Below the pieces are notes generated by a model. That model saw only the letters and a program-made list of their open reading frames with translations, was not told the DNA's origin and made no database searches. From the NCBI GenBank assembly GCA_031316115.1, contig JALDRC010000004.1, positions 186,001-250,000 on the forward strand: a stretch of 64,000 nucleotides of DNA, given 5' to 3'. The stretch comes from Nitrososphaeraceae archaeon. GTDB taxonomy: Archaea; Thermoproteota; Nitrososphaeria; Nitrososphaerales; Nitrososphaeraceae. This document shows positions 1 to 64,000 of the stretch, one piece after another (position 1 is the stretch's first letter; each line of letters begins with the position of its first letter). The translations under genes were made by a program, and so were the position numbers.

Positions 1-341
1 ATTTTCAAATTATGGCTAAAAATGAGATGAATATAGCTAAAAAGGTTACATCAGCTGGTTTAATACTAATTGGCGAAAATACACCCTCATCCGTAAGTGA
101 TTATTGTCTGGGTTCTAATCATGTCCTTCCTACAATGGGTTTTGGAAAATCACGTGCATCACTATCAGTATTAGATTTCATAAGGATCGCGACGATTGTA
201 AAAGCTACAAAAGAAGATCTGAAAAAAATTGAACCTTTTATAAATATGATTACAGAAAAAGAGGGATTAATTAATCATTATGAAGCACTAAAAGAAAGAA
301 TAAAAGGCAACCAAAAAATATTGAATCAAAAAAAAGGATGA
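1..341 (+). CDS. hisD: Histidinol dehydrogenase, C-terminal part (cut by window edge)
   Basis: The reading frame is open from the first bases, so this is the tail of a gene that starts upstream. HisD oxidises L-histidinol to L-histidine in two NAD-dependent steps, the last reactions of histidine synthesis in the cytoplasm. The fragment holds the family motif SDYCLGSNHVLPT followed by a Gly-rich turn and SLSVLDFIR. Near the end EGLINHYEALKERI carries the Glu and His that correspond to the zinc-site region at the C-terminus of the family. An internal ATG at 12 is not the start, because conserved sequence continues upstream of it. hisC follows after 9 bases, so it is the first visible member of the his operon. 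The identification is firm; the N-terminal two domains are not in the window. Confidence 0.9.
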   Translation, partial: FQIMAKNEMNIAKKVTSAGLILIGENTPSSVSDYCLGSNHVLPTMGFGKSRASLSVLDFIRIATIVKATKEDLKKIEPFINMITEKEGLINHYEALKERIKGNQKILNQKKG

Positions 342-350
342 AGAATCGCT

Positions 351-1433
351 GTGCAAAATTGGCTTGAAAAAAAATATGATGAATTAGGCAAAATTGAAGG
401 GTATGTAAAACCTGAAAAAAGTGAAGGGATTAAACTAGATTCAAACGAAAATTTTGTTATAAGAAATGATTTCATTAGGGATATTTCACTAAAAGTATTA
501 AGAAAGATTGATTTAAGGGAGTATCCTTTAGAACAGTTTGAAGAATTTTATACGCAATTATCAAAATACACAAAAATAAAAAAGAGTTATTTATCCATAG
601 GAAATGGTTCGGATCAGATAATAGATCTTGTTTTATCTATTTTTGGGAAACATAATAGAGTTACTACATTTACTCCGACATTTTCATATTTTATTGATAG
701 GTGTAAACTCTATTCTATAGCCATAGATCAAGTACCTCTCGAAAAAAATGATAACTTGTTAGATAAATCAAAATTCATTAAAAGTGCGAAAAAATCACAA
801 ATAGCTTATATCTGTTCGCCAAATAATCCTACTGGAAATCAGATTGAAAAGCAGAAGGTAATAGAAATCATTAATGAACTTGACGATAAATTGATAATAA
901 TAGATGAAGCATATGTAGAATTTGCAAATTATTCGATTTCAAATGAAATTATAAAAAAAAACAATGTTATCGTTCTACGAACACTATCTAAAGCATTTGG
1001 TTTAGCAGGTGCTAGACTAGGTTATTGTATATCTAACGAAAAATTTTCAAATTTATTTAGAAAAGTCATACAGTCTCCTTATCCTATCAATACCATATCT
1101 CTGTGTATAGGATGTGAAATTTTAAAAAATACGGATTATATTAATGAAACGATAAAAGGAATCAAGGAAGAGAGAGATAGACTTTATTTCTATCTGAAAA
1201 AATTAGAAAATAAAATAAGGGTTTTTAAAACTGATGCTAACTTTATATTCATACAGATAAATGATAGTGAGCGATACTATCGTTTATTAGAGTTATTAAA
1301 AAAAGAGAAAATCATCATAAAAGCATTCGATAAAATTGAAGGCAGAAATGGTAGATATATTAGAGTTACCATCGGAACTAAAGAAATGAATAAAAGATTC
1401 TTAAAGATATTTAGAAAAATATATGAAGTATAA
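351..1433 (+). CDS. hisC: Histidinol-phosphate aminotransferase
   Basis: A PLP-dependent class I/II aminotransferase of 360 residues, a normal length. It transfers the amino group of glutamate to imidazole-acetol phosphate, giving histidinol phosphate. Visible motifs are SPNNPTGN (PLP phosphate and substrate pocket), DEAYVEF (the Asp that binds the pyridine nitrogen) and LSKAFGLAGARLGY, which contains the Schiff-base lysine and the conserved Arg. The chosen start is GTG at 351, ten bases after the hisD stop; the next residues (NWLEKKYDEL) resemble the helical N-terminus of the family. The last 11 bases overlap the start of the HAD gene, which suggests translational coupling inside the his operon. 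Confidence 0.93.
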   Translation: MQNWLEKKYDELGKIEGYVKPEKSEGIKLDSNENFVIRNDFIRDISLKVLRKIDLREYPLEQFEEFYTQLSKYTKIKKSYLSIGNGSDQIIDLVLSIFGKHNRVTTFTPTFSYFIDRCKLYSIAIDQVPLEKNDNLLDKSKFIKSAKKSQIAYICSPNNPTGNQIEKQKVIEIINELDDKLIIIDEAYVEFANYSISNEIIKKNNVIVLRTLSKAFGLAGARLGYCISNEKFSNLFRKVIQSPYPINTISLCIGCEILKNTDYINETIKGIKEERDRLYFYLKKLENKIRVFKTDANFIFIQINDSERYYRLLELLKKEKIIIKAFDKIEGRNGRYIRVTIGTKEMNKRFLKIFRKIYEV

Positions 1434-2490
1434 AAAGATAACAAAAGAAGATATAATATCTGAAAATATAAAAAATAAAGAAATTTATCTTACTGGCATT
1501 GTGATGGATATAGATGGAGTATTAATAGATGTTAATAAATCCTATAATGAGGCAATAAGAAAAACCGTTCATTTTATAACATCTAAATTGAAAAAATCTT
1601 ACGCTAGAAATCTTGTTAATGACGAAATAATTTTGAGATTTAGACAATCCGGAGGATTTAACAATGATATGGATACTAGTTATGCGATTTCGCTTGCTTT
1701 GTTATCTTTGAATACTTCAGATAAGATAAATCCTAAAAAATTTCTTTTAAAAATAGCAGAAAATTCCAATGAGAAAGGTATAAGGTCCGTAGAAAAATTC
1801 TTGAAATGTTATTTAAATAGCGACTATAGTAACAAATTGGCTAATGGATTTAATGGAAATATAGACAAAATTAAAAAATATTTGGATTATCCTGGACCAG
1901 TAGGAAAGAGTATAGTTTCTACTATTTTTGATGAATTTTTTTATGGACAAAAATTGTTTAAATCTAGATATGGATTTGAAACTAATTATTATCATGGGAA
2001 ACCATTAATAGAAAATGAAAAGATAATAATTACCAATAAAACCATAAAATATTTATCTAAAAAATTTGATGGTAGAATTTGCATGGTTTCAGGAAGAAGT
2101 AAAATAGCTGCTAGGTTCTCTTTGAATAACAAATTTAACTTATTAAATGGACACAAAAGTATATTTCTGGAAGATGAAAAAAGAAAATATGGAAAACCTA
2201 ATCCGTATGGTTTGATCAAAGTTATAAATAGAATGACTACTGCTAATGCTTTATTATATTGTGGTGATTCTTTTGAGGATTTAATAATGGCTAGAGCAGC
2301 AGAAAAAGAGATAAACTTAAAGAAAAAACCTAACAGAAAAATAAATATTCTTTTTTGTGGGGTTTACGGGCTTAGCGCTAATCATAGAGAACTAATTAAA
2401 AAATTCAAGGAAAACAATGCAGAGATTATAATCAAAAATATCAACAATTTACCATATATATTAAATAAAGTAGACGAAAAAGAATGTTAG
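1423..2490 (+). CDS. HAD-superfamily hydrolase in the his operon, candidate histidinol-phosphate phosphatase
   Basis: A 355-residue haloacid-dehalogenase fold protein. Motif I is MDIDGVLIDV (nucleophile and acid/base Asp), motif II is MVSGRSK, the motif III Lys is probably in KYGKPNPYG, and motif IV is CGDSFEDL. A large helical cap lies between motifs I and II. It resembles the small HAD IA group known from haloarchaea and cyanobacteria that is linked to, or fused with, HisB. No other histidinol-phosphatase is visible here, and it sits between hisC and hisB, overlapping the hisC end by 11 bases and touching hisB. The role as histidinol-phosphate phosphatase is therefore an inference from family and position. 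The HAD assignment itself is clear. Confidence 0.8.
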   Translation: MKYKKITKEDIISENIKNKEIYLTGIVMDIDGVLIDVNKSYNEAIRKTVHFITSKLKKSYARNLVNDEIILRFRQSGGFNNDMDTSYAISLALLSLNTSDKINPKKFLLKIAENSNEKGIRSVEKFLKCYLNSDYSNKLANGFNGNIDKIKKYLDYPGPVGKSIVSTIFDEFFYGQKLFKSRYGFETNYYHGKPLIENEKIIITNKTIKYLSKKFDGRICMVSGRSKIAARFSLNNKFNLLNGHKSIFLEDEKRKYGKPNPYGLIKVINRMTTANALLYCGDSFEDLIMARAAEKEINLKKKPNRKINILFCGVYGLSANHRELIKKFKENNAEIIIKNINNLPYILNKVDEKEC

Positions 2491-3108
2491 TTGAGTTCCA
2501 ATTCATCTGAAGGTCCAGAATATCGTGGTAGATTTATGAAAAAAGAAAGGAATACTCAAGAAACGAACATAAAAGTAGAAGTAGATATTGATGGAAAAGG
2601 AAGCGTATTTTGCAAAACTGGATACCCATTTATCGATCATCTTGTTTCAACTTTTGGTAAACATAGTATGATAAACATTAGTGTTGAAGCAAAATCAAAT
2701 GACTCAATATCTCATCATCTAATAGAAGATTTAGCAATAACACTTTCGCAGACATTAAATAATGCCCTATCAGATAGGCAAAGAATTAGAAGATTCGGTT
2801 ATGCCATAGTACCTATGGACGAATCATTGGCTGTTTCATCAATCGATTTAGCCAAAAGGCAATTTTTTAAGCTTAGTTTGAACCTTGATACTAAACAAAT
2901 AGAGGGAATCCCTAGAGAAGATTTAGTACATTTTATGGGAAGTTTATTACAAAATCTTAATGCATGTACTCATATTTGTGTGCAATATGGTGAAAATGAT
3001 CATCACAAAATAGAAGCAGCGATGAAGGCTTTAGCAATAGCATTGAGGATGGCTGCTTCCATAGATGATAAACAGACAGGTGTTCCAAGCACGAAAGGAG
3101 TCATATAA
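2491..3108 (+). CDS. hisB: Imidazoleglycerol-phosphate dehydratase
   Basis: A manganese enzyme that dehydrates imidazole-glycerol phosphate to imidazole-acetol phosphate. The family's metal-binding motifs are present: SHHLIEDLAI (HHxxED type), PMDESLA, and NDHHKIEAAMKALAIALRMA in the second half. The start is TTG at 2491, directly after the HAD stop. An ATG at 2536 would also give a protein, but the Arg two residues before it aligns with the conserved N-terminal Arg of the family (R-x6-T-x-E-T pattern), so the longer form is preferred. 205 residues is slightly long for the usual 190-200. hisH follows after 3 bases. Confidence 0.92.
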   Translation: MSSNSSEGPEYRGRFMKKERNTQETNIKVEVDIDGKGSVFCKTGYPFIDHLVSTFGKHSMINISVEAKSNDSISHHLIEDLAITLSQTLNNALSDRQRIRRFGYAIVPMDESLAVSSIDLAKRQFFKLSLNLDTKQIEGIPREDLVHFMGSLLQNLNACTHICVQYGENDHHKIEAAMKALAIALRMAASIDDKQTGVPSTKGVI

Positions 3109-3111
3109 ATA

Positions 3112-3729
3112 ATGACAAAAATAGCAATTTTCGATTACGGAGCGGGCAATTTATATAGTCTAAAATGTGCGTTGGAGAGGAACGGAACTAAGGTTTCGAT
3201 AATTAAGACATTAGAAAAAACCAAAAAATTTGATGGATTAATTTTACCAGGGGTTGGAAATTTTGATCCTGCAATAAGATCTATGGAACCATTTAGGAAA
3301 AATTTTTCTAGTATAATAGAAAAGAAAATTCCTGTATTAGGGATTTGTTTAGGTATGGAAATGTTATTTAATAGTAGTGAAGAAGGAAAATTAGAGGGAT
3401 TAAAAATATTAGATGGTGTTGTATCTATGCTTCCAAAAAGGAAAGTCAAAATTCCACATATGGGTTGGAATAATCTTGATATAATAAAGAAGGATAGCAA
3501 AATATTGAAAGGAATACGAAATGAATCCTGGGTATATTTTGTCCATTCATATCACATTATTCCTGTTAATAGAGAAATAATAGTTGCAAAATCTAAATAT
3601 GGTAAAGATATCCCTGTTGTTATTGAAAAAGACAACATATTTGGTACACAGTTTCATCCAGAAAAATCAGGAACTCATGGTGAAAAAATTATTAAAAATT
3701 TTTTGAATATATGTGATGATCAAAAATGA
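3112..3729 (+). CDS. hisH: Imidazole glycerol phosphate synthase, glutamine amidotransferase subunit
   Basis: A class I glutamine amidotransferase that releases ammonia from glutamine and channels it to HisF. The nucleophile lies in GICLGMEMLF, the oxyanion region in LPGVGNF, and the catalytic His and Glu in FGTQFHPEKSG. At 205 residues it has the usual length. The start ATG at 3112 follows the hisB stop closely. The stop TGA at 3727-3729 overlaps the hisA start (ATGA), a sign of coupled translation. HisH and HisF should act as a heterodimer; both genes are here, separated by hisA. Confidence 0.93.
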   Translation: MTKIAIFDYGAGNLYSLKCALERNGTKVSIIKTLEKTKKFDGLILPGVGNFDPAIRSMEPFRKNFSSIIEKKIPVLGICLGMEMLFNSSEEGKLEGLKILDGVVSMLPKRKVKIPHMGWNNLDIIKKDSKILKGIRNESWVYFVHSYHIIPVNREIIVAKSKYGKDIPVVIEKDNIFGTQFHPEKSGTHGEKIIKNFLNICDDQK

Positions 3730-4448
3730 AAATTATTCCTGCTATTGATATACTTCAAGGAAAAGTTGTTCGATTGACTAAGGGAGATCCACAGAACAAG
3801 ATTATTTATAGTGATAATCCCATTGAAATCGCAAAAGAATTTGAAAAAGAGGATGTGGATAGAATTCATTTAGTTGATCTTGATGCTACATTAAGAACTG
3901 GATGGAATGATAATAAAAACAATAAAGACATTATATTAAAAATTATAGAGTCTATTAAAGTCCCAGTACAAGTGGCTGGAGGTATAAGATCATTTGAAGC
4001 TATAAATGAAATAATAAATGGAAATGTAGAAAAAATTGTAATTGGGACTTTGGCATATAAACAACCGAATGTGTTTCAACAAATTCCAAAAGAAAAGTTA
4101 GAAAAAATAATTATTTCAATAGACCAATATAATGGAATAGTAATGATTGATGGGTGGAGACAACCATCTGGATTTAGAGTGAATGAAGCAATGAAACTTT
4201 TCATGGCTAAGGGAATAAGAGAATTTTTGTTAACAACGGTAGAAAGGGATGGCACTTTAAATGGACCAGATATAAATATGCTATCCTATGCTTCGAATAT
4301 ATTTGGTTCAAAAGTGATTGCCAGTGGAGGAATTTCAAGTCTAGAAGACATAATACGTGTTAAAAACATCGGTTGTTCTGCCGTAATACTTGGAAAGTCT
4401 ATTTACGACGGAAAAATAAAGCTGAAACAAGCAAGAGCGGTTGCCTAA
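3726..4448 (+). CDS. hisA: ProFAR isomerase
   Basis: A TIM-barrel isomerase that opens the ribose of ProFAR to PRFAR. It begins [17 protein letters not shown], with the catalytic Asp in AIDI, and has the second-half counterpart [13 protein letters not shown]. Phosphate-binding loops are [10 protein letters not shown] and [10 protein letters not shown]. The length of 240 residues is typical. It overlaps hisH by 4 bases, and the hisF start follows its stop directly. It is related to HisF by gene duplication, and the two are distinguished here by the start: AIDI in HisA and PCLDVD in HisF. Confidence 0.93.
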
Positions 4449-4449
4449 A

Positions 4450-5271
4450 ATGACATTATCAAAGCGAATAATTCCTTGTTTGGATGTTGACAATGGAAGA
4501 GTAGTCAAGGGAATAAACTTCAAGGGAGTAAAAGACGCAGGTGATCCAGTAGAATTCGCAAAGAAATATACAATACAAGGTGCAGATGAACTTGTTTTTT
4601 TGGATATCACTGCTTCACAACAAAGGCGGGAGATTATAAAGAACGTAGTAAGAAATGTTGCCAAAGTAATAAATATTCCCTTTACCGTCGGAGGTGGAAT
4701 AAAAAAATTAGAAGATGCAAGGGACATACTATTGAATGGAGCAGATAAAGTATCAATTAATACATCAGCAGTCCAAAATCCAGAACTGATAACAGAGTTA
4801 ATGTCTATTTTTGGAAGACAATGTATAGTAGTTGCAATAGATGTTAAAAAAAATTATGAGTATTTTGATACTAAAAAGAAAAATATTTTACGTGAATATG
4901 GTGACAATAACGCAAAAAAATACTGGTTTGAAGTAAGAATTTTTGGAGGAAAAGAAGGCACAGGTATAGATGCAATAGAGTGGGCAAAAAAAGTAGAACA
5001 GTTAGGTGCAGGAGAGATACTTTTAACAAGTATCGATGCTGACGGAACAGAAGAAGGTTATGATTTAAGATTAAATAATATTATTTGTAAAGTAGTAAGT
5101 ATTCCAGTAATAGCTTCAGGTGGATGTGGAAAAGCTATGCATATGTTAGAAGTATTTAAAAAGACAAATGTAGATGCAGCATTAGCTGCATCAATTTTTC
5201 ACTATGAAAAATATACTATAAACAAAGTGAAGAAATATCTGAGAAAAAATAACATTCATGTTAGGATTTAG
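4450..5271 (+). CDS. hisF: Imidazole glycerol phosphate synthase, cyclase subunit
   Basis: A TIM-barrel cyclase that combines PRFAR with ammonia from HisH, giving imidazole-glycerol phosphate and AICAR. It carries [16 protein letters not shown] (catalytic Asp), [13 protein letters not shown], the second Asp in [13 protein letters not shown], and VIASGGCGK. The start ATG at 4450 is preferred over an in-frame TTG at 4441, because family members begin one or two residues before the [10 protein letters not shown] segment. It is the last gene of the operon in this window. No hisI/hisE follows, so the phosphoribosyl-AMP/ATP steps must be encoded elsewhere. Confidence 0.93.
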
Positions 5272-5322
5272 GATCATACTAATCCAAATATATTAAATTA
5301 ATCATAATTAAATTATAAAATA

Positions 5323-5616
5323 TTATTTATTTAGACCTTGTAAATGACCTTCTTGATCTAATTTTTCTGCGTGAGCAGCAATATATCTCCAAACTATATC
5401 TGCCTTATCGGATTGAAAATCCCATGGAGCAAGGAGCACCAAATCATTTTCTCGTATCCACATTCTTCTTTTAATTTTTCCACGGATACGACATGTACGG
5501 ACTTTACCATCGGTGCATTTTACAATAACGTTATCTCCTCCTACAAGTTTGATAACTCTTCCAAACATTTCCCCTTCATGAGGCATTACTAGTTCTTTTA
5601 ACTCAGCCTCATTCAA
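5323..5616 (-). CDS. eif1A: Translation initiation factor aIF-1A
   Basis: An OB-fold protein of the small ribosomal subunit that helps start-codon selection. Diagnostic segments are MPHEGEMFGRVIKLVGGDN, CTDGKVRTCRIRGKIKRR and WIRENDLVLLAPW. It faces the his operon (convergent). The only in-frame start codon is TTG at 5616. However, the seven codons before it (reading LGKRKV) match the usual N-terminus MGKRKVLNE, and an in-frame stop lies a few codons further up. A GGAAGG stretch lies about 22 bases before the TTG, too far for normal use. The true start is therefore uncertain; the function is not. Confidence 0.93.
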   Translation of the reverse strand: MNEAELKELVMPHEGEMFGRVIKLVGGDNVIVKCTDGKVRTCRIRGKIKRRMWIRENDLVLLAPWDFQSDKADIVWRYIAAHAEKLDQEGHLQGLNK

Positions 5617-5651
5617 AACTTTTCTTTTGCCTAACTCTAATCCTTCCTTAA

Positions 5652-5666
5652 TTTAGTTAAACTAAA
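5652..5666. promoter_or_regulatory. 15-base palindrome upstream of aIF1A
   Basis: TTTAGTT-A-AACTAAA is a perfect inverted repeat with one central base, 36 bases before the aIF1A start. It overlaps the place where the promoter or transcript start would be. It could be an operator or chance in AT-rich DNA. Confidence 0.3.
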
Positions 5667-6040
5667 GTAACTTAAAAGTGTTTGGCAATCAAAAAATAAA
5701 AAGATAAAAAAGCAGGATATTGATTATAATAATATATTTGTTTGTATTCTTTTATGGTTACATAATGAGTATATCAGATGCTATTTAAAATAAGGAAGCA
5801 CCATGCTATTTATTGAGGGAATTTAAATGCTTGTTTTTTAGTCGTATTAAAAAATATTTAAGATAACAAAATTAATCTTCAAAAAATCAGAGAAGATATT
5901 TTTATTAAAATTCTTTCAGAAAATTGTATTTATAAAATGCTGTATATTGTATTTTAAAATAATTATAGATTTTGTTAACATTTATAAATACATCATTATT
6001 GTAAGAAAAAAATCATTATTACAGATGTAATTAGATTAAA

Positions 6041-6107
6041 TGTTATATGAAATCTCCATATAAAATAACAGAAATCACTAATAACCTAGTATTCACGGAT
6101 TGTGAAT
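6041..6107. promoter_or_regulatory. Two inverted repeats upstream of the wtp operon
   Basis: The stretch from 5667 to 6250 has no gene. Inside it are two symmetrical sites. At 6041-6070, TGTTATATG faces CATATAAAATAACA, an imperfect palindrome that recalls the TAT/ATA symmetry of molybdate-responsive ModE boxes. At 6091-6107 there is ATTCAC-N5-GTGAAT, a perfect 6+6 repeat. Both lie 145-210 bases before wtpA. An operator role is a guess from position. Confidence 0.3.
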
Positions 6108-6250
6108 CTGCAAATGCGTTAACATAATAAAGAATAAGATACATTAATCTCAATAACTGAATGTTGATTTAAAAGAGATAGGTGAGATTATAAACTAATT
6201 TAAAGTTTATCTATTAACAATGGAGTTATTTATAGAGATGAAAACAAACA

Positions 6251-7219
6251 ATGCTTAATAGTCTAAGGAAAAACATAAATTTTGTAGCTATTTTTGCTAT
6301 AACTATTATTTCTCTGACTGTTTGCACAGTATTTACGTTTAGCATAAAGGAATCAAGTGCCATAGTAGTAAGTTCCAAAAATGATATATTAGTTTTATAT
6401 GCAGGTTCATTGGCAAACATTTTTGAAAATCATTTAAAACCAATATTTGAGAACTTAACAAATTACAATCTAAAAGGAGAGGGAAGAGGTTCCCTACAAC
6501 TTTCTAATTTGATTACGGACGGATTTAGAAGACCAGATATATTCATAAGTGCTGATACAATTCCTATCAAAACTTTAATGAACAATGATCCTCAATTAGC
6601 AGACTGGTTAGTAAAATTTGCTTCTGCTGAAATTGTTATTGCATACAATCCACAAAGCTCATTTGCTTCAGATTTTTTAAAAGCTAAAAACGGAACGATG
6701 GAGTGGTATAACATTCTTGAAAAAGTAGGATTCAAATTTGGAAGATCTGATCCCAAGTTAGATCCTAAAGGATATTATACTATTATTATGGCAGAATTAG
6801 CAAATATCTTTTATAATGATTTTACCATTAAGGAAAGAATATTAGGTTATGATAATAATAACAAACAGATTTTTCCTGAAGAAGTGTTAAGTTCTATATT
6901 AGAGATAGGACAGGTTGATGCAATTTCTGCATATAAACATGAAGCTATAGCAAAAAAAATTCCCTATATTACCTTACCCAACAAAATTAATTTAGGCCAT
7001 CCCAATAACACTAATTATTACAATCAAGTAACTTATAACCCAAACTCCAGTCAAACTATTTATGGAAATCCTATTTATTTTTCAGTTACAATTCCATATA
7101 CAGTAAAAAATTTAGAAGGAGCGAATAATTTTCTAAAATTCCTTTTATCGACTAATGGTAAAAACATTTTGAAGCAAATAGGATTGAATCCTATAGACCC
7201 AATCTTACAAAAAGACTGA
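6251..7219 (+). CDS. wtpA: Tungstate/molybdate ABC transporter, substrate-binding protein (WtpA type)
   Basis: An exported periplasmic-binding-protein fold, 322 residues. Residues 10-30 are a single hydrophobic segment (FVAIFAITIISLTVCTVFTF) acting as signal or anchor. The mature part begins with LVLYAGSLANIFEN, the oxyanion-binding start of the ModA/WtpA family. It continues with GRGSLQLSNLI, RRPDIFISADT, IAYNPQS, GFKFGRSDPKLDPKGY and a C-terminal NFLKFLLSTNGKNIL. The GRSDPKLDPKGY segment is typical of the archaeal WtpA branch. The next two genes are the matching permease and ATPase. Whether tungstate, molybdate or both are carried cannot be read from the sequence. Confidence 0.85.
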   Translation: MLNSLRKNINFVAIFAITIISLTVCTVFTFSIKESSAIVVSSKNDILVLYAGSLANIFENHLKPIFENLTNYNLKGEGRGSLQLSNLITDGFRRPDIFISADTIPIKTLMNNDPQLADWLVKFASAEIVIAYNPQSSFASDFLKAKNGTMEWYNILEKVGFKFGRSDPKLDPKGYYTIIMAELANIFYNDFTIKERILGYDNNNKQIFPEEVLSSILEIGQVDAISAYKHEAIAKKIPYITLPNKINLGHPNNTNYYNQVTYNPNSSQTIYGNPIYFSVTIPYTVKNLEGANNFLKFLLSTNGKNILKQIGLNPIDPILQKD

Positions 7220-7291
7220 AAAAATAATATTTTAAGAGTGTATTTATATTGTGGAAATAAAAGTAGGTTAAATATAGTCAATATAAATGAT

Positions 7292-8107
7292 ATGAACAGC
7301 TTAAGAAATAACAATCTAAGTCCAAGTAGAATAAACGTTTCAGGATTTAATTTTCTTCTTGTTATTATAGTCACAATCCTTGGATTATACATAACATATC
7401 CTATTTTTGGGTTAATTTATCTAATAGAACCTTCAAATCTATTAAATTCACTAATTAGAATAGAATTATTTGATTCCTTATTATTGAGTTTAACCACATC
7501 AACTATTTCAACTTTAGTCATAGCCATTTTTGGAATACCTTTAGCCTATGTTTTGGCCAGGTATAAGTCTAAGATAAAATTTATACTCCAAATAATTGTA
7601 ATATTTCCACTAGTTCTTCCACCCTTGGTTAGTGGAACATTGCTTCTAGGAGTTTTTGGGCCATATTCATATCTAGGAAGACTAATCCCTATCGAGTTTA
7701 CACAATCAATCATAGGAATAATTATAGCACAAACCTATGTTGCTTCGCCATTTCTAATTCTTCCTGTTCAGGCGGCTTTCGAAGCCGTCCCAGAAAAATA
7801 CGAGATAGTAGCTAGAACATTAGGGAAAAATAGAGGGTATATTTTTGTAAATGTGTTAATTCCTTTGGCTAAAAAAGGGATAATCATAGGTTTGTTGATG
7901 TCGTGGATTAGATCTATTGGAGAATTAGGTGCTACAATGATGATGTCTTATAATCCTCATACCATTTCAATTCAGATTTTTGAAGATAGTGCTATTGGTG
8001 GAATAAGAGATTCAGTAGCGGGAATCGTATTAGTTATCTTAATAGCAGTAGTTGTATTAACGATTTTTATCCTGATACGAAAACAACCTGTTAGATTTGG
8101 ATGGTAA
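7292..8107 (+). CDS. wtpB: Tungstate/molybdate ABC transporter, permease (WtpB type)
   Basis: An integral membrane permease with about six hydrophobic segments. The cytoplasmic EAA loop that contacts the ATPase is visible as EIVARTLGKNRGYIFVNVLIPLA. The family segments VLPPLVSGTLLLG, and the later RSIGELGATMM, match ModB/WtpB permeases. The ATG at 7292 is preferred; a GTG at 7238 would add 18 polar residues without homology support. It lies between the binding protein and the ATPase, and its end overlaps a possible TTG start of wtpC. It works as a homodimer with WtpC. Confidence 0.85.
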   Translation: MNSLRNNNLSPSRINVSGFNFLLVIIVTILGLYITYPIFGLIYLIEPSNLLNSLIRIELFDSLLLSLTTSTISTLVIAIFGIPLAYVLARYKSKIKFILQIIVIFPLVLPPLVSGTLLLGVFGPYSYLGRLIPIEFTQSIIGIIIAQTYVASPFLILPVQAAFEAVPEKYEIVARTLGKNRGYIFVNVLIPLAKKGIIIGLLMSWIRSIGELGATMMMSYNPHTISIQIFEDSAIGGIRDSVAGIVLVILIAVVVLTIFILIRKQPVRFGW

Positions 8108-8114
8108 TTGTATA

Positions 8115-9200
8115 ATGGTTTTAAATATTATTAATGTTACTAAAAAATTCGACGATTTTTCCTTAGGGCCAATAAATACTATATTTGATAATAATATAAC
8201 AGTGGTTATAGGATCTACTGGAAGTGGAAAAACCACACTTATAAATTTGATTGCGGGAATTTTAAAACCTGACACAGGTCAGATAATGATAGATACTATT
8301 GACATAACAAATCAAGTCATAGAGGAGAGAAAAATCGGTTATGTTTTTCAAGATCCTTCGTTGTTTCCACATTTAAATGTGTATGACAACATTCTTTTTG
8401 GACTGAGAAAAAAGGAACGAAAATTAAAAGAAAAAATAACTTACACAAAGAAAATCATAGACGAACTTGGAATACATCATTTATTAGATAGAAATATCAA
8501 CAATCTTAGTGGAGGGGAAAGACAGAAAATTTCATTAGCTAGAATGCTTGTATTAAATCCAAAGATAATTCTCTTAGATGAACCCCTTTCTCATATTGAT
8601 CCTATAGGAAGAGAAAAACTAAGAGGAGAATTAAGAAGTATTTTGAAAAAGCAAATGGTACCAACAATTTATGTGACTCATTTTGAGGAGGATGTTTATT
8701 CATTAGCAGACTCAATTATCATATTGGAGAATGGAAAAATCGAACAAAATGGAACTTTTGAAGATCTTTTAAATAACAATATGAGATCTTCATCTGAATT
8801 TACTGAGAAAATTTTAGCAGTAGGGAATTATTTGATAGGAGAGGTCATTTATTCTCAAGACAATCTAACTAAAGTCAAAGTAGGAGAAAATATTCTATAT
8901 GCAATAGGAAAGTTTTCCTGTAAATCTCAAATTGGTATGATAGTCAAACGAGAAGATATATTACTTTCAAGAAAAAAGATCATTACAAGTGCACGTAACA
9001 TCATCTTTGTAAAAATAATAGATATGAGACATACTTTAAACATGGTGGATGTGTATTTGAGATCTACAAATCTAAATTTAGTTGCACGAATCACAAAAGA
9101 TGCGGCAGAAGAACTTGAGATCACAATAGGTGAACACATTTATGCAATTTTTAAGGCATCCGCACCCCATCTTATTCGCCAAGAAAATAATCTTCATTAA
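8115..9200 (+). CDS. wtpC: Tungstate/molybdate ABC transporter, ATP-binding protein (WtpC type)
   Basis: An ABC ATPase with Walker A GSTGSGKTT, Q-loop VFQDPSLFPH, signature LSGGERQKISLARM, Walker B IILLDEPLSHID and the switch His in YVTHFEED. After the ATPase domain (about 230 residues) comes a C-terminal TOBE-like domain, which in ModC/WtpC binds oxyanions and regulates uptake. The ATG at 8115 is chosen. The in-frame TTG at 8097 lies inside the permease gene and adds six unaligned residues. It is the last gene of the wtpABC operon. Confidence 0.88.
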   Translation: MVLNIINVTKKFDDFSLGPINTIFDNNITVVIGSTGSGKTTLINLIAGILKPDTGQIMIDTIDITNQVIEERKIGYVFQDPSLFPHLNVYDNILFGLRKKERKLKEKITYTKKIIDELGIHHLLDRNINNLSGGERQKISLARMLVLNPKIILLDEPLSHIDPIGREKLRGELRSILKKQMVPTIYVTHFEEDVYSLADSIIILENGKIEQNGTFEDLLNNNMRSSSEFTEKILAVGNYLIGEVIYSQDNLTKVKVGENILYAIGKFSCKSQIGMIVKREDILLSRKKIITSARNIIFVKIIDMRHTLNMVDVYLRSTNLNLVARITKDAAEELEITIGEHIYAIFKASAPHLIRQENNLH

Positions 9201-9337
9201 AATACAGATTTGTGAATTGGAAATCTTTTGATTTTTTGTTTCTTTGTTAATTCAATATCAGATAATATTTCTTATTTTAAGAAAAAAAGTATATGTGGTT
9301 TGATATTAGAAATATATGGTTATGATGATCCACTGTT

Positions 9338-9670
9338 TTATTCTGTTTGTACTAGAACATCACCTATTTCATCTGGTGATGTATCATTAATAGGTACATT
9401 TACTTGACCTAACTGATCTCGCACCTGAGTTTCAATGTCTTGAAGACTTTGTGATACTAATTCATCATCACCGTCTGCCAATGCCGCGTTAGCTTGATCA
9501 ACTGAATTTAGTATTTTTGTAAGTGAGTCTACTGGAAATTGTACTGTATTATCTTCCTGAGCATAGGCTTGAGATCCTTGATATAATGAAAACCCTGCAG
9601 AGCCAAGCATGGAAATGGCTATCACTACTGATATGGTTTTGTTCAGTCCAATTTTCGATATTATATTCAT
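9338..9670 (-). CDS. Small exported protein of unknown function
   Basis: 110 residues with a signal peptide: a charged start, the hydrophobic run ISVVIAISMLGSAGF, and a likely cleavage after SQAYAQ. The mature part is acidic and helical (SLTKILNSVDQANAALADGDDELV), with regularly spaced Asp/Glu and few aromatic residues. Small secreted proteins of this kind with an AYAQE-like cleavage site are common in Nitrososphaeria. No enzyme motif is present. It stands alone on the minus strand, convergent with wtpC. Confidence 0.75.
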   Translation of the reverse strand: MNIISKIGLNKTISVVIAISMLGSAGFSLYQGSQAYAQEDNTVQFPVDSLTKILNSVDQANAALADGDDELVSQSLQDIETQVRDQLGQVNVPINDTSPDEIGDVLVQTE

Positions 9671-9768
9671 GATTAATATAAGTTAGCTTTTAAATATTTA
9701 AAAGTATTGTATTGAAAAATGATAATAAAACAAATGTTTCTCTTGTCTAGGTGTCGATATATTTTTTC

Positions 9769-9784
9769 TATTAGTACTTTATTG
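9769..9784 (+). repeat. Left target-site duplication of the IS481-like element
   Basis: The 16 bases TATTAGTACTTTATTG directly before the left terminal repeat recur with one mismatch directly after the right terminal repeat (10593-10608). Confidence 0.75.
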
Positions 9785-10592
9785 TGTATTATCCCACCAT
9801 ATGTGTTACACTCCCATTATACACTTGTACTGGTATTATGTAGTTCAATGACATATGTACTCTTTTGTTATTATAGTATTTAATGAATTGCTCATGTTTT
9901 TTTGATTCTTGGTCTTTCAACTTCATACATCCAATTCCATCTCTCGATCTTTCCAAGTACAGTAGGTTTTGCTATACGACCCATAACATGGTATATGTCA
10001 TGTTCCTTGTATAAAGAATCATAATCTAATTGCAATGTAGAATGTGAATTATAGAACTCTGAACCGCGGTAAGTTAGCATTTGTAATGGCTTCCCATACT
10101 ATCTAATGGTGTGTTTTAATAGATGGCTAATCTTGTCTGATGTACCTTCTATACATTTGATAGATGATAATATATATCTGCTGTGATCATCAAAAATCGA
10201 TATCAACCATTTTCCTTCATTTTCTATAACTTTTAGTTCAAATTGTCATAATTCATTTGGAAATTTACGCTCAAATCTTATTCACTTCTTAACTGTACTA
10301 CTTTGTGTTCTATCTTTTTATCTATTCTATGGATTTTATGTGGTCTTCTAGAATTATTTTTTAATCCATCTAATCCTTCTTTTCTATGCTTTTTCCAGTA
10401 TCTATAGAAACTTATTCTTGATATGTGTGCATGTTTACATATGTCAGTTACTTTCCATTTTTCGAGTTATGTCTTATACGCCATCTTCTTATCTTTTCTG
10501 GATCCAGTCTATACTGCATTTAGTGTAACAACAACACTCCTTAGTCTTATTACCGAGTAAAAAGAGTAGAACAGATGTCATGGGATAATACA
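9785..10592 (-). mobile_element. Decayed IS481-like insertion sequence with intact ends
   Basis: An 808-base element. Its ends are exact 12-base inverted repeats, TGTATTATCCCA at 9785-9796 and its complement at 10581-10592, with weaker matching further inward (about 22 of 29). The TGT...ACA termini fit IS3/IS481-type transposons. It is framed by a 16-base direct repeat with one mismatch. The single gene inside is a broken rve-type (DDE) transposase. No other element in the window shares these ends. Confidence 0.8.
9892..10519 (-). pseudogene. IS481-like transposase, inactivated
   Basis: Reading from ATG at 10519 in shifting frames gives recognisable pieces: an N-terminal helix-turn-helix part with YWKKHRKEGLDGLKNNSRRP, then ELWQFELK interrupted by a TGA at the Trp position. 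Next come WLISIFDDHSRYILSS, a stop after LKHTIR, and the last part LTYRGSEFYNS...LGKIERWNW. The second catalytic Asp of LTDRGSEF is Tyr here, and the Glu of GKIERW is kept. Several stops and frameshifts make the gene non-functional. The domain is the integrase core typical of IS481/IS3 transposases. Confidence 0.8.
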
Positions 10593-10608
10593 TATTAGTA
10601 CTTAATTG
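10593..10608 (+). repeat. Right target-site duplication of the IS481-like element
   Basis: TATTAGTACTTAATTG, directly after the right terminal inverted repeat, is 15 of 16 identical to the left copy at 9769-9784. The single difference is T to A at position 12. Confidence 0.75.
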
Positions 10609-10846
10609 GTTAATTTAAAAATATCCCTAAAATTATTCTAGAAATTCTATTTATTCTTTGGAGAAAAATAAAAAATTCTAACAACTTTATTAACTGATTA
10701 AGATTATTAAATATTTATTTTTGTTACATAGTATGAATTACATCTTTTCGGAATTTGACTAGAATAAATAAAAATGCAATCCAAAATATAAAAAAGAATT
10801 ATTAGTTATTGGAATATATTGTTGATAAACATAACAGAGTTATTAG

Positions 10847-11176
10847 TTGAAAGATAAATTTACAATTACTGCGGAAATTAGTGTTATACCAATTCGTATA
10901 AACAATAAAAGCACAGGGATGAGTGAAGAGATCGCTGCTGTATATGATGCTATAAAAGAAATAAAAAATACCAAAATAACTCTTACTGCAATGGGTACTC
11001 AGATCGAAGCAAAAAATTTAGAAAACATATTAGAAGCAGTAGAAATATCACATAAAATCCTTAGAGAAAAAGGTATTACGCGAATAATATCATCAATAAG
11101 AATTGATGAAAGAACTGACAAATATCAAACACTAAATACAAAAATAAATTCTGTGAAACAAAAACTTAAAAAATAA
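10847..11176 (+). CDS. MTH1187/YkoF-type thiamine-binding domain protein
   Basis: 109 residues, one ferredoxin-like domain. It starts with ITAEISVIPIR, then STGMSEEIAAVYDAIK, LTAMGTQIEA and ILEAVEISHKILREKGITRI, which is the pattern of the DUF77/MTH1187 family. Family members form tetramers; some bind thiamine or a related ligand, but the biological role is not settled. The start is TTG at 10847 (no ATG is available). It stands alone, with AT-rich DNA on both sides. Confidence 0.82.
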   Translation: MKDKFTITAEISVIPIRINNKSTGMSEEIAAVYDAIKEIKNTKITLTAMGTQIEAKNLENILEAVEISHKILREKGITRIISSIRIDERTDKYQTLNTKINSVKQKLKK

Positions 11177-11663
11177 AATTACCCTAACTTATTTGTACTA
11201 TATAAAGACATATACTAGTTCAGTAATTATATTATGTCTATTTAGTTTACTTTAACTATATCCTAAGAATATACGAATAGATAGATAAACTAGTTAAATT
11301 TAAAAATAATGATTCAAGCCTAGAGAACTAAAATATGGAGTTATTGTAATCTACAAGATCTCATTTGATTGTATCAGAGGGATTTCAATGAAGATATAGG
11401 TATGTCTATGTAATATTAGATTATATTTTGAATTCTAAATATATTATTAATACAGTCTAGTTTCTCTCTTTATGTCTCCTTTATGGTAAAATTATTATAT
11501 CAAATCATTATTTTGGAAAACATTTTATCAATATATTTTTTTTATTATTACATTGTGATTTAGTACGTAATGATTTGATTATTAAAAGAGTAAATTTTCA
11601 ACGTGGTGAGAAACCAAAAAACATAAACAGTTGTAGTCGTATGAATTATAATTAGGATAGAAA
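11177..11663. other. Intergenic stretch, no gene seen
   Basis: About 490 bases of AT-rich DNA. No open frame with coding character, no tRNA and no clear repeat was seen. The promoter of the following hydrolase gene must lie in its last 100 bases, but no box could be chosen with confidence. Confidence 0.4.
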
Positions 11664-12629
11664 TTGATAGATCTACATTATTATTCATCCCTCAAAAGTT
11701 TTTTGTTTTTTGGCATTTGTTTTTATATATTATGTATAGGAGTGATATCTAAATCTAATGCACAAAATTTTATAAATGATAGCGAAAAGATACAGTATAA
11801 ACATTATAAAACATTAGTGAATGGAATTTTCATTCATTATGTAATAAGTGGTAAAGGAGAGCCTATTGTTTTATTACATGGTTGGCCAGAAACATGGTAT
11901 GAATGGACTGGTATTATTCCTGGATTAATTTATAACAACTATAGCATAATAGCTCCGGATCTGAGGGGTTTAGGAGATTCAGAAAAACCACAAAGTGGAT
12001 ATGACACAAAAACTGTTGCGGAAGATGTTTTTCAATTAATAAAAAAACTTGGTTTTAGTAAAGTCTATGTTGTAGCTCATGACCTTGGAGGACCTGTTGC
12101 ATATTCTTTAGCCTCTGCACATCCTGAAAAAATACGAAAGATGATCATACTAGATACCTTATTACCAGGTTTTGGATTAGAAGAAGCTGGAAACTTTTCT
12201 CCTAATGGATTATGGCATTTTTCATTCCATGCAGTCAGGGATCTGCCAGAAAAATTAATTGATGGAAGAGAAGATATTTATCTTAATTGGTTTTATGATC
12301 ATGGAACTTACAACCAATCCGCGATAAATGCCGATCATCGAGATGAATACATCAAACAATATTCAAAACCTGGTGCAATGCGTGCAGGTTTTGAATATTA
12401 TAGAGCAATATTTGAAGATGCTGAACAAAATAGAGAATATGGAAAAGAAAAGATAGATATTCCATTATTAACAATAGGTGGAGATACTGCCATAGGCAAT
12501 TTTACGACGAGTACATTTAAAAAGATTGCAAATAATGTTACTGGGATAACATTAAAGAATACAGGACATTTTATTCCAGAAGAAAGACCAGATCTTTTGA
12601 TAGGACAGATACTTGATTTTTTTAAATAA
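11664..12629 (+). CDS. Exported alpha/beta hydrolase, epoxide hydrolase / dehalogenase type
   Basis: 321 residues. Residues 10-35 form a signal peptide (SFLFFGICFYILCIGVI, with a cut near SNAQ), so the enzyme acts outside the membrane. The fold is clear: oxyanion motif LHGWPETWYEW, DLRGLGDSEKP, and the nucleophile elbow VAHDLGGPVAYSLA with Asp as nucleophile, as in epoxide hydrolases and haloacid dehalogenases. The catalytic His is in NTGHFIPEERPD. The acidic third residue is probably in the DTAIGN region. The start is TTG at 11664. The substrate cannot be told. It has no operon partner. Confidence 0.85.
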   Translation: MIDLHYYSSLKSFLFFGICFYILCIGVISKSNAQNFINDSEKIQYKHYKTLVNGIFIHYVISGKGEPIVLLHGWPETWYEWTGIIPGLIYNNYSIIAPDLRGLGDSEKPQSGYDTKTVAEDVFQLIKKLGFSKVYVVAHDLGGPVAYSLASAHPEKIRKMIILDTLLPGFGLEEAGNFSPNGLWHFSFHAVRDLPEKLIDGREDIYLNWFYDHGTYNQSAINADHRDEYIKQYSKPGAMRAGFEYYRAIFEDAEQNREYGKEKIDIPLLTIGGDTAIGNFTTSTFKKIANNVTGITLKNTGHFIPEERPDLLIGQILDFFK

Positions 12630-12950
12630 CTTTTTTATCCTGAAATTTGGGTAATTTAGATCTCTTTACTTTTGAATAGTTAATCTCAGTTAATCTTATA
12701 ACATATATTTTAATAATCTAAAATTAATACAAATAACCAAAATTTAATGTTATTCTTTATAGAATTAATTCTTATTATAAATCTTTAATTGTTATAGAAT
12801 TTTTGCTTGATTGTATCAATATTGTTTATTGTTTATTTGATTTTGCAATAAAAATTTATTTTTTTAAATTTCAAGTATATTTTTGAATATATTTTATTAA
12901 AAAGGAATGTTTTTGATATTTAAATAAAAAAAAGGAAAAAATTTATTTAT
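12630..12950. other. Convergent intergenic stretch, no gene seen
   Basis: About 320 very AT-rich bases between two converging genes. T-runs on both strands could serve as archaeal terminators. Nothing else was recognised. Confidence 0.4.
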
Positions 12951-13508
12951 TTAACGGTTGTAGGATCTTTCTATTTTTTTTGCGTAATTAAAGTTATTTT
13001 GCACAATGTCATTGTAATATCGTTGTGTAAGTTCTACTGTTTTACTAAAATGTTCTACACCACCAATAGCTATTTCATTTATAGTATTTGTTATGTTGAT
13101 TGTACCATCTTGTATGTTTCTGTTTAATGTATTATATGTTTCAGAATATCGTTCTGGAATATTGAAATTTTCCCAATATGATTTATAGGTATTATCTAAA
13201 AGGTGAGCGTAAGATGATTGATATGTATTAATAATATTTTTCTGTAGCTCGATTGTATTATTTGATATTTCTTGTGATGTTTTGACAATCTGTTCTTGAA
13301 ATTTTCTAAAGCTGTCTACATTCTTTTCGAATATTCTTGTATTATCTTCTTGAAATTTATTAATATTCTTATTGATTGTAGCTGTGGTTTCAGATAGGTT
13401 AGAGGTGGTATCCTTAAATTGTTGTTTTTGTTGTTCTAAATATTTTTCTGTAGATTCCTTAAATTTGTTTGCGCTGTCTTTTATTTCATCTTTTTTGGTT
13501 GAAGACAT
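12951..13508 (-). CDS. Coiled-coil protein of unknown function
   Basis: 185 residues, almost entirely helical and polar: Lys/Glu/Gln/Asn-rich heptads (KFKESTEKYLEQQKQQFKDT, TTATINKNINKFQEDNTR), with no Cys and no membrane segment. In length and composition it recalls phasin-like or apolipoprotein-like helical bundles, which coat granules or membranes, but no specific family motif can be pointed to. It starts at ATG 13508. It has no neighbours within an operon distance. Confidence 0.7.
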   Translation of the reverse strand: MSSTKKDEIKDSANKFKESTEKYLEQQKQQFKDTTSNLSETTATINKNINKFQEDNTRIFEKNVDSFRKFQEQIVKTSQEISNNTIELQKNIINTYQSSYAHLLDNTYKSYWENFNIPERYSETYNTLNRNIQDGTINITNTINEIAIGGVEHFSKTVELTQRYYNDIVQNNFNYAKKIERSYNR

Positions 13509-15238
13509 ATTTCATAGATGTATTAGTAAATAGATAAATATTAGTACTAATTACTATATATTTTTCATTTTATTATATAGAAATTATAATTCAAATTATA
13601 ATATAATCAATCAAAGAATTTATAAAAGGTACGCTTATGCCTAGGTAAATAGAAATTATAGATAAGAATTTAGGAATTTTATAGTATTTGGCTAGGAAAG
13701 TATTGAATTATAGAAAAAACTACCTCAGAGAATATAGAATATTATAATTAGTAGATTTGACATCTGTATGGGAAGAGCTTTATAACTGGATATCTGAAAG
13801 AGATTTGGAAGTTTGATCTTGATACAAAAATGAAAGGAGTATCAGTTATGAATCATACTTCGAAATATCCATGAAAAGAAGATACACCATGTGCTACTAG
13901 GGTCTTACCGTTAGAAATATTTAGATAATAACGAGAATTAAACATTGAAGTATTCAGCAATAGATCCTCCTTATTTGGCTACCAAATGTAGTATAAGATA
14001 TTATCGCAATGAGGCGGATAGAGTATTATGTATCAAATCATATCCAAAGGTGATAAAACATTATTGCGCACATCTACATATTGCTCCAACATACATCGTA
14101 CAAATGAACTTGATATGTAACTTTGCATGCCAGGTAAGTGATATACTAGTATTTATTTATAGGCCGTCAGAGCGTGTAGGTATTCCACATGAAATTTCAA
14201 CAAAATGTTTATGGGTTATTAGCGTAACAAACTGCTCTCATGCTAAATGTTTAGAGTTGTTATTCTAGGGTTTGGAAATGTAGGATAGTTTAATTCTTGA
14301 CTGCTTGTTCAATATGTGTTAATTGTAATAGAGATACAGGTTATTTTAGGATTTATTTTTAACAGATCGAGAAATGTTCTCAATATTCCAAAGGTAATGA
14401 AAGTTGTGAAAGAAAAATGCAAAGCTATCCTAACTGGAATATTGTCGATATTACATCGTAGATTAAGATGAAATCTCACTAATTTAGATATTTTTATTCC
14501 AGCGTCTATGTGGTGTATTATAAATAATAGAACTGTATCAAAACCACTTGAATATATTGTTAAAATGATTTCAGAATATGGCAAAAAATATACGTGCTAC
14601 AGATGATGCCTGAGAATATGTATTCAAGAACAGAATCTAGTTGCTACTGTATGTCCTGCATTATGTTTGAGATGTCATTGGTTCTTTTGTTGGATATAGA
14701 GAGATGGTATAAAAGGTAACGTTTGATCTTGTATAGATTAATATAATTAAAAAACTGAAAGTATTTACATATATTATAATAAAGGAAGAAAATTCAAGAA
14801 ACAACACTATCTTGTTTTCCAAACAAATAGTGTATAGAACAATGTTGTTGAAAAAAGCTCAATAATTGTAGTCAGTGAAGCTTATCATAAAAATAATATC
14901 TTATCAATATAGGGAGAGTTTGCAAAAATATATTTTATGAGATATAGAAATTTGTTATAATTCATTTTTTATTTTAATGTGTTATGCATTAGCATGAAAG
15001 GTACTTTCAAAGTGATTCTTGTAATGAGAGATTTCTTTCCAATATAAAATTGAATTATATAGTAATATGGATTGAAAATAATATCTATGATATATTTTAA
15101 TCTGATTATCATAAACAGACTTATGTATCTAAAAGTAAAGTAAATTTTTATTATTGATAAATATATTGCATTAAAAATTCCTAATTCAGTCCAAATTGTT
15201 TATATATGTTTATTAAGTGATACTACTTATACTACCTA
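13509..15238. other. Long non-coding stretch with decayed sequence
   Basis: About 1.7 kb with no intact gene. Short open frames (for example at 13945-14268 and 14309-14584) are not in recognisable families and their composition does not look coding. Parts at 13720-14270 and 14390-14620 have locally lower AT and broken open frames, which suggests old gene or IS relics. No terminal repeats were found. Confidence 0.4.
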
Positions 15239-15778
15239 CTATCGTCCATTTCTCAGAGTATTGTTACATATTGCACAAAAGTTTCTTCCTTTAAAATCTG
15301 TGTCGTACAGTGAATTACTAAAATACATCACACATTTTTTATTATAACAGTGAGATAAATCAAAAGTATGACCCAGTTCATGGATCGCTTCTTTTACAAT
15401 TCTTCTATGGAATAACGATTCATCAGGTTTGAGTCCATAGAATTCTCTTAATCTTGGAAGATATATTGCTGCTAGACTTCCTCCTTTATATGCTTCACCA
15501 AATACAAAATTTAGATTATCTGAATATGCATCCAGATCACATATAACCAAAATTTTCTTTCTTTTTGTTGTTGATTTTATTTGATTTGAAAACCACGTTA
15601 ACAAGTCGAAGGATCTCACTTGATTTCTATTTTTGTCTATAAAATTCTCCATATTAATTTTTAAGGAAGAGGCAATGTTCACATTGTAACTAGGAAATTC
15701 TTAAGATATAGAATTAGCTAATAAATTCAAAATTTCATAATCAATTGTTGTTTGAACAGGTTGTATAATAATCTGCAT
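15239..15778 (-). pseudogene. amzA: Archaemetzincin metalloprotease with an in-frame stop
   Basis: The C-terminal 147 codons hold the complete zinc motif HELGHTFDLSHCYNKKCVM and a later CAIC, as in archaemetzincins (HExxHxxGxxHCx4CxM...CxxC). The conserved Gly of the motif is Asp. Upstream of the GTG at 15682 the frame continues with family-like N-terminal sequence from ATG at 15778 (MQIIIQPVQTTIDYE), then a TAA at codon 29, then EFPSYN. At a full length of 180 codons it equals normal family size, so a single nonsense change splits it. It is either a pseudogene or a protein shortened at the N-terminus. Confidence 0.78.
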
Positions 15779-15943
15779 TTCTTTAATAGTATCTATTATT
15801 GATTAACAATTTTAAAAGATGTTGTAAACTTGAATTTTAATTGTAATAAATTTAATTTTTAAAATATTGACTGCATAATAGCTGTTATTTTACATTTATG
15901 TATTTTAACACAAATTCACGAACATTTCTTTTAATTAGCAAAG

Positions 15944-16081
15944 TTATTTATTAAACGCAAATTCTTTTTCGAATTTTTCTTCTGATTTTCTCTTATTATC
16001 ATAGAAGAACTGTATTACAAGAGCTGTAGCAGTTATAACTAAGCCACCTACTACACCAAACAACATGACTTCACAACCCAT
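15944..16081 (-). CDS. 45-residue single-span membrane protein
   Basis: A short open frame from ATG 16081 to TAA: a brief N-terminus with MGCEVMLFG, one membrane helix (VVGGLVITATALVIQFFY), then a charged tail (NKRKSEEKFEKEF). This shape matches a second small protein at 32114-32242. Such one-helix proteins with a basic/acidic cytosolic tail are frequent in Nitrososphaeria genomes; their role is unknown. A TATA-like TTAAAATA lies about 30 bases before the start, directly after an inverted repeat (16132-16149). Confidence 0.6.
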   Translation of the reverse strand: MGCEVMLFGVVGGLVITATALVIQFFYDNKRKSEEKFEKEFAFNK

Positions 16082-16131
16082 ACTATATCATATATGCTCT
16101 GATATATTTTAAGTTATTTCTTTAACTGTGA

Positions 16132-16149
16132 CCGATCAAAGAGGATCGG
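16132..16149. promoter_or_regulatory. Inverted repeat before the 45-residue membrane protein
   Basis: CCGATC-AAAGAG-GATCGG is a perfect 6+6 hairpin and unusually GC-rich for this region. It lies 51 bases upstream of the small gene start and just upstream of its TATA-like box, a place for a regulator site. It has no T-run, so a terminator is less likely. Confidence 0.35.
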
Positions 16150-16518
16150 ATATAGACAACGCATTGATAAACAAGATGACAATGGTTATTGTATAAAAAT
16201 AAAACATAGTATATAAAAACTCGAAAAAATAATTTTCCTACTTCAAGGATTCTATATTCCTCATAAAAAAAAGGTATATTTTGACTCCCTTAATTTAAAA
16301 TACTATCCAACCGTCTATCATCTAAAATAATCGATATTATTTACGTCAGCCTCATTATATATAGAAATAAAGAATTGTATCCAGTTATGTACATGAAATA
16401 TACTACAGTCATTTTGTCTGCAGTGACAGTAAGCATCAAAGATTTCTATTCTTTCTTTAAAAAAATTGATCAAAATCTTTATACAATAACCTAAACTTTC
16501 ATGAAAGCGTATTTCGAT

Positions 16519-17244
16519 TTATTTGATTTTAAAAGAGTTTATTATTATTTTAGCCTCTTGCAGATATTTCTCATAGTTTTCATTTGATCCTTTAAATTGA
16601 AGTACATATGCTTGATTGCCATTTATTGTCAATATACTCAAAATCTTACTCTGAATATTATTATAATTACTATTATTTTGAGACCTAACATCAGATTCTT
16701 CAATATATTCTATTTGATGAGCTGGGTTTCCTGCAAGATAGGTAGAATTAGAATTTATGATATTAATACTATTGTTCAAAAGTCCCGGAATCTGTTTTTC
16801 TTTCATAAATCTGGAAGTAAAATTATCTAAAGTCTCTTCAGCCGGAGATAAAGGATAAAATTTTATCATCAAGTAAGGTAATTTGTAGACACCTTCAAAA
16901 AAAATATATCCTAGTTGCGAATACGACATTGTAAGAAGGGGAGCTTCGATTAAATCCGCCGTTGAAGGATACTCAAATTGAATTCCAAAATAGCTATTTG
17001 TATAGGTTTCGGTAAGTTGAGTTTCATTTGACTTTTTCAATTGAGAATCAGAATCAGCGAATATCTCTTTTATTTTATTATTTTGATGATTATTTATTGA
17101 AAACTGTTTATTTATTGTTGGCTCCTGAACAATATAGATAGGTGTTAAAATAAAGAGAAATATGAATAGTATTGTGATTGATGAAGTCAAAAATAAGGAA
17201 TTGATGAATTTCAAGGTCTTAAGAGCAGTATTATTCTCATTCAA
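16519..17244 (-). CDS. Membrane-anchored PsbP-like protein
   Basis: 241 residues. Residues 15-38 are a membrane anchor (INSLFLTSSITILFIFLFIL), followed by a polar Asn/Gln-rich linker. From about residue 85 there is a PsbP-like domain: YFGIQFEYPSTAD, then KFYPLSPAEETLDNFTSRFM, then LAGNPAHQIEYIE, and the end of the type AYVLQFKGSNENYEKYL...IINSFK. PsbP-type domains in archaea are extracellular and of unknown role; the name comes from the plant photosystem protein. It faces the outside if the anchor is a signal anchor. It is a single gene. Confidence 0.75.
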   Translation of the reverse strand: MNENNTALKTLKFINSLFLTSSITILFIFLFILTPIYIVQEPTINKQFSINNHQNNKIKEIFADSDSQLKKSNETQLTETYTNSYFGIQFEYPSTADLIEAPLLTMSYSQLGYIFFEGVYKLPYLMIKFYPLSPAEETLDNFTSRFMKEKQIPGLLNNSINIINSNSTYLAGNPAHQIEYIEESDVRSQNNSNYNNIQSKILSILTINGNQAYVLQFKGSNENYEKYLQEAKIIINSFKIK

Positions 17245-17369
17245 ATATAAATTCTGGTTCTATCAAGATATGAAAATTTAGTTTAAATCTAGATTCATTT
17301 TATTATAGCTTTTAAAAATATCCTTTATATTAGTAGATAATGTAAAATAGTTAATTAGAAGTTAATATG

Positions 17370-17974
17370 TTATTTCTTTTGATCTTCATATTTTGCCAAT
17401 TTTTTAATTAATTTATTTTTAACTTCTTCCCACTCTGGTTCTATAATGCTATAACATACGGTATGTCTTATCCTTCCATCCCTCATTATTTTATGATAAC
17501 GTAAAACTCCGTCTTTTTTGCCACCTAATCTCTTTATTGCTCTTCGTGAAACAGTATTGAGAACATCTGTACGGATTTCTACAGCTATGCATCCTAGTTT
17601 TTCAAAGGCATATTGTAACATCAGGAATTTTGCTTCAGTATTAACATATGTCTTTCGCCACGATTTGGCTATCCAAGTATGGCCTATCTCAAGTCTATAG
17701 TTATCATAATCAATATTTAGATAACGAGTGGTACCAACTATCGTATTAGAATCTTTATGTATAATTATAAATGGCAAAATAACACCATTTTTTTGCAACT
17801 CCACCATCCTTTGTATATATATAGGAATTTCATTAGATTTTGGAAATTGAGAAAAACGATTATTCCATATCTCCCATCTTTTGCTGCAAGAGTAAGACCT
17901 TCTATATCATTAATCGACGGAGGACGCAGGACAATATGTCTCCCATAAAGTGTTATCTGTTTTATTTCTAACAC
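17370..17974 (-). pseudogene. GNAT acetyltransferase (RimJ/RimL type) with a frameshift
   Basis: Two overlapping frames make one protein. The first (from 17974) gives ITLYGRHIVLRPPSINDIEG and LAAKDG. The second continues from the same place with IWNNRFSQFPKSNEIP, then FIIIHKDSNTIVGTTRYLNID, RLEIGHTWIAKSWRKTYVN, LGCIAVEIRTDVLNTVSRRA, and IKRLGGKKDGVLRYHKIM. This is the usual RimJ-like family (acetyl-CoA-dependent, acting on amines or protein N-termini). The shift is one base in a GGG run near 17880. A sequencing error would restore a normal gene of about 201 residues. Confidence 0.75.
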
Positions 17975-18332
17975 ATTATATATCCAAATAAAGTAAATAT
18001 AAATGAAAAAATATCTAGATATTTACAATGTTAGAATATATAAGAGTGTATTCATTTTTAGAAGGTCATATTTATCATATTAGATTTTGAATTATTAGTT
18101 AAAAATGTAAAAACAAACATATAGTAAGATGGATGAATATATCCTATTACATGAATATATAATTAATGGCTCCTTTATGTTATTATGATATAAAATTTCC
18201 TAATATATCATTCCTTAAATCATCAATTAGATAACAGATAATAAAGATATTTGAAAATTAAAATACCAGCTTCAATACTTGAATTTATTACTATAATTTT
18301 AGGAATTAAGAGTAGTAATAAGATAACATAAT
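17975..18332. other. Intergenic stretch, no gene seen
   Basis: About 360 AT-rich bases upstream of the GNAT gene and downstream of the DUF4242 gene. No open frame or structured RNA was recognised. Confidence 0.4.
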
Positions 18333-18566
18333 TCAAATTTCTTTTATTTCATAAATTATCTCACATTTAACTTTATATTTTTCATGATGTTTAACAACTG
18401 CTTCTTTATTTGGTGCATCTAATATACAGAAGATCACACCAGCTTCAATATTATAAAAAAACTTTTCAACTTTGACACCAAACTCATCAATAGGTTGTTC
18501 CATAGCTGTTTTTAGAATGGTTTCATCTACCTGTATTTTTGCATGTGAATCTAGGAATTTGGGCAT
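18333..18566 (-). CDS. DUF4242-type small protein
   Basis: 77 residues: MPKFLDSH at the start, a helix, DEFGVKVEKFFYNIEAG, then FCILDAPNKEAVVKHHEKY and EIIYEI at the end. This is the whole pattern of DUF4242, a small ferredoxin-like fold; a bacterial member is reported to bind nickel. The pair of His in VKHHEKY and the His near the start are the candidate ligands. Biological role unknown. Single gene. Confidence 0.8.
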   Translation of the reverse strand: MPKFLDSHAKIQVDETILKTAMEQPIDEFGVKVEKFFYNIEAGVIFCILDAPNKEAVVKHHEKYKVKCEIIYEIKEI

Positions 18567-18826
18567 TATTGATAAAGATAGTATATACAGTTATAAAATT
18601 CAATTGAAATATTATATAATGATTTTAAATAATTTAGTGAAGAGCTTGTCGCATTTATTTTGCAATAAATTAAGTAAATTTAGCTTCTTGTATAATACAA
18701 ATTTCCCGACATATCTATTTCTATAATCAAAAAACAAATAATATAATTAGATCACTTTTTTGTTATTGAGTATAAAATAAAGATAAATTAAATGTTTTAA
18801 AAGAAGTAGAAAAGAATTCAATTAAG

Positions 18827-19996
18827 CTAAGCATTGAGGTTGTGGATATAGAATCTTTCATTTGCTTCATCATAACCAATATCATCAAGGGTTATTACTT
18901 GAAATCCATTTTCATTTAAATATGCCATCTCCTCTTCAAATAGTTCTTGAGAAGTAGAAACCGAATCATCAGTTGATATTTTATGATATCCAATAATAGG
19001 AATAGCATTTATTTCTCCATTATTATTAAAGGAACTTTGCTGGTTTACAATCTGAACAAATTTATCAAAGAGTGCCTGTGATACCTCTTCCCCATGAGGA
19101 CCTTCTTTGATTTCATCATTAATTCTGTCGTGTTCTCTATCGTGTGACCATTCTTTCATTGCATATTTATTGGTAGGAGTAGGTTTTCCATCATAAGAGT
19201 ATGGTCTGCAATCTGTAATACCTTGATAATTTTCTTTATCATAACCAAAATTTTCCCATCCATCACAATTAAGAAACATCAATTCTGAATGTCCAGTGAA
19301 TGCCAAATCAAAATTTCGGCCTATCGCATCGATAATCTTCGGATCATCCCCTCCTTTATTATATGGGGCTTGGAATATTGTGGGACTAAAACCTTGTTCT
19401 TCTAAACAATCTCTTCCTCCACTAACAACTGTATCAATTTCACTGGATGATTTTAATTCTGTTAACCTTTTATGTTCTAATCCATGAGATTGAATATCAT
19501 ATCCATTTTGATATAACTCTCTAACCTGATCCCAATCCATACCATCTCCATCATTGACGTAATCACAAGCTATAAAAATACTAGCCTTGAATCCATATTT
19601 GTCCATAATTGGCTTTGCCATAGAGAATATTGATTTATACCCTCTATCAAACATAAGTATTACAATTTTATCGTCGTTAGTTAGTTGCCCTTTTTCTTTA
19701 TCAGAATTATCATTAGACAAAAAATAGTCATCTTCGTCAGATAATGACTGAATATCAGGAGTATCATTACTTCGATATTCTTCTTTTTCTGCTAATTTTT
19801 CCTTTTCTGCTCCATAAATTCCATAATTATTCTCAAAAAGAGAGTCTAGGGTTAACCTATCCTTGTCATTATAGATATTTTCTGTAGATATCAAATCATT
19901 GAGAATTAAAGCAGAAACACTTTTAAAAAATAAGTTCCCATTAATTAAAATAGCAGATGCGATTAATAATCCTATAATACTTATTATTATTTTCAC
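18827..19996 (-). CDS. Polysaccharide-deacetylase (NodB-fold) protein with altered metal motif
   Basis: 389 residues. The N-terminus is a signal sequence or anchor (IIISIIGLLIASAILINGNLFF). A charged linker reaches about residue 105, then the NodB domain: KIVILMFDRGYKSIF, KYGFKASIFIACDYV, WDQVRELYQNGYDIQSHGLEH, FQAPYNKGG. Active deacetylases have FDDG in the first motif (base and metal ligand); here it is FDRG, so the metal-binding Asp is Arg. The HxxxH of SHGLEH is kept. It may be a binding protein or an enzyme with changed chemistry, acting on the cell surface. Confidence 0.78.
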   Translation of the reverse strand: MKIIISIIGLLIASAILINGNLFFKSVSALILNDLISTENIYNDKDRLTLDSLFENNYGIYGAEKEKLAEKEEYRSNDTPDIQSLSDEDDYFLSNDNSDKEKGQLTNDDKIVILMFDRGYKSIFSMAKPIMDKYGFKASIFIACDYVNDGDGMDWDQVRELYQNGYDIQSHGLEHKRLTELKSSSEIDTVVSGGRDCLEEQGFSPTIFQAPYNKGGDDPKIIDAIGRNFDLAFTGHSELMFLNCDGWENFGYDKENYQGITDCRPYSYDGKPTPTNKYAMKEWSHDREHDRINDEIKEGPHGEEVSQALFDKFVQIVNQQSSFNNNGEINAIPIIGYHKISTDDSVSTSQELFEEEMAYLNENGFQVITLDDIGYDEANERFYIHNLNA

Positions 19997-21023
19997 AATA
20001 TAGATTTGTAGATTTATTTTATATAAAGTGCGTAGCTAAAATCAGTAATAATTTCAGATATACAACCCCTATCACATATATCTATAATTTCGGAAGTAGG
20101 ATGATCAATAGTAAAAGCTATAGCTAAGAACATTCTATTTTGATTTGAATAAAGGAGATGGGAAATGAATTGAACTTCTAAATATATTTTGTTCTATTCT
20201 CGAAGTCTATAATTTGTAGATTTAAGATTTAGTAACAAATAATAGATTTGTTATATTAAAAAATAAGAGAATAAATTGTGATTCTGTTAGTTAAGATTTA
20301 GATCTTCGCAAACCTACAAAGAGAACCAATAAGTGTCTTCTTTTAATATAAATGAAAGAATTATTGAGATTTATAATACTCGTTAATTGTCATAGTTTTG
20401 TACGGGCTGAACCAGTTTACAAGATAGTGCATACAGTGCATGGAATATATATCTGAAAACAGATAAAATACCTGGCATTGTTAAATTCATGATTTCGTGT
20501 ATCACAATATGAAAAGCCAGAAACTCCAATTAGATGATTATAGAATACATAAGTGGGTACATATCTCGTGAGAAGACATATCATCTGCAGTGACGATATC
20601 AAAAAAGTTGATTGAAAGCACTAAAAAGTCTTTGAAAAAATAGTATTGAAATTTTTAATTACCATTATCTATGTGCTTAGAGTTAATCTAACTACATTTC
20701 ATGTTTATAATTTACAGTGTTTGATAGCTATCTAAAATGTTCCAATATCAAATAGTAACAATTATCTGTAGTAGAGATAGAGATTATTTTAAATTATTCT
20801 ATTTTTAGGAAAACATATATCTATTTACATTAATTAAAACCATCATTACAAAATATATCTCCAAAATATTTAGTAATACCAGTGTAAATTCTATTATTAT
20901 AATTATCAACAAGAACATATTATGTATACTTTTAAATTGCGAGTCTTGATTAGCAATATGATATTATTTGAAAGAAAAATTAATCTTCATCTGTTAATTC
21001 ATTTAAATATTTATAATTTATCT
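19997..21023. other. Non-coding stretch with a possible gene relic
   Basis: About 1 kb with no intact gene. On the + strand, 20400-20720 reads in pieces such as EKPETP, VGTYLVRRHIIC and FLITIIYVLRVNLTTFHVYN, broken by stops and shifts. It looks like an old gene, but no family was recognised. The remainder is AT-rich. Confidence 0.35.
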
Positions 21024-22592
21024 TTATCTAGATTTTGAAGTAAAAGATTTAGAATCTACATTCTTGGACATTATCCTCTTTGAAGCAATTATAGAAAGTG
21101 ACAAGAACACACCTGAAATTAAGACTGCTGTAAGAAAGATCATATCGTAGGCAATGGAAGAAGGAAAAGAATAGCTAACTCCTTCTAAAAGAGATGGTGA
21201 GCGAAATGTTTCAAGATAAATGCCAGATATTGCTGGACCAATAGACATACCTATAAGAAATAAAAGAACGGTAATACCCATTGACGTTCCGCTTACATTA
21301 GTCGGCACAGAAACTAGAGTAATATTGAATCCCCCTATTTCAGCTAATGATAACCCTAATGCTATAATAGACAAATTTATTATTATTTCAAATTCACTAG
21401 AATGATATATCAAAATACCTGAAAAACCAATGAAGCCTATAATACTCCCTAGTATTGTAGGTTTTATATTTCCAAATCTAGAAATCAAAAATCCAGAAAT
21501 TATTGAAACTACTAATGAGACTAACATAAATGGAAGTTGAACATTTGCTGCATCGATAGCACTTCCCCCAAATCCTGCTGGTGGAGGGGTGCGTATTAGT
21601 AATGATATGGTTTGATATATCATAAACATAGCAATTCCTATAAGCATTAACAAGATATTTGTTGGAAGAAGTATTCTATCTTTGAGTATATTCAGATCTA
21701 TTAATGGATTATGTATTTTTTTTTGTTGAAATATAAATATAATAAGTGATATAATTGATATACTAGAAAATAAGATAACTAAAATAAAATTTATATTATG
21801 ATTTATATTTGTAAAATCATTAATATTAGAATTTCCTATCAGCGTTATTGAAATTAGAAAAGAGGATACAGTTGATACGAAGGCTATTGTACCTCTGAAA
21901 TCAATAATCTGTCGTAATGATGAAACAAATTGGATATATTCAGTTTTAACATACAGAAATCTTATTATGATTAAAATAATAAGTAGTGCAATAGGTGTTA
22001 TTGATATAAATGTTGATCGCCATCCGAAATATTCAATTGTTATAGCTCCTAAAGATAGGCCTATTACACCTCCTGCAGCAAATATGGATGTAAGGATTCC
22101 TTGAGCAATAGATAGTTTATGTTCTGGAAATTTATCACGGATTAGCGCAAAAGTGATAGGAAATACAGATATTCCTATTCCTTGAAATATGCGTACTATT
22201 ATAATTGTTGAGATATCTGGAGCAATTATTCCAAAAAAAGTTGCTATTGTATAAATAATTAGTATTACTATTAGAATTTTCTTCTTCCCATAGATATCAG
22301 ATAATTTACCTGCAATAGGCGTTGCTACAGCTCCTGCAATCAGATATGCAGTAAGTATCCATGCAGTAGTATTATATTTGATATTAAAGTCTTGAACTAG
22401 ATCTGGAATAGCAGGTATGATCATTGTTTCGCCATAAATAATAACAAGACCTATACTACTCAATATTGTAAGCGTAATCCATGCATCTTTAGATATTTTA
22501 ACTTTAGAAACAGATTCATAGTTCCTATCTAGACTATCATGATTATGTTCACCATTAGGATCTTTTTCATTATGATTAGTAGGATTACTCAT
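21024..22592 (-). CDS. MFS transporter, DHA2-like (14 membrane helices)
   Basis: 522 residues with about 14 hydrophobic segments after a polar N-terminus of 35 residues. Visible motifs are PAIPDLVQDFNI and TAWILTAYLIAGAVATP in the first two helices, motif A GKLSDIYGKKK, and RIFQGIGISVFPITFALIRD (motif B/C region). This is the drug:H+ antiporter type 2 pattern (multidrug export by proton exchange). The substrate is unknown. The gene stands alone; its C-terminal 20 residues are polar and Ser-rich. Confidence 0.85.
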   Translation of the reverse strand: MSNPTNHNEKDPNGEHNHDSLDRNYESVSKVKISKDAWITLTILSSIGLVIIYGETMIIPAIPDLVQDFNIKYNTTAWILTAYLIAGAVATPIAGKLSDIYGKKKILIVILIIYTIATFFGIIAPDISTIIIVRIFQGIGISVFPITFALIRDKFPEHKLSIAQGILTSIFAAGGVIGLSLGAITIEYFGWRSTFISITPIALLIILIIIRFLYVKTEYIQFVSSLRQIIDFRGTIAFVSTVSSFLISITLIGNSNINDFTNINHNINFILVILFSSISIISLIIFIFQQKKIHNPLIDLNILKDRILLPTNILLMLIGIAMFMIYQTISLLIRTPPPAGFGGSAIDAANVQLPFMLVSLVVSIISGFLISRFGNIKPTILGSIIGFIGFSGILIYHSSEFEIIINLSIIALGLSLAEIGGFNITLVSVPTNVSGTSMGITVLLFLIGMSIGPAISGIYLETFRSPSLLEGVSYSFPSSIAYDMIFLTAVLISGVFLSLSIIASKRIMSKNVDSKSFTSKSR

Positions 22593-22834
22593 AAATTGAA
22601 CACTTGAATTAAGATAATGATGCTTTGGTTCACTTAAAACTTATGGGAATTTTCCATAATTGTATTGTTATCTTATAAACCAAATATAATTCAATAAATA
22701 ATGAGCATTAGTTTTGATCCTTTGAACACAAGACAGACATGATATAAAGTTTTTTAATAGGAAAACGATCAAAGATAATTCATTTCTTTTCAATCTATTA
22801 TTCTGGGAGTTAATTTTCTATGGTTCGATTTACC

Positions 22835-22858
22835 TTTTATTTTATTTTATTTTATTTT
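22835..22858. repeat. TTTTA microsatellite
   Basis: Five tandem TTTTA-like units between the MFS gene and the VOC gene. It is a simple sequence repeat, possibly length-variable. Confidence 0.6.
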
Positions 22859-22881
22859 GAGGATAAGTTATAAAGGAAATA

Positions 22882-23298
22882 TTATTTGTTGTGTGGAGTA
22901 CATTCATTAGAAGAAATCAATATCATAATATTGTTATCTTGGTCCTTAATTTTAGACATGATACCACCCCAGTCCTGTTTTTTAGGTTCTGTAATATATA
23001 CCCCTTTATTTTGCAATTCTGTATACGTTTGATCTATATTTTTAGTATAAAACCAAAGATTAGTCATCGTTCCTATTTTGTTCTTTGCTTTTTCGATTTC
23101 TTCATTTGTCATTATATCAGGATGGGGTTCCATTAAACTAATTGTAGTAGTAGAATTCTTGGGCGCTACCTCTACCCATTTTGTGTTCTTAAAAGGATAT
23201 TCACATTTTAAATCAAATCCTAGTTTGTTAGTATAGAATTCTATTGCATTTGATTGATTTGAAACAAATATTACTATTCCTCCCATACTATCTATCAT
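22882..23298 (-). CDS. VOC-superfamily (glyoxalase/bleomycin-resistance fold) protein
   Basis: 138 residues with two beta-alpha-beta-beta-beta modules. The first has IVIFVSNQSNAIEFYTNKLGF, then WVEVAPKNSTTTISLMEP; the second has LWFYTKNIDQTYTELQNKGV, then WGGIMSKIKDQDNNIMIL. Metal ligands of true glyoxalases are partly present (Glu in the WVEVAP strand; the first strand has no His). A lyase or binding role cannot be chosen from sequence. Single gene. Confidence 0.8.
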   Translation of the reverse strand: MIDSMGGIVIFVSNQSNAIEFYTNKLGFDLKCEYPFKNTKWVEVAPKNSTTTISLMEPHPDIMTNEEIEKAKNKIGTMTNLWFYTKNIDQTYTELQNKGVYITEPKKQDWGGIMSKIKDQDNNIMILISSNECTPHNK

Positions 23299-24082
23299 AT
23301 TATATAAGACGATGAAGCTTGATTATAATCTTTGTCTATCTGTTATGAATATTCTATATGGTTTAGTAAAGATCGAGTAATCTATAGAAAATAACATAAA
23401 TTTATATTAATCAAGTATACAGGATATAGTAGAATCATATTTATCTAATTAATAAGAATTATTCAGATAATATATGGCATTATATTCCAAATATTATGTT
23501 TTATTCCAAAATTATGGTTATTTATTGTATTCATTAGATTAAAGAAAAAGATATCCTAACCTTTCTATTCTAAGATATATCGTTATGATTGTTTATAAAT
23601 ATAATATCCAAGTTGTTTATTATTTGTAATTTCTTTTCGAATTTTATCTTTTTAGGTTTGATATTGAAATATAAATCAATTAATTTTATAAATACTTAAT
23701 AGAAATTATATTTAGATCTAGATTAGTATACGAATGTTTCTGAAGTAATTAAATAGATTAAAATTAGATCTCAAACATTGAAAATTAAACCTAGAACATT
23801 GTTACTCCAATAATTTTTCAGCATAATATATTATATTTTGTTTTATATATCCATTTTTTTAATACATAGTATTGCAAGGAGATATTGAAATACTTATCTG
23901 TTCTAAGTATGAAATTAAAGAATATGATAATAATAAACAAAATAGTTTTGAACGTTATCATTATTTTTGTCGAGTTAAAAGTTAAAAATGTTGTTAGATC
24001 CTATTTCTCTAAGATATTATTTTTTACTACCATACTCTTAAAATGCATCTTGCATACAAGAGATAAACTATTGAATAATTAA
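23299..24082. other. Intergenic stretch, no convincing gene
   Basis: About 780 AT-rich bases. A 65-codon open frame at 23885-24082 (+) is hydrophobic and Lys-rich, as expected for random AT-rich frames; it lacks family sequence and ends one base before the stop of the minus-strand zinc-ribbon gene. Confidence 0.4.
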
Positions 24083-24262
24083 TTATAGTTTATTGGTAGA
24101 TCTTCTTTTGTTTCTAAGGGGATACTTACAACATGGACATCTATTCCCCTCATATTTTATGTAAATATCACATTCACTGCATCGTTTAAAATTTTGAGCA
24201 TATAAAGAGTATTTTCCTCCCTTTTTACTCTCAAATTTACTGCAATTCCCTTTGCAATCCAT
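24083..24262 (-). CDS. 59-residue zinc-ribbon protein
   Basis: Short frame from ATG 24262. Two parts carry cysteines: MDCKGNCSKFE at the start, then RCSECDIYIKYEGNRCPCCKY. The CxxC...CPCC set makes one treble-clef or zinc-ribbon site, and the tail is basic (RNKRRSTNK). Proteins of this design, with a DxxIKYEGxxCPCCxxxLR core, are repeated in Nitrososphaera/Nitrosocosmicus genomes. Nucleic-acid binding is a reasonable guess from the basic tail. Confidence 0.7.
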   Translation of the reverse strand: MDCKGNCSKFESKKGGKYSLYAQNFKRCSECDIYIKYEGNRCPCCKYPLRNKRRSTNKL

Positions 24263-24796
24263 TCTTACTATATGAGATTTTTTGCGACTTATTTAAAAAT
24301 CAGTAAACCTAGTTAATTGTTATTCAACAAATACTTAATATCATTGTTATTATGATCTCTAATAGAAAGAGTTACTGTTATTAAATATGATAGATAGCTA
24401 TTTTAATAGTAATATCCTTGGTAAACAAGCATATTAAAAATAGCAAAAAAAGATTTCAATACACATAATTAGAGTTACACTATTTTATGATTATAAGTTT
24501 ATTTTAATTGAATAAGTTATTTCTTTTTCTAACAGAAAATACATATAGAAAATTTTAGTAATTAAGTCAATTTGGTGGCCTTTAACTTTTAGTCTATTAA
24601 CTATTTAAAAAAATGATATATAGATTGTTAGTTGGCTTGTTATCAATAACAAATTGCTACTAATATTCTAATCGAATTTTTTAATAATCTTCTTAATTTT
24701 AGTACGTATATCTTAACTTTTATTTCAGTAGTAGAATGAGATAGTAGGTTAACTAAATGCACCATTCCTTTTATAGATCCGTTCTTTGAATATTAT
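24263..24796. other. Intergenic stretch, no gene seen
   Basis: About 530 AT-rich bases between two divergent small genes. It should hold both promoters. No clear box or repeat was chosen. Confidence 0.4.
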
Positions 24797-25030
24797 ATGA
24801 TACGAGCATATCTTTTAATTATTTGTACTCCAAAGATTAAATATCAGATTGTTAATTATTTTAAAAGATTGCCAAATGTTATAAATGTGGATATTACTTA
24901 TGGACCGTATGATATTGTTGTAGAATCAATATTCAATACTAAAGACGAAATAAAAGAAAAATTTGAAAAAATTACAAATTTCGATAAGTCATTGTCAACT
25001 TTTACATTAATTAGATCTGAGGATATTTAG
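24797..25030 (+). CDS. Stand-alone Lrp/AsnC ligand-binding (RAM) domain protein
   Basis: 77 residues, only the alpha/beta sandwich effector domain of Lrp/AsnC regulators, with no DNA-binding part: AYLLIICTPKIKYQIVNYFK, LPNVINVDITYGPYDIVVES, then FEKITNFDKSLSTFTLIRS. Such domains oligomerise and bind amino acids or other small ligands, and may work by joining full-length regulators. A second protein of the same family is encoded at 41474-41728. Confidence 0.82.
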   Translation: MIRAYLLIICTPKIKYQIVNYFKRLPNVINVDITYGPYDIVVESIFNTKDEIKEKFEKITNFDKSLSTFTLIRSEDI

Positions 25031-25326
25031 ATTATTAATAAAAGTTGCAATAATTATGCTTGATAATTTGTAATAATCAGGTTACACAATATTTAACTCG
25101 TAAAATTTGCTAATATTTAATAAAGTATCGAGAATACATAGATATATTACTAATTTTAATAGATGTTTAATTTATAGTCAAATTTTTAATTATGTTGATT
25201 TTAACTTTACTATGCTTTGTTAATCTTTATAATATCGTTGCATTTTTTCAGAGATGATATTATATATTCAAATTCTGCATATATACTACTAAATATTTAC
25301 AATATAAGTATTTGACTTTATTTAAC

Positions 25327-25557
25327 TCATACCATGATGTAATCGTTCAAGAATTTTTCATGTTTTTGAATATGACATTTTTCATTACAATAATAGTCTA
25401 TGAATATATAACACAATATTGGATTTTTTTTTATAATTGTTCTACAATTATCACAATATAAAATATTCTGTGAAATAAATGATGTAGTATTTGCTCCATT
25501 ATATTGATCTAAAGTTGTATATGATTTAATTTTACTATCCTTATCCAAATAATCCAT
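25327..25557 (-). CDS. Small Cys-rich protein of unknown function
   Basis: 76 residues. The middle carries YCDNCRTIIKKNPILCYIF and then YYCNEKCHIQKHEKF, so CxxC, two further Cys pairs and two His could form one or two zinc sites. The N-terminal third is polar without Cys. No family was recognised. The Cys spacing argues that it is a real gene rather than a chance frame. Confidence 0.5.
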   Translation of the reverse strand: MDYLDKDSKIKSYTTLDQYNGANTTSFISQNILYCDNCRTIIKKNPILCYIFIDYYCNEKCHIQKHEKFLNDYIMV

Positions 25558-25758
25558 TAATGAGTTATTATAGTATTTTTGTATAAAAATATTTTAAAAC
25601 TTATTTCGATATTTGGCACTATAAGTTTTATTATTTTAATTTCGTCATTTATTTCTTTTTTCTTTCCATTTTAAATAAAGTATTTAGGTCTTTCGAGCAG
25701 TTTCTAATACAATATTTAATATTCTAAAACTCACTAGCTTTTTAGCCGAAAAATCTTC

Positions 25759-25965
25759 CTATGAATATATGGTCATTTTATCAGCTGCTTCTGATCCAAA
25801 AGCTATAAAAACTGTTACACTTGGATTTATGTAGACAATGAGATTATGGTCTTAGTCAAAAGGTTTGTCATCATCAATGTCAGAAGTAATAGGAAATATT
25901 CTTTCATATACATTGTAACAACATTGTAAACCGAAATCTATTTTGTATTTGTCAAAAAATAACAT
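25759..25965 (-). pseudogene. Short gene relic with an in-frame stop
   Basis: From ATG 25965 a 69-codon frame reads MLFFDKYKIDFGLQCCYNVY and continues through DIDDDKPFD to a TAA at codon 38. It then goes on in the same frame with DHNLIVYINPSVTVFIAFGS and EAADKMTIYS. Both parts look like protein (balanced composition, no further stop), so a single nonsense change is likely. No family was recognised. Confidence 0.35.
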
Positions 25966-26954
25966 GATAAATTTCGCTAAAATATATATCTTCATGAAGT
26001 TAGAACTAGACCAATATAAACGATAATGATAAAATCAACCAGCAAAACAACAAATCGGTTAATATTTTCCAACTCTAAGAGCAATTTCATATTGTTTCGA
26101 GTCCCCTTCATAATTGATTTATGAAGATAATACTAAAAATAGACATTTTTATTATATTAAAAGTGTTATTATTATTCAAAACCAAAATAATCCATTTAAT
26201 CATCTTTAGATTTGTCTTCATGATTTCCAAATACTAGTTTTATTTATTTTTACTAGATTTTATTTAATAACTAACCAGTAATCAATAAATAGTAGCCTAA
26301 AACAAAAACTAGTTCTGGATATTGAACTATAATATTTTCCAAGGTTTGTTCTGGTTCATTATTACAATTCTAATCTCTTACAAACGGAAAGTTAAAATTT
26401 GAATTATCTCTCGTGTTTTAACATCGTTTTCCTCATTATCTTCATCGTCGTCTTTATCTGCATACGAATTCAGTAAAAATTGAATTCTTTTTTTCATTCT
26501 TATCTGACTTCAAAAGGTATTGGTGAAAAACATATAAAAAAATGACAACAATAGGCTTTAATTCTTAGCAAACAATTGTAGTGGCTTAAACTTAATGTTT
26601 GTAATATAATATACCTATTACAGTACTTTTATCAATAAAACTTTGAAAAATTGAACAAAAAAATATTTATAATAGTTTATTTGAAAAAATGGATCAACAA
26701 TCGAACACATAGAAAATTTATGTGGAATATGTTAATATTGTATTTGATTGAAAAATTATGAGTTTGAATCTTTATTCAATCCTGCTATAACATAATTATT
26801 GAAACATTATTAGAATTTCAAAACGAACAAACATAGTAGATAAAGGTAAGTTACAATGTTAATTTAGTAATTGCTATAATATTGGAATTATATGTATTAG
26901 GCAAATGATTAAAATGTATCTGAAGATTAAAAGGAATGTTAAGAAAGAAAAGAT
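25966..26954. other. Non-coding stretch with weak coding traces
   Basis: About 1 kb. One 39-codon frame at 26378-26497 (-) has an acidic run (DKDDDEDNEEND). Downstream, in another frame with a stop, it reads EPEQTLENIIVQYPELVFVL, so a frameshifted small gene may have existed at about 26270-26497. Nothing else was seen. Confidence 0.3.
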
Positions 26955-27110
26955 TTAATTTTCAAAGAAAGGTCTATACTGAACATCAAAATTTGGAGAG
27001 TTATTTGCAAATTGCTTTATTGTAATCATATTGCATATTTTATCCTGAAGCTCTGAATGTTCTACGAATTTCTTTTTACAAATAGGACATATCGTAGATC
27101 TATTATCCAT
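26955..27110 (-). CDS. 51-residue C2H2-like zinc-finger protein
   Basis: Short frame from ATG 27110: ICPICKKKFVEHSELQDKIC gives CxxC followed by a His and a further Cys, close to a C2H2 finger with a His/Cys second pair. The rest (NSPNFDVQYRPFFEN) is short and polar. It is too short for a family call. Its composition and the CPIC start resemble small archaeal zinc proteins. Confidence 0.5.
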   Translation of the reverse strand: MDNRSTICPICKKKFVEHSELQDKICNMITIKQFANNSPNFDVQYRPFFEN

Positions 27111-27288
27111 GCTAGGTGGATATTGTGAATATTCCTAATTATAAAAAAACATTTCTACTAAATAGGAGTTATTAAATTCAATCCCATGATATCACAGAAT
27201 CAACTTATTAAAGTATGCAATATTGAAATAATATATTGGCGTATCTATTTTTTTTTTAAAAATAAAATCCTTTTAAAATTAAAAAAAT

Positions 27289-27918
27289 TTATGGACTGGT
27301 TAGTGGGAATAGATGAAGATGTATCTTTCCAAGACTGTATATTGAACCAGAACCAATTAATTTTAATTCGGTTGTAATTTTTTGTAAACCAGCAATATCA
27401 AGCACAGTTGAACCAGCAAGATCACCGCCACCACCAACTACAACAATATTTTGTTGATCTGTCTCATTAGATACGGCATTCATATTATTTATTACCACTT
27501 GTAATTCATTATCACTTATAGGATTTACATTTGAAATTTTTAGTCCTTTCACAGAACTCATAACAGCATAATTAGGTTCGCAATAATGAGGCGGCATATC
27601 TGTACCCATATGGCACATTTGCTGGACTATCCCAGGAACATTCATCATCATACCGTGACCTCCTTCTCCCATCATGCCGGACATACCCATTCCCATTCCT
27701 GACATGCCCATACTCATACCTTGACCTCCGTCTCCCATGCCTGACATACCCATATTCATACCGTGACCTCCTCCGCCAGTTCCACCCCCGTGTCCAGTTG
27801 CTTGAGCATTTGCAGATTCTACTGGGAATGATTGGTCAAATCCAGATCCAGAGAAGACAGTAGAAACAATTCCTATTCCTAAAGCTATTAATACAAAATG
27901 AGATATTTGTATATGCAT
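27289..27918 (-). CDS. Exported Met/Gly/His-rich protein, candidate copper binder
   Basis: 209 residues. A signal peptide (HFVLIALGIGIVSTVFSG) ends near SANAQA. Residues 40-95 are a low-complexity region of Gly, Met and His with repeated MGMSGMG and GGHGMxM units. Then come CHMGTDMPPHYCEPNYAVMS with two Cys and two His, and a C-terminal region with LQVVINNMNAV and VVVGGGGDLAGST. Met-rich and His-rich segments of this kind bind Cu(I)/Cu(II) in known periplasmic copper proteins. Copper matters in ammonia oxidisers, which fits, but binding here is an inference. Confidence 0.72.
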   Translation of the reverse strand: MHIQISHFVLIALGIGIVSTVFSGSGFDQSFPVESANAQATGHGGGTGGGGHGMNMGMSGMGDGGQGMSMGMSGMGMGMSGMMGEGGHGMMMNVPGIVQQMCHMGTDMPPHYCEPNYAVMSSVKGLKISNVNPISDNELQVVINNMNAVSNETDQQNIVVVGGGGDLAGSTVLDIAGLQKITTELKLIGSGSIYSLGKIHLHLFPLTSP

Positions 27919-28162
27919 TGTGAATTATGGTTATTTTTAAATTCATAAAAGGATTTCTATCAATCTTTGTATCATCAATATTCTGTTTAAAATTCAGTAA
28001 TTTTATAAAAACAATACTTTACACAGCTTATTCTAGTTTGAAGAATAAATAGTTTACACCAATAACTTTTATTTTTATCACTTTACATAAAAAAAAGTCA
28101 TAATGTTTAAATTTAAATAATTATTAAAGTTATTTTTATATCTGTTAACTCTAATAAATAAT

Positions 28163-28705
28163 ATGAGTGGAAGTCCTATTAAGACTTTTTCATCTAGTAA
28201 ATATCTTAATCCTAATCACAATTTATTAAGAGAAATTTCTTTGTTTACATTTATAATTATTACCACATCAATATTTGTACAATCTATCCATATGATGGAA
28301 CATATATCTCAAACAATCCAAAAATTTGTTTTAAATTATCAAGTTGCTCAGGGAATAATTGGATCAAAAGTCGATTTGGAACCTATCCATTTTGTTTTTA
28401 ATCTAACATATTTAGTTTTAATCATCTTAACATTGATATATTTAAAACCATCTCTGAAAACTAAGGATCTAATCTTTATACTATTAATTACTGTACTTAT
28501 TTTACAAACATGGCATTTTATAGAACACTCTGTGAAATTATATCAACATCTCACTATAAATTGTAAGTCATGTCCGGGTATATTAGGTAATGATTATAAT
28601 TTAATTTTATTACATCTTTTTTATAATTCTATTGTATTTATTCCGTTAGTACTTGTATATTTAATTATCATAAGACATTATCACAAAATGATAAAATACA
28701 GTTAG
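28163..28705 (+). CDS. Polytopic membrane protein with His motifs
   Basis: 180 residues with four likely membrane helices: SLFTFIIITTSIFVQSIHMM, FNLTYLVLIILTLIYL, IFILLITVLILQTWHFIEH, and NSIVFIPLVLVYLIII. HMMEH sits at the end of helix 1 and WHFIEH at the end of helix 3, so two HxxEH-type motifs face each other, a possible metal or haem site. A loop with CKSCPG follows. No known family was recognised; it is the upstream, divergent neighbour of the Met-rich exported protein, with 244 bases between starts. Confidence 0.65.
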   Translation: MSGSPIKTFSSSKYLNPNHNLLREISLFTFIIITTSIFVQSIHMMEHISQTIQKFVLNYQVAQGIIGSKVDLEPIHFVFNLTYLVLIILTLIYLKPSLKTKDLIFILLITVLILQTWHFIEHSVKLYQHLTINCKSCPGILGNDYNLILLHLFYNSIVFIPLVLVYLIIIRHYHKMIKYS

Positions 28706-28832
28706 AATCTTCAATTGTAGTTGTTAGTTTCTGGTTGTATAAAATCGTTATTTATTTTATAATACGATAATTCTTGATACATGCAATTTTGTAAAATTTT
28801 TTAGTTTGAATTTCTACTTTACAAACATATGT

Positions 28833-29177
28833 TTATATTGCAAATCCATTTTTCTTACCAGTTCCTATATCATAAGCCTCTAAAACATCAGACACAAAAA
28901 TTTTCCCATCAGATACAGACCCAGTAGTTAATCCAGATAAAAGTTTTTCAATAATTTCATTTGTTATTTTGTCATCAACAATAACTTCTATTTTTGTACG
29001 GGCACCAAATCTTGGACTATACATCATAACTCCTCTTCCTACCGGTATTGGCGCCCATTTGGTTTTTCCTCTCCCATTAATATGATAAAATGACATACCT
29101 CCTACCTTAAAATTTTCTAATATTGTATCAGCACGTTCTAATCTTTCATGTGGTATTATGATCTCTATCCTTTTCAT
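28833..29177 (-). CDS. glnK: Nitrogen regulatory protein P-II (GlnB/GlnK family)
   Basis: 114 residues, normal length. MKRIEIIIPHERLERADTIL opens the ferredoxin-like fold. The T-loop region reads YHINGRGKTKWAPIPVGRG, then RTKIEVIVDDKITNEIIEKL and GSVSDGKIFVSDVLEAYDIG, the ATP/2-oxoglutarate-binding region. The T-loop lacks the classic uridylylated Tyr context. PII proteins report ATP/ADP and 2-oxoglutarate levels to ammonium transporters and enzymes. No amtB is adjacent in this window. Confidence 0.9.
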   Translation of the reverse strand: MKRIEIIIPHERLERADTILENFKVGGMSFYHINGRGKTKWAPIPVGRGVMMYSPRFGARTKIEVIVDDKITNEIIEKLLSGLTTGSVSDGKIFVSDVLEAYDIGTGKKNGFAI

Positions 29178-29869
29178 AATTAATAATATATTTCTTAGTA
29201 TAATAACACTAAGATTACAATTAACTTAATTTATAACTTCTATTGTAATAATTTAAACTACGTTACATAGCAAAGGCTATATTAATTTAATATTCCTTTC
29301 CTTTAACTAAGGATCATTATCATTTGGTTGGTTATAATTGTACATAGAAACATAAATTATATCTAGTTATATACATGAAATAGAATGTATTTCTCTTCTG
29401 TATATCTGGATAATATCCAAACTTTCTAATCTCTCTTTAAAAGAGTGTATTACTTAATCAAATTTTTATTCAAAGAAAAATGAAAATTCCAAAAGAAAAA
29501 AAATACATGTTTGTAGATACCGTGAAACATGATATGTGTAAATAGTATTTCTACCGTGCATTAACATAAGAGTTCAAATAAATTTCTCTTTCTGGTGCAA
29601 GTATTTATCTATCTATCTCCTTACATAAAGATTCCAAACACATAACTGTGTATATTCAATAAATACAAAACCAAAACCAGAAACTTTAGCTACCGATCTG
29701 TATAATAGTTTCATCTATAATAAATGTGATTATTTTTATGTTTATTAGATATTTGATATGAACTAAACCTTTGAATCCATTTCCAAACTGAATATAATTC
29801 TTTTTGTTTCTGATATTAACAATACCTTAGATGTATTAAATAATTACACGAATATCTGAATTTCATTCA
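29178..29869. other. Intergenic stretch, no gene seen
   Basis: About 690 AT-rich bases upstream of the P-II gene. A short ATCT simple repeat lies near 29610. No gene, tRNA or clear palindrome was recognised. Confidence 0.4.
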
Positions 29870-30157
29870 TCAATGATTGTCCATTTTAATCATGTTGCAA
29901 TTTTTGCAATAAAAACTATTACTATCGATTACTTTTAATTGTCCATTACATTTGTTGCATAAAAGTCGTTGTCGATCACCTAATTTCTTTTTTAACAGGT
30001 TAAGGATAATTGGGATAACTAATAGAATTATTACAAAGAGAAATAATTTGGTTAATAGAATGATAAATGGAATTATAAATCTAGTTAGAATATAACCCAG
30101 TAGTCGTATTAATAACCCTTTATTATTTAATCTAGAATAATTCTTATATTTTTCCAT
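29870..30157 (-). CDS. Membrane protein with C-terminal zinc ribbon
   Basis: 95 residues: a basic N-terminus, one long or two short membrane segments (YILTRFIIPFIILLTKLFLF, then VIILLVIPIILNLL), a basic hinge, and CNKCNGQLKVIDSNSFYCKN with a second CxxC, which makes a four-Cys rubredoxin-like knuckle. The ribbon should be cytosolic. No specific family was recognised. Confidence 0.6.
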   Translation of the reverse strand: MEKYKNYSRLNNKGLLIRLLGYILTRFIIPFIILLTKLFLFVIILLVIPIILNLLKKKLGDRQRLLCNKCNGQLKVIDSNSFYCKNCNMIKMDNH

Positions 30158-30283
30158 ATGTTGAATCTATTTTTATAATAGACCTAAGAGTATATTAATG
30201 ATTCAATTGAACGAACCTGAAACATCAAATTAAAATACATTATAGATATTAGATTTTTATCATTTGTTTATTGAATGGATTAA

Positions 30284-30571
30284 ACAAATTCAATATCAAG
30301 GAAGAGTGAGACTAAAAATATTATACCAGACATATTAAATGATACTGAAAAAGTAGTTGTAGAAACAATTAGAATTAGATTATCAATTGAATAGGTTTTA
30401 CAATATTTATAAGATCACGGATTTCCTATGTCTAGAGATACTTATTTTAGACATAAAAGAAAAGTCGAAGAGAAGAAATTCATAAGACTTTATTACATAC
30501 CCACGATAGATTTTCAAGATCAGCATCTTGATAATCGAATTGATAACCTTAATGAGTATAGAATTAAATAA
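30284..30571 (+). pseudogene. Relic of a thaumarchaeal helix-turn-helix-type protein
   Basis: One frame, open after a TAA at 30281, reads IIPDILNDTEKVVVETIRIR and LSIE, then TAG, VLQYL, then TAA, DHGFPMSRDTYFRHKRKVEE and FIRLYYIPTIDFQDQHLDN. The pattern (a short helix-turn-helix with a SxxTYFRxKRxVEE segment, then ...DFQDQHLDRI) resembles a small DNA-binding protein repeated in Nitrososphaera-type genomes. Two stop codons in the middle and no ATG make it a pseudogene. Naming is from memory of the pattern only. Confidence 0.5.
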
Positions 30572-31834
30572 TCAGATAATCATAGCACTTCAAATATTTT
30601 CTATTCTTATTCTTTATTTCTTAAATTATCAAAAAACCTCTAATTTTTTTAGTAGATTGTATTAATGTTTTTCATATCTGAAGTTTAATTTTTGAATTCC
30701 TGTTTGGTTAAAAAGCAAGTCATTTTTCAAATCATATCTTCTTGTTTTGTGATTTAGATCTAGTTTCTGTAATGAATTACTTTTATCCAGTCCTTCTGCT
30801 AACCTAGAATTGGATTCCTGGTACTATATTTTTTGATGTAAATAATGTATTGAAAGTCCAAAAACAAATACATCATAACAAGGATTGAAACTGAATATTA
30901 AATTCACCTATGCCGTATTACCCAAATTTAAAAACAAACAAAGTCTATAAAACTTTGAATATTTTATTTTATATTTGAATTTGTTTAATCTTTTTATTTT
31001 TTATAATACACCCATTAAAATTATGCCTGGAATAAATACTGGAGATCAGCCCGGAGAGTGGGATTCGAACCCTTATCCATCAAATGTGGGTTCCACCTTC
31101 TAATATTAAATAATTTGGGTTTTTAAAAATTAAAACATCTACTATACTTGATTTTAAATGATATTTATTGACTATATATTGCTAACTTCAAATAGTTATT
31201 TCTTTTTTGTTGTTGTTTTTGATTACAGGATATTATTAGTAAGGCTCAAACCTGTTTTTATCAAATATTGTTATACTAGGCAAAAAATCAAATACATGAC
31301 TTTAAGGGACAAAGAAAGTCTACAAAATGCAGAGAACTATTATCATATTTGCTAATATCTAAAATTAAAAAATGTTTCCAGTCTAACAAAAATATGATTT
31401 TTTTGTTTAGTAAAAAATATTTTTTTACCTTATTCAGTTAACAATAAACTAAGACATATTAAACAAAGACTAGATGAAACGTGATTACAGTCTCGATAAT
31501 GATAGTTAGTTATAGTTAGATCTTGAAATATTATATTGGATTCTCAGGATGAAGTTATGATTCTTGAAAAGGACCGTTCTATTCTGAACATCTAGATAAA
31601 AAATACCAGTTATCATATCATTCCAGGATCTTCAAATTTGTCGAGATAGATTCTATTCTACACAATTGCTTCAACTTTTATGGTCCAGAATTGGTCGAGA
31701 AGAACACAAGATAACTTGATTTGCTATGAAATTTCCCGTTTACTACCTATTCACCTAATATATTGGATTTTTACTTTTTACTCTCATGTGTGTTTATATT
31801 CTACTTCTTCCGAATATAGGATTGATAAAATAAT
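30572..31834. other. Non-coding stretch carrying a tRNA 3'-end fragment
   Basis: About 1.26 kb. The only distinct item is the tRNA-like fragment at 31049-31090. Open frames at 31158-31355 and 31680-31925 (+) are AT-rich or overlap the next gene in another frame, and are not supported. Confidence 0.4.
31049..31090 (-). repeat. tRNA 3'-end fragment (possible old att site)
   Basis: On the minus strand it reads GGGTTCGAATCCCACTCTCC followed by GGGCT, a complete T-arm and acceptor 3' half. No partner 5' half lies upstream. It agrees with the tRNA-Ser 3' end at 38844-38868 in 23 of 25 positions. It is a diverged third copy of that end. Confidence 0.6.
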
Positions 31835-32089
31835 ATGGCATACCCAACAGGTTTTGGATCAAATGCTAGAACCAATGGAAAGAGAAGTTTCAATGACTGG
31901 TGGAACAATGTGCCTTCAGATTTAAAACAAAAAGCCAGAAAGGGAGACGAAAGTAATAAACCATTATTAAATCAGGTAAACTATGTTTTATTACATCTAC
32001 ATCTTGCAGGAAAACACGACGTAAAACCATCTCATGAAGAATTAAATGATTGGCTGCATAGCGGTCAGGTAGACGTCTTTAGAAAATAA
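31835..32089 (+). CDS. 84-residue protein of unknown function
   Basis: A polar, soluble protein: MAYPTGFGSNARTNGKRSFN, then DWWNNVPSDLKQKARKGD, LNQVNYVLLHLHLAGKHDVK and SHEELNDWLHSG. The balanced composition with several Trp and His contrasts with the AT-driven surroundings, so it is probably a true gene. The family was not recognised. Its stop lies 24 bases before the stop of the convergent small membrane protein. It is just outside the tRNA-bounded island. Confidence 0.6.
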   Translation: MAYPTGFGSNARTNGKRSFNDWWNNVPSDLKQKARKGDESNKPLLNQVNYVLLHLHLAGKHDVKPSHEELNDWLHSGQVDVFRK

Positions 32090-32113
32090 TCCCAATCTTT
32101 TTTTTTGATTTCT

Positions 32114-32242
32114 TTAGTATCCAAAGTCATCCTTGGTTTTCCTCTTCGAGTCTTTCAGACTCAACCATATCCTCAATACCGCCACTAGAATAATAACTGT
32201 TCCTCCAAACATCATTGCCAGCATCATATTATCGGGAGTCAT
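32114..32242 (-). CDS. 42-residue single-span membrane protein
   Basis: From ATG 32242: MTPDNMMLAMM, one membrane helix (FGGTVIILVAVLRIWLSL), then a charged tail (KDSKRKTKDDFGY). Size and layout match the 45-residue protein at 15944-16081: Met-rich N-terminus, a GG at the start of the helix, a Lys/Asp tail. Function unknown. Too short for a firm call, but the repeated architecture supports it. Confidence 0.55.
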   Translation of the reverse strand: MTPDNMMLAMMFGGTVIILVAVLRIWLSLKDSKRKTKDDFGY

Positions 32243-32837
32243 TTCTGTTTCTGTCGACTAATTAATTTCTACTCTAGTTATATTCTGACTTCGAGATTCT
32301 CATGGATAATCCCTAAACACCAATGGCAAAGCTATGAACCTGCCTATACTTCTTGTGCAAGTCATCAGACTCAATTAATATTAAATCATTTTTGATGTAA
32401 TGCAGTACACACATTGAGCATTTATCTCCGAAAGTGGAAATATCGTTACAATCGATCATATTGTTATTATCTATTTTTCTATTTGATATTGTTGTTAATA
32501 TCTTCTTTCATATCTGTTGTTTTTTATCCGACTTTTTAAATTCTGTATATATGTATATATGTGGCAACAAATATAGATAATAACTATCTCTACTGTCAGA
32601 ATTAAAATCATTAAAATTCTATCAAATTATTATTGCATTTAGTTGTCTTTAAAGTACAAGAATGTTTTATTATCACCAACAACAGAAGGATCTATAGCCA
32701 TATTGACGTTATATTGGCATGAACGGTACCAAAAAAAGTGGGATTGGTAAGAGTACGGGCTTGCTTTAGCATTATTTACCACGTTATGTTTAAGGTGGTT
32801 TAATTGCTAATTTTTACAATATGATTCTACGAGTTGA
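32243..32837. other. Intergenic stretch, no gene seen
   Basis: About 595 bases between the small membrane protein and the left boundary repeat. No frame with coding character was recognised. Confidence 0.4.
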
Positions 32838-32862
32838 GCGCGGGGAGTGGGATTCGAACCCA
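32838..32862 (-). repeat. Left boundary repeat of the island (tRNA-Ser 3' end copy)
   Basis: 25 bases identical to 38845-38869, which is the 3' end of the intact tRNA-Ser(GCU) gene plus one base. On the minus strand it starts TGGGTTCGAATCCCAC and ends CCCCGCGC. No 5' half of the tRNA is present here. This is what an integrase leaves when an element enters a tRNA 3' end: the intact gene at one side, the displaced 3' fragment at the other. Confidence 0.75.
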
Positions 32863-33395
32863 TAAGGTATACTTGGGCCTATTCTGAATTTGTCTCCAGT
32901 TCTAAAAGTCTCTATTTTTCTCGCTATTGGGTTGTCTTTTGCATTGTAAGGTCTTGGCTTGTAGGTTAGTATTTCCCTTTCAATAATTCTTGGCTATCTT
33001 TAATGCTTGTAAAATCGAATGACATGTTTCTCCCATATAGATTGGAATATCTTCATGCAAAAATGAAATATAGTCAGTATGATCAGAATGCATATGAGAA
33101 AGCAAGATTCCATCAATCTCTGGTCTCTCGGTTTTACGACCGGCTAGATGCATCAAATCATCCCGATATACCCCAGAAATATCAGGAGCTAATCCCATCG
33201 TAATAAAATCCATTATACCATTTGAAATTCTGGGATTAATGAATTCCTCAAAAAATTTGTCTTTTCTACTAAAGCTTTTTCCAAAATCCAAGAAAATACT
33301 AGTATCTTTGTCCTCAAGAAGGATTTTGTTACCCCCAATTTCGTTAACTCCACCAAAAAAGTAATGCTAGTTTTTGAGTTATTAGTAGTTCGCAA
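32863..33395 (-). pseudogene. Metallo-beta-lactamase-fold (RNase J-like) gene relic, cut at the boundary repeat
   Basis: Joined over frames it reads SKTSITF, GGVNEIGGNKILLEDKD, FLDFGKSFSRKDKFFEEF, then LSHMHSDHTDY (the HxHxDH zinc motif), MGETCHSILQALKIAKN, IIEREILTYKPRPYNAKDNP, and ARKIETFRTGDKFRIGPSIP. Two frameshifts (near 33355 and 32990) break it. The sequence stops being MBL-like exactly where the tRNA fragment begins at 32862, so the C-terminal half was lost at the integration junction. MBL-fold proteins do occur next to prokaryotic E1-E2-JAB genes, but this copy is dead. Confidence 0.72.
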
Positions 33396-33519
33396 ATAAA
33401 GTAGGTTTAATCTACCTGTTTATTTCTTTTTAGTTCTCATTATGTGATTTTCTTGTTATTAATAAATATAGATATGAGAAAACTAAAAATAGGAATTTAT
33501 ATCTTCAGAAATTATCGCA
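33396..33519. other. Spacer between MBL relic and CRISPR remnant
   Basis: 124 AT-rich bases. It could contain the CRISPR leader or the old MBL promoter. No box is clear. Confidence 0.3.
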
Positions 33520-33753
33520 ATTTTGATCCTATATTAGGCAGATTCAAAGTTGAATCTTTTCAGAGTATTTCAACTGAGTAACCTTAGTTTCAATCCTATA
33601 TTAGTCAGATTCAAAGCTTTTGAACTTTTTTAGAGTATTTGAGTACGATAACCTTAGTTTCAATCCTATATTAGGCAGATTCAAAGCCATTGTTTGTATC
33701 AACAAATATCCTAATCTAATACAGTTTCAATTCCATATTAGTCAGATTCAAAG
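33520..33753 (+). CRISPR. Four-repeat CRISPR remnant without cas genes
   Basis: Four 30-base repeats at 33520-33549, 33587-33616, 33657-33686 and 33724-33753. The typical start is GTTTCAATCCTATATTAGTC and the end AGATTCAAAG, a pattern close to archaeal I-A/I-B/III repeats. Copies differ at one to four positions (repeat 1 most, repeat 4 at two). Spacers are 37, 40 and 37 bases. Spacers 1 and 2 are similar to each other (both contain AGAGTATTT and end TAACCTTA), so one unit was probably duplicated. No cas gene lies in the window; the array looks inactive. Confidence 0.72.
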
Positions 33754-34249
33754 CCAATCTTGAAGATATTTTTGAAAAGGAAAGAGATTCAAATCTTTAT
33801 GTGAATGTCTCTACAGGAAGTAAAATTGTTTCAATTGTAGGAATGCTCTCATGCATGATCTGGCGTGCAATTCCCTACTATGTCCATTTGGCTTACAAAA
33901 CGAGTGATAAATTAGATACCAACCATAATTTTAAAGATGAAACTGTTTCAGATATAATAGACATACCAGTCTACAAGATAACAAGTCCTAAGATAGACTC
34001 CCTCAAAATTCTTGATATATTGTTGAAAAATAATGGGAAGGTAAAGAAAAAGAAGCTGATCGAACAACTGGAAGAAGAAAGACTTATGATAGTCTATCGC
34101 AAGCAGCCAAACACAGTAGACTAAAGGCACTTTTAAATCCCCTTATAAATACAGAGGATAATCCTCTCGTTAAAGTTGATTATTTGGGTAGACAGAGCAA
34201 CGTAATTCTTACCGAACAAGGAAGAAATACTTTAAGGATTTTTGGCTAA
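33754..34249 (+). pseudogene. CARF / winged-helix regulator (Csa3- or DUF6293-like), truncated and frameshifted
   Basis: Protein-like sequence starts directly after the last CRISPR repeat: ANLEDIFEKERDSNLYVNVS, then TGSKIVSIVGMLSCMIW (the nucleotide-binding turn of CARF domains), PYYVHLAYKT and IDIPVYKITSPKIDSLKILD. A winged helix follows, first as VKKKKLIEQLEE and then after a +1 shift as SLSQAAKHSRLKALLNPLIN and VILTEQGRNTLRIFG. The N-terminal part (about 90 residues) is missing. CARF regulators normally sense cyclic oligoadenylates in CRISPR systems. With a missing start and a shift near 34085 it is a pseudogene. Confidence 0.68.
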
Positions 34250-34350
34250 TTATTCAACTATTAATATGTACGGTCTGTAAATTTTGATATATGCTTAAGC
34301 ATTATTTTAGAACTTGAAATAATGTGAGTATAAATAGAATATTTTTGGTT

Positions 34351-34976
34351 CTATCCCTCATTAAATTCGAAGAATTCCAGTAATTGATTCTTACTTCCAC
34401 AAGATGTCTTAACATTTCTATTTCCCATCTTCTTTTGTCTGTATTCAAATGCTTCTATGATAGTAGAAACTTCCTTGAGACTAGATATACCATTAACTTT
34501 ATTTCTTTTTAGTTCTTCAATTAGAGTAGTTGTGAAAATTACTTCAGCATTGTTGTTTGTATTCATAAATGGAATTAGACTATTTTCTAGAGAGAAATTT
34601 AATCTATGGACAAAAGGCTGGTTTGGAACATCACATTTTTTAATACTTTTATAGAACTTATAATAAGCATCATTGATCTTATTTATTAAAAAGCTTCTTA
34701 ATGAAAGATCAAACTCTTCTTTACTGTCTTTAAATTCTGTGTTTTGGACAAAATAGTTTATCCATTCAGGTTCTTTTAGATCTGCCTCTTTATACATCTC
34801 AAGATTATTTCTGCAATTTCCCTCCAGTCTTTTTTACCCTCAAGGACCAACTCTTGATTTTCTAGAATATAATTAACAACAAAGTTTCCTAATAACGGTA
34901 ACTCGTGTTTTATTCTCTCATTAAATAGTTTTTCAAATTCCTTTGTTTGATTTTCATCAGTGTATTCATCTTTCAT
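34351..34976 (-). pseudogene. Frameshifted gene of a plasmid/provirus-type protein
   Basis: Two frames join near 34790. The first gives KDEYTDENQTKEFEKLFNER, IKHELPLLGNFVVNYILENQ and KDWREIAEIIL. The second starts EMYKEADLKEPEWINYFVQN and goes on with SLRSFLINKINDAYYKFYKS and a helical tail. The join needs a one-base shift at CTTGAGATG. The total of about 208 residues is soluble and helical. The arrangement recalls accessory domains of element-encoded primase/helicase proteins, but the family is not certain. It is inside the tRNA-bounded island. Confidence 0.5.
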
Positions 34977-35208
34977 GTATTTAATTAATTTAAAAAGATC
35001 TATTTTGTATGTAGAATCTAGAGCTATTTGAGCTCTTTTCTTCCAATGCTCTAGCAGTTTTTTTTCTATTGTATATATCTTGATTCATTTTACTCTTTGG
35101 CTCAAGATTATTTACGTGTCGGTTGTAGTTGAAATAGCATCCAGAGTAGTTTGAATCATATTTTATGTTTTTGTCGTCATATTTTGGACTTCGAGCTGAG
35201 GGTTCAAT

Positions 35209-35261
35209 GGAGGGGATGGGATTCGAACGCATTACTGCTATCCATGGGTTTAGACAGCCTA
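35209..35261 (-). repeat. tRNA-like fragment inside the island
   Basis: The minus strand reads AGGCTGTCTAAACCCATGG, then GATAGCAGTAATGCG, then TTCGAATCCCATCCCCTCC, an anticodon-arm, variable-arm and T-arm order, but the 5' half is missing. It differs from the tRNA-Ser end, so it comes from another tRNA. It marks another integration or recombination point. A short frame running away from it (34990-35232, -) is not supported as a gene. Confidence 0.45.
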
Positions 35262-35580
35262 TTAAATATTCAACTATATCTAAAGTCTAAATATAACAGA
35301 AATGAAAAGACAATGAAAAATGTAAAAAAGAAATATCCTATTCTGTGACTATGTTGTATTTTATATCTTGAGCAAAATTAGGCTCTGCACAATCTGGATC
35401 TAGACAAATTAAACTAGGATTCATTTGTTTAATCATATTTTGATCACGAATTCAGCGGTTGGGTTGGACTCAAAACTCGAAGTCGTAGTTCGGGATTTAT
35501 AATATCATTCTATATGACTGAAATAATTAATAATAATTAACTAAAAAAAGAACCAATGGTATTAGATAAAATGGCGACTC
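35262..35580. other. Spacer downstream of the E2-like gene
   Basis: About 320 bases. No gene is seen. This is the 3' side of the conjugation operon, so a terminator should lie here; there is no clear hairpin or long T-run. Confidence 0.35.
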
Positions 35581-36051
35581 TTATGTAGCTTCAGGTTGTG
35601 GTTCTTGATATTCTCCCCAACCCCAGATTCCTCTCTGTTTCCATTTCATATAAGCAAATATCCAAGACTTTATCATTAATCCTACGTCGTATGAGGTATA
35701 GTCAGTTGACCAATCTTCATCAGGTTTTAGATAACATATAGTACTGTCTATGAACATATGGGGGGTTTGTGTTGGATCAAGGTAAGGTTCTATTAAATGT
35801 ACTTTAGGAGGAGACAAAGGATAATCCTGTACATACTCTATTAGAAAAGTAAAGTATGTTTTTTGATAGCTTCCTTCAATTTGAAGTTGGGTTACAGGTA
35901 GTTCAAGTACTAATCCAATATTACCATTATCCATCATATGAAATTTCCATGCACTATTCAATTTGAATGCTCCCTCTATCTCATTCGCTTCATATTGTAT
36001 ACCCCTAGTGCCGTTTCCTAATACATCAAGTGATTCTTCCAAGTTAATCAA
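35581..36051 (-). CDS. E2-like ubiquitin-conjugating-fold protein
   Basis: 156 residues from TTG at 36051, which overlaps the E1 stop by 8 bases; a frame from 36198 is open but lies inside the E1 gene. UBC-fold features: AWKFHMMDNGNIGLVLELPV strands, FTFLIEYVQDYPLSPPKVHL (the Tyr-Pro-x-x-x-P-P of E2s), then the probable catalytic Cys106 in STICYLKPDEDW, and the C-terminal WIFAYMKWKQRGIWGWGE. The W-x-x-Y-x-x-W...G-x-W pattern after the Cys is that of bacterial E2s found with ThiF-type E1 and JAB, including CBASS Cap2-like and BIL E2s. It should accept a modifier from the E1 and pass it to a target. Confidence 0.78.
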   Translation of the reverse strand: MINLEESLDVLGNGTRGIQYEANEIEGAFKLNSAWKFHMMDNGNIGLVLELPVTQLQIEGSYQKTYFTFLIEYVQDYPLSPPKVHLIEPYLDPTQTPHMFIDSTICYLKPDEDWSTDYTSYDVGLMIKSWIFAYMKWKQRGIWGWGEYQEPQPEAT

Positions 36052-37300
36052 CTTTTGAAATGATTTGTGAACATATTTTGCAGTCAGGTATTTTTTGTAA
36101 TATACGGTCTTCCTGATATAAAACAAACGTTTCAGCTTTACTATTTGGTAAGTTCTTATTAAACCAATAATAAATATCAGCTTTGAAAGATTGGTCAATA
36201 TCCTTTTCTCCTAATAAAGTACTTAAAATAAATTTTACCGTTGGTAATGTTATGAGATCAATATCTATTCCAAGTCCTGGTTGTGTCAACATGTCCTTTA
36301 CATCTCTTCCATAATTTTGAATGTAATTTTTATCTATTATTTGTGGTTTTTGAAATAGTGTATCATCCCCATACTTCTTATACATACATCTATAGCATAT
36401 AGATTTTTTACGTGGGTCAATCCTTATCATTATTCCTCCAATAATTTTTTCAAAGGCACCTGCAAATATAATTGGTAGATTTCTTTTGTAACCAAATTCA
36501 TTAATAGTTTCGTTCATGATATTATCTCCTGTAGCTGAAACTATAAGATCAACTTTAGACAATAAAGAATCAAAGAAGTTTTCTATTTTTTTATTTTCTC
36601 TAGAAAAAGGTTTTTCAACTGTAGTAATCTCAATTGTAGGAACTCTTTCTAGAATATGATCTTTAACTGCTAATGTTTTATATCTTCCAACATCTTGTAA
36701 GGAACAAATATGTCTAACTATGTTATGATCCATTAGAACATCACCGTCTATCAGCGTTAATTTTCCTATACCGCTCTTAGCTAGATGTAATGCTATTAAT
36801 GATCCACCAGAACCTAAACCTATTATAGCAACATTTTTTTTATTAATTATTCCTAATGGATAATCGGGCGTGTCAATTCTAATATATAGATTAGAAAAGT
36901 CTTGTATAATAACAAAAATTTCGTATATGTTGTTGCTAATATCTTTGACAAAATTTTTTAAAGATCTTTCTTCTTTTAATTCTTTTATAGATATTTCAAA
37001 TTGTGGAATATTTGATATATTAAAAATTAAATTTGACTTTGTGAGTATAATATTTCCTAAATTAGGTAATTGATATTGTGTTTTGTTATTATTGCTGATG
37101 GTGATAGAATTAATATTTCGTATTTGATAGGTTGATTCATCAATGATGGAACCAGTAACAAAGAATACGGATCTTTCATTGTTTTGAAATTTCTTGTCTA
37201 GTAAAATTTGTTTTACTTCTGGAAATATTACAATAAATACTGTTTTTATTTTTGTTCTATCTCTAGTCAATATAAATTTATGGTTTTCCATATTTGACAT
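36044..37300 (-). CDS. E1-like ThiF/MoeB-family adenylating enzyme
   Basis: 418 residues. Residues 1-150 are an N-terminal domain without clear homology. Residues 155-350 are the Rossmann-type adenylation domain: IIGLGSGGSLIALHLAKSGI (nucleotide loop 161-167), LIDGDVLMDHNIVRH with Asp185, Asp187, Asn193 and Arg196, then SATGDN with Asp259, and TQPGLGIDIDLIT. Two CxxC pairs, C302/C305 and C407/C410, form a likely structural zinc. Apart from C199 there is no other Cys, so the transthiolation Cys of classic E1s is not obvious. It overlaps the JAB gene by 23 bases and the E2 by 8. Role: activation of a modifier C-terminus with ATP. Confidence 0.85.
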   Translation of the reverse strand: MSNMENHKFILTRDRTKIKTVFIVIFPEVKQILLDKKFQNNERSVFFVTGSIIDESTYQIRNINSITISNNNKTQYQLPNLGNIILTKSNLIFNISNIPQFEISIKELKEERSLKNFVKDISNNIYEIFVIIQDFSNLYIRIDTPDYPLGIINKKNVAIIGLGSGGSLIALHLAKSGIGKLTLIDGDVLMDHNIVRHICSLQDVGRYKTLAVKDHILERVPTIEITTVEKPFSRENKKIENFFDSLLSKVDLIVSATGDNIMNETINEFGYKRNLPIIFAGAFEKIIGGIMIRIDPRKKSICYRCMYKKYGDDTLFQKPQIIDKNYIQNYGRDVKDMLTQPGLGIDIDLITLPTVKFILSTLLGEKDIDQSFKADIYYWFNKNLPNSKAETFVLYQEDRILQKIPDCKICSQIISKVD

Positions 37301-38276
37301 TTTTAATTTTTTTTCCCTGTGAATTCAAATTAAATACAAAAAGAGTTTTTAAAGTTGTAAATACTCTTTTTATTACACTTTTTAAGTTGTCATTTTTGGT
37401 ATTATTTTCTAAATGTGAAGATAGTAATTCAATATAGTGTGGTGATTTATCTAACACGTTTTGTATTTTTGGTAATATTTCAACTTTATTAAAAAAAATA
37501 TCTGAAAATGAAATTTCTTCCAATATCTTTGAATGTTTATAGTCTAAAGTAACTCCAATACTAATCTTATCAGTAAAAGATAACTTAATATTTGGAAAAT
37601 TAATAAATATAGAATATATAAATTTGTTATGTGAAATAGCTTCATAATCTAAACGATCATATCTTTCCTCATAAGTTAATTTATAATTAGGTGATTTATT
37701 GGGTTGTAAACAGGTAAATTTTTTACCAGTATGATCTTCTATCTTTCTTGATAGGTTTTCAATGTAATTAGTAATGTTTATTTTTTGACCTTTTAAAATT
37801 TTATCTAATTCGTGTATGTTTATTATTTTCTGAATCTCAAGATCTTTTTTGATAAATTCATCTTTCTCAAAATAATAATTCGTTGCTATTAGGTTATAAT
37901 TATTATTACAAAAATCTATGATTAAGGATAAATAATTTCGTTTATGACTATTCTGTATAAGAAATAACTCTGCTTGTTTATCATCACCATTACTTGGTCC
38001 TCCGTATCCTAAATGTTTATGCCAATTTCCTAGATAAGCAAGATTATTTTTTTCCATTTGTTTGGTAATATTTATTGCCAAGTCCTTATCCATTTCAAAA
38101 TAGACTTCTGTTCTCTTTGCATTAGTTGAAACGTGTATTATATTTAATATTATGATACATTCTACTACGGTCTTACCGAAAAGTAATCCACCTGTTTCGA
38201 CTTTTTCGTGTCTGTTACTTTCATTAACTATACTATTAATTGCATCTTCTGTTATGATTAATTTTTTATGTACCAT
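37278..38276 (-). CDS. JAMM/JAB-family isopeptidase-like protein with a long C-terminal part
   Basis: 332 residues. The N-terminal 140 form a JAB domain with a complete JAMM zinc site: Glu27 in VETGGLLFG, His86 and His88 in WHKHLGYGGPSNGDD, Ser95 and Asp98. Such enzymes cut isopeptide bonds or trim modifier precursors. The C-terminal 190 residues have no recognised family; they are Lys/Asn-rich with YKLTYEERYDRLDYEAI and NFPNIKLSFTDKISIG, possibly a modifier- or target-binding domain. The start ATG at 38276 overlaps the end of the small upstream gene by 11 bases. It has no Rpn11 regulatory partner here, so it probably acts with the next two genes. Confidence 0.85.
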   Translation of the reverse strand: MVHKKLIITEDAINSIVNESNRHEKVETGGLLFGKTVVECIIILNIIHVSTNAKRTEVYFEMDKDLAINITKQMEKNNLAYLGNWHKHLGYGGPSNGDDKQAELFLIQNSHKRNYLSLIIDFCNNNYNLIATNYYFEKDEFIKKDLEIQKIINIHELDKILKGQKINITNYIENLSRKIEDHTGKKFTCLQPNKSPNYKLTYEERYDRLDYEAISHNKFIYSIFINFPNIKLSFTDKISIGVTLDYKHSKILEEISFSDIFFNKVEILPKIQNVLDKSPHYIELLSSHLENNTKNDNLKSVIKRVFTTLKTLFVFNLNSQGKKIKNVKYGKP

Positions 38277-38448
38277 TGTAAAAGTGTTTGATATTAGGAA
38301 TAGTTATCTTTCCAGTTTCTACATCAACCATATTTTCTTCTCCTCTTTTTTTAAGAATTACCTCTGCAGCTTTATTTTTTATCTCATCTATACCTTCAAA
38401 GACTGATTTTAAATCTCTAGGCATTATAAACATATATATGAATTCCAT
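38266..38448 (-). CDS. Small first protein of the E1-E2-JAB operon
   Basis: 60 residues from ATG 38448, or 52 from ATG 38424, which begins MPRDLKSVFEGIDEIKNKAA. It is helical at first, then KKRGEENMVDVETGKITIPN and an end at HFYNGT. It is too short for a full ubiquitin-like fold and has no Gly-Gly tail. Still, it opens the operon in the place where bacterial systems encode the modifier, and it overlaps the JAB start. It could be a miniature modifier processed near its Gly, a target, or a regulator. This is an open question. Confidence 0.6.
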   Translation of the reverse strand: MEFIYMFIMPRDLKSVFEGIDEIKNKAAEVILKKRGEENMVDVETGKITIPNIKHFYNGT

Positions 38449-38494
38449 ATATTTATCATTTTTCTACTACTTTATTAAAAAAATTAATCACAAA

Positions 38495-38503
38495 GTATAA
38501 ATA
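38495..38503 (-). promoter_or_regulatory. Candidate TATA box of the E1-E2-JAB operon
   Basis: On the minus strand, ATTTATACT lies 47-55 bases before the first ATG and about 75 before the second. A transcript starting 25 bases downstream would carry a leader of 20-50 bases. Weak evidence in AT-rich DNA. Confidence 0.3.
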
Positions 38504-38844
38504 ATAAAAATTAATAAAAACTAAAGAACCTAATTATTATGCATTGTTTGGAATAGGTGATTTTTTCTTCAACAAAGTTAATGCAAAGAAGGTTTAGAAT
38601 GTTATGAAGAAAAGACTTTTCCGAGTGAAGAATTTATTCTATTAAGAAAAGTGAAAACAATATACAAGTTAAATTTTGTTATAGAATCTATCTTTTGCTC
38701 TAAATCTGCAGATTTACTAATCTTTTTGTATTGCTTTGTTTTCTGTAAATTTTGCAGAGTCATTTCTTCTTTGTTATAAAATACTTTCTCAGAAATGACT
38801 TTGATAAAGTCTTTGTTATCTCTTTTATAGAACCCACGTTTGAA

Positions 38845-38869
38845 GCGCGGGGAGTGGGATTCGAACCCA
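38845..38869 (-). repeat. Right boundary repeat of the island (within tRNA-Ser)
   Basis: The last 24 bases of the tRNA-Ser gene plus one flanking base. It is an exact 25-base direct repeat of 32838-32862. The two copies frame about 6.0 kb that includes the E1-E2-JAB operon. Confidence 0.75.
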
Positions 38870-38929
38870 CGAGTTCTTACGAACATGGGATTAGCAATCC
38901 CACGCCCTACCAGGCTAGGCGACCCCCGC
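38846..38929 (-). tRNA. tRNA-Ser (anticodon GCU)
   Basis: 84 bases. The acceptor stem GCGGGGG pairs with TCCCCGC, with discriminator G. The D arm has TCGCCTAGCCTGGTAGGGC. The anticodon arm reads GGGATTGCTAATCCC with anticodon GCU, which reads AGC/AGU. The long variable arm pairs GTTC with GAAC around GTAA, as expected for a serine tRNA. The T arm is GTGGGTTCGAATCCCAC. No intron and no encoded CCA. Its 3' end is repeated at 32838-32862. Confidence 0.93.
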
Positions 38930-38985
38930 TCCATGAAATCTAGTATCCAATAGTAGTATTAACTGTTTAAACTTAAAATGTTATA

Positions 38986-39561
38986 TTAACCTATTATCGT
39001 CCATTTACCATCACTAAAGACAAACCTACTATTCTTATCTCTATTAGTATTTGTTGCTTGAAACGGAATCCATTTGCCGGAAGAATCATCAAAGGAATAA
39101 ATAACTTCAAGCATAGTCTCAGGTAATAAATTGAGTTGAGAAGGAATAATATCTACAAGATATTCAATTTTTTCAATAGCCATGTCAAATTGTTTTTCGA
39201 ATTTATTTTTAATACAAAAAACTATCTCAGAATTTAGATTATTCGCTCCAATAAATTTGAATAAAACTACTACCGGCATTTTACCTCTTCTGTGTTTAAT
39301 TTCTTTTAAAATATTTTTAATAGACTGCCATCTGTCAGGTCTAATAGAACTAAAGAATAAATCATCGAATTTACTAGAGAAACTCAATTCTATGTATGTA
39401 ATAGAATCATCATCCCCCAGAGCGTAAGATTGTTCTTTTTGTATTTCATCTATTGATGTTTCTTCCTCCATAACATAGAATGATTTGGTTAAGTAGGTAT
39501 AGATTACTTCTCTTTCTCCAATAGCAAGATCGTAATAACGAAATTGAACATATGCTTCCAA
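38986..39561 (-). CDS. Conserved protein of unknown function
   Basis: 191 residues, soluble, mixed alpha/beta: MEAYVQFRYYDLAIGEREVI, an acidic middle (EEETSIDEIQKEQSY), then PDRWQSIKNILKEIKHRRGK, MPVVVLFKFIGANNLNSEIV, and SGKWIPFQATNTN with WTIIG at the end. No motif was recognised. It sits outside the tRNA-bounded island with ordinary composition, so it is probably chromosomal. Start ATG at 39561. Confidence 0.65.
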   Translation of the reverse strand: MEAYVQFRYYDLAIGEREVIYTYLTKSFYVMEEETSIDEIQKEQSYALGDDDSITYIELSFSSKFDDLFFSSIRPDRWQSIKNILKEIKHRRGKMPVVVLFKFIGANNLNSEIVFCIKNKFEKQFDMAIEKIEYLVDIIPSQLNLLPETMLEVIYSFDDSSGKWIPFQATNTNRDKNSRFVFSDGKWTIIG

Positions 39562-39671
39562 GAATATTTCTTAATGGTAAAAACAAAAATTTAAACTTTA
39601 AAGCTTGGAAGCGGATTTACATTTTCACATAATTCCACACAAAACAAATCAGAATATAATAAAAAACAAAA

Positions 39672-39953
39672 TTAGTAGTGTGTTGGTGTAACTATCATTT
39701 CTATTAGTTGTTTATGAATAGATAGGTAATGTGTACCCTTATAGGTTACTTTATATGTTTGCGTATTGGGATAATATTCTAGTAGATCTTTATCTAATAA
39801 TAATATAAGATATTCTTTTAATTGTGAGTATGAAAGAAATGCACTATACATAATCTTTGTTGCAGTAATTCCATCAGTACTTTTACTATTAGAAACTGAT
39901 TCTAGAATAAAAGCTATAATCTCATTCCTGCTTCTATTTTTCATACATATCAT
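39672..39953 (-). CDS. Winged-helix DNA-binding protein
   Basis: 93 residues forming one winged helix: RNEIIAFILESVSNSKSTDG (first helix), TATKIMYSAFLSYSQLKEYL (recognition unit), LLLDKDLLEYYPNTQTYKVT and YKGTHYLSIHKQLIEMI (wing and last helix). This is the common archaeal small HTH pattern (IMYxAFLSYxQLKEYL) of one-domain regulators in Nitrososphaeria. A target is unknown. No ligand domain. Confidence 0.82.
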   Translation of the reverse strand: MICMKNRSRNEIIAFILESVSNSKSTDGITATKIMYSAFLSYSQLKEYLILLLDKDLLEYYPNTQTYKVTYKGTHYLSIHKQLIEMIVTPTHY

Positions 39954-40199
39954 ATTAAGTATTAATATGTTAACTTTAGGATAGAATCGATTAAATAAAA
40001 TAGATAGAATATAGAATTTTTAAATTCTATAAGTATTTTGTGCAAGATTCTTTAGTGCGATTCAAGATAGTTAAATAAAATAGTAAAATATGTTATATTA
40101 AATTTATTTAAAGAAATTTTAATATTAAATCAAAAATAGCTAGTATTTTAAATTATATCATAAAATTAAAAAATATCATAGAAATTTATATTGAAAACA
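39954..40199. other. Intergenic stretch, no gene seen
   Basis: Very AT-rich. It holds the promoter of the winged-helix gene and the terminator of the next minus-strand gene. No clear sites. Confidence 0.35.
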
Positions 40200-40643
40200 T
40201 CAGATTTTATTTGATGCTTTTCCTTTAACAATATTAAATGGCAAGTCGTCAATGTGAAGTTTGGATCCATTATATATCAAATCTATTTCAACTAGCACAG
40301 TTCCAAACTTTTGAATCTTAGGATCAATTATCCATGAATATGTAGACAATTTTGAATTAGAAATATTCAAATAAAAAGATTGAGCGATACCTGATAAATA
40401 TATTATATTTCCATTTATAATACCATAATTAGCTGTTTTATTATTAAGAGATTGATCATTTAATAGAAAATTGATGATTTGAGGTTCTTCCAAACTTATT
40501 TCTTTATTTAATAATGTCACATTTAGTGATATTGAATTATTAATTTTATATTCTTCAGAAAATATAATCTGTGAAAGAAACACCAATGAAACTACCATTA
40601 TTACCACAATAAAACATAGATACCACAAAGCAGGATAAATCAA
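40200..40643 (-). CDS. Membrane-anchored extracellular protein of unknown function
   Basis: 147 residues. Residues 3-28 are one membrane segment (LWYLCFIVVIMVVSLVFLSQ). The rest is a beta-rich extracellular domain: INNSISLNVTLLNKEISLEE, then SGIAQSFYLNISNSKLSTYS and GTVLVEIDLIYNGSKLHI. It has several N-x-S/T sites and no Cys in the outer part. Family not recognised. It lies near the RecA-like gene but is not clearly co-transcribed (97 bases apart, same strand). Confidence 0.6.
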   Translation of the reverse strand: MIYPALWYLCFIVVIMVVSLVFLSQIIFSEEYKINNSISLNVTLLNKEISLEEPQIINFLLNDQSLNNKTANYGIINGNIIYLSGIAQSFYLNISNSKLSTYSWIIDPKIQKFGTVLVEIDLIYNGSKLHIDDLPFNIVKGKASNKI

Positions 40644-40739
40644 TATAATCTAGTAGAAATTAAGAATACTATAAATCTTGGTATAAAATTTTATTGATAA
40701 ATTTATTTTAATGGAAAAATGAAAAAGAATGTTGGATTA

Positions 40740-41372
40740 TCAAGGGTCAGAGTTAAAGGATATAGCATCGTTTTTGATGACTACTTTTTTAGAATCTAGA
40801 AAGGGATGAAGAGATATATTGATAGAAAGGTTAGCTTCATCGACCATTTCTACATAGAATATTACATCGCTTTTTTTGTGTATAAATCTTCTATTTGAAG
40901 GTAGTATAACCCAATTTTCTTTATTTTTATATCTTAGCATACTAGTAACAAGGATAGGAACACGAGATTTACAATTCTTTAGAAGTAACATTAAGAAATT
41001 TGAAATAATGTGTTGAACATTACCTATTCCTTTAAAATAATTAGAATCAATTTTTTTATAATATAAATTATAAAAACTGTTTAATGAATCAATAATAATT
41101 AAAGAAGTAGTTGAGATATTCAAGATAATTGTCTTCAAAAGAAATTCTAGTTCACCTTCGTCTGGTGTAAATACACAAACAGATTTTGGTGAATAATTTA
41201 ATATAAACCCAGAATTTGCATATGCCGTAAAAGTAGTATCGAAGTCAATATAGACTGTCTTTTTGAAAAAAGAAGTAATAGTTGAGACAAAACAAAGTTT
41301 AGCGTATGGATCGTAGAATAGCAATGTATTCAAACTATTTTTAGTAAGAAGGGAATCAAAAATATCTATCAT
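40740..41372 (-). CDS. RecA-fold-like protein without Walker A
   Basis: 210 residues. A Walker-B-like strand LIIIDSLNSFYNLYY, a preceding KTVYIDFDTTFTAYANSGF, and PILVTSMLRYKNKENWV resemble the RadB/KaiC core, and the layout of strands fits. There is no GxxGxGKT/S loop, so ATP binding is doubtful. It may be a degenerate paralogue that binds a partner. Lys/Ser-rich, soluble. A small RAM-domain gene lies upstream on the same strand. Confidence 0.55.
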   Translation of the reverse strand: MIDIFDSLLTKNSLNTLLFYDPYAKLCFVSTITSFFKKTVYIDFDTTFTAYANSGFILNYSPKSVCVFTPDEGELEFLLKTIILNISTTSLIIIDSLNSFYNLYYKKIDSNYFKGIGNVQHIISNFLMLLLKNCKSRVPILVTSMLRYKNKENWVILPSNRRFIHKKSDVIFYVEMVDEANLSINISLHPFLDSKKVVIKNDAISFNSDP

Positions 41373-41473
41373 GCTAATATTAAAACAGTTAAAAACAAAA
41401 TAATAATGTTAAGTCTAATATAGTGTATAGAAAATACCAGAATATATAAAAAAGTTATTATTAAATAAAAGCT

Positions 41474-41728
41474 TTAGTTTATGTCTTTTTCCCCTTGTCC
41501 TTCTATGACCATCATGGTCAAAGTAGATCTCACTTTATCTATTCTCCTTACATTCCATGTAACTACTTCACGCAATTTATCCATTGACTCAGAGCGAATT
41601 CTAACTATAATATCATAAACTCCGAACACTCCACTTACCTCAACAACTTCGGGCAATTTTTTTAGTTCCTTGATAATATCAGCTTCAGATCCTAAATCAC
41701 AATTTATTAAAACATACGCTGTCGGCAT
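41474..41728 (-). CDS. Stand-alone Lrp/AsnC ligand-binding (RAM) domain protein
   Basis: 84 residues: AYVLINCDLGSEADIIKELK, LPEVVEVSGVFGVYDIIVRI, RSESMDKLREVV, IDKVRSTLTMMVIEGQ. The complete RAM beta-alpha-beta-beta-alpha-beta fold with the VFGVYDIIV core, no helix-turn-helix. It works as a small-ligand sensor, usually as a decamer or with partner regulators. It is closer to the family consensus than the copy at 24797-25030. It is divergent from rtcA. Confidence 0.88.
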   Translation of the reverse strand: MPTAYVLINCDLGSEADIIKELKKLPEVVEVSGVFGVYDIIVRIRSESMDKLREVVTWNVRRIDKVRSTLTMMVIEGQGEKDIN

Positions 41729-41903
41729 TACAAAATTATATTATATTCATATATTAATCCTTTTAGTCTAGAAATACAAAAGGAATTAAATTAATAATAT
41801 GTGAAAGAAGTATTATCAAACCAAAAATAGATTGTAATAAACAAGATTGTACAAAAGAAATACAACAAAACAATTATTTTATAATCTTTAGTGAATTTGA
41901 CTG

Positions 41904-42959
41904 TTGTTAAAAATCGACGGTTCTTTTGGAGAAGGAGGAGGACAAATTTTGCGCTCTGCTATCTCACTTTCTGTACTCTTAAAGAAACCTGTGGAGATAT
42001 TCAATATCCGCTCGAAAAGACCTAATCCGGGTTTGAGACCTCAACATATTCATTCTGTTAGAGCATTAACCAGAATTTTTAATGCTAAAGTGGAGAACCT
42101 GAGTATTGGAAATAAAAGTATAAAATTTATACCAAATACTCACAATAATGATTTAGATATTTCTGATATTGATATTGATATCGGGACTGCCGGAAGTATT
42201 TCCATGATATTGCAAACAATAATTCCGCCTGTTTCGTTATCTAAAAAAAAAATGAAAATTAAAATTATTGGAGGAACTGATGTTATGGCTAGTCCAACAA
42301 TAGACTATATGAAATATGTAGTTTCTGAAATGTATAAAAGCATAGGAATCAATTTTACAATAGATACTGCAAGAAGAGGATATTATCCTAAAGGTGGTGG
42401 AATAGTATACGTAGAAATATCACCTTGTAATAATCTTGGTCTGATAAATTTAATCAAACCTAGAACTGGTGAACCTAGGATAGTGGGTGTTTGTTCCAGA
42501 CTTCCTAGGAATGTTTTAGATCGTCAAGTGTCAACTGCACTTTTATACCTTGAAAAGAATGGTTATAGATGTAATCATTATATAGCCTCAGTTGAAAATT
42601 CTCTTTCTCCTGGATCTTCTTTACTAGTTTATACTAAATCTGATATTGGTCAATATATAGGAGGAGATGCTGTTGGACAAAAAAACAAAACTGCTGAAGA
42701 GGTTGGTAAGGAAGCAGTAAGTAAATTCCTTTCAAATTACAATAAAAAGGTGCCTATAGATCATTATTTGGCAGATATGATAGTCATACCTGCTTGTTTG
42801 GCAAAAGGTAATTCTAAATTTATGACTGGAAGGATTACAGAACATTTGAAAACTAATTTATATATAGTGAGTAAAATGATGGATTGTAAATATAGTATAA
42901 CGCCTATCAAGGAAAATTATATTGTGAATATTGATGGTATCACAGATTTTTGTATTTAG
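41904..42959 (+). CDS. rtcA: RNA 3'-terminal phosphate cyclase
   Basis: 351 residues, normal length. IDGSFGEGGGQILRSAISLS opens the protein; RPNPGLRPQHIHSVRAL and GTAGSISMILQTIIPP follow, then RRGYYPKGGGIV and the catalytic His in the C-terminal region (VPIDHYLADMIVIPACLA). The enzyme converts an RNA 3'-phosphate to a 2',3'-cyclic phosphate with ATP. The start is TTG at 41904; a TGA two codons before it leaves no other start. It is upstream of a simple repeat and a small zinc protein. No rtcB is adjacent. Confidence 0.92.
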   Translation: MLKIDGSFGEGGGQILRSAISLSVLLKKPVEIFNIRSKRPNPGLRPQHIHSVRALTRIFNAKVENLSIGNKSIKFIPNTHNNDLDISDIDIDIGTAGSISMILQTIIPPVSLSKKKMKIKIIGGTDVMASPTIDYMKYVVSEMYKSIGINFTIDTARRGYYPKGGGIVYVEISPCNNLGLINLIKPRTGEPRIVGVCSRLPRNVLDRQVSTALLYLEKNGYRCNHYIASVENSLSPGSSLLVYTKSDIGQYIGGDAVGQKNKTAEEVGKEAVSKFLSNYNKKVPIDHYLADMIVIPACLAKGNSKFMTGRITEHLKTNLYIVSKMMDCKYSITPIKENYIVNIDGITDFCI

Positions 42960-42990
42960 AAAAATAAATTAACGATGTTATCTAGAATTT

Positions 42991-43029
42991 ACATACATAC
43001 ATATAAACAAACACATACATACATACATA
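42991..43029. repeat. ACAT microsatellite
   Basis: Interrupted tandem ACAT/ACAA units just after rtcA. It is a simple repeat that may vary in length. Confidence 0.7.
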
Positions 43030-43065
43030 ATAAAACTAATATTCTAAATAATTGTATATATTAAA

Positions 43066-43194
43066 GTGGAAAAAATCCGGAAAATAAACAGATGTTTAAT
43101 ATGTGGATGTACTGAGCATAAACTTATAGGTTGTATAGAACATTGGAGAAATCATATTAAAAATAAGAAAGGGATATGTATTAAAAAAAGATAA
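43066..43194 (+). CDS. 42-residue Cys/His-rich protein
   Basis: From GTG 43066: RCLICGCTEHKLIGCIEHWR, then NHIKNKKGICIKKR. The series C-x2-C-x-C...H...C...H...H...C could bind one or two zinc ions. Short and basic. No family was recognised. It follows rtcA on the same strand after about 107 bases. Confidence 0.45.
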   Translation: MEKIRKINRCLICGCTEHKLIGCIEHWRNHIKNKKGICIKKR

Positions 43195-43644
43195 ATGTAT
43201 TTTAAATTACAACTAACACTAGGTTAAATCTCTAGATGACGTTTATTTATATAGATTAAACTTTTCAATTCTTTAATACATATAAATCGAATATTTAAAA
43301 AATCAGTAATGAGAATGTAAAGAATTAATATTATAACATCTTTTTATCCATACTTTTCATTGCTAGCCGCGTAATATTTTGAATAGATAATATACTAATA
43401 TAATGAGATATTTTTTAATTGCCATTTAGTGTTATTACCAAGATTAGTTCCGCAATTTTGCAAAGTTATCAAAAATTGGTTAATATTATACTCGATTTAT
43501 CTACTATTATTTATTTGTAAAGGTTTAATTTGTTCTTGCTTTTGTTTTGGATTTAATACAAGTAAATGTTATAATGTACAAATTATATTCAATATGGAAT
43601 ATTAGGAATATGGTAGATTAAATAATTATATAAAGTTAGTAAGA
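43195..43644. other. Intergenic stretch, no gene seen
   Basis: 450 AT-rich bases at a convergent junction. No coding frame or structured RNA was recognised. Confidence 0.35.
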
Positions 43645-44232
43645 TTATTTGAGTTCATATAGAGCAACAGATAGTTTAAAGACCATGCTATCATCCGTTA
43701 GATCAGCAACAGGAAGAAAATACTTTTGTGTTTCTTCTTTATATCGTTTAACTTTTTCTTTATGAGCACTATTTTTAAGTGTTCTTATATTATCTAGTCT
43801 ATCTGCTAGAATAAGAAATCGAAGTGTTTTTGAGATCTTTGAGAGTGCTTTTGGATCTTTGAATGTTATATCTCTAATATCATACTTCAGACTAGATAAC
43901 ACAAGATTTAGAGACTGTTCTTCCATTTTATTTGTAAGATTATTTTCGAATTGATTTGCATGTGTTTTATCATAGATGTCATGGAGTATTGCAGCAGAAA
44001 TAACATATTTATCTTTTATATTTAATTCTCCTGCCATTATTAGCGCTACTCTAAGTACATGATTAATGTATGGTTCTGATTTTATGTCATCATAGAATTT
44101 TCCTTTATGAATGAAATTTGAAATACCAAACGTACGAGTTATTATAACTATACTATCTAATGATTCTTCAAATATTTTTAGTAATTTAAAGAAAAGTAAT
44201 TTTGTAGAATCATGCATCCGAGTGGTATTCAT
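43645..44232 (-). CDS. HD-domain hydrolase, RelA/SpoT-HD type
   Basis: 195 residues. The metal ligands are seen as HVLRVALIMAGEL (first His), AAILHDIYDKT (His-Asp pair), and the last Asp in LADRLDNIRTL. These segments fit the HD part of ppGpp hydrolases (small alarmone hydrolase, Mesh1-like): about 180 residues, no synthetase or TGS domain. It may hydrolyse (p)ppGpp or a related nucleotide such as NADPH. Archaeal alarmone use is uncertain, so the substrate is open. Single gene. Confidence 0.75.
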   Translation of the reverse strand: MNTTRMHDSTKLLFFKLLKIFEESLDSIVIITRTFGISNFIHKGKFYDDIKSEPYINHVLRVALIMAGELNIKDKYVISAAILHDIYDKTHANQFENNLTNKMEEQSLNLVLSSLKYDIRDITFKDPKALSKISKTLRFLILADRLDNIRTLKNSAHKEKVKRYKEETQKYFLPVADLTDDSMVFKLSVALYELK

Positions 44233-44420
44233 ATAATATATCAGCTACGAGTTCATAGGTTATATATAACCAGTATAAAAATTTATTCAGTATATTTTAA
44301 TATTTTCAATCAAAAAGAAAAATGTAAAATGAAATTATTTCATTGTTAACAATGAGTTTCGAATAATTTGAACAGTATTTTATTTTTAGGAACTCATTAT
44401 CCAAAATTGGTAGGATTCAT

Positions 44421-44708
44421 TTAGGATGTAATAGTGTCAGATGAGGTAGGCTGTAAAGAATTATCAGTAACATTTTCATCCTTTATGGAATCTTTGTTAT
44501 CTATTTTATTACTATACTTTGCAGTAGTTTTTTTTGCTGATGTTGCTGCCTTCTTTGCAGTAGTTTTTTTTGCTGATGTTGCTGCCTTCTTTGCAGTAGT
44601 TTTTTTTGCTGATGTTGCTGCCTTCTTTGCAGTAGTTTTTTTTGCTGATGTTGCTGCTTTTGATTTTGTATTTTTACTATTGGATTTTGTTTTTTTATCC
44701 ATAGACAT
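44421..44708 (-). CDS. Lys/Ala-repeat, histone-H1-like protein
   Basis: 95 residues: a basic start (DKKTKSNSKNTKSK), then four near-identical 12-residue units of the form AATSAKKTTAKK, then an acidic/polar tail (DNKDSIKDENVTDNSLQ). This resembles the Lys-Ala tail of histone H1 and of bacterial Hc1/HupS-type DNA binders. It should bind DNA or RNA by charge. The repeats come from a 36-base tandem unit. No folded domain is visible. Confidence 0.72.
   Translation of the reverse strand: MSMDKKTKSNSKNTKSKAATSAKKTTAKKAATSAKKTTAKKAATSAKKTTAKKAATSAKKTTAKYSNKIDNKDSIKDENVTDNSLQPTSSDTITS
44521..44664 (-). repeat. Four 36-base tandem repeats within the Lys/Ala protein
   Basis: Units at 44521-44556, 44557-44592, 44593-44628 and 44629-44664. 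The first three are identical; the fourth diverges at its outer end. Each encodes 12 residues and preserves the frame. Confidence 0.9.
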
Positions 44709-46737
44709 GTATATATTTAAAACACTTATTCTTATATTAATCGGAAACAGAACAATTTAAACGATGATACTCGATATGTCTGAATAACATTGAAATGAAA
44801 TATATTGAAAATAATAGAAAATAGTAAAAAAGAAATTTATTCAGATCAATTTTGCAAAACTATATCTATCCAGAAACCTTCGTACTTATGACAACCATCT
44901 TTAACAAACTGTGTATAGTAGATGTCATATAGCTTCATCAAGTCAATTATCAGTATTTTTACAAATATGCATGTAATATGTTACTCAAATAGGGTCTTTA
45001 TGAGTAGTATAATAACTAATCTCGTCCTTGTTTATATTAGGAAGTATGCAGAATTTTGTTTGCTCCTAGTTTAAATTTCTTAATGAATTTACATAGTCTC
45101 ATACATGATCTTTTTCCTATCTTGTAAGCGTTATACTATATCCATATATTTACTCTAACAAGTATGTCATTGTATTCATTCACTATCATATGTTATAGCT
45201 GTAGCTGTTACAGATATAGATTTTATTTTTGATATTTTGTTAAATTTGGTTTGAAATCTGTATTAGTATATCTGAAATGCTGTTGAAACAATGAAATGAG
45301 TAATCTTGATTGATTGAGAACATCTACTCAAATTGACAGTTTAACAAATTGTATTGCGATTTTTAATCTATTGGCAAAAAACTCATATACTTAAGGTTGT
45401 GATTAAATAAAGTCGAATCAAGAAAGTAAATATATGTGTTATAGATGTAAGGACAATAAAATATAAGACATTATCCCAAAATCATGATATTGGTTTTAGC
45501 TAAAATTGTTATGATTGTATAATTAGATATTCTCGTCAATTGTAGAAACTTTCTTAATATTATGATTATTAAAATACATAGTCTCTAAACATTCTATAAC
45601 TAATCTTTATACGATCTTATTGTAATAAGTAATTATAATTTGCCAAACTACGCAGATAGATATGATTGCTCTAAATATAGATAGGCAATATAATTCAACA
45701 TTGTTTAATAGTATGTAAATAATTGTTCTGCTAATTACACTAACGTATTTGAATATGGTTATTTCAATAATTAACTGTATAATTTTTTAGCTATGATTAT
45801 TTCTAGAGATCAAAAAGAATAACTCCATAAATATGGTAAACAAACATAAGTATCTCACAAAAAATCAAAACCATAGTTTAATTTCCTGTTTGATGTTTTA
45901 AATGTGATTATGGCTGAGGTGTAAAAATCTCTTTGAAATAAAAAATATCAAAGAGTAGTAGTATTTTAATTAAATAATCAAATTAAATAAATATTGAAAA
46001 AATAATTTTCGCTGACATTTTAGACAAACAGGAGATAGAGGTTTTATTTGTTCAAGATAAAATCATATCCCTTGAATAAAAATAAAAATATGTTTTGTTT
46101 GTATTATAATTTAATTGCTTTGTGTGTAATCCAAACACTAAATAGTTTGTATCGTACAGGTATTTCTCTTGTAGATTTGATTATTCCTTGAAGGAATATT
46201 AATTTCTCATTCTCATTTACTAGTACAAGTTATATTAATAATTCTATTCAATAACATCATTAGACGTAATCAATCAAATACATAAATGGTGCCATTAAAA
46301 TATTATATTAGATAGAATCCGTACTATTTTTATCAAAATAATGATTTTATAGTTTCGATCTGATTAGGATATATTGTATATTTTTTGAACCAAAAATTTA
46401 CTAACTTTCACCTACAATCATTATTTCTAGATAGCTCATTACAAGCAGAAAAAATAACAACGGATTTCTTTCGTACCAACATACCAAGAGGTATTAATTA
46501 CCTACTAGACGAACTCCTTTATCCATGATAAAAAGAAATTATTTTCTTTCTATATTCGCAAAGAAAACAAGATCTTTGTATACATTAGATGTACATATTT
46601 AACCTCGTTTATCTAATAATGTTTTAGATGTTATCCAGATTAAATCTAATAAAACAAAGATAAAGAAAAAACAATAGGTAGATTAGAATATGTTTTATTT
46701 TTGTCAACAATATATATCCACAACATTTGATAGTCTT
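44709..46737. other. 2 kb gap with an insertion-sequence relic
   Basis: No intact gene. The IS relic lies around 44880-45400. A 40-codon frame around 46390-46528 (+) reads AEKITTDFFRTNIPRGINYL and LDELLYP but has no start and no recognised family. The rest is AT-rich. Confidence 0.4.
44880..45400 (-). mobile_element. Relic of a DDE (IS5/IS4-like) insertion sequence
   Basis: 77 bases at 45181-45257 repeat, in the opposite direction, part of the dead transposase at 53120-54010 (minus-strand match to about 53619-53695, roughly 95% identical by eye). They read through TYDSE and neighbouring codons. Around them the sequence is diverged with stops. No terminal repeats were found; the borders are estimates. 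Confidence 0.45.
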
Positions 46738-48648
46738 TCAATTGTCCGATTGAAATATATTTTTTAATTTTTTGTTAATAAGATCGTTTATCTTTTTACC
46801 ATCTACCTTACCACGGAGACTAGCCATACTTTTTCCCATCAAGATATTTATAGAATTGAATTCTTTTTCCTTTATAATGCTCATATTGTCTTCTATTATT
46901 TGATCTAAAATCCTATCTAATTCTTTATCACTTACTGACTCAATTCCAAGAAGGTTTATTGCCGATTCAACACTAGTGACTTCTTTTTTCATAAGTTTCT
47001 CAAAAATTGGAAATACAGATTCCTTTGCAATTTGACCTGAATCGATTTTCTTGAAAATATCGACAAGTATTTCTTTTGTTAAATTATTTGATTCATAACC
47101 CTGTCTTTCTAAATTAATGACATCTTCTGTAAGTTTTGAAGCTATGAAAGAAGGAGCAAGTTTTGTGGATAACGATAATTCTTCAAATATTTCAAAATAT
47201 ATCGAATCAAAAATTTTTTCGCTTAGTGTTTTATTTATTTTGTATTTTTTGCTTAATTGAGTTATTGTTTCGTTCCAAGATTTAGGTACTTTTTTTCTGA
47301 GAGAAAGTACAAGATCATTCTTTATATTATATACTGGAACATCTGTCTCTGGATACATTCTAGCCGATCCGGGTTTTGGTCTGCTATATATTGTAGTGCC
47401 ATCTATCAATGCAGATCTAGTCTCAGAAGGTACTCCTAATTTTACAATTTCTAATCGTTTACATAGTGCATCTATAGCAACAGACATTCTCTCTTTGGGC
47501 CCTCCTATAATGATAAAACCATCTTTTTTATCATCTATTTCTAATATTTCCTTTATTTTGTCAACTTCTTTTTCTGTAATCCCATAGTTTGGTAATTCAT
47601 CAGAGTGAAATATTCCACCAAATCCATAAAAACGTACCAATTCACCCAATTGTTTCCCTATTCTTATATTTGGATATGGTTCATAACCAAAAAAACCTTT
47701 AAAATTTTTTACTCTAATGGCTTTGATAGTATGATTAGTATTACTTAATATTTTTTTAACTGTTTTTGATTGTGAATTTATAAAGATATCTGTTATTTCA
47801 CGTACATTATCTGCTATTATATTTTCAAGTCTTTCTTTTTTCAATTTTTCTGCAATTAATAATAGACCATGTTGTCTAATTGATTCATATTCGATTACTT
47901 TGATAAGTTGATCTAATCTTTGGACTCCTTTTACTTCAACTACACCAATACCATTATTAATGGAAATATTGACATCTTGTCTAATACTTCCTATTCCTCT
48001 GGCAACTCTTTTGCTTGCTCGTAAAAGTCTTCCTAATGTGAGGGCTATTTTCATTATTTCCGATGGGGTACCAGTAACAGGTTCCAAAGCAATTTCTATC
48101 AATGGGATTCCTAGTCTATCAAGTCCATATTCTTTAATGTTTCCATCATCAGATATCAATTTTCCAGAGTCTTCTTCTAAACAGATTGTTTGTACTCCTA
48201 CTTTTTTGTTATCTACATCTAGATATCCCCCTAATGAAATCAACATTGTTCTTTGGAAGCCGCTGGTATTTGACCCGTCGATTACTATTTTTCGCATTAC
48301 GTTTATCTCATCTACTATTTTAGAACTTAATGCTAAAGAAATAATTAATGCAGTTTCCAGAGCATCGCTATTAATTCTATGAGGTGGTTCTTCATCGGCT
48401 TCTACCAAACAACTGGACCCAAAAGAAGAATAATATTTGATTGTACGCATCTTTGAGAATTCGAATAAACTTGCTTGGTCATAGGAACCAAGTTCACTTT
48501 GTGCTGGACGTAATTTTCTAAAGAAGTATGAATCATAATTCTCAGGTTCTATGCAACCACAATTGCAAAATAATTTTGTTTTTGTTAATAACTGTTGATG
48601 AATCTCAAAACCAACTTTTAGAACAATTTCTTTTGAATTTGCTATCAC
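46738..48648 (-). CDS. gatE: Glutamyl-tRNA(Gln) amidotransferase subunit E
   Basis: 636 residues, the archaeal GatE with a GatB-like kinase core (VGFEIHQQLLTKTKLFCNC), then RLDRLGIPLIEI-type GatB motifs (here EYGLDRLGIPLIEIALEP), an inserted AspRS-like domain in the middle, and a C-terminal YqeY-type helical domain (INLLGIESVSDKELD). It phosphorylates and amidates Glu-tRNA(Gln) with ammonia from GatD. GatD/GatE is specific to archaea. gatD lies upstream after 45 bases on the same strand. Confidence 0.93.
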   Translation of the reverse strand: MIANSKEIVLKVGFEIHQQLLTKTKLFCNCGCIEPENYDSYFFRKLRPAQSELGSYDQASLFEFSKMRTIKYYSSFGSSCLVEADEEPPHRINSDALETALIISLALSSKIVDEINVMRKIVIDGSNTSGFQRTMLISLGGYLDVDNKKVGVQTICLEEDSGKLISDDGNIKEYGLDRLGIPLIEIALEPVTGTPSEIMKIALTLGRLLRASKRVARGIGSIRQDVNISINNGIGVVEVKGVQRLDQLIKVIEYESIRQHGLLLIAEKLKKERLENIIADNVREITDIFINSQSKTVKKILSNTNHTIKAIRVKNFKGFFGYEPYPNIRIGKQLGELVRFYGFGGIFHSDELPNYGITEKEVDKIKEILEIDDKKDGFIIIGGPKERMSVAIDALCKRLEIVKLGVPSETRSALIDGTTIYSRPKPGSARMYPETDVPVYNIKNDLVLSLRKKVPKSWNETITQLSKKYKINKTLSEKIFDSIYFEIFEELSLSTKLAPSFIASKLTEDVINLERQGYESNNLTKEILVDIFKKIDSGQIAKESVFPIFEKLMKKEVTSVESAINLLGIESVSDKELDRILDQIIEDNMSIIKEKEFNSINILMGKSMASLRGKVDGKKINDLINKKLKNIFQSDN

Positions 48649-48693
48649 AATATTTATGCAATAAATTGTATATTTTAATCATTATAATCATTA

Positions 48694-50070
48694 TCAGCTT
48701 AGAATATGAGATATTGGGATTATTTCATTAGATATATTTTCTTGCATTTTTTTTAGAATGGAATTACGATTGTTTTCGTTTCCTAACAGCCACATTGCTT
48801 TTACTACAGCTGTTTCAGAAAGCATGTTTGATAAAGGAATAACTCCAATTTTGATTAAATCTCTTCCAGTATCGTATACGGTTAGACTTGTTCTACCCCA
48901 TATACATTGCGATGTCATAAATACTAAAACTCCTGATGTTATTGCATTCTTCAAGTAAAAAAGACAATTTTTATTCAAATGGCCTAATCCAGTCCCCTCA
49001 ATAACTATTATCTTGTATCCGTTATTAGTAACATATTCTATCAATTTTGGATTAAAACCTGGATAATATTTTAATAAAAATACTCTTTCATCGAATTTAG
49101 AAGGAATTATTTCATGCAATTTGTTTTTTCCAGATTCAAAGGATCTCTCGTTTAAATTGACATTGGAAATAGTTTTATCATCCATGATAATTCGATTCTT
49201 ATCGACTGTTGCTAGAGGATATGTATCAATTGACTGAAAAGCATTTCTTTTGCTTGTATGATTTTTTCTAACACGTGTTCCAATATGACAAGCTATAAGG
49301 TCATCAGACATACTAGCATGCATAACGACAAAGACCCCGGAATATTTTAATTGGGTTGCACAAATCACAGCAGAAATTAAATTGGAAGATGAATCTGAGG
49401 AAGGTCGATCTGACGATCTTTGAGCCCCAACCAGAATTACAGGAATTGGAATGTTTTGTAAGGCGAAACTTAATGCGGAGGCAGTATAGCTCATAGTATC
49501 AGTACCATGTGAAACTATAATTCCATTGTATATTCCTAAATTTATTTTCTGTACGATTTTAGAAACAATTAAGTTCCATTCTTTAGGTCCTATATTTTCA
49601 CTATACTCATTTATTAGAATCTCAGTATCTATTTTTGCATATTCCGAAAGTTCTGGAACTGAATTGTAAAGGTCTTGAGCTGAGAGAACAGGAGTTACCC
49701 CACCAGTACGATAATCTATCTTGCTTGCTATTGTTCCTCCTGTACTTAACAACAAAATTTGTGGGAGATCAGATTTTAATTTATCTAGGCTAGAATGATC
49801 AATATTTGTAGATTTGGAATTATTCATATTATTTCTTGATTGATCTTTTGCTAGATCTGAAACTAAAGTATTGATAGATTTAATCTTTTCAATTTTGAGC
49901 CCAACATTATAGCCATTTTGTAGTTTTATTACTATATGGTCTCCTTTTTCATACTCATATCTTGGCATAAGTCTCCCCATTATTGTGGTATTATCCTTTA
50001 GACATATGTTAATAATATCACCTATTTTCGTTTTTTCTAATACAGAAGTCATAGTTTCATCGTTTGACAT
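48694..50070 (-). CDS. gatD: Glutamyl-tRNA(Gln) amidotransferase subunit D
   Basis: 458 residues. An N-terminal GatD-specific domain (to about residue 95: IGDIINICLKDNTTIMGRLM) precedes the L-asparaginase-type domain: LLLSTGGTIASKIDYRTGGV (first catalytic Thr), ILVGAQRSSDRPSSDSSSN, and VSHGTDTMSYTASALSF (second Thr and Asp). It hydrolyses glutamine and feeds ammonia to GatE. Length and domains are normal. gatE follows on the same strand. Confidence 0.93.
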   Translation of the reverse strand: MSNDETMTSVLEKTKIGDIINICLKDNTTIMGRLMPRYEYEKGDHIVIKLQNGYNVGLKIEKIKSINTLVSDLAKDQSRNNMNNSKSTNIDHSSLDKLKSDLPQILLLSTGGTIASKIDYRTGGVTPVLSAQDLYNSVPELSEYAKIDTEILINEYSENIGPKEWNLIVSKIVQKINLGIYNGIIVSHGTDTMSYTASALSFALQNIPIPVILVGAQRSSDRPSSDSSSNLISAVICATQLKYSGVFVVMHASMSDDLIACHIGTRVRKNHTSKRNAFQSIDTYPLATVDKNRIIMDDKTISNVNLNERSFESGKNKLHEIIPSKFDERVFLLKYYPGFNPKLIEYVTNNGYKIIVIEGTGLGHLNKNCLFYLKNAITSGVLVFMTSQCIWGRTSLTVYDTGRDLIKIGVIPLSNMLSETAVVKAMWLLGNENNRNSILKKMQENISNEIIPISHILS

Positions 50071-50101
50071 AAAATAATTGCCTTTTATGGATAATTATAA
50101 T

Positions 50102-50650
50102 CTAATCCTGCTGTTCCCTAGATTTTGCCCAGATTTTTTTTAATCGTTCAATACCAGATATCTCTTCTATTACTTTGGTTGTTTCTGGATGTAATAATTG
50201 TTTCCAATTTCCCTCTCTAATCATAGCATTCCTTATTAACGTTCCCGTAAATTTTTTTCTATAGTAGAGTGTTGGTTGAGATATTTTGATTCTTCTTTCT
50301 TTGTATAAGATAATTGTAAATGGATCATTGGTAAAAACAATATCATATCTGGGAACTAGTAAATCTAGACTGTATGTCCAAAGTGCATGTACATTTGTAT
50401 CTGGAACTGGAATTATAAGAATCCTATTAATATCAATTTCATCAATTTTTATTAAAGTATTTCTTATCATTTCTATTCTTTCACCTGCTGTAAAAGGGTT
50501 TCTCAAGTCATGGCTAGCTTGGGCACTACCTACAATTATGATCAATAAATTAATATCTTTTAAAGCGAATTTGATACCTTCTATATGACCGTAATGCAAG
50601 GGTTGAAAGCGACCTATGAATAATCCAGTTAACATTAAGAGAAAAGACAA
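50102..50650 (-). CDS. nadM: Nicotinamide-nucleotide adenylyltransferase (NadM type)
   Basis: 182 residues. A nucleotidyltransferase of the HxGH group: GLFIGRFQPLHYGHIEGIKF, then IIVGSAQASHDLRNPFTAGE, and the C-terminal FTGTLIRNAMIREGNW (ISSTxxR-type motif). It joins ATP and NMN to NAD. Start ATG at 50635 is also possible, but the first residues MSFLLML are kept here as the longer form. It may be co-transcribed with gatDE (31 bases to gatD). Confidence 0.9.
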   Translation of the reverse strand: MSFLLMLTGLFIGRFQPLHYGHIEGIKFALKDINLLIIIVGSAQASHDLRNPFTAGERIEMIRNTLIKIDEIDINRILIIPVPDTNVHALWTYSLDLLVPRYDIVFTNDPFTIILYKERRIKISQPTLYYRKKFTGTLIRNAMIREGNWKQLLHPETTKVIEEISGIERLKKIWAKSREQQD

Positions 50651-50739
50651 TTATTAAATAAATAAATGTTAACTAGGATAGTTAGTTATAAAATGATATT
50701 ACGAAAGATATAAGAATAGAACATTTAATGGTCATAAAA

Positions 50740-51084
50740 TTAAATTTTATTATTAATCAACATTAAACCAAGTAGTAATGACATTACGATTGTAAAAAAT
50801 CCTCCTGCCAAAAATCCATATTGGGTTTTTGATGTTATTGCAAATCCTGATTTATAGAGGAGAAATGCGCCCCCCATACCAACAAAAAGTATGAATGTCA
50901 TAATCAGGGTTTCGTTTATAGTTTGTATAGATCGGGAGGGAATGAAAGTGATACCTTCAGGTAAATTAGATCCTTCAAGTATGGCATTTATGAGACCTGA
51001 AGATAATGCAAAGAAGATAATGAGATAAATTATAGATACAATAAGGATAGTTTTTGATTGGCTAAATTTCAACAACTGAGGCAT
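50740..51084 (-). CDS. Small membrane protein with three helices
   Basis: 114 residues. Segments: KTILIVSIIYLIIFFALSSG, then an outer loop LEGSNLPEGITFIPSRS, TLIMTFILFVGMGGAFLLYK, and YGFLAGGFFTIVMSLLLGLM. The pattern (short loop, GGAF in helix 2, GF...GG before helix 3) looks like a conserved thaumarchaeal protein of unknown role. It lies between nadM and the thermosome on the same strand. Confidence 0.65.
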   Translation of the reverse strand: MPQLLKFSQSKTILIVSIIYLIIFFALSSGLINAILEGSNLPEGITFIPSRSIQTINETLIMTFILFVGMGGAFLLYKSGFAITSKTQYGFLAGGFFTIVMSLLLGLMLINNKI

Positions 51085-51337
51085 ATAGATATTAATATAA
51101 ATAGTTTATTAATACATCTGTTTAGTATCGTTTTAATTTAATATTCATTTATGTATTTCACAAGACAAATAACTAAGTAGGTTATTGATTGACTTTCTCC
51201 AGATAATTCATCTTTATAATATATACATAATTTATTTTAATTAATGGGAATAAAAATAGAACAGTTTGTTTACTTCTAATCTATTTAAAAAAATAGATTG
51301 AAATATTTGAAGATATTTTAAAAAATACTTAATTTTA

Positions 51338-52984
51338 TTACATTTCTCCCATTCCACCAGGAGGCATTCCACCGCCACCAGGTGGTCCGCCTGATTTACT
51401 AGAGGCTATCACATCATCTATGCGTAATATCATTGATGCTACTTCTGTTGCAGATTTTATGATTTGCTCTTTAACACTAACTGGTTCAAATATATCGAGT
51501 TTTGACATGTCTGTAATTTTGGCATTTCTTGCATCAATACCTACCCACTTTGTACCCTTGCTTTGTTTAGCTCTTAAATCGGTTACAGTATCAATAGGAT
51601 CCATTCCAGCATTTTCTGCGAGTGTAATTGGGATAACTTCTAGAGATTCAGCAAATTTTTCAGCTGCTAATTGTTCCCTTCCCGTCAATGTACTAGTCCA
51701 TTCTCTTAATTTGCTTGCAACATAAGCTTCTGGAGATCCGCCACCAGCGACTATGGCTGGTTTCTCTAAAACATCTTTTGTTACCATAAGTGCATCATGA
51801 ATAGAACGTTCCGCCTCGTCTACTACCCTCTGAGATCCTCCTCTTATCAAGATTGTAACTGACTTTGGATGTTTGCATCCTTCAACGAAAACCCATTTAT
51901 CTGTCTCTACCTTTCGTTCTTCTACAAGGTCTGCACTTCCCAAGTCATTTGAAGTAAGATCATCAATATTGTTTACTACGCGAGCACCAGTAGCTCTTGC
52001 CAACTTTGTCATATCACTTTCTTTTACTCTACGAACTGTCAAAATATCTGCTTTGGCCAAATAATGTTGTGCAATATCATCTATACCTTTTTGACAAATA
52101 ACTACATTAGCACCGATAGATTGAATTTTTTCCACCATATCTTTTAGCATTCTATTTTCTTCTTCAAGAAACATTTTCATTTGATCAGGAGAACTGATGT
52201 TTATTTTTGCATCGAATTCTGTCTTTTCTATTTCTAATGCGCAATTCAATAACGCAATTTTGCTTTTCTCTATCCTTTTTGGCATCCCACCATGAACTAC
52301 TTCTTTGTCAAGCACTATCCCCTGAATTAGAGTTGTATCTTTTAAAGATCCTCCTGCTTTTTTTTCTACTTTTATATCATCTATGTCTACTTTATTTTTG
52401 GAATCGAATGTTTCAGACACTTGCAAAACAGCCTTTACTACATTTTCAGCTAATTCATTAGCCTCTTTTGATACTAATTTAGTTTGCATAGAAGTTTTTG
52501 CTATTTTTATTAGACTCTCTTGTTCATTTCCCTCAACTTTTTGTGCAATTTTATTAAGAATATCGATAGCTTTCAGGGCACTTTTTCTGTATCCATCAAC
52601 TATTATGGTAGGATGAACATCTTTTGTAATAAGATCTTCAGCTTTCTCAATTAATGCACCAGCTAAAACTACAACAGAAGTAGTACCATCCCCAACTTCG
52701 TTATCAGTAGCTTTACTTATTTCCACCATCATTTTTGCTGCAGGATGTTGGACATCTATTTCTTTGAGAATGGTTGCACCATCATTTGTTATGGTAACAT
52801 CGCCTAGACCATCCACTAACATTTTATCCATTCCTCGTGGACCCAAACTCGAACGAACTATTTCTGCTATAAGCTTTGCTGCAGTAATATTGTTCTTTTG
52901 TGCATCTCTACCTTTTGTTTGAGTAGCTCCTTCTTTTAATATTAATACTGGTACGCCACCAGCTGAACCTTGTTGAATTGACAT
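51338..52984 (-). CDS. ths: Thermosome subunit (group II chaperonin)
   Basis: 548 residues, normal. LIAEIVRSSLGPRGMDKMLV near the N-terminus, VTITNDGATILKE, then VGDGTTSVVVLAGALIEKAE (nucleotide site), GGGSPEAYVASKLREW and the C-terminal DDVIASSKSGG with a Gly/Met-rich tail ending PPGGMGEM. It builds the double-ring ATP-driven folding chamber. A second subunit gene is probably elsewhere in the genome. The gene stands alone. Confidence 0.95.
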   Translation of the reverse strand: MSIQQGSAGGVPVLILKEGATQTKGRDAQKNNITAAKLIAEIVRSSLGPRGMDKMLVDGLGDVTITNDGATILKEIDVQHPAAKMMVEISKATDNEVGDGTTSVVVLAGALIEKAEDLITKDVHPTIIVDGYRKSALKAIDILNKIAQKVEGNEQESLIKIAKTSMQTKLVSKEANELAENVVKAVLQVSETFDSKNKVDIDDIKVEKKAGGSLKDTTLIQGIVLDKEVVHGGMPKRIEKSKIALLNCALEIEKTEFDAKINISSPDQMKMFLEEENRMLKDMVEKIQSIGANVVICQKGIDDIAQHYLAKADILTVRRVKESDMTKLARATGARVVNNIDDLTSNDLGSADLVEERKVETDKWVFVEGCKHPKSVTILIRGGSQRVVDEAERSIHDALMVTKDVLEKPAIVAGGGSPEAYVASKLREWTSTLTGREQLAAEKFAESLEVIPITLAENAGMDPIDTVTDLRAKQSKGTKWVGIDARNAKITDMSKLDIFEPVSVKEQIIKSATEVASMILRIDDVIASSKSGGPPGGGGMPPGGMGEM

Positions 52985-53119
52985 CTTACCATTTTCACCT
53001 AAAATTAATCTCTAAGAATCTGACAGAATTGGGGATATTTTAATTTTCTGCAATATTTACATTTTTGGAGATGTAGGATCTAGAAAAGATCATAGATAAC
53101 TATCTTCTATTTGTCAATA

Positions 53120-54010
53120 TTGAGTAAAAAATCCAAAAATGTTAGATTAGCAGATCGGTTATTTTCTATTCTCAAACATTGTAGAATTACATTATACATC
53201 CATGGAAAGAGTAGTAATTACATCTTTATTGTATGACAACACTTACAATAAGACAGTATGAATATGAGTTACAGAATGTTTACAGATTGGCTTGTTGAAG
53301 TATATTATCTAGGACTATTTCTACAACTATCCAAGATACCGTATGATACAACACTACAGAAATTTTCTAATAGAATCAACATCACGATACTTAGAATAAT
53401 CTCTTCATTTATCCTCTTTTAGAATACGAGACACATATTTGCTAGCATAGATGCTACTGGATTCAAAATACCAGATGCATCCGAGTAATATACCAATAGA
53501 GCAAAACTACGAAAGAAATATGCTAAACAGTCAATAGGAGCAGACGTTCTTAAATAGATAATCTGCAACATCAAGATAAGACGAGCTCCTGTTACCAGCA
53601 GGCACGATAACATAGATTTCAAACCAAAGTTAACAAAATATCAAAAATAAAATCTGTATCTGTAACAGTTACAGCTATAACATATGATAGTGAGGAAAAT
53701 CATATCATTGTAAGAGAGAAAATACATTGATTCAGTAGAATGTCTCAAAGATATCAACAGGTATCAATATGAAAACTTGTGGTAAATATAGAAAGGAAAT
53801 GAAACGTAATTACAACAAGATTTTGTCCAATCGGCGTAAAAAGGATGAAACTATTCAGTTATAAAGAGATTGTTTGGAGTACATATCAACTCTATAATTA
53901 TAAGAATGCAGAATAATGAGTTGGTGCTTATCTATAGCATACAATACCCATAGGATGCTAAATTTGTTAACTATTATGGGATGGTTTCTACGAAGCAGAG
54001 ATATATTTAG
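53120..54010 (+). pseudogene. Dead IS5/IS4-like DDE transposase
   Basis: Starting near TTG 53120, the frames read KNVRLADRLFSILKHCRIT, SYRMFTDWLVEVYYLGLFLQ, LSKIPYDTTLQKFSNRINIT and ASIDATGFKIPDASEYYTN (first catalytic Asp). They go on with RAKLRKKYAKQSIGADVLK, IKIRRAPVTSRHDNIDFKP, TAITYDSEENHIIVREKIH (second Asp), and near the end VIKRLFGVH. Stops after DVLK, NIKIR and later, plus shifts, make it dead. The order is that of the IS5-like transposases common in Nitrosocosmicus-type genomes. A partial copy lies at 45181-45257. The next gene is rpl11. Confidence 0.75.
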
Positions 54011-54024
54011 AATAAAAATGAGTT

Positions 54025-54507
54025 TTATTCAAATAATGAATCATAGACTCCAGAATTAATGTCGATGTATATCTCTTTAGCAGGTTTATTTTCAACTTTT
54101 ATTCCGTTGCTAACACAAGACCCGATAATCTCCTTTGATGAATTTTTTAAATCTAATGCATAAGATACATCCATCTTCATTCTCGCAATTTTAACTATTC
54201 CCGACATTGATATATTTCCTACATAATCTTTTCCAGCTGTTCCTGAACCTTTTGTGATTCCAATCTCCTTAGCAATAAGAGCTGTTGTTGGTGGTATACC
54301 TACCTCAACATTAAATTTTTTAGTTTCAGAATCTACTTCTACCTTGACAGGAACCTTCATACCAGGAAAATCCTTGGTTTTATCATTTATTGTATTTACT
54401 ACCTGTAATACATTAATACCTAAAGGCCCTAATGCTGGTCCTAAAGGAGGTCCTGCATTCGCTTCTCCTCCTGTAACTAAAGCAGATATTGATTTTTTTT
54501 CTCCCAT
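54025..54507 (-). CDS. rpl11: 50S ribosomal protein L11
   Basis: 160 residues. It holds the invariant GGEANAGPPLGPALGPLGIN and VKVEVDSETKKFNVEVGIPP, then the rRNA-binding C-terminal domain with GTAGKDYVGNISMSGIVKIA. L11 binds the GTPase centre of 23S rRNA. In archaea L11 normally precedes L1, L10 and L12; here the downstream side is an IS relic, and those genes are not in the window. spt5 lies 88 bases upstream. Confidence 0.95.
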   Translation of the reverse strand: MGEKKSISALVTGGEANAGPPLGPALGPLGINVLQVVNTINDKTKDFPGMKVPVKVEVDSETKKFNVEVGIPPTTALIAKEIGITKGSGTAGKDYVGNISMSGIVKIARMKMDVSYALDLKNSSKEIIGSCVSNGIKVENKPAKEIYIDINSGVYDSLFE

Positions 54508-54595
54508 ATCAAAAAAAGATTACCCCCAAATATAAATAGTCTTCAAATTATTTTATATTAATATAACAAGATAAAATTAATTATTGATGAGGGTA

Positions 54596-55249
54596 TCATG
54601 GTGTTTTCTTTAAATAATTTGCATCAACAGTAACAGGAATTTGATACGGTGAATCCAGTAACAAAACAGTAACTTCCTGTTTTTCATAATCTACACGTGT
54701 AATTTTTGCTTTCATGGACTTGAATGGACCGGCAATTACTTCTACCGTATCATCGATATTAAGTTCAGTTACTACTGGTTTCTTGACAAGATACTTTTCT
54801 ATATCGCTAAATGGTAGGTCCCCTCGTATTTGGCCTCTCACATGTCTGATTCCATAAAGGGCTTCATATGCAATGTTAGAATCAGGCGCTTCAACTATAA
54901 CATAACCCTTGAAGTGTTCTAGTATTAGAACAGAATACAAATCGATCTTCTTAGAATTGATCTTATTTTGTATTACATTAGCGACTATATTTTCTTGACC
55001 TCCAGTTATTCTAATTGCAAAAAACTTAGAGTCAGAAGATCTTGAATTATTTGTTGATCGTAATTGGTTAGCTTTCTCTTCTGTATCAATATCTGAATTT
55101 GTATATTTCTTTTGATTATTCTTGTTATCTAAAATATCTGAATCTATATTCTTTGAAGTATCTAGATTCAAATCTGATTCTCCTTTATTATTCTTATTAT
55201 CATAATCCATCATATCATCGAAATCGTTTTGAATCTTTTTACTTTTCAT
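54596..55249 (-). CDS. spt5: Transcription elongation factor Spt5 with an acidic N-terminal extension
   Basis: 217 residues. Residues 75-150 are the NGN domain (KFFAIRITGGQENIVANVIQ, YSVLILEHFKGYVIVEAPDS, IRHVRGQIRGDLPFSDIEKY). Residues 165-217 are the KOW domain (VEVIAGPFKSMKAKITRVDY). The first 70 residues are an unusual Asn/Asp/Ser-rich acidic extension (NDFDDMMDYDNKNNKGESD). Spt5 with Spt4 holds RNA polymerase on the template and couples to translation. It precedes rpl11 on the same strand. The extension is a little long for archaea. Confidence 0.9.
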   Translation of the reverse strand: MKSKKIQNDFDDMMDYDNKNNKGESDLNLDTSKNIDSDILDNKNNQKKYTNSDIDTEEKANQLRSTNNSRSSDSKFFAIRITGGQENIVANVIQNKINSKKIDLYSVLILEHFKGYVIVEAPDSNIAYEALYGIRHVRGQIRGDLPFSDIEKYLVKKPVVTELNIDDTVEVIAGPFKSMKAKITRVDYEKQEVTVLLLDSPYQIPVTVDANYLKKTP

Positions 55250-55459
55250 TAATTTTTATTCAATTATTAACGATTTAAAGTATTTTATAAATTTAATTCA
55301 CGATACGAATTACATTTTAATAAGATAGTAAATGAATAAAGATTTATTTAAAATAAGTATTTATTCCAACAAAAGCAATTAATGTCTAAAGTTCTTTAAA
55401 ATCAGGTTTGGTTCTAAACCCATAAGTTTTTAATAGATGATAGCATTATTCAACAAAAA

Positions 55460-56464
55460 TTGACTGAGTCTATACAAGTAAATCGATTAGATTTACTCGA
55501 TAGAAAAATTTTGAATGAAATTCAATGGTTTTTTCCTCTTATAGATAGACCTTTCCTTGATATTGCTAAACGCTACAATATCTCGGAAATAGATGTTATG
55601 AAAAGAATATCGTACATGAAAGGAAATGGAATAATAAGGCAAATAAATGCAATTTTTGATACAAGAAAATTAGGTTATAAAAGTGCGTTGATTGCTTTTG
55701 CAGTAAAACCAGAGAAATTGACTTCAGTGGCAAATGAAATTAACAAACATCCAGGTGTTAGTCATAATTATGAGAGAAATCATGAATTTAACATGTGGTT
55801 CACTTTAGCTATCCCTCCTGGCTCAGATATGAAAATTATTTTGGATAAAATGTCATCTTTGGATGGAGTAATTAAATATCGATTACTTCCAACCCTTAAA
55901 ATGTATAAAATAGGAGTGAAGTTGGATATGGTTAACGAAGACTCTGTAAATCCCAAACCAACTGATAAAATTAAGGAATTGAATCCAGAAAAGATACATT
56001 TAAGTGATTCTGATAAAGATTTTATCAGAGAACTACAGAAGGATTTAGAAATAATACCAGAGCCATTTAGGAAAAGCGCATGCAAGTTAAATATTACTAC
56101 TAACGACCTTTTTGAAAAAGCAAAAAAATTCGAAAAAGTAGGGATAATGAGGAGGTATGCAGCTATATTAAGACACAGAGATGCAGGTTTTACTGCAAAT
56201 GGAATGATAGTTTGGAAGGTCCCTAATGACATTATTGATGACATCGGATACAAATTGGCTTCCTTTTCTCAGGTGAGTCATTGTTATAGAAGACCAACCT
56301 ACCCAGATTGGGAATTTAATCTCTTTAGTATGATTCATGCACGTAGTATTGAATCTGCAGAAAAAATTGCAAAAGAAATCTCCGATATTATAAAAATAAA
56401 CACCTATAAAATTCTCTTTAGCTCACGAGAGTTTAAAAAAGAAAGAGTAAAATACTTTGAGTAA
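55460..56464 (+). CDS. ahbAB: Siroheme decarboxylase, fused AhbA-AhbB type
   Basis: 334 residues made of two Lrp-like halves. Each has a helix-turn-helix (DRKILNEIQWFFPLIDRPFL; DSDKDFIRELQKDLEIIPEP) and a RAM-type domain. The first half carries GVSHNYERNHEFNMWFTLA, the second QVSHCYRRPTYPDWEFNLFS. These are the hallmarks of AhbA and AhbB (NirD/L/G/H) enzymes, which remove carboxyls from siroheme to make didecarboxysiroheme on the alternative heme route. They are usually two proteins; here they are one. The start is TTG 55460. Confidence 0.85.
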   Translation: MTESIQVNRLDLLDRKILNEIQWFFPLIDRPFLDIAKRYNISEIDVMKRISYMKGNGIIRQINAIFDTRKLGYKSALIAFAVKPEKLTSVANEINKHPGVSHNYERNHEFNMWFTLAIPPGSDMKIILDKMSSLDGVIKYRLLPTLKMYKIGVKLDMVNEDSVNPKPTDKIKELNPEKIHLSDSDKDFIRELQKDLEIIPEPFRKSACKLNITTNDLFEKAKKFEKVGIMRRYAAILRHRDAGFTANGMIVWKVPNDIIDDIGYKLASFSQVSHCYRRPTYPDWEFNLFSMIHARSIESAEKIAKEISDIIKINTYKILFSSREFKKERVKYFE

Positions 56465-56528
56465 GATAAAAACAGCCTACACTACAAAAGAAAGTAAAAT
56501 TATATAACATAGTATCAAAAGAATTAAC

Positions 56529-56966
56529 GTGTTGTCCTCTGAAATAACTCCTCCAAGTAGCACCTCTCTTAAAACACTAGATATATCAGATATTGCGATT
56601 ATGAATGAGCTTTCATACAGTCTACGAGACAAAATTTTAGAATCATTTAATATTGATCCATTTACCACTCCTGATCCTTTCGATCATGGTGATGATTTAA
56701 TTTATAATGTATTAATTGACAAAGAAAATCCAAATAGAATTATAGCTATAATCGCAACTTTTAAAAATTTAGGTGAACAAACATTTGATCTGAGAGATCT
56801 CAAATTACATAGATTACAAGAAATAAAAATAACGCAAGAGAAAGCGAAGGAGTTAAAATATCAATTGATGCCTAAAAATACTAATAATTTTTATTCAATA
56901 AGACAAGATGGCAGGATATTTGGATATATCATGTTTGCATTTCAGATATGTGGACAAAATGATTAA
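56529..56966 (+). CDS. Conserved protein of unknown function
   Basis: 145 residues from GTG 56529. Soluble; MNELSYSLRDKILESFNIDP, then TPDPFDHGDDLIYNVLIDKE, IAIIATFKNLGEQTFDLRDL, and a C-terminal FYSIRQDGRIFGYIMFAFQI. No motif known to me. It is 64 bases after the ahbAB stop on the same strand, so it may be co-transcribed. A role in heme work cannot be claimed. It is convergent with the PPOX gene. Confidence 0.65.
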   Translation: MLSSEITPPSSTSLKTLDISDIAIMNELSYSLRDKILESFNIDPFTTPDPFDHGDDLIYNVLIDKENPNRIIAIIATFKNLGEQTFDLRDLKLHRLQEIKITQEKAKELKYQLMPKNTNNFYSIRQDGRIFGYIMFAFQICGQND

Positions 56967-56986
56967 ACTTAAAATTCAGAATTAGA

Positions 56987-57652
56987 TCATAAAAATGGTT
57001 GTCTTTCTAGTTCTAATGTATTATCTGGGAGTATTTTGATACCCATTATATTCAAAATATGGCTTCCTTGATGACCTTCTCTAGCTAGAATATTTTGAGC
57101 GATTTTTAATCTATAGGATGGAACCCAATGTTGTCCTATTTTGTATTTTCCATGTAAGTCCAATGGAATAATTTTTATAACTGTTACTGTTCGTACTGAT
57201 TGCATTCTTGGATCCAGTCTTTTGTATTTGCCTTCTTTTTGATATTTTTCCATCAGAGCATTAAGAGCAAAGGCTTTTTCGTCATTATTTTCAACTATGA
57301 AAGATTTCCCCTTTATAACTACACTGATATACAGTGTATCTGCTTGAGAGGCGTCTGTTGGATGAAAGTAATATGATGGTAGAAAAGCTATATGTTTATC
57401 TACTTCAAACCCTGTTTTTGAATTTCTTTTTATATTGTCTATCTTTTCACCTAAGGGATAAGAGTGCATATAAATAGCATCTTGATTTATAATAGAATTA
57501 TCGATTTGAGCTTGGACATAGACGAAATTCATTGGTATTACTTGTGGATAACCAAATTGATCTATTGTTGCAATTCTGCCTACTGACTGGCTATTAAGAA
57601 AGTTTATTATATTTTCTTTAGATTTTATTTCCAGTTTCTTTACAAGTTTCAA
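56987..57652 (-). CDS. FMN-binding split-barrel protein (pyridoxamine 5'-phosphate oxidase family)
   Basis: 221 residues. The split barrel begins ENIINFLNSQSVGRIATIDQ (strand 1), FGYPQVIPMNFVYVQ (strand 2), then YMHSYPLGEKIDNIKRNSKT, GFEVDKHIAFLPSYYFHPTD and TLYISVVIKGKSFIVENNDE. It resembles flavin-binding PNPOx-like and Nim-like proteins that reduce or hold flavins. The substrate is unknown. The C-terminal 40 residues (HILNMGIKIL-like) are an extension. 47 bases separate it from the XPF-like gene upstream on the same strand. Confidence 0.78.
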   Translation of the reverse strand: MKLVKKLEIKSKENIINFLNSQSVGRIATIDQFGYPQVIPMNFVYVQAQIDNSIINQDAIYMHSYPLGEKIDNIKRNSKTGFEVDKHIAFLPSYYFHPTDASQADTLYISVVIKGKSFIVENNDEKAFALNALMEKYQKEGKYKRLDPRMQSVRTVTVIKIIPLDLHGKYKIGQHWVPSYRLKIAQNILAREGHQGSHILNIMGIKILPDNTLELERQPFL

Positions 57653-57698
57653 ATTGACTTCAGTTTTTTTATTGATGATGTAAATATTTGATACAATG

Positions 57699-58427
57699 TT
57701 ATTGCCATAATGTTTTTTGAGTTGTTAAATATTTTTCTTGTGATTCGAAATTTAGTATTTTTTTAATTCTCTCTGCTCTTGCTATTCCAAATCCTGGAAT
57801 CATAGATAATTCAGCAACAGTAGCATTAAGCGCTCTTAAAGGTGTTTTGAATTTTTTGAGTAACCTTATAGCTAGTTTGTCTCCTACTCCAGGTAATGAA
57901 GATAAAATGGATAATTGTTGTAAATGTATTTTATTTCCTTTCTTGATTTTTTTTATTAATGGACCATCTATAGATGTACCAGTTCGAATGACCTTGTTTC
58001 TTAATGAAATTATAAATTTTGTAGTATATTCAGCTGAAGGTGTATGGATAATTGGTATCCTAAAAATTATTGCAATTGTTGCCAGTGCCTCATAGATTTT
58101 AGTAATAGTATCATATGACACCTTTCTTATCTGACTAGAATTACTATCAGTTTCAATATCTACCACTAATTGATTTATATTTCCTTCAATAATTAAAAGG
58201 GGCTTAGAATAAAAATGCATCAATTCTGAACATTGAACAAAAAGTCTTCCATCGTAAATAGAATTAATCAGATCATTAATAGTCTTTCTTTCTATCGCTA
58301 TTTCTGGAGATATAATATAATCGCCTACTGTGAGATTTGCAAAATCCACATGTAAGTTGTTTGTTATTAAAAAATCAGGAATTCGAGAATTTTTTTCTCT
58401 TTTATCAACAACTATCCGAAAAGACAC
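57699..58427 (-). CDS. xpf: XPF/ERCC4-type structure-specific nuclease
   Basis: 242 residues. Residues 1-140 are the ERCC4 nuclease domain with the core IVVDKREKNSRIPDFL, VGDYIISPEIAIERKTINDL (the ERKxxxD metal site), and LLIIEGN. Residues 170-242 hold two helix-hairpin-helix motifs (SILSSLPGVGDKLAIRLLKK and ELSMIPGFGIARAERIKKIL). This is the short archaeal XPF without helicase, which cuts 3' flaps and branched DNA as a dimer, often with PCNA. The last residues do not show a clear PIP box. Confidence 0.88.
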   Translation of the reverse strand: MSFRIVVDKREKNSRIPDFLITNNLHVDFANLTVGDYIISPEIAIERKTINDLINSIYDGRLFVQCSELMHFYSKPLLIIEGNINQLVVDIETDSNSSQIRKVSYDTITKIYEALATIAIIFRIPIIHTPSAEYTTKFIISLRNKVIRTGTSIDGPLIKKIKKGNKIHLQQLSILSSLPGVGDKLAIRLLKKFKTPLRALNATVAELSMIPGFGIARAERIKKILNFESQEKYLTTQKTLWQ

Positions 58428-58492
58428 AATTATATTTCAATAAATTTGCTATTTTACTTTAACTGTTCAAATTACGGGACAAGAAATCGTTA

Positions 58493-58861
58493 CTATTGTT
58501 GGCTAGGTGGAGCTCCTTTAATCATTTGATTAATCTTATTTTCAACTTCTTTTAGATTTTCCTTTACTCTTGATTCTTGCTTGCTTAATACCATTACTCT
58601 CGTATTTGCTAATTCTTTTTTTTCAGCTAATTCTTTTTCGACATCAGCTTTTTCTGTTTTTATCAATAAAGGTCCAGCATTCTTATAAATAGAATCAGAA
58701 GTTTTTGTTTTGTTCAATTCCTCCAAAGCTCTATCAGTTTCAACAATTTCCAATTCAATTTGTTGCTTTTGTACCATAATTGCTTGTAAATTTTGTTGAA
58801 GTTGTTGCAATCTGGATATTTGTTCTTTAAGCCAAGGAGGTAATTCATTTTCTTGACTCAA
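58493..58861 (-). CDS. pfdB: Prefoldin subunit beta
   Basis: 122 residues. Two long coiled-coil helices (LKEQISRLQQLQQNLQAIMV; AEKKELANTRVMVLSKQESR) joined by the beta-hairpin region (SIYKNAGPLLIKTEKADVEK), the standard beta-prefoldin plan. It forms an alpha2beta4 hexamer that carries unfolded protein to the thermosome. It lies downstream of pcc1 in the exosome/ribosome gene string. Confidence 0.93.
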   Translation of the reverse strand: MSQENELPPWLKEQISRLQQLQQNLQAIMVQKQQIELEIVETDRALEELNKTKTSDSIYKNAGPLLIKTEKADVEKELAEKKELANTRVMVLSKQESRVKENLKEVENKINQMIKGAPPSQQ

Positions 58862-58999
58862 CTTGTTTTAAATTATAAATGGATTTAATATAAATATATT
58901 GTTAGAAGTTACACCTGATAATTAATAGATTCGCTTTGCAACAAGATTAATGAGTTTTTATTATTCCTTTAACAAGAAACATTTCGTCTACCGATTACT

Positions 59000-59275
59000 T
59001 TAGATCTCAAATGAGTCAATTAAACAACAAGACGTTGTTTGAACTAACCTGAGATATGAATTAAGTATAGATCGGAAATTTGATAAGTCAGAACCATTTG
59101 TATTTACTGAAAAATATAGATTTTTCGAGTGGTAGAAAGAAAATATTTCTACTGGTGGCATTTCGAGAATATCTATGTCTGGTTTTAGGGATACAAATAT
59201 TGACTTTACAAAAATATTTGTTTTTTCATCAGAGAGTTGGAAAGAAATATTGATATTAGCTCTAAAGTTTTTCAA
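59000..59275 (-). CDS. pcc1: KEOPS complex subunit Pcc1
   Basis: 91 residues. A small alpha/beta protein: FRANINISFQLSDEKTNIFV, SIFVSLKPDIDI, NLYFSVNTNGSDLSNFRSIL, NSYLRLVQTTSCCL. The two-strand/helix layout and the end FRSILNSYLRLV match Pcc1, the dimeric KEOPS part that helps form t6A37 on tRNA. It overlaps rpl37ae by 14 bases, a usual archaeal neighbourhood (exosome, L37ae, Pcc1, prefoldin beta). Confidence 0.85.
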   Translation of the reverse strand: MKNFRANINISFQLSDEKTNIFVKSIFVSLKPDIDILEMPPVEIFSFYHSKNLYFSVNTNGSDLSNFRSILNSYLRLVQTTSCCLIDSFEI

Positions 59276-59495
59276 TATTTATATCGTATGCACCCGCAGC
59301 AACTTTAAAATTACATTTTGGACAAAACCAAATTCCACACGCTATCCGTGAAAATCTTAAAGAGCTACAGGCAGGACAACGTCTTTTTTGTTTTAGTGTT
59401 CTATAAACACTTCCGTATCTTTTTCTTACAGTAGCTCCAAATTTGGTTCCAAGACCTTTTAATCCCTTTTGACTTTTTTTACTTCTAGTTACCAT
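59262..59495 (-). CDS. rpl37ae: 50S ribosomal protein L37Ae
   Basis: 77 residues. A zinc-ribbon ribosomal protein: VTRSKKSQKGLKGLGTKFG, RKRYGSVYRTLKQKRRCPAC and ACGIWFCPKCNFKVAAGAYD, with four Cys in CPAC...CPKC. Length is normal. It starts directly before the Rrp42 stop and overlaps pcc1 at its end. Confidence 0.95.
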   Translation of the reverse strand: MVTRSKKSQKGLKGLGTKFGATVRKRYGSVYRTLKQKRRCPACSSLRFSRIACGIWFCPKCNFKVAAGAYDINIEKL

Positions 59496-60317
59496 TTATG
59501 ATTTCATGAGCTCCTTTATTTTTTCTCGTATTTGCTCTCCTTTATTTCTTGCTATATCGGCAACATATTTTATTTGATCCAATGTGAATGAGCCAGTCGA
59601 ACCTTTTTGAATGGCAGTATATTCCCCATTGGAATTGGTAGTTATTGTTATTCTTGCTTCCATACATGATTCTTCTTCCGAGGTTGGATCTAGAAGGATA
59701 GTATCTCCTATCTTTATTGCAGTTATTGATACTGGTAATGTAGTAATGGGTGGATCCTTTTTGTTACCTGTATTTATAACCACATCATCTTGGATTTCAA
59801 AAATTGGTAATTTACAGCTAGTTAAAGCAGAAATTACAGCATAAGAAGTAGCATCAAAGAGATTCCCATCTGCATTAATTATGCTACAGTCTACAAATAT
59901 AGTATAAACAATTTTCCCATGAATTAATACTAATTTTTCCAAATCTACCATTTCAGACTCTCTTATCCCCCTATCTACCACTCTTGCAAGCTCAATAGTG
60001 TCTTCATCTGGAGGTCCAGGTTCAATGAAAGGAGACGCAGTAGGTAAAACTTCAGCAGTAACAATTAGAGCCCCTTTATGCTCTAATCCCTCAAATGGTT
60101 CCCCTGTCTCAACTTTTATACCAGCAATAACTTCAGAATTTCCTAACTTTACTTGAGCTGAGCCATCTGCCTTCTTGATTACATCAAAATCTATTTCTAA
60201 TTTCCTAAGTTCATCTAGATTTCTTCCATCAAGTCTTTTTCCAGTAGTCAACAGATCCAGCATTTGACGCTTACGTAGGTATTCAAGTATTATAGGAGAT
60301 TTCCTAGATAAGCTCAT
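59496..60317 (-). CDS. rrp42: Exosome subunit Rrp42 (RNase PH fold, inactive partner)
   Basis: 273 residues. RNase PH fold: GKRLDGRNLDELRKLEIDFD, then LGNSEVIAGIKVETGEPFEG, PGPPDEDTIELARVVDRGIR and SDCSIINADGNLFDATSYAV-like (VDCSIINADGNLFDATSYAV) segments. Rrp42 lacks the active-site residues of Rrp41 and builds the alternating hexameric ring with it. The two genes overlap by 4 bases. Confidence 0.94.
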   Translation of the reverse strand: MSLSRKSPIILEYLRKRQMLDLLTTGKRLDGRNLDELRKLEIDFDVIKKADGSAQVKLGNSEVIAGIKVETGEPFEGLEHKGALIVTAEVLPTASPFIEPGPPDEDTIELARVVDRGIRESEMVDLEKLVLIHGKIVYTIFVDCSIINADGNLFDATSYAVISALTSCKLPIFEIQDDVVINTGNKKDPPITTLPVSITAIKIGDTILLDPTSEEESCMEARITITTNSNGEYTAIQKGSTGSFTLDQIKYVADIARNKGEQIREKIKELMKS

Positions 60318-61069
60318 TCTTTAATCTCCTCAGTATTTTCATCATCAAGAGATAAATCATTACCAAAATATTTTTCCATCAAAGCTTTTCGCTGTATTTC
60401 GTATACCATTTTACATCCTTGCAATGCTTTTTCCAAACATTCAGTAAATTGTGATTTATTTAATATTCCATCTAGTTGTAATAATGTTATTTGTTCTAGA
60501 TTAGGCAGGTAAGCAACAGGCATATCAGCTGAACCTTCTTTATCTTCTACATCATTTATATCCAATGCTATTTTGTTATTTATTTTACCAGCTGCACAAG
60601 CAGCTACCAAATCACGCATGTTTATTCCTGCATCAGCTAAAGCTACCGACGCAGCAGTTATTCCAGCACATCTCGAACCTCCATCTGCTTGTAGCACTTC
60701 AACAAAGATATCAATAGCAGCACGAGGATAGTCTTCCAACACTACAGCAGGTTCTAAAGCTTCTCTAATTACCTTAGAGATTTCAATTTCTCTTCGGGAG
60801 GGAGCTGGATTTTTACGCGTATCAGTTGAAAATGGGGACATATGATATCTACATCTTAATACACATTTATCTGGTTGAGCCATATGTTTTGGGTGAACTT
60901 CTCTTGGTCCGTATACTGCTACTATTATTTTATTTTTACCAAATTCTATGAATGCAGATCCATTCGCCTTTTTTAATACTCCTATAGTAAGTTTAATTTC
61001 ACGCAACTCATCTATTGAGCGACCATCTGTACGTTTTCCAGACTCATCTATTAGAATAGTTTCATTCAT
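60314..61069 (-). CDS. rrp41: Exosome subunit Rrp41 (catalytic)
   Basis: 251 residues. SGKRTDGRSIDELREIKLTI, then VAVYGPREVHPKHMAQPDKC, CRYHMSPFSTDTRKNPAPSR (RNA- and phosphate-binding Arg), and LQADGGSRCAGITAASVALA with the catalytic Asp region, VLEDYPRAAIDIFVEVLQAD. It degrades RNA with phosphate from the 3' end and adds tails in reverse. The C-terminal 20 residues are acidic. Confidence 0.95.
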   Translation of the reverse strand: MNETILIDESGKRTDGRSIDELREIKLTIGVLKKANGSAFIEFGKNKIIVAVYGPREVHPKHMAQPDKCVLRCRYHMSPFSTDTRKNPAPSRREIEISKVIREALEPAVVLEDYPRAAIDIFVEVLQADGGSRCAGITAASVALADAGINMRDLVAACAAGKINNKIALDINDVEDKEGSADMPVAYLPNLEQITLLQLDGILNKSQFTECLEKALQGCKMVYEIQRKALMEKYFGNDLSLDDENTEEIKE

Positions 61070-61090
61070 TTCTCACAACCTTCCCACTAA

Positions 61091-61909
61091 TTAAGAAGAT
61101 TCTCCTTTAGAAATTGTAATTTCACTAGTATTGTTATTGGTTTCAATATCATTTGTTTCTGAATTATTTTCATTATTATTAATGTATCCTTCTTTACCTA
61201 CAGTAGTATTATCTCCTTCTTTTTGTGGTGATTCGTCTTGTACATTCAATAAATCCTTAACTTTTTGAGTAAGATTTGATGTATGGGCTTCGTCTTCGAC
61301 CATTTTAATAGCCTGAAATGCCAGATTCATTCCTTCATGATTTTGTCCACTTACAACTAGAATTCCATTTTGTCCTATCAATATTTTTGTCTGAGTAGCT
61401 TGTTCAATTGTTTGTATCATTGACCCTCTTTTACCTATGAGACGGGGAACACGTGTAGATGATATTTTTAAAAATTCACCATGTAATATTTTCCCCAAGT
61501 CTCTTTCTTGAATAGATAACATAGGATCACGTGTTCTATCAAAAGCAATTATCCTAGCAGTAAGTAAATCGCCTGGAGCAAATCTTTTTTTCATATCGTC
61601 TCTTGCTGGGGAAAAATCTCTTCCAAATACGTCTTGAGCTGGTAAATGAGCTGAAAAACATGAATTTATATCCACTTCCCAAGATAAAGAAGAATTATCT
61701 ATTATTTTTCCAATTACGATGTCATTAATCCTTGGAATATATATACCAGATAGTGGAATTACCCTTATTCCGTCTTTACTTGATTCTGCAATTCCTATTC
61801 GTGTAGATATTATTGAATTCTCTTTTTTAATTACATTCATGAGAGGTTTATAATTGCCTTCTACGATAACATCTCCAGGAATAACATATTTTTTCTTTAT
61901 TTCTAACAT
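61091..61909 (-). CDS. rrp4: Exosome subunit Rrp4 (RNA-binding cap)
   Basis: 272 residues, long for Rrp4 (usual about 230). Domains: an N-terminal beta-hairpin domain (KKYVIPGDVIVEGNYKPLMN), S1 domain (IVGKIIDNSSLSWEVDINSC) and KH-type domain (VPRLIGKRGSMIQTIEQATQ). The last 60 residues are Asn/Glu/Thr-rich and probably disordered. It forms a trimer on the Rrp41-Rrp42 ring and recruits substrates. Its stop lies 21 bases before the rrp41 start. Confidence 0.94.
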   Translation of the reverse strand: MLEIKKKYVIPGDVIVEGNYKPLMNVIKKENSIISTRIGIAESSKDGIRVIPLSGIYIPRINDIVIGKIIDNSSLSWEVDINSCFSAHLPAQDVFGRDFSPARDDMKKRFAPGDLLTARIIAFDRTRDPMLSIQERDLGKILHGEFLKISSTRVPRLIGKRGSMIQTIEQATQTKILIGQNGILVVSGQNHEGMNLAFQAIKMVEDEAHTSNLTQKVKDLLNVQDESPQKEGDNTTVGKEGYINNNENNSETNDIETNNNTSEITISKGESS

Positions 61910-62038
61910 AAATCAGAACAACATCTCCTTTTTGACAAAAATTACAAAGATAAGTATTTTATTCAGATTTTGGTATAAAAATCTTTGATCTATTCTCACT
62001 TTCAATGTTCTGTTAATAAAAGATATTTATTATTGTTA

Positions 62039-62728
62039 TTATTGCTCTTGGACTTGTGCAGAACCTTTAGTTGCAGAATTAATTCTTTCGATGAACGTCC
62101 CTTTGATTCCTGCGTTTATTTCAATTATGGCTCTCAAAGAACCGTCGTGCAACCATTTTTCATCTTTTAAATCCCCTATGTTCTTCAAAACACTATAAGA
62201 TTGTGCAGAAAACTGTGGCGGGATAGTTACAACTAATTGTAGTGTTTCAGATTTCAATGGTAAAATTTTTCTTATGGAATCTATAACTTTTTTAGCTTGG
62301 TCTTCAGGTTTCTTGAAAGGATCGATTATTAATCTTACTTGGTCCATCGCATTTTCGATTCTTACTGGTGGATGAGGAATGTGTGTTTTCGGATCAATAA
62401 AATTTTTATTTATATATTGAATAATCTGTTTTTTCTTTTCTCCCACCATCCTTCTACGTTGTTCAGTTGTTAGATTAATTTCTCCTTGTTCTAGTATTTG
62501 TTTAGCTATTTCAGTTGAATCGATAGTTTTGAATTTTCTAACAAGTTTTTCCTCAGCTATTCTTGTACCCTTATTAGCATCAGAATATATTTCATCAGAT
62601 ACCAATATATTTGATAGATCAATTTTCTTGCCTAGTTTATAATCTAATGCAGGATCAGGCTTTACTAAAATCTCAAATTTATCGTTATCAGCAACTAAAC
62701 GAACTATTGTTAATTTATTATCAGTCAT
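62039..62728 (-). CDS. sdo1: Ribosome maturation protein SBDS
   Basis: 229 residues, standard. N-terminal FYSH domain: TIVRLVADNDKFEILVKPDP, then LSNILVSDEIYSDANKGTRI, EKLVRKFKTIDSTEIAKQIL; middle: LTTEQRRRMVGEKKKQIIQY; C-terminal ferredoxin-like domain with VTIPPQFSAQSYSVLKNIGD and a basic end. SBDS helps release aIF6 from the 50S subunit. It starts the exosome string upstream of rrp4. Confidence 0.95.
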   Translation of the reverse strand: MTDNKLTIVRLVADNDKFEILVKPDPALDYKLGKKIDLSNILVSDEIYSDANKGTRIAEEKLVRKFKTIDSTEIAKQILEQGEINLTTEQRRRMVGEKKKQIIQYINKNFIDPKTHIPHPPVRIENAMDQVRLIIDPFKKPEDQAKKVIDSIRKILPLKSETLQLVVTIPPQFSAQSYSVLKNIGDLKDEKWLHDGSLRAIIEINAGIKGTFIERINSATKGSAQVQEQ

Positions 62729-62815
62729 AAATTAAAAAAATACTAATGTAGTATATATGCATGTATTGTAGGTGTTAAATTACGAATATATTAATTTACA
62801 AAAATAATATTTGGT

Positions 62816-63268
62816 TTAGCGATATGATTTTTGTTTCTTTCGTCTTGCGCTAGGACCACCAAATTTTTTGGATTCTGTCTGCCTTGGATCTCCTGCTAGA
62901 AGATGTCTATCGAATTCATTTATTCTTTTATGGATATCTTGCCTAATACTTTTTGATAATGGATGATCTTTTGGATCTCGAGCACCTTTTGCTTCCCCAG
63001 TTAAGGCTCTAGATATTGCAACTGCAACAGCAAAAGCTTGTCCCATAAACCCACCACCTTCAACTTTTACGCTTATATCTATTTTATTGCGTAAATCACC
63101 TACTATGTTAATTGGTGTTAAAATCAATTCTCTAGATATTTCTGGTTGTATAACCTCTGCTGGAATATTATTAACTCTAATTTTTCCATTTCCCTTAGAT
63201 ATAGTTGCTACTGCTCTTGATGTTTTTCTTTGCCCTGGATACAGATCAACTATTGTTGTTTTTACCAT
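62816..63268 (-). CDS. rps9: 30S ribosomal protein S9
   Basis: 150 residues: VDLYPGQRKTSRAVATISKG (GxRKxAxAxxxxxxG core), VKVEGGGFMGQAFAVAVAIS, and the basic tail DPRQTESKKFGGPSARRKKQ with KSYR at the end. The C-terminal tail reaches the P site of the ribosome. It is 7 bases after rpl13, in the L18e-L13-S9 string. Confidence 0.95.
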   Translation of the reverse strand: MVKTTIVDLYPGQRKTSRAVATISKGNGKIRVNNIPAEVIQPEISRELILTPINIVGDLRNKIDISVKVEGGGFMGQAFAVAVAISRALTGEAKGARDPKDHPLSKSIRQDIHKRINEFDRHLLAGDPRQTESKKFGGPSARRKKQKSYR

Positions 63269-63275
63269 TTTCTAT

Positions 63276-63767
63276 TTACTCTCCTTTCCATCCTATTTCC
63301 TTGGCAACCTCGCCAATAGTTATATAATAGGATTCAGATTTGGTTATCTTCGTATCGTCGAATATTTTTATTTCTTTTGACCCTAATTCCTTTGGTATTC
63401 CTATATATACTCTTAATCTCTTGAAGGCGGAAATTCCACTTGGTTTTCTTCTTGGAGTCATAGCTCGTACCATTTTTGTTAAAATTCTATCAGGTCTTCT
63501 TGGATGATATGGGCCATGAATAGGATTTGTAACAGAACCTACTTCAAGACGTTTTTTATATTCATCAATTATTGTATAACGATTTCCAGATAACATAGCT
63601 TTTTCTGAATTGATGATTGATACTCTATTCCCCTGAAGTAGAAGTTTTGCAACGTGAGAGCAAACTCTGCCGGCAATACAATTCGATACATCAACAGTTA
63701 TTTGTTTTGTAATATTATTATCAATTTTGGAGGTAGCATTATTGATATTTTTCTTACTTTTACCCAA
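63276..63767 (-). CDS. rpl13: 50S ribosomal protein L13
   Basis: 163 residues: VDVSNCIAGRVCSHVAKLLL, RVSIINSEKAMLSGNRYTII, and RPDRILTKMVRAMTPRRKPS, then GISAFKRLRVYIGIPKELGS. It binds 23S rRNA. The N-terminal 25 residues are a Lys/Asn-rich extension. Its start overlaps the end of rpl18e by 8 bases. Confidence 0.95.
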   Translation of the reverse strand: MGKSKKNINNATSKIDNNITKQITVDVSNCIAGRVCSHVAKLLLQGNRVSIINSEKAMLSGNRYTIIDEYKKRLEVGSVTNPIHGPYHPRRPDRILTKMVRAMTPRRKPSGISAFKRLRVYIGIPKELGSKEIKIFDDTKITKSESYYITIGEVAKEIGWKGE

Positions 63768-64000
63768 TTATTCTTACACCTTTTCCATCTGGATATTGTT
63801 CAACAAGTTCATTAATGGTAATAACTTTTCCACCTGAATCAACTATTTTTTTCATTGCTGGAACTGATATAGCAAATGCACTAAGTATTATTTTATGTTG
63901 AAGCATTCCAGAACCTAATACTTTGCCTGGAACAATTACAACATCTCCTTCCTTGGTTATATTGTCCAACTTACCAATATTTACCTCAGATTGCCTTGAT
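63760..64000 (-). CDS. rpl18e: 50S ribosomal protein L18e, C-terminal part (cut by window edge)
   Basis: Open to the end of the window. It reads SRQSEVNIGKLDNITKEGDV, then VVIVPGKVLGSGMLQHKIIL, SAFAISVPAMKKIVDSGGKV and the end EQYPDGKGVRIIG, the family signature of L18e/L15. The first available start, TTG at 63969, is not the real start, because SRQSEVNIGK before it aligns with the family. It is the first visible gene of the L18e-L13-S9 string. The rest lies beyond 64000. Confidence 0.93.
   Translation of the reverse strand, partial: SRQSEVNIGKLDNITKEGDVVIVPGKVLGSGMLQHKIILSAFAISVPAMKKIVDSGGKVITINELVEQYPDGKGVRIIG

Follow-up and report, generated by a model that had tools for sequence, protein, structure and literature searches.

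Among the described systems closest to the locus considered here, the Bub operon encodes a beta-grasp Ubl (BubA) and a JAB-E1 fusion. The Bil operon (BilABCD) likewise encodes a beta-grasp Ubl, while in the Caldiarchaeum subterraneum cluster a RING E3 and a homologue of ubiquitin are joined by an E1 that contains a Cys domain (PMC11354881). In type II CBASS, it is the cyclase itself, a protein with neither a beta-grasp fold nor GG, that is conjugated by Cap2 (PMC10097602); a partner other than a Ubl therefore has precedent. Cap2 substrates obey a rule whereby the C-terminal residue is Gly or Ala, with conjugation by Cap2 being abolished when the last residue of cGAS is Ser, Val, Arg or Trp (PMC10097602).

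Examination of the window, i.e., the whole stretch of 64,000 nucleotides of a Nitrososphaeraceae genome that was analysed, revealed an operon of four co-linear minus-strand ORFs, running from 38424 to 35581 and encoding, in this order, a small protein, a JAMM protease, an E1-like enzyme and an E2 (Table 1). All four ORFs listed in an earlier note on this DNA are present, as are two of the overlaps reported there, those of 11 and 23 bases. The third, an 8-base overlap of the E1 and E2 ORFs, was rejected, as this requires an upstream TTG (36051), a start codon absent from relatives of the operon. The conserved E2 start is the TTG at 36042, one base past the E1 stop codon, as is also the case in two of these relatives (L003 and L004). 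The small protein, given in the note as containing 52-60 residues, most likely starts at MPR (38424), since this is the sole start common to all four relatives; a length of 52 rather than 60 residues is thus the likeliest.

Table 1. Features of the operon and its surroundings, in window coordinates.
Feature	Position	Strand	Remarks
Small protein	38266..38424	(-)	52 aa; ORF extendable to 38448 (60 aa)
JAMM/JAB isopeptidase	37278..38276	(-)	332 aa; JAB domain about 1-140, variable C-terminal extension
E1-like adenylating enzyme (ThiF)	36044..37300	(-)	418 aa
E2 (UBC-like)	35581..36042	(-)	153 aa from conserved TTG start
Cassette	35590..38472	(-)	DNA homology with the L003 operon, 82% identity
tRNA-Ser(GCT)	38845..38929	(-)	3' end faces operon; probable integration target
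att-like repeat	32838..32861	(-)	exact 24-nt copy of tRNA-Ser 3' end; about 6 kb away
Second tRNA 3'-end copy	31049..31072	(-)	2 mismatches; older att-like repeat
CRISPR mini-array	33519-33761		four units; repeat identical to nine-repeat array elsewhere in genome
CARF-family fragment (HFX_2341/DUF6293)			between tRNA 3'-end repeats
MBL fragment	32980-33291		103 aa; 2.3 kb downstream of operon, between repeats

The same gene order was found in four Nitrososphaeraceae genomes assigned to two genera, the carriers being soil ammonia-oxidising archaea. One of the three further genomes, a Nitrososphaerales MAG (L003), belongs to the same genus as the window genome and contains all four genes in the same order. 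A second locus from this genus is spread over two contigs (L047 and L004) that are joined through a 124-bp identical contig end and that probably belong to one genome. The third, from another genus, is covered by two contigs overlapping by 345 bp (L049/L048), again with all four genes in the same order, at identities of 51% for the JAB, 52% for the E1, 59% for the E2 and 35% for the small protein. Such recurrence in three other genomes, with the order kept, marks the four-gene set as more than chance. A high-scoring JAB was detected in four of 70 family genomes, with the small protein being present in the same four and in no others, while a scan of genome contigs returned L003 and L004 only. 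Beyond the same genus, sampling of 400 genomes from the class and 300 from the phylum turned up no E2 relatives, the weak E2 matches in the phylum-level sample being partial and not credible. A search of viral contigs with E1, E2 and JAB profiles yielded no relatives, and phage records contained only distant ThiF matches. In tblastn comparison with plasmids, the nearest matches lie in a split CBASS-type locus of Bradyrhizobium (E=1e-14) and an MBL locus of Mesorhizobium (E=7e-12). The JAB-E1 operons of Nitrosopumilaceae were considered as orthologues and set aside, given that their E1 is related and their E2-like protein not clearly so.

Across all four genes, dN/dS values of 0.09-0.39 were obtained. 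Those of the small ORF were 0.27-0.39, and it is, therefore, a protein-coding gene. In both genera, all four genes are intact and purifying selection acts on them. As such, the description in the earlier note of a decayed mobile island holds for the surroundings of the operon but not for the operon itself. The same observations bear on whether the operon is a decayed or repurposed CBASS remnant, in which Cap2/Cap3-like genes were kept after loss of the cyclase and came to regulate something else, with the small ORF being incidental. Such a history would agree with the closest bacterial E1s being found in CBASS operons and with the window genome giving no SMODS match anywhere along its length. 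It is nonetheless improbable, not only given the intactness of the genes and the selection acting on them but also because the four loci include no CD-NTase ORF or cyclase remnant, and because no locus lacks the small ORF, which is conserved.

The assignment of the second gene as a JAMM isopeptidase with a full metal site was borne out. Its product matches Pfam Prok-JAB over the cut-off (E=2.9e-7) and the PADLOC JAB model for CBASS (E=1.2e-14), and the residues of the metal site (E27, H86, H88, S95, and D98) are complete and invariant across the four relatives. The E2 was recognized by the PADLOC E2 model (6.3e-9) and by Pfam UQ_con at 1.4e-5 to 3.5e-5, values under the curated cut-off of Pfam. 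Its best solved relative is UBE2W (E=1.9e-4), the catalytic Cys of which aligns with C111 (in the numbering of a 161-residue version) and which contains HPH where HPN is usual. The segments YP..xPK and PH.[FY]..[TS][IL]CYL, Cys included, are invariant. Bacterial E2s have in common with it the elements YP...PK, PH.[FY], [IL]CYL and a W-rich tail, and PH...[IL]C is general among them. Together, the PADLOC match and the UBE2W alignment uphold the earlier assignment of an E2 with a probable catalytic Cys. The AlphaFold model of the E2 is weak (pLDDT 47.0), with the best Foldseek matches being to UEV/UBC domains at E >= 0.02.

The third gene product was confirmed as a ThiF/E1-like enzyme by Pfam ThiF (E=1.2e-27), with the PADLOC CBASS E1-E2 model matching at 3.9e-32. 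It comprises an unassigned N-terminal domain of about 150 residues and a ThiF domain (residues 152-318), with CxxC pairs at 302/305 and 410/413. Both pairs are conserved, as are GxGxxG (161-166), D185, R196, K208 and D259, residues which we take, from E1s in general, to serve in ATP binding. The N-terminal 150 residues were also considered as a degenerate JAB, an idea that came from secondary structure and a fold match to BubCD (rank 27, rmsd 20.7); this was rejected upon profile comparison with active JABs, which returned a probability of 1% or less. At the crossover position, the E1 reads MLT-QPGLGID and contains no Cys, as compared to GCGS in canonical Cap2 (CBASS of Deinococcus and Priestia). 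The crossover Cys is likewise missing from the E1s of Mesorhizobium (SPGLAVD), Bradyrhizobium (EPGLSLD) and Nitrosopumilaceae (AQGMIAD). Of the NCBIfam defence models, that best matched by the E1 is 6A-MBL cap2_3 (NF058523; E=4.7e-21), at 75 bits against a cut-off of 320 bits; this model is also the best NCBIfam match of the JAMM protease, at E=8.3e-11 and 41 bits, and both scores are far under that cut-off.

In sequence searches of the PDB, the top matches of the E1 are PaaA (E=3e-12) and MccB (4e-11), with ThiF, MoeB and Cap2 being nearly equal. The AlphaFold model of the E1 is weak (pLDDT 49.7) and its fold matches, to UBA5, ThiF, PaaA and Cap2, mainly cover the ThiF domain. The E1 and E2 models agree with, and do not prove, the assigned folds. 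That PaaA and MccB lead the sequence matches and also appear among the fold matches, together with the placing of a short peptide gene before the enzyme genes, raises the prospect of peptide modification, with the E1 adenylating the small peptide as in MccB/MccA or PaaA/PaaP and the JAMM protease serving as leader protease. Peptide-modifying E1s of the MccB/PaaA type are marked by a peptide-clamp domain at the N-terminus, outside the part that the fold matches mainly cover. We consider this pathway quite unlikely. The scores of ThiF, MoeB and Cap2 are close behind, such pathways offer no role for an E2 with an invariant Cys, conservation spans most of the small peptide with no division into leader and core, and exporter, immunity and tailoring genes are absent from all four loci.

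A maximum likelihood tree built on the catalytic domains of 23 E1s (153 columns, LG+G4) separates archaeal MoeB/ThiF, including the one of the window genome itself, from a group containing the operon E1s with a bootstrap value of 96. Also in this group are the E1s of CBASS/MBL loci and the JAB-E1 proteins of Nitrosopumilaceae; within it, no placement is supported. Closest relatives of the E1 are thus not confined to housekeeping MoeB/ThiF, and the operon stands, as had been proposed, as an E1-E2-JAMM operon of the conjugation type. Participation in a housekeeping sulfur-transfer (MoeB/ThiF) pathway, for which ThiF-domain homology and the missing thioester Cys could be cited, is accordingly highly improbable, considering also the patchy occurrence of the operon in the family, the E2 and JAMM partners and the separate MoeB encoded by the genome.

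The small protein contains 46-52 residues in the relatives, with conservation of an MPRxL start and of TIPxxKH[FY][FY] near the C-terminus. The conserved aromatic pair is followed by 2-3 variable residues, and the last residues of the four proteins are T, S, S and L, none being Gly or Ala. No Pfam, NCBIfam or PADLOC match to the small protein was obtained, nor any convincing PDB match. Its gene is always the first of the operon and lies within the homology block. Judging by this position and by perfect co-occurrence, the candidate that suggests itself as partner of the enzymes is the small protein. It may be a tag, a target or a regulator. Because its C-termini break the Gly/Ala rule, trimming, another specificity, or a role as target or adaptor must be assumed.

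The reading we favour, held with somewhat better than even confidence, is that of a mobile cassette for reversible conjugation, of the Cap2/Cap3 (type II CBASS/MBL) kind, split into separate proteins and encoding neither a cyclase nor a beta-grasp Ubl. The conserved ATP-site residues suggest that the E1 would bind ATP and adenylate the C-terminal carboxylate of the partner. Since the E1 contains no crossover Cys, direct transfer of the acyl group to the catalytic Cys of the E2 is proposed, upon which the E2 would pass it to amino groups of targets. The JAMM protease, given its complete metal site, would trim or remove the conjugate. The likeliest partner would be the co-encoded protein of 46-52 residues, taking the place held by the CD-NTase in CBASS, possibly after the 2-3 residues beyond the aromatic pair are trimmed. 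This assignment is the weakest step and, even granting the rest, falls a little short of an even chance. Counting for the favoured reading are the families and motifs, the grouping of the E1 with those of CBASS/MBL, the split bacterial relatives and the co-occurrence of the small protein; counting against it are the non-Gly/Ala C-terminus, the lack of the crossover Cys, the dissimilarity of the archaeal and Mesorhizobium small proteins and the low confidence of the E2 model. More specifically, it is conceivable, although rather doubtful, that the small protein, too short for a beta-grasp, is a Pup-like tag of non-ubiquitin fold, with the E1 passing the acyl-adenylate directly to the Cys of the E2. 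Were the small protein conjugated, E1-E2 cascades could no longer be held to require a beta-grasp or CD-NTase partner, and a minimal system for E2 thioester formation without an E1 Cys would be at hand.

The partner would most likely be the small protein and otherwise a host Ubl. In the latter case, the E1, E2 and JAMM protease would conjugate a host beta-grasp protein (MoaD/ThiS/SAMP-like) in trans, with the small protein acting as target, adaptor or regulator. The genome contains three domains of the ThiS/MoaD family (at C16:202448, C1:491397 and C15:318016, the last fused in a MoeB ORF), an E1 without catalytic Cys resembles the adenylation-only MoeB, and the small protein does not end in Gly. 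Still, what moves between genomes is a cassette that includes the small protein and no Ubl, and the E1 clusters with CBASS-type E1s and not with MoeB, so that we regard conjugation of a host Ubl as a tentative, minority alternative.

Returning to the favoured conjugation cassette, its mobility is reflected in its edges. Homology with L003 extends from 48 bases before the conserved start of the small protein (38472) to the end of the E2 (35590). In every pair of loci the flanks are unrelated, apart from some 115 bases after the E2 that are shared by L003 and L004. Because homology ends at the operon edges and the flanks differ, the cassette moves as a whole unit. In the window genome, the operon lies immediately downstream of a tRNA-Ser gene, the exact 24-mer from the 3' end of which occurs at two sites only genome-wide, in the tRNA itself and at 32838. 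Integrating elements of thaumarchaea mostly use the 3' ends of tRNAs (PMC6563490), and the repeats would be the trace expected from archaeal elements of this type. No integrase was recognized. The cassette edges and the repeats together support the idea that the operon was acquired and is mobile.

CRISPR and CARF debris is found in the same tRNA island, in the window genome only (one of the four loci). The MBL fragment was considered as part of the system and rejected, being fragmentary and missing from the available sequence of the relatives' loci. The suggestion of a possibly defensive operon thus finds some footing in this island but none at the other three loci, where no defence neighbours were detected; no effector gene was seen. 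An antiviral or defence role is, as such, a guess.

Cap2/Cap3-like E1, E2 and JAMM proteins, known from bacterial antiviral operons, are now encountered in ammonia-oxidising archaea, and the cassette informs how archaeal and bacterial conjugation systems swapped parts. As in type II CBASS, E1, E2 and JAMM domains are encoded in one operon without a beta-grasp Ubl, the E2 contains PH...[IL]C and the JAMM protease has the full metal site that is a feature of Cap3. Unlike type II CBASS, the archaeal cassette includes neither CD-NTase nor effector, its proteins are unfused, its order is small protein-JAB-E1-E2, its E1 lacks the crossover Cys of Cap2 and the C-terminus of the candidate partner is not Gly/Ala. 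The link to CBASS E1-E2-JAB modules drawn in the earlier note hence stands for the grouping of the E1 with the Cap2 type and not for the cyclase, the fusion or the crossover Cys. The 6A-MBL system (Iyer row 6a; NF058523) similarly combines E2, E1 and JAB without a Ubl, yet as a triple-module E2-E1-JAB protein rather than three separate genes; the cassette contains no MBL gene, and, as far as available sequence covers the other three loci, none was seen adjacent to it there. Split bacterial relatives include the Bradyrhizobium locus (L062) and a plasmid operon of Mesorhizobium sp. AR10 (L066), which encodes a 57-aa ORF, E2, Phd-pseudo-E2, E1, JAB, MBL and patatin. The latter resembles the cassette in its separate E2, E1 and JAB, its short upstream ORF, SPGLAVD in the E1 as compared to QPGLGID, and PHxY...ICYL in the E2, and differs in the additional pseudo-E2, MBL and patatin. 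The 57-aa ORF, considered as a homologue of the small protein, shows no similarity to it. With Bil and Bub, the cassette shares a compact operon with a dedicated E1, an E2-fold protein (predicted in the case of the cassette) and a JAB-family protease, although its JAB and E1 are separate, unlike the Bub fusion. The proposal of a Bil/Bub-like system is not supported, since the operon encodes no beta-grasp Ubl and its small protein, besides lacking a Gly/Ala end, is too short. The Caldiarchaeum system likewise comprises archaeal E1, E2 and JAMM genes, along with the ubiquitin homologue, RING protein and E1 Cys domain that the cassette does not encode. By its defining features, as read from sequence, the cassette thus falls outside CBASS, 6A-MBL, Bil, Bub and the Caldiarchaeum system, the best reading being that it would work like a split, cyclase-less Cap2/Cap3 module.

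Three copies of a tRNA 3'-end sequence, ranging from exact to weak, are found in the window, and as such, tRNA-Ser is suggested to be a site of repeated integrations. Gene fragments and a CRISPR-like mini-array are also present. The repeat of this mini-array, GTTTCAATCCTATATTAGTCAGATTCAAAG, recurs in the source genome (G000) as a nine-repeat array at G000:C14:311392-311961; no cas gene was detected among the examined large ORFs neighboring that array.

Features of the window in and around the tRNA-Ser island
Feature	Position	Strand	Remark
tRNA 3'-end copy	31049		2 mismatches
tRNA 3'-end copy	32838		exact
tRNA 3'-end copy	35200		weak, perhaps derived from another tRNA
Metallo-beta-lactamase-fold ORF	32980-33291	-	truncated; within the island
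CRISPR-like mini-array	33519-33761		four partly degenerate repeats, spacing 67-70
HFX_2341/DUF6293 (CARF + winged-helix) protein fragment	33801-34124	+	directly after the mini-array

Elsewhere in the same genome (G000:C15:317443-318159), its own MoeB-like E1 and a ThiS/MoaD domain appear to share one 464-aa open frame.

Examination of three Nitrosopumilaceae loci (L005, L008, and L030) revealed another, different kind of conjugation-like operon in archaea. In an order identical in the three genomes, its genes encode an E2-like protein with a Cys, a JAB-E1 fusion with an intact JAMM motif, a Zn-finger/winged-helix protein showing weak RING/zinc-ribbon similarity, and a small membrane protein; the E1 lacks the crossover Cys of canonical Cap2. 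Separately, the E2-E1-JAB-MBL-patatin operon of Mesorhizobium sp. AR10 was seen to include a gene (L066 3350-3880) in which an E2-like domain lacking the catalytic Cys is fused to a Phd/YefM antitoxin domain.
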